A DNA stretch of 12,199 bases. It comes from a bacterium. GTDB taxonomy: Bacteria > Joyebacterota > Joyebacteria > Joyebacterales > Joyebacteraceae. Position 1 is the first letter of the stretch; the number at the start of each line of letters is the position of its first letter. The notes under the pieces are model-generated. The model had not been told where the DNA came from and ran no database searches. It saw nothing but the letters and a program-made list of their open reading frames with translations. The position numbers were made by a program, and so were the translations under genes. The DNA lies in assembly GCA_025774935.1 (NCBI GenBank), contig JALGZK010000031.1:1-12199 (forward strand). Reading direction: 5' to 3'. This document shows positions 1 through 12,199 of the stretch, piece after piece.

Positions 1-2695
1 ACCAGCGTCGAGCTCCTCGTCGAGGAGAACGCGGACCGAACGGCCTGCGACGTTGTAGACGGTGATCTGCGTGCGACCAGCCTCGCGGATGCTGTACGAG
101 ATCTTCGTGACCGGGTTGAACGGGTTCGGGAACGCCTGAGAAAGCACGTTCTTGTACCCGCCGTCGACCACGCCGGTCCCGTCGCCGCCGGGCGAGACTG
201 CGAAGTACGTCCCCATCGCGTCGTCCATGACCTGGACGCGATGTGCCATGCCCGTGTGGTAATACCCCTCGGGCGTGTAGTTCGACGCACCGCCGTCCCA
301 CGTCCCGTCCATGATGAACTCAACGCCGAACGGGTAGTTGACGGTCTTGTAGCCGAGCGTCTGGTGCGTGTACGCGACACCGGCCGGCCTGTGCGTGCCG
401 TCGGCCTTGATGTACTCGAGCGCGAGCTCCGCGCCGGGGATCCCGGCGAACGGCTGCACCACGTCGAAGTAATTCAACGTCGGGCAGGCCGCACGCGCGA
501 TGGCCTCGCCGCCGCCGATGAAGTCGCCGCCGCCAGGCGCCTCAACAATGCCCGGGACACTGTCGACCGTCACGGCGCCGACCGAGTTCTCGACGTAGTC
601 GGACGCGAGCCAGGTCTCGTAGAACGAGAGCGTCTCCTTCCCGACCTGCATCAGCTCCTTGCCGATGTCGTTGCCGGAGAGGATCAGGTTGCGATCGCCG
701 CCAACACCGGCCTCCTGCAACCACTGGATCAGGTTGTACTGATCCGGTGCCTTGATGGTGTAGGCGTCGAACTCGTTCACGAACCAGATCTGGGTGTGGT
801 AGTACTTCATGCCCGTGGTGTCGGGACCGTTCGACTGGTCGGTGCTGCCGGACGGAACCTCCACGTCGTACTTCTCATACTCGTAGCCCAGCGTCTGGAG
901 CGCTTCGCGGTAGTAGTACTCCGAGCTGTGGAGGTAGTCGCGCTGCTCGCTCGGGGTAAGACGCCCGTGCTTGTCGACCAGCAGGATGCCTCTGTCGACC
1001 GTCGTCGCCGTGATCGGCAGGATCGACATCTCGAACCACGAGTTGGGCGCGGCGCTCGGGTAGACCGCCACGTTGCCAACGTCATCCGTGCACTCGTAAT
1101 AGTACCGGATGATGGACCCCGGGACGATTTCGACAGACGGCGGAGGCGTAATCCACCACTCGCTCTGCGGATCCTCGCGGTGGCAGTTGTACGAGCTCCA
1201 TGTCATGCCCTCGTCGTTCGAGGCGAGAAGGAGCAGCGACGCGATGCCGTCGTCGTCCTTGACGCGGATCCTGGCGCTGTCCAGGAGCGCGTCTGCCATG
1301 TTGTCCTGGAACCAGTCGTTGAACGAGTTCCACGTGTCGCGCGTGAACGTCGTCCCCGCATCGCCGGAAGGTACGCCGACCCGCTGACGGTTGATCAGGA
1401 GACCCGCCATGTGCGGCTCGGTCGCCACGTCGTCGTTCTGGAGCTCCCAGCGGATCGAGAGCCAGTCGTTGCCGGCGAACGCGTCCCAGTCGTCGGTCCA
1501 GACGCCCCAGAAGGGACCTCCGTACCACCAGCCGGGCGCCTCGTCGACGAACCCGGCCGGGTCCGTCACGCACGCGAAGTCGTCGTTCGATGCCAGCGAG
1601 AGGTTGAAGATGTCGTTCGCGGGACGCGGGAGATCGACCCACTGGTCCCACTGGCCGATGAGCGTCGGAGCGGCGCTGAGGTCGATCGGCGGGCTCACGA
1701 ACCAGGAGTACTGCCCGTCGACCATCGTGCTCGTGAACGGATCGACCGCACATCCAGCTGCCGCAGTCACGGTCGTCGCACGTGAAGTCGCGACCGGTCA
1801 CGAAGTCGGTGCAGAACTGACCGCGCCAGAACACGATGCCGGTCTGACCTGAGGCCACGGTGCCATCGTGGACCCAGCCCATGTTGCCGGACTCCGCGTC
1901 GTCCATCCAGAAGTCGCCGCCCGGGCCGGCCCACGTGATGTTGTCGAGCTGCCAGGCGCCGTCCTGGACGGAGTTGTTCGGCGGCCCGTTGTTGTACTGG
2001 TCCTGCGACGAGTACGCGCCGTCCGACTCGAACCGGAACCTGAGGTCTACGGTCATTCCCGCATACGTCGACAGGTCGAGCGAGATGTGACCGTGCGCAG
2101 GGCTGTCCCAGTCCTGGGACATGCCCGGCTTCCCTGCGAAGCCCGGGTTGTTCGCGGTGTAGAGCGTCGTCCACGTACCACCGCCATCGTCGGAGATGTC
2201 GACGTAGCCGTAGTCGTAGTCGTGCTCCATCGCGAACCGCTGGTCCCAGTCCAGGGTCAGAGGATCCCCGCCGGTCGTGTTGGCCGCGACCTCCGGGAAG
2301 CTCCTCTCCAGAATCTGAAGCCAGTCATTCGCATAGCCACGCGGCTGGCGCCAGCAATCGTTGTTCGTGCCGCACCACCACGTGCTGTCGCCGAGATAGG
2401 CAAACCCGCCGATCCGGATGGTGTCGTGGTGCCAGTAGTTCTCCTGGCCCAGCGTTCCACTCCGGTCAAACGTCGTCCAGCCGGCGTTGTCGCCAGTCTC
2501 GTCCTCGAAATTCGCGTCGAAGATCCAGAGGGTCTCCAGCCTGGTCCCTCTGAGCTCTTCTGACGCAGGTGCCGCCTGCCAGGGCCTTTCAACCGCGCTC
2601 TGGAGGTCCATGTTCAGCTCCGTTGCAAAGGCGCCGCCCACGAACGCAACCAGGAAAAGGCTGACAGCCAGCACTGTCAGAGGCTGGTTCTTCAT
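1..2695 (-). CDS. Large exported multidomain protein with FlgD-like C-terminal sorting domain; frameshifted, 3' end off window
   Basis: The ATG at 2695 is chosen because it starts a clear signal peptide (MKNQPLTVLAVSLFLVAFVG, cleavage likely after AFA near residue 24). Residues 55-255 form an all-beta, Trp/Asp-rich segment (YVDISDDGG, WQLDNI) like the MAM/choice-of-anchor domains of secreted peptidases. A second such segment starts near 260. After residue 316 (Cys, codon 1750-1748) sense continues only in another frame, from GTC at 1746, open without a stop to base 1. That part holds an Ig-like stretch (RYYYECTDDVGN, about 1100), a segment with glutamine-amidotransferase-like pattern (ILLVDKHGR, then IWFVNEF, then LILSGNDIG, about 1020-660), and FPNPFNPVTKISYS plus VYNVAGR (about 135-40), the start of an FlgD-Ig/type IX-sorting-like domain. 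At least 898 residues are encoded if joined. I see no catalytic motif, so the function is unknown; it is probably surface-attached or secreted. It has its own strong promoter and is separate from the operon upstream. Confidence 0.85.
1740..1771 (-). other. Single-nucleotide frameshift site in the exported-protein gene
   Basis: Upstream of here the protein reads sensibly in the frame of the ATG at 2695 (CDDRDCGSWMC). Past 1748 that frame becomes Arg/Pro/His-rich nonsense. The frame one base further reads VDPFTSTMVDGQYSWFVSPP and stays good to the window edge. Removing one G of the GCGGTC stretch (1747 or 1746) gives a smooth join, WMC-VDPF. No slippery heptamer or strong pause structure is obvious, so an assembly error or a recent single-base insertion is more likely than programmed frameshifting. 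Confidence 0.75.
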
Positions 2696-2984
2696 TCGCT
2701 CAATCCCCCCCCATGAGGTGATCTGCTCATCCCTCTTCGCATCTATGCTTCGAACGCCCCGACCGCTCACTCCGCGAGTCTGTCCAACTCTCGGCGCGAT
2801 GGCCGAGGTGTCGTTTCGGGGTGTAGAAGGCACATCTCGCGCTATGACGCAATCCCAGGTGCTAAGAAACGACTCGAGCATGCTGTCTGCAGACGAATAA
2901 ACCCACCCGTCCGCAAGATGGAGCCATCTCGCACAAACGTGGGTGGGTCGAAAGCACGCAGCACTCTCGCTATTTCCCGACTCA
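2696..2984 (-). ncRNA. Long structured 5' leader of the exported-protein gene
   Basis: The predicted transcript start (about 2984) lies about 290 nt before the ATG. On the RNA strand a first hairpin pairs CGAGAG (2969-2964) with CTTTCG (2954-2949), including one G-U pair. A nested element follows: outer stem ACCCACCC (2948-2941) with GGGTGGGT (2908-2901), inner stem GCGAGATG (2932-2925) with CATCTTGC (2920-2913) around a GCTC loop, separated by an 8/4 nt asymmetric internal loop. Further on, GTCGTTTC (2873-2866) can pair with GAAACGAC (2817-2810). I do not recognise a known riboswitch class. No T-tract follows the nested stem, so it is not a plain terminator. It could be a regulatory or stabilising leader. 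Confidence 0.45.
2705..2712 (-). promoter_or_regulatory. G8 tract serving as ribosome binding site of the exported-protein gene
   Basis: A run of eight G on the RNA strand sits 9 nt before the ATG at 2695. It is the only purine-rich Shine-Dalgarno-like stretch there. Homopolymers of this length can slip, which would change the spacing between binding site and start. Confidence 0.45.
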
Positions 2985-2990
2985 GAGAAC

Positions 2991-3019
2991 ATTATAACAG
3001 GAGTCCGGGGGTGTGTCAA
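2991..3019 (-). promoter_or_regulatory. Near-consensus sigma70 promoter with extended -10
   Basis: On the minus strand, TTGACA (3019-3014) is followed by a 17-bp spacer and TATAAT (2996-2991). TG one base before the -10 box gives an extended -10 (TGTTATAAT). Both hexamers are perfect consensus, which is rare in such GC-rich DNA. Transcription should begin near 2984 and drive the exported-protein gene at 2695. No other gene lies between. Confidence 0.88.
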
Positions 3020-3033
3020 CGATTCGGGGGAAT

Positions 3034-3054
3034 ACACAAGAACAGGTTCTGTGT
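3034..3054. promoter_or_regulatory. Imperfect palindrome upstream of the -35 box, possible operator
   Basis: The plus strand reads ACACA AGAAC AG GTTCT GTGT. The core AGAAC-N2-GTTCT (3039-3050) is a perfect inverted repeat, extended by ACAC/GTGT with one unpaired A. It lies 15 bp upstream of the -35 box, where an activator could bind. A chance palindrome or part of a weak operon terminator is also possible. Confidence 0.3.
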
Positions 3055-3229
3055 CAGGTAATCGGGGCCGATTCGAGCGCCCTGGAAGGCACCGAACGGG
3101 AGCTCGCAAGCCCTGCGGCGGGGGTCATCGGCCGGAGTGCCTCCCCCACCACGCCTCATCCGCCGCCCGTGCCGGAGGCGCAAGGCTATGTGACTGTTCG
3201 TCATTATGGTTAGGGGGTCCCGCCGCCGA
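3055..3229. other. Intergenic stretch after the operon, no gene seen
   Basis: Together with the promoter region this is about 210 nt between the TAG of the glycosyltransferase gene (3230) and the -35 box. It contains a short inverted repeat, AATCG GGGC CGATT (3060-3073), and a weak TGAC/GTCA repeat near 3190-3205, but no T-tract, so no canonical rho-independent terminator is visible. Short open frames here have no recognisable content. Confidence 0.5.
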
Positions 3230-5695
3230 CTACGGTGCAGACGCCTCGAGCTCCCGGACGAGGGAGTCGATGGCCTCGATCCGCTCCCCGCCCAGGTCGA
3301 GATGGCGCCGGTAGTGGTAGGCCGCCAGGTTCGGGTTGCCTGCGTGGAACTGGTAGGTGAGCGCGAGGTTCAGGTGTGCGGGCGCGAAGTCCCGGTCTAT
3401 GCGCAGCTCGGACTCGTATTCACGGATCGCGTCATCGTGGCGCCCCATCTCGCTGAGGATGACGCCCGTCATGAAATGGCCGTGGTCGAGCGTCGGCTCC
3501 ATCCGGAGCGCGCGGCCCATGAGGTCCAGCGCCTCGTCGAGAAGCGCCATGTCCCTCTTGAGCATCGCGAGCCGCCTGAGTGGTTCGCCGGAGGCGGGGG
3601 CCAGTCGGGCCGCGTCCTCATACTCCGCGACCGCCTCGACCGGCCGGCCCGCGAGCGTCAGAGAGTCGGCCCTCGCCATCGCCCTCGCGGCGGCCGGAGG
3701 CACCTCGGCGCGCCCCGGTCGCGCGATGAGACCGAGGTAGAACTCGATCTCCGGCCTCTCCCGCCCATCGGCGTCGTGTCGCGCTGCCTCCTCGAACGCC
3801 GCGACCGCTTCCTCCGGCCTCCCCGTTCTGTAGAAGACGATGCCTCTCTCCTTGAGTGCCATCGCGTTTTCGGGCTCGCCCGCGAGGAGCGTGTCGAGCT
3901 GCGCCATCGCCGCGTCGTAGTCGCCGACGCGCTCGTGAGCGATCGCGAGGTTGACCCGCGCGGCAGCGTAGCCGGGATCGAGCCGAACGGCGTTTCTGAA
4001 CATCTCGACCGCCTCCTCGCCCTCACCGCTGTCCGCGAGGAGCGCGCCGAGGTTCAGGTAGCTCTTGGGGTAGAACGGGTCGATCGAGATCGATCGTCTG
4101 TACTCCATGATCGCGCGCTCGGTGTCGCCGCGCTCCCCGTAGATGATGCCAAGTCTGTAGTGCGACTGCGCAAACCCCTTCCCCCGGTCCACCCCGTAGA
4201 AGTTCGTGTTGACGACGAACCCGAGGACCACGAGCGCCACCACGGGAACGACCAGGCTCCGCCACTCCCCTCCCCTGACGAGCCTGACGAACTCGAAGAC
4301 GGCGTACGACGCGCCGATGATGAGGACCGGGACCGCGGGCAAGCGATAGCGGGCGAGCACGAAGAACGCCACCACCGACAGCACGTAAATTGCGAAGAAG
4401 AGCGAGAGGAGGAACGAGCGACGTCGTCTCAACGTGAGCCCCAGGCCGAGGAGACCCAGCGGCGCGAGGAACGCGAAGCCCGGCAGGGGGAACGAGAGCA
4501 GGCGGGAGTAGCGACTCTGGAAGTAGTAGTTCTCGAGCTGCGGCAGCTCGTACGAGCTCGTCGCCCACGAGAGCTTCCGCACGAGGAGCTTCATCCATCG
4601 GCCCGGGTTCTCGGAGATGAACGCGCGCGCACGGCCGTACCAGTACGACGACACCTCGGACGGGGCCAGCTCGCGCCCGAGCGCTTCCTCAGCGAGCGTC
4701 TTCCCGTCCGGGTCGTTCACGATGTCGAGCCCCGGGGGAAGCGCGTAGCTCCCCGACGAGATCTCGCTGTTTCCGATGTAGAAGTTGAGCCCGCCGTTCG
4801 ACGTGACCAGCACGAAGTCCCGCGACACGACGAAGTTCCGGATCGTCACGGGCATGAGGACCACGAGAACCCCAAGAAGGAGGAGCCCCGCGGCCACCGC
4901 GGGCGACCAGCGACCCGAAGTCACGAGCCTGCGACCTCCCGGCCGGGCCGGTCGCCGCCCGCCCTCGTCGCGCCTCTTCCCCGCCGTCTCGCCGTCCCTA
5001 CGCGTCCTTCTGCCCGGTCCGAACCAGACCCACAAGAGCGCGGCCGGCACGAACACGAGCACCGCCGCGCGGCCGATCGCTGAGAGCCCGAGAGCCACTC
5101 CGCTGAGCGCGTAGAGCTGTGGCTTCCCCGTCGCGTCCGCGCGGACCAGCAGGAAGAGAGCGACGAGGTTGAGAAGCACGAGGAGGGGCGTGAGGATGAT
5201 CGATCCGTCGTAGAAGATCAGGGCGCCGTAGGCGGCCGCGACGAGCCCGGCCAGAATGCCGACCTTCCTGTCGAAGACCTCCTTGCCGAGGAGATACACG
5301 AGGACGGCGGAGAGCGATCCGAGACCCGCCTGGATCATCCGGATGAGGAGGAGGTCTCTGCCGAAGAGCCTGTAAATCGCCGCGAGGAAGTACGGATAGA
5401 GGGGCGTCATGAAGAACGCCTCTCGGGGTGCGGTTCCCCCCGCGATCTCCCTCGCCCAGCGGTCGTAGTACTTGGCGTCGAGGCCTAGAGTCTGGAAGAA
5501 GGGTGTGTAGCGAATCTCGAGGGTGTAGATCACGCGGAGGAGGAGCGCGCACGCGAAGATGACGGCCGGCCAGAACCAGGGCGAGTCCACGACCGAACGC
5601 GGCGACCACCCGGCCTCGACCGGCTTCGCGTCATGGTGCGTGTTCTTCTTCCGGGAACGTGCGCTCATCTCACCGCCGTGGAACGCGGGCTGCAC
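3230..5695 (-). CDS. GT-C-type membrane glycosyltransferase (PMT/ArnT-like) with C-terminal TPR repeats
   Basis: A protein of up to 821 residues. Residues 40-500 are polytopic: a first helix at about 40-60, then a loop with LDAKYYDRW, whose Asp73 matches the acidic residue after the first helix of GT-C enzymes that use polyprenyl-phosphate sugars. PLYPYFLAAIY (98-108) follows, then further helices, and RYRLPAVPVLI (449-459) in the last part of the membrane domain. A basic Arg/Gly-rich loop spans about 226-262. Residues 508-805 hold about eight TPR units (for example YRLGIIYGERGDTERAIMEY and YLNLGALLADSGEGEEAVEM). By analogy with TMTC proteins the TPRs should face the periplasm. The start is uncertain: GTG at 5695 lies 9 nt after the previous stop but lacks a binding site; ATG at 5668 (MSARSRKK) follows GGCGGTGAG and is my slight preference. 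Probably the last gene of the operon. Acceptor and sugar are unknown. Confidence 0.85.
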   Translation of the reverse strand: MQPAFHGGEMSARSRKKNTHHDAKPVEAGWSPRSVVDSPWFWPAVIFACALLLRVIYTLEIRYTPFFQTLGLDAKYYDRWAREIAGGTAPREAFFMTPLYPYFLAAIYRLFGRDLLLIRMIQAGLGSLSAVLVYLLGKEVFDRKVGILAGLVAAAYGALIFYDGSIILTPLLVLLNLVALFLLVRADATGKPQLYALSGVALGLSAIGRAAVLVFVPAALLWVWFGPGRRTRRDGETAGKRRDEGGRRPARPGGRRLVTSGRWSPAVAAGLLLLGVLVVLMPVTIRNFVVSRDFVLVTSNGGLNFYIGNSEISSGSYALPPGLDIVNDPDGKTLAEEALGRELAPSEVSSYWYGRARAFISENPGRWMKLLVRKLSWATSSYELPQLENYYFQSRYSRLLSFPLPGFAFLAPLGLLGLGLTLRRRRSFLLSLFFAIYVLSVVAFFVLARYRLPAVPVLIIGASYAVFEFVRLVRGGEWRSLVVPVVALVVLGFVVNTNFYGVDRGKGFAQSHYRLGIIYGERGDTERAIMEYRRSISIDPFYPKSYLNLGALLADSGEGEEAVEMFRNAVRLDPGYAAARVNLAIAHERVGDYDAAMAQLDTLLAGEPENAMALKERGIVFYRTGRPEEAVAAFEEAARHDADGRERPEIEFYLGLIARPGRAEVPPAAARAMARADSLTLAGRPVEAVAEYEDAARLAPASGEPLRRLAMLKRDMALLDEALDLMGRALRMEPTLDHGHFMTGVILSEMGRHDDAIREYESELRIDRDFAPAHLNLALTYQFHAGNPNLAAYHYRRHLDLGGERIEAIDSLVRELEASAP

Positions 5696-5704
5696 GACGC
5701 AGCA

Positions 5705-7051
5705 CTACTCGATGTAGCCGAGAGACCGGAGCTGCTCTCTGATCTCGTCGTCGATCGGTGACGGGATCGGCTCCTGACCCTCGGTCGCCTCACCGGACTC
5801 GTAGGTGTCTATCTCCACCACGGGACGGAGTTCGAGGAGCTCCGGCTCCATGATCTCCGTCAGGACCCTGCCGTCCATGTCGCGCCCGACGGGGAGACCG
5901 AGGAGCGCGAGAACGGTCGGTCCGATGTCGAGGACCGTCGCGTCGGCAACCTCAAGGCCTCCGGCGATGCCGGGACCCATGACGAAGACGACGCCCTCTT
6001 CCCTGTGCATGTCGAACCCCGTCGCCCCCTCGCCCTCGAAGTCAGCGCGCCCCACGTGACCGGCGAACCCGTGGTCCGAGCACACGATGACGGTCGTGCT
6101 CTCGTCGGCGAGATCGAGTAGCTCTCCGATGATGACATCCGTCTGCTCGTAGTATCGGTCGATCGCGGGAGCGAACGTGGCGACTGCCTCCGGGCTGAGC
6201 TCCCACGGCCACGCTTCGGGTTCCATGTGTCTCCAGAAGGTGTGGCACGTGAGGTCGACTCCCCGGAAGTAGACCGCCGTGAGGTCGGTCGGCACGGTTC
6301 GGGTCAGATGCTCCGCCAGCGCGAGCTTCGTCAGGTCGCTCGCGTAGATGCGCGTGAGTTCTGCGAGGAGCGACTGTACCTCCGGGTCGTCGAGGTGGTC
6401 TGTCGTGCCCAAGTAGCGAGCCACGTCCTCGACGGGCACGGAGTCCGCCGCAACCCTGAACCCGGCGACCTCCCCGAGGAGCTCCGGAGGGTGGACGGCC
6501 TGGGCCATGCGGTCCGCGTGCGTGTCCGTCTCGGTCTCCCTGCGGTCCCACTCGAGCAGGCGGAAGAAGCTCGAGGAGACCATGTAGCCGTCGACCTCCT
6601 CCACGGGCCACGTCACGAGCCACCCGATGAACCCGGCGGTCCTGTCGGCCGCGTTGAGGATCTGCCAGAGGGCCTTCGCACGCCTGAGGTTGGAGCTCAC
6701 CGGGGTGGCGACGGCAGTGTGGCCCCTGTCGACGAGGAACCCCTGCACGCCGTGCTTCTCCTCGGTCTTGCCGGTGGCGATGGTCGTCCAGATGCTCGGC
6801 GAGCGGTACGGGGCGATCGAACGGAGAACGCCGGACGCGCCCTCGCGCTGGAACCCGGCGAGGTTCGGGAGGCGCCCTTCCTCGACCAGCCGCTCGACCC
6901 GCCCCCAGTCCATGCCGTCGACGCCGATGAGAAGAACGCGCGGCTCGAGGGGAAGCGAACCGGCCCGGTCGCCCGCCGGCCAGGGCTGGACGACAACGAT
7001 CGCGACGGCGACCCCTATGAGAATGAGGGCAATGAGGATGTTCTTCTTCAC
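5705..7051 (-). CDS. Alkaline-phosphatase-superfamily phosphodiesterase, membrane-anchored (paralog E)
   Basis: 448 residues starting at GTG 7051, preceded by GGGAGGA (7061-7055). The frame is open far upstream, but only this start gives a sensible N-terminus: a membrane helix at residues 4-21 (NILIALILIGVAVAIVVV), making a periplasm-facing anchored enzyme. Catalytic pattern of type I phosphodiesterase/nucleotide pyrophosphatases: Asp45 (GVDG), predicted nucleophile Ser84 (RSPSIWTT, then ATGK), Asp266 and His270 (RGVDLTCHTFW), Asp326-His327 (SDHGF), His349. The family signature GWLVTWP (143-149) is present. The C-terminus is the shared tail SPIDDEIREQLRSLGYIE. It begins 50 nt after paralog D and ends just before the glycosyltransferase. 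It likely cleaves or transfers a phosphate or sulfate ester on an envelope substrate. The substrate is not readable. Confidence 0.88.
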   Translation of the reverse strand: MKKNILIALILIGVAVAIVVVQPWPAGDRAGSLPLEPRVLLIGVDGMDWGRVERLVEEGRLPNLAGFQREGASGVLRSIAPYRSPSIWTTIATGKTEEKHGVQGFLVDRGHTAVATPVSSNLRRAKALWQILNAADRTAGFIGWLVTWPVEEVDGYMVSSSFFRLLEWDRRETETDTHADRMAQAVHPPELLGEVAGFRVAADSVPVEDVARYLGTTDHLDDPEVQSLLAELTRIYASDLTKLALAEHLTRTVPTDLTAVYFRGVDLTCHTFWRHMEPEAWPWELSPEAVATFAPAIDRYYEQTDVIIGELLDLADESTTVIVCSDHGFAGHVGRADFEGEGATGFDMHREEGVVFVMGPGIAGGLEVADATVLDIGPTVLALLGLPVGRDMDGRVLTEIMEPELLELRPVVEIDTYESGEATEGQEPIPSPIDDEIREQLRSLGYIE

Positions 7052-7054
7052 GCG

Positions 7055-7061
7055 TCCTCCC
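7055..7061 (-). promoter_or_regulatory. Shine-Dalgarno site fixing the GTG start of paralog E
   Basis: GGGAGGA lies 3 nt before GTG 7051. It decides against the much longer upstream reading of this frame, which overlaps paralog D out of frame and has Arg-rich shadow content. Confidence 0.75.
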
Positions 7062-7101
7062 GGCGTGCGTTCGGGCGGTCGTGGCGTGACTCGACTCGCC
7101 T

Positions 7102-8328
7102 TCAGTTCTCCAGAAGTTCCCCGCGGACCGCACCGTCGAGCCCCTCCGGCACGACGACTCCGGAGGCCGCCATGATCGTGGGAGCGGCATCGAAGAGCGA
7201 CACGTCCCCGCGCGCGCCCCCGACCACCCTCGGGCCCTTGAGCATCAGGAACCCGCGCTCGCTGTGCATCTCGTGCCCCATCAGAGGACGGCCGCTCGGA
7301 TCGACCTCCAGCCCCGCGTACCCGTGATCCGTGACGAGGGCGATCGTCCCGGTCTCCCCGGCGATCGCGATCGTCTCTCCGACGATCTCGTCGACGTGCT
7401 CGTAGTACCGTTCGATCACGACGCCGAGCGCCTCGACGAGCTCGTCGAGCCGTCGGGCGTAGTCGCCCTCCGCCCCGAGGGCCTCGATGACGGTGGAGTC
7501 CTTGTAGTGCCAGAACCGCTGGCTCACGGTGTTGAGGCCGGGGAGGAAGACGAGCACGTTCTCGATCCCCCGGTCGTGGGTCAGCCACCCGACCACGCGC
7601 GTCGCGGACAGGTCGCCCGCCAGCGCGACTCGCAGCGCGACGTAGTTCTCCCCGGCGAGGGCCTCGTAGCCGAGCTCAGAGTCGAGGTTGACGAATCGCC
7701 CGAGGTCGCGCCGCTTCACCGAGTGCTCCTCGACCATGAGGCGGTCGATGAGGGGCTGAACGGAGAGCGGGGAGAGAAGGGTGGCGGGGTCCTCGCCCCT
7801 CGTGCGGCCCAGGATGTAGGGCGTGTACGGTCCGATCATGATCCCGTTCAGCTCCTCGACGGGCCACGTGCCCGGCCAGCCGACGACCCCGACCGTTGCG
7901 CCGCTTCCCGACAGGATCGTCCACACGGTCTCTGCGGTCCTGCTTCTCGATGTGAGCGGCGCGTTGACCGTCTCACCACGGAGAGAGGTCTTCGTCCCGC
8001 CGATGCCCTGGTTCTCGGGCGTCATGCCCGTCACTAGGGACGTCCAGACGATCCTCTGATCGACCTCCTTGCCGAGGTTGTCGAACTCGGCGACCGCACC
8101 CTCCGTCATGAGCCGCGCGATGTTGGGAAGTCTCCCCTCCCCGACCAACCGCTCGACGATGGACATCTCGAGCCCCTCGACGCCGAGGACCACGAGAGAC
8201 ACCGGGCCGGGCTCGCGCGTCGCGGACGCCGGCTCCCCCTCCTGGGCGAGATACCGCGGCACGAGAATCGCCACGGTCGTGACGAACACGAGGACTATGA
8301 TGGCAAGGAGGATCTTGTCTGTCTTCAC
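7102..8328 (-). CDS. Degenerate alkaline-phosphatase-superfamily paralog D, probable pseudoenzyme, membrane-anchored
   Basis: 408 residues from GTG 8328 (GAGGGAGAG just upstream), with an N-terminal membrane helix at residues 6-24. The overall fold matches its neighbours: GEGRLPNIARLM, WTSLVTG, TWPVEELNG, FW after the DxxxH position, TDHGY, and a late His355. But four catalytic positions differ. The first metal ligand is Glu51 (GVEG, not GxDG). The nucleophile position is Gln91 (QRIVWTS, not SPVIWTS). The DxxxH pair is Asn266/Gln270 (NTVSQ). Asp334-His335 and His355 remain. It also lacks the LGYIE tail and ends in LLEN. The reading frame is intact with normal spacing and codon use, so it looks like a maintained protein, not a decaying gene. 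A structural or regulatory role beside its active paralogs is the likely reading. Confidence 0.85.
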   Translation of the reverse strand: MKTDKILLAIIVLVFVTTVAILVPRYLAQEGEPASATREPGPVSLVVLGVEGLEMSIVERLVGEGRLPNIARLMTEGAVAEFDNLGKEVDQRIVWTSLVTGMTPENQGIGGTKTSLRGETVNAPLTSRSRTAETVWTILSGSGATVGVVGWPGTWPVEELNGIMIGPYTPYILGRTRGEDPATLLSPLSVQPLIDRLMVEEHSVKRRDLGRFVNLDSELGYEALAGENYVALRVALAGDLSATRVVGWLTHDRGIENVLVFLPGLNTVSQRFWHYKDSTVIEALGAEGDYARRLDELVEALGVVIERYYEHVDEIVGETIAIAGETGTIALVTDHGYAGLEVDPSGRPLMGHEMHSERGFLMLKGPRVVGGARGDVSLFDAAPTIMAASGVVVPEGLDGAVRGELLEN

Positions 8329-8358
8329 GCGCTCTCCCTCTGATTCCGGTTCCGCCTT

Positions 8359-9702
8359 CTACTCGATGTAGCCCAGCGACCGCAGCTGCTCGCGGACCTC
8401 GTCGTCGACGGGCGACTCGATGGGTTCCTCGTCGACCCCCTTCTCGAGATCCGTCTCGTGCGTCTCCACGAACCGCACCGGGTGCGTCCGGGCGAACTCC
8501 CTCGTGAACGCATCGGTCAGGACCTCGCCCTCCATGTCCCGACCGACGGGAAGGCCCGCGATGGTGAGGATCGTTGGGGCGATGTCGTGGACGCGGGCGC
8601 CTTCGATCGTCCGCCCCGGGACGACGCCGGGACCGTTCATGATGAGGACGCCGTCGGGGCTGTGCTGCTCGATCCCCATGCGGATCCGGTCGGCCCCCCA
8701 GGGGCCTGGTCCCTCGAACCCGTGATCGGAGACCACGATGACGGTCGTGTCGTCGGGGAACGCCTCGAGCACGCGCCCGACCATCTCGTCGGTGTACCGG
8801 CAGTACTCGTCGATCGTCCCGGAGAGGGCCTCGGCCTGCTTCTCCAGGGTGACCGAGAGCGCGTGCGCGGGATCGACCGGGGGACGGGCCTCGGGATCCC
8901 TGTAGACCCAGAACCCGTGGCAGGTCTCGTCCAGGCCCCTCATATAGACGCAGACGAGGTCGAGCCCTTCGTCTCCGATGAGCTCGAGCGCAACGCCGAC
9001 AGCCGCCTCGTCGCTTCTCACGGCCTCGATCAGGACGTCCCTGCTCCGCCCCTCGACAGCGTCGAGCCCGAGCTCGCTCTCGAGGTTCACGAACCTGGCG
9101 AGGTCATCGTCGCCAACGTCGACGAGCGACGCGACCAGCGGGGCGATGCGGGGACCGAGTTCGGCCGGGTACGTGACGCCCTTCTCCGCGTCGCTCCCGC
9201 CGAAGCTCGCCATGCGGTGCACGTACTGCGAGACCATGAACCCGTTGACCTCCCAGGGAGGCCACGTCACGAGCCACCCGACGACACCGACCCGGAGTCC
9301 GTTCGCGCCGAGGACGTCCCAGAACGCGCTCGCCGTCCACATGTTGCTCGAGTAGGGCTCGTTGTGGAAGTCGGCCGCCCCGCCTCCCTCGCGAACGAAT
9401 CCACGGACGCCGTGCGCTTCGGGCGGCTTGCCCGTGGCGATCGTCGTCCAGATGACCGGCGACCCCTGCAGCGGCTCGAGCGAGCGGAGCCTGCCGGACG
9501 CGCCTCCCTCGATCAGGCGCGCGAGGTTGGGAAGCTCACCCCCCTCGATCAGGGGTTCGATCACGCTCCACTCGGCGCCGTCGATGCCGAGCACGAGGAT
9601 CGGCCCCGCGCTTACGGGCGCCGTGGGCGCCGGCCGGCAGCCCGGCAGGGGGCAGAGCACGATGAGCGTGAGCACGGCGGTCAGTCGCACTGCGAGCCTC
9701 AT
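8359..9702 (-). CDS. Alkaline-phosphatase-superfamily phosphodiesterase, lipoprotein (paralog C)
   Basis: 447 residues from ATG 9702, with GGAAGGA upstream and only 15 nt after the stop of paralog B. The signal peptide ends in a lipobox-like LPGC (Cys22), followed by a Pro/Ala-rich linker, so it is probably a lipid-anchored envelope protein. Predicted active-site residues: Asp41 (GIDG), nucleophile Ser81 (GSPVIWTT), Asp258 and His262 (RGLDETCHGFW), Asp326-His327 (SDHGF), His347 (EQHSPDG). GWLVTWP lies at 142-148. Its end is SPVDDEVREQLRSLGYIE, the tail shared with B and E. Length is like B and E. It is a complete, likely active hydrolase or transferase; the ester cleaved is unknown. Confidence 0.9.
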   Translation of the reverse strand: MRLAVRLTAVLTLIVLCPLPGCRPAPTAPVSAGPILVLGIDGAEWSVIEPLIEGGELPNLARLIEGGASGRLRSLEPLQGSPVIWTTIATGKPPEAHGVRGFVREGGGAADFHNEPYSSNMWTASAFWDVLGANGLRVGVVGWLVTWPPWEVNGFMVSQYVHRMASFGGSDAEKGVTYPAELGPRIAPLVASLVDVGDDDLARFVNLESELGLDAVEGRSRDVLIEAVRSDEAAVGVALELIGDEGLDLVCVYMRGLDETCHGFWVYRDPEARPPVDPAHALSVTLEKQAEALSGTIDEYCRYTDEMVGRVLEAFPDDTTVIVVSDHGFEGPGPWGADRIRMGIEQHSPDGVLIMNGPGVVPGRTIEGARVHDIAPTILTIAGLPVGRDMEGEVLTDAFTREFARTHPVRFVETHETDLEKGVDEEPIESPVDDEVREQLRSLGYIE

Positions 9703-9717
9703 TCGTCGTCCTTCCGT

Positions 9718-11064
9718 CTACTCGATGTACCCGAGAGATCTCAGCTGTTCGCGCACCTCGTCGTCGAGCGGGGACTCGATCGGCTCCTCGTCCGACTCGC
9801 CGGAGATGTCGCCGTCGCCGTCCTCGTACGTGTCGACCGTCGTCACCGGGTGCGCCCTCAGGAACGACGGGTCGATGGCCTCCGCGAGCACCCTTCCGTC
9901 CATGTCGTCCGCGACCGGCATTCCCATGAGCGCGAGAATGGTCGGCGTGATGTCGAGGACGCTGGCGTCGGCCAGCTCTCCCCCCGCAACGATGTCCTTG
10001 CCGGCGAACGCGATGAACCCGGTCGGATCGTGCATCCGGATTCCCAAGTGGTAGGCGTCGCCCACCCGTTCCGGACCCTCGAAGCCGTGGTCCGATGTGA
10101 CGATGACGGTCGTGTTCTCGTCGGCAAGCTCGAGGAAGTCCGCCAGGACTTCGTCCATGTACTCGTAGTACCTCGGTATGACCTCCCCGAAGAGCTCGAT
10201 CGACTCGGCCGTGGCTCCCTGGCCCGACTCGGGGAAGCTGTCGACCCAGAAGATGTGACAGGGCGAGTCGACGGCGCGCAGGTAGACCGTGAAGAAGTCG
10301 ACCGGCATCGCGCCCCCGAGGTGCAGGCCCGTCCGCCGGATCGTCTCGTCGGACGCGATGAACCCCTTTAGGGCGTCGAACTTCACGCGCTCCGGCCCCT
10401 CATGGGGAACCTCCTCGCCGGTGAACTCGGCCGCCCGCGAGTCGTCGACGTCGTCCTCCCTGACGACGAAGCGCGAGAGGTCTTCCGAGAGTCCCTCGGG
10501 GAACGTGATCGCGCTCGTCCTCCCGGACTCCGGCGGTTGCTCGAACACGAAGTAATTCGAGACGAGGTATCCGTTCACCGGCGTAGCGGGCCACGTCGCG
10601 AGCCACCCGATGACGCCAACGGAGGCCCCGTTCTCTCCGAGGATCTCCCAGACGGTCTTCACCCTCCGGACGTTCCTCGTCACCGGCGTCTGCTCGTGGC
10701 GATCGCCGTGCTTCACGAATCCAAGGACGCCGTGCTTCTCGGGTACCTTGCCCGTCCCGATGCTCGTCCAGATCACGGGGGACTCGAGCACGTCGAGCGA
10801 GTGCACTTCGCCCCAGGTTCCCTCCTCGAGCAGGCGAGCGAACGCGGGAAGACGCTCCTCGTCGATCAAGGGCTTCATGAGGTCCCACTCCAGGCCGTCG
10901 ATCCCGATGAGCATGATCCGGCGGTCGACCGGCTCGGGCTCTCCGCAGGAAGCGAGGACGAGCGGGAGGATCGAGACCAGTGCGATGAGCGCGAGTGCGC
11001 GAGCCCGCCTGGTCCCCGTGGGCCCTGTCGTCCTCGAGGTGTGCCGTGCCGCCGATCGTCTCAA
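9718..11064 (-). CDS. Alkaline-phosphatase-superfamily phosphodiesterase, lipoprotein, TTG start (paralog B)
   Basis: 448 residues if started at TTG 11064, which has GGGGGA a few bases upstream and lies 33 nt after the stop of paralog A. No ATG or GTG lies between it and the hydrophobic segment, so TTG is the best choice. A long basic N-region (Arg-rich, residues 2-22) precedes a hydrophobic core and lipobox LASC (Cys40). Predicted active site: Asp56 (GIDG), nucleophile Ser95 (ESPVIWTS), Asp266 and His270 (RAVDSPCHIFW), Asp325-His326 (SDHGF), His345 (RMHDPTG). GWLATWP lies at 153-159. An acidic stretch (residues 412-429) precedes the shared tail SPLDDEVREQLRSLGYIE. It is a probable active envelope phosphoesterase; the substrate is unknown. 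Confidence 0.87.
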   Translation of the reverse strand: MRRSAARHTSRTTGPTGTRRARALALIALVSILPLVLASCGEPEPVDRRIMLIGIDGLEWDLMKPLIDEERLPAFARLLEEGTWGEVHSLDVLESPVIWTSIGTGKVPEKHGVLGFVKHGDRHEQTPVTRNVRRVKTVWEILGENGASVGVIGWLATWPATPVNGYLVSNYFVFEQPPESGRTSAITFPEGLSEDLSRFVVREDDVDDSRAAEFTGEEVPHEGPERVKFDALKGFIASDETIRRTGLHLGGAMPVDFFTVYLRAVDSPCHIFWVDSFPESGQGATAESIELFGEVIPRYYEYMDEVLADFLELADENTTVIVTSDHGFEGPERVGDAYHLGIRMHDPTGFIAFAGKDIVAGGELADASVLDITPTILALMGMPVADDMDGRVLAEAIDPSFLRAHPVTTVDTYEDGDGDISGESDEEPIESPLDDEVREQLRSLGYIE

Positions 11065-11097
11065 GACCGTCCCCCGTCGGGCCTCCGCCCGTCCGTT

Positions 11098-12199
11098 CTA
11101 GTCCGTCGCCGTCAGCTCGTACGTCGCGATCCTCTCCCGGCTCCGTCCGGAGAGGAACCCCGGCTCGAACGCGTCTTCTATCACACTGCCATCCATGTCG
11201 TCGGCGACCGGCAGCCCGTACAGGGCCAGGATCGTCGGCGTGAGGTCGCACACCTGGGGCTCTTCGATCCTGACACCCTCCCGGATGCCTTCGCCGGCCA
11301 TGACGAGAATGCCCGTCGTGCCGTGCTCGTTGATCCCTCCCGACTTCTGCCCGGCCTGGGGGCCGTCAAAGCCGTGGTCGGAGCAGACGATGACGCTCGC
11401 GCCTTCGCCGTACGCGTCGATGAGCTCGCCGAGCATCTCGTCGGCGTACTCGTAGTAGCTGTTGACCGTCTCCCCGAAGACGCGCTGGTAGGTCTGCGAG
11501 ACCCTCAGCGGCGAGTCGTCCGGGTTCGCGGACGACCAGAACTTGTGGGACGCGGAGTCGACACCCCGGAGGTACACGACGAAGACGTCGGTCGGATGCG
11601 TCTCCATCATGTACTTCGATGCCGCGAGGAAGGTCATGTCGCTGGCGACGAAGAGCCTGAGCTGCGAGAGCATCTGGTCTACCGTCTCGATCTCCCGCAT
11701 CTCGACGAAGAGCTCCTCAATGGGGAGCTCCTTCGCTTCGTCCTTCGTGAGCGCCCTCTCGGGGGAGGCGAACCGTGCGAACTCCTCGGCGGCGATCGAC
11801 TCCGCGGCGACGCGGAGACCCTCGACCTCGGCGAGGAGCCCATCGGGGTAGGTCAGGTTCTCCGTCTTCGGCCTGTCCGCCTTCGGCGGGATGCGGAAGT
11901 AGTCGGTGATCATGTAGCCGTTCACCGGCTCCGCCGGCCAGCTGACGAGCCAGCCGACGACGGTGCAGTCCGTCCCTTCATCTCCGATGATGTCCCAGAA
12001 CGTTCTCGCCGTGCGCATGTTGCTCGTCATGAGCTTGTCGGAGCCCGGGGTCACGTAGTCCGTGACGCTGTGCTTCGTGGGTTCCTTCCCCGTCGCGATG
12101 CTCGTCCAGATGACCGGTGACTTCTGAGGAGGATCGAGCGACTTGAGCCCGCACGATACGCCGCGCGCCACGAGCCGCCCGAGATTCGGGAGCCTCCCC
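11098..12199 (-). CDS. Alkaline-phosphatase-superfamily phosphodiesterase (paralog A), N-terminus beyond window
   Basis: The frame is open through the right edge and reads GRLPNLGRLVARGVSC at the start, which aligns about 20 residues after the first metal-binding Asp of the paralogs. The GTG at 12171 is therefore internal, not a start. Visible catalytic residues: nucleophile Ser in KSPVIWTS, the DxxxH pair in RGVDSASHKFW, Asp-His in SDHGF, and the late His in NEHGTTG. GWLVSWP is present. The first Asp, anchor and promoter lie off window. Unlike B, C and E it lacks the LGYIE tail and ends ATYELTATD. It is the first visible gene of the probable operon, with B starting 33 nt after its stop. Confidence 0.88.
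   Translation of the reverse strand, partial: GRLPNLGRLVARGVSCGLKSLDPPQKSPVIWTSIATGKEPTKHSVTDYVTPGSDKLMTSNMRTARTFWDIIGDEGTDCTVVGWLVSWPAEPVNGYMITDYFRIPPKADRPKTENLTYPDGLLAEVEGLRVAAESIAAEEFARFASPERALTKDEAKELPIEELFVEMREIETVDQMLSQLRLFVASDMTFLAASKYMMETHPTDVFVVYLRGVDSASHKFWSSANPDDSPLRVSQTYQRVFGETVNSYYEYADEMLGELIDAYGEGASVIVCSDHGFDGPQAGQKSGGINEHGTTGILVMAGEGIREGVRIEEPQVCDLTPTILALYGLPVADDMDGSVIEDAFEPGFLSGRSRERIATYELTATD

Follow-up and report, generated by a model that had tools for sequence, protein, structure and literature searches.

We find that gene D, which lies in an array of NPP (type I phosphodiesterase) paralogs, probably encodes an ancient pseudoenzyme that has been kept by selection and that most likely works in the inner membrane, without catalysis of its own, as a partner to the active paralogs that are lipoproteins. 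The protein appears to have become an NPP pseudoenzyme before the sampled members of Ca. Effluviviacota diversified. Its fold is preserved but the nucleophile and part of each metal site have disappeared from all orthologs, and D evolves under purifying selection at a fixed place in the array.

The window, meaning the whole stretch of DNA analysed, corresponds to one complete contig (12,199 bases) in a metagenome-assembled genome of 3.24 Mb. Its source family is placed in Ca. Effluviviacota, and its closest named relatives are Ca. Eisenbacteria and Ca. Effluviviaceae records. This phylum (“Eisenbacteria”) was described from marine (deep-sea) seeps and Guaymas Basin sediments, and the paper describing it makes no mention of phosphodiesterases or phosphatases (PMC11323493). 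On the minus strand, in order of transcription, the PF01663 proteins A, B, C, D and E are followed by a PMT_2 glycosyltransferase with TPR repeats and then by a MAM/FlgD-like surface protein. The gaps between successive genes from A to the glycosyltransferase are 33, 15, 30, 50 and 9 bases, an arrangement as in a single operon. A scan for promoters and terminators returned nothing exceeding chance. The main features are as follows.

11098..12198, minus strand: A, paralog truncated by the contig end; visible catalytic residues intact; without the LGYI tail
9718..11064, minus strand: B, active-type paralog; lipoprotein signal; LRSLGYIE tail; present in 20/20 genomes
8359..9702, minus strand: C, active-type paralog; lipoprotein-like signal; LRSLGYIE tail; missing from the array in 10/20 genomes
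7102..8328, minus strand: D, putative pseudo-phosphodiesterase of 408 aa; membrane helix 2-27; NPP/alkaline phosphatase-superfamily domain ~42-408
5705..7051, minus strand: E, active-type paralog; mostly membrane helix; LRSLGYIE tail; missing in 3 genomes
3230..5695, minus strand: membrane glycosyltransferase of PMT_2 type, carrying TPR repeats at its C-terminus; follows E and closes the tightly spaced series

In relatives an extra paralog, Z, lies upstream of A, and glyQ-glyS lies upstream of Z. The order glyQ-glyS and then array is seen in several genomes (L040, L042, L043, L044, L048, L049), with an MgtE transporter slightly upstream; in G002 a CNNM/CorC-type protein is also encoded slightly upstream. 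The MAM/FlgD-like gene of the window (1-2710) is split into two frames near 1745-1790. It forms one frame of ~940 codons in relatives, and the split here is either an assembly error or a real frameshift.

A syntenic D ortholog is present in all 20 available genomes of the phylum, representing eight genera, although half of these genomes come from two genera, so that the count amounts to fewer than 20 independent observations. The position of D is constant, between B or C on one side and E or the glycosyltransferase on the other. One ortholog (G012) is divided between two contig ends. The 19 full-length D proteins group in a single clade (SH-aLRT 100), as do the copies of A, of B, of C, of E and of Z (99-100), in a maximum-likelihood tree that was a quick search with far outgroups on long branches and an uninformative root. 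Sequence identity between D and Z, A, B, C or E is ~30%. When a D profile was run over 80 genomes of another phylum, the best 30 relatives read all carried the canonical D, S, H, DxxxH, DH and H residues, apart from the first column in one partial sequence, and none of these 30 was a D-type protein. Over 84,980 species genomes, a D-profile scan that depended on two peptide patterns specific to D recovered D loci of Ca. Effluviviacota and nothing else.

The D open reading frame is intact (minus strand, GTG start at 8328, 408 codons) and is immediately preceded by a ribosome-binding-like GGGAG site. Its product matches Pfam PF01663 with 51.7 bits against a cut-off of 23, and Pfam-based annotation would label it an active phosphodiesterase. 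The structure prediction called for in the original prediction bore out an NPP fold: the AlphaFold2 model of D has a pLDDT of 92.7 (89.6 for the model of B) and a pTM of 0.86, and comprises an N-terminal helix (2-27) and a full domain. The first Foldseek match of this model is Xac NPP, and alignment with VIA-align gave a Z of 23.7 (rmsd 3.1, 257 residues) for Xac NPP 2gsn. Both the profile match and the alkaline phosphatase-superfamily fold place D by descent in the type I phosphodiesterase/NPP family. The best structural Z, 25.3 (rmsd 3.9, 316 residues), was obtained with the PafA-type alkaline phosphatase (PDB 5tj3), which shares 15% sequence identity with D and, unlike D, is an active phosphatase with a Thr nucleophile. 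With Xac NPP (PDB 2gsn, 7n1s; PF01663), D shares the fold (Z 23.7-23.8), the order of motifs, an alignable first metal site and the DHG motif. It differs in that the nucleophile is gone, as are the first Asp and the DxxxH His throughout the orthologs, and in its additional N-terminal membrane anchor.

The array paralogs Z, A, B, C and E resemble D in operon, fold and domain order, but their catalytic residues are invariant, and Z, A, B and C carry lipoprotein-like signals. A strict pattern finds lipobox-like N-termini in A (13/16), B (17/18), C (9/11) and Z (9/15), and several of the remaining A, B, C and Z N-termini show a GC ending by eye. No lipobox occurs in D in any of the 20 genomes, and D, in contrast to the lipoprotein paralogs, is therefore predicted to stay anchored in the inner membrane through an N-terminal helix that is not cleaved, with its domain presumably on the periplasmic side. 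The LRSLGYIE tail ends nearly all copies of B, C, E and Z, whereas D and A are without it. Across the arrays (L039-L058) no copy of A or D has a C-terminal LRSLGYI(E/N/D) tail; this tail also ends relatives in another phylum (L105-L134), where most of the 30 carry LRSLGYI.

In NPPs, positions 51, 91, 266 and 270 of D correspond to metal ligands and the nucleophile. The original prediction held that D has Glu51, Gln91, Asn266 and Gln270 where intact paralogs have Asp, Ser, Asp and His. All four residues are indeed present in the window protein, and the canonical set is seen in B, C and E; A shows S, D and H, its first Asp lying beyond the contig end and being visible only in A orthologs. Alignment of the D profile to Xac NPP (2gsn/7n1s) matches residue 91 to the catalytic Thr and residue 51 to the first metal Asp. 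Columns were then counted for D in 20 genomes against 77 other array members, with one degenerate Z set aside.

8176..8178, minus strand: codon 51 (counted down from 8328), Glu; first metal ligand, Asp in active paralogs; E 13, Q 6, K 1 in D orthologs (the raw count of E is 14, the 14th being the second G012 fragment) versus D 76/76, one of the 77 paralog rows having no letter at this first column
8056..8058, minus strand: codon 91, Gln; Ser nucleophile in active paralogs; P 9, A 5, Q 2 and G, L, V, M in D orthologs versus S 77/77
8008..8010, minus strand: codon 107, Gln; Q 19, H 1 in the 20 D orthologs versus H 77/77 in active paralogs
7531..7533, minus strand: codon 266, Asn here; D 15, N 3, E 2 in the 20 D orthologs versus D 77/77
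7519..7521, minus strand: codon 270, Gln; Q 20/20 in D orthologs versus H 77/77 in active paralogs

This pattern is not due to chance, as the paralogs are canonical in 77/77 cases, bar the one missing first-column letter. By these counts four events are fixed: the first Asp and the nucleophile disappeared, and His gave way to Gln at 107 and at 270 (H107Q, H270Q). Q91 and N266 occur only locally, N266 being a late change found in three genomes. The counts also rule out that the E/Q/N/Q set is fixed across orthologs, since only Q270 of the four is (20/20). The proposal that this set is itself a selected feature, reached through changes conservative in size, is not supported either, because position 91 varies among P, A, Q, G, L, V and M and position 51 can also be Q or K. 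Orthologs with the normal D/S/DxxxH residues, which would have spoken against a pseudoenzyme, are absent as a full set from every genome, although Asp266 taken alone is normal in most. The original prediction had further missed the H107 to Q change, the loss of P92, the retention of D334, H335 and H355, and the fact that Q91 and N266 are not common to the orthologs. Of the 43 columns with at least 97% conservation among the other paralogs, D has kept the majority of those with Gly, Pro or Trp and lost the majority of the catalytic ones. It has neither the Thr/Ser nucleophile of an active NPP nor the complete two-metal site (Asp, DxxxH, Asp-His, His).

Some active neighbours are not always found in the array: 10 genomes lack C, three (G010, G013, G017) lack E, and G007 lacks A. 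By comparison, B and D are present in 20/20 genomes, and Z in 18/18 of those whose contigs permit the test. The dN/dS check suggested earlier gave median YN00 omega values for D, from within-genus pairs, of 0.16 (g3) and 0.21 (g4), and 0.08 for a single g1 pair. Most medians for active paralogs are 0.06-0.14; for E, single pairs gave 0.05 and 0.175. Purifying selection thus acts on D, though in somewhat relaxed form, and because its omega is about twice that of the active paralogs, part of the signal reflects relaxed constraint. The most relaxed stretch is 256-345, where the DxxxH and DHG motifs lie (identity between genera of 43% in D versus 53-63% in active paralogs). Residues 111-160 (57% versus 52-70%) and the cap, 161-255 (39% versus 34-49%), are equally conserved in D and in active paralogs. 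In addition, D has 21 conserved columns whose residues are rare elsewhere, including Q107, T137, R175, D195, R206, N228, Y229, Q270 and S356, which points to new constraint in the sequence rather than mere loss. D combines an enzyme fold that has lost catalytic residues with retention under purifying selection, two of the properties by which a pseudoenzyme is recognised. The central claim that selection has kept a non-catalytic fold is supported by 20/20 syntenic orthologs that lack the nucleophile, have open frames and show omega well below 1.

The covalent intermediate of the NPP family requires a nucleophile and two metals, from which we infer that D is non-catalytic. Judged by its residues, it would be unable to form the phospho-enzyme intermediate and so would act without catalysis. 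D would then most likely be a membrane-anchored partner, either a scaffold or an allosteric or substrate-presenting subunit of the active lipoprotein phosphodiesterases encoded beside it in the operon. Should D serve an active paralog, B and Z are by elimination the best candidates, since no other active paralog is retained in every genome where its presence can be judged. Gln107 and Gln270, both conserved, might then make up a pocket that is poor in metal and held by hydrogen bonds, replacing the arrangement of histidines that binds metal. Counting against this reading, D334, H335 and H355 are kept in 18, 20 and 19 of 20 orthologs and D266 in 15, and some metal binding may survive in D. Operon neighbourhood and co-retention are also no proof of a complex. 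The neighbouring PMT_2-type glycosyltransferase suggests, as a guess, that the active paralogs act on a lipid-linked or surface glycan. We offer more tentatively, as a proposal that could well be wrong, that D is the phylum-wide, obligate pseudo-subunit of a phosphodiesterase machine in the envelope: a metal-free NPP-fold protein, anchored in the inner membrane, that organises or gates lipoprotein NPPs which themselves work with the PMT-type glycosyltransferase on a surface glycan or lipid carrier. If true, D would represent a conserved family of alkaline phosphatase-superfamily pseudoenzymes.

In working terms this proposed arrangement is like that of KIAA0157, a pseudo-deubiquitinase that pairs with BRCC36 and regulates this active relative (PMC5106787). 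In both cases a dead copy without metal-site residues is found beside active relatives, but D has candidate partners, the folds differ, and the setting of D is the bacterial envelope. Pseudoenzymes are best studied in signalling families. In a limited search, the pseudoenzyme reviews PMC10211241 and PMC5106787 made no mention of alkaline phosphatases or sulfatases, and a limited literature search found nothing relevant on NPP, alkaline phosphatase or sulfatase pseudoenzymes. Present in all 20 available genomes beside active copies and with a natural series of orthologs, D offers a clean case in which to ask how a dead copy becomes indispensable.

D might instead be a stand-alone ligand-binding or sensing protein whose old pocket holds a phosphodiester or glycan uncut and which delivers or senses this ligand independently of the paralogs. 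The pocket-lining GWxxTWP motif (150-156) and the cap are as conserved as in active paralogs, and D-specific charged residues cluster in or near the cap (R175, D195, R206, N228, Y229), both of which speak for such a function. However, D is never found outside the array, which favours a role tied to its neighbours, and we consider independent binding rather unlikely.

It is improbable that D is an enzyme with a different chemistry, using a water nucleophile on one remaining metal or a Ser/Thr that has migrated. The near-invariant D334, H335 and H355, the mostly kept D266 and a Glu or Gln at position 51 that could still bind metal would be compatible with such activity. Against it, position 91 drifts freely, and the part of the protein that bears the metal ligands is the most relaxed. 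No metal-binding set is common to all orthologs, since in D of G009 positions 51, 266 and 355 are Lys, Glu and Tyr. There is also no other conserved Ser/Thr nearby that is D's own: inspection of the alignment by eye for a replacement nucleophile found T96 and S97 conserved in D, yet S/T occupies these positions in active paralogs too, so neither is a replacement.

It is very improbable that the D gene is decaying and will be lost. The roughly doubled omega and the longer end branches of D in the tree speak for decay, but it is contradicted by orthologs that are open in all 20 genomes, with no stop codon, by retention of D where active neighbours are deleted, by omega well below 1 and by D's own set of newly conserved residues. 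An artefact of sequencing or assembly in one genome, which might be feared in a metagenome contig that carries another frameshift-split gene, is refuted by the orthologs, as the losses at 51, 91 and 270 recur in all 20 genomes, from several studies.

A few other array members depart from the common pattern. Z of G003 (L041:11164-12465, G003:C10) is a second, independent degenerate copy, with an open frame and a very long branch, in which other residues stand in place of the Ser, the Asp of DxxxH and the DH pair. A B fragment of G017 (L055:2-409, G017:C236) reads SDNGH for SDHGH, so that one metal His is changed in an otherwise ordinary B; this may be a sequencing error at the contig end. G007 has a second C-like copy (L045:7985-9277) and G009 a second E copy (L047:7874-9235), both of which are lineage-specific duplicates with canonical residues.
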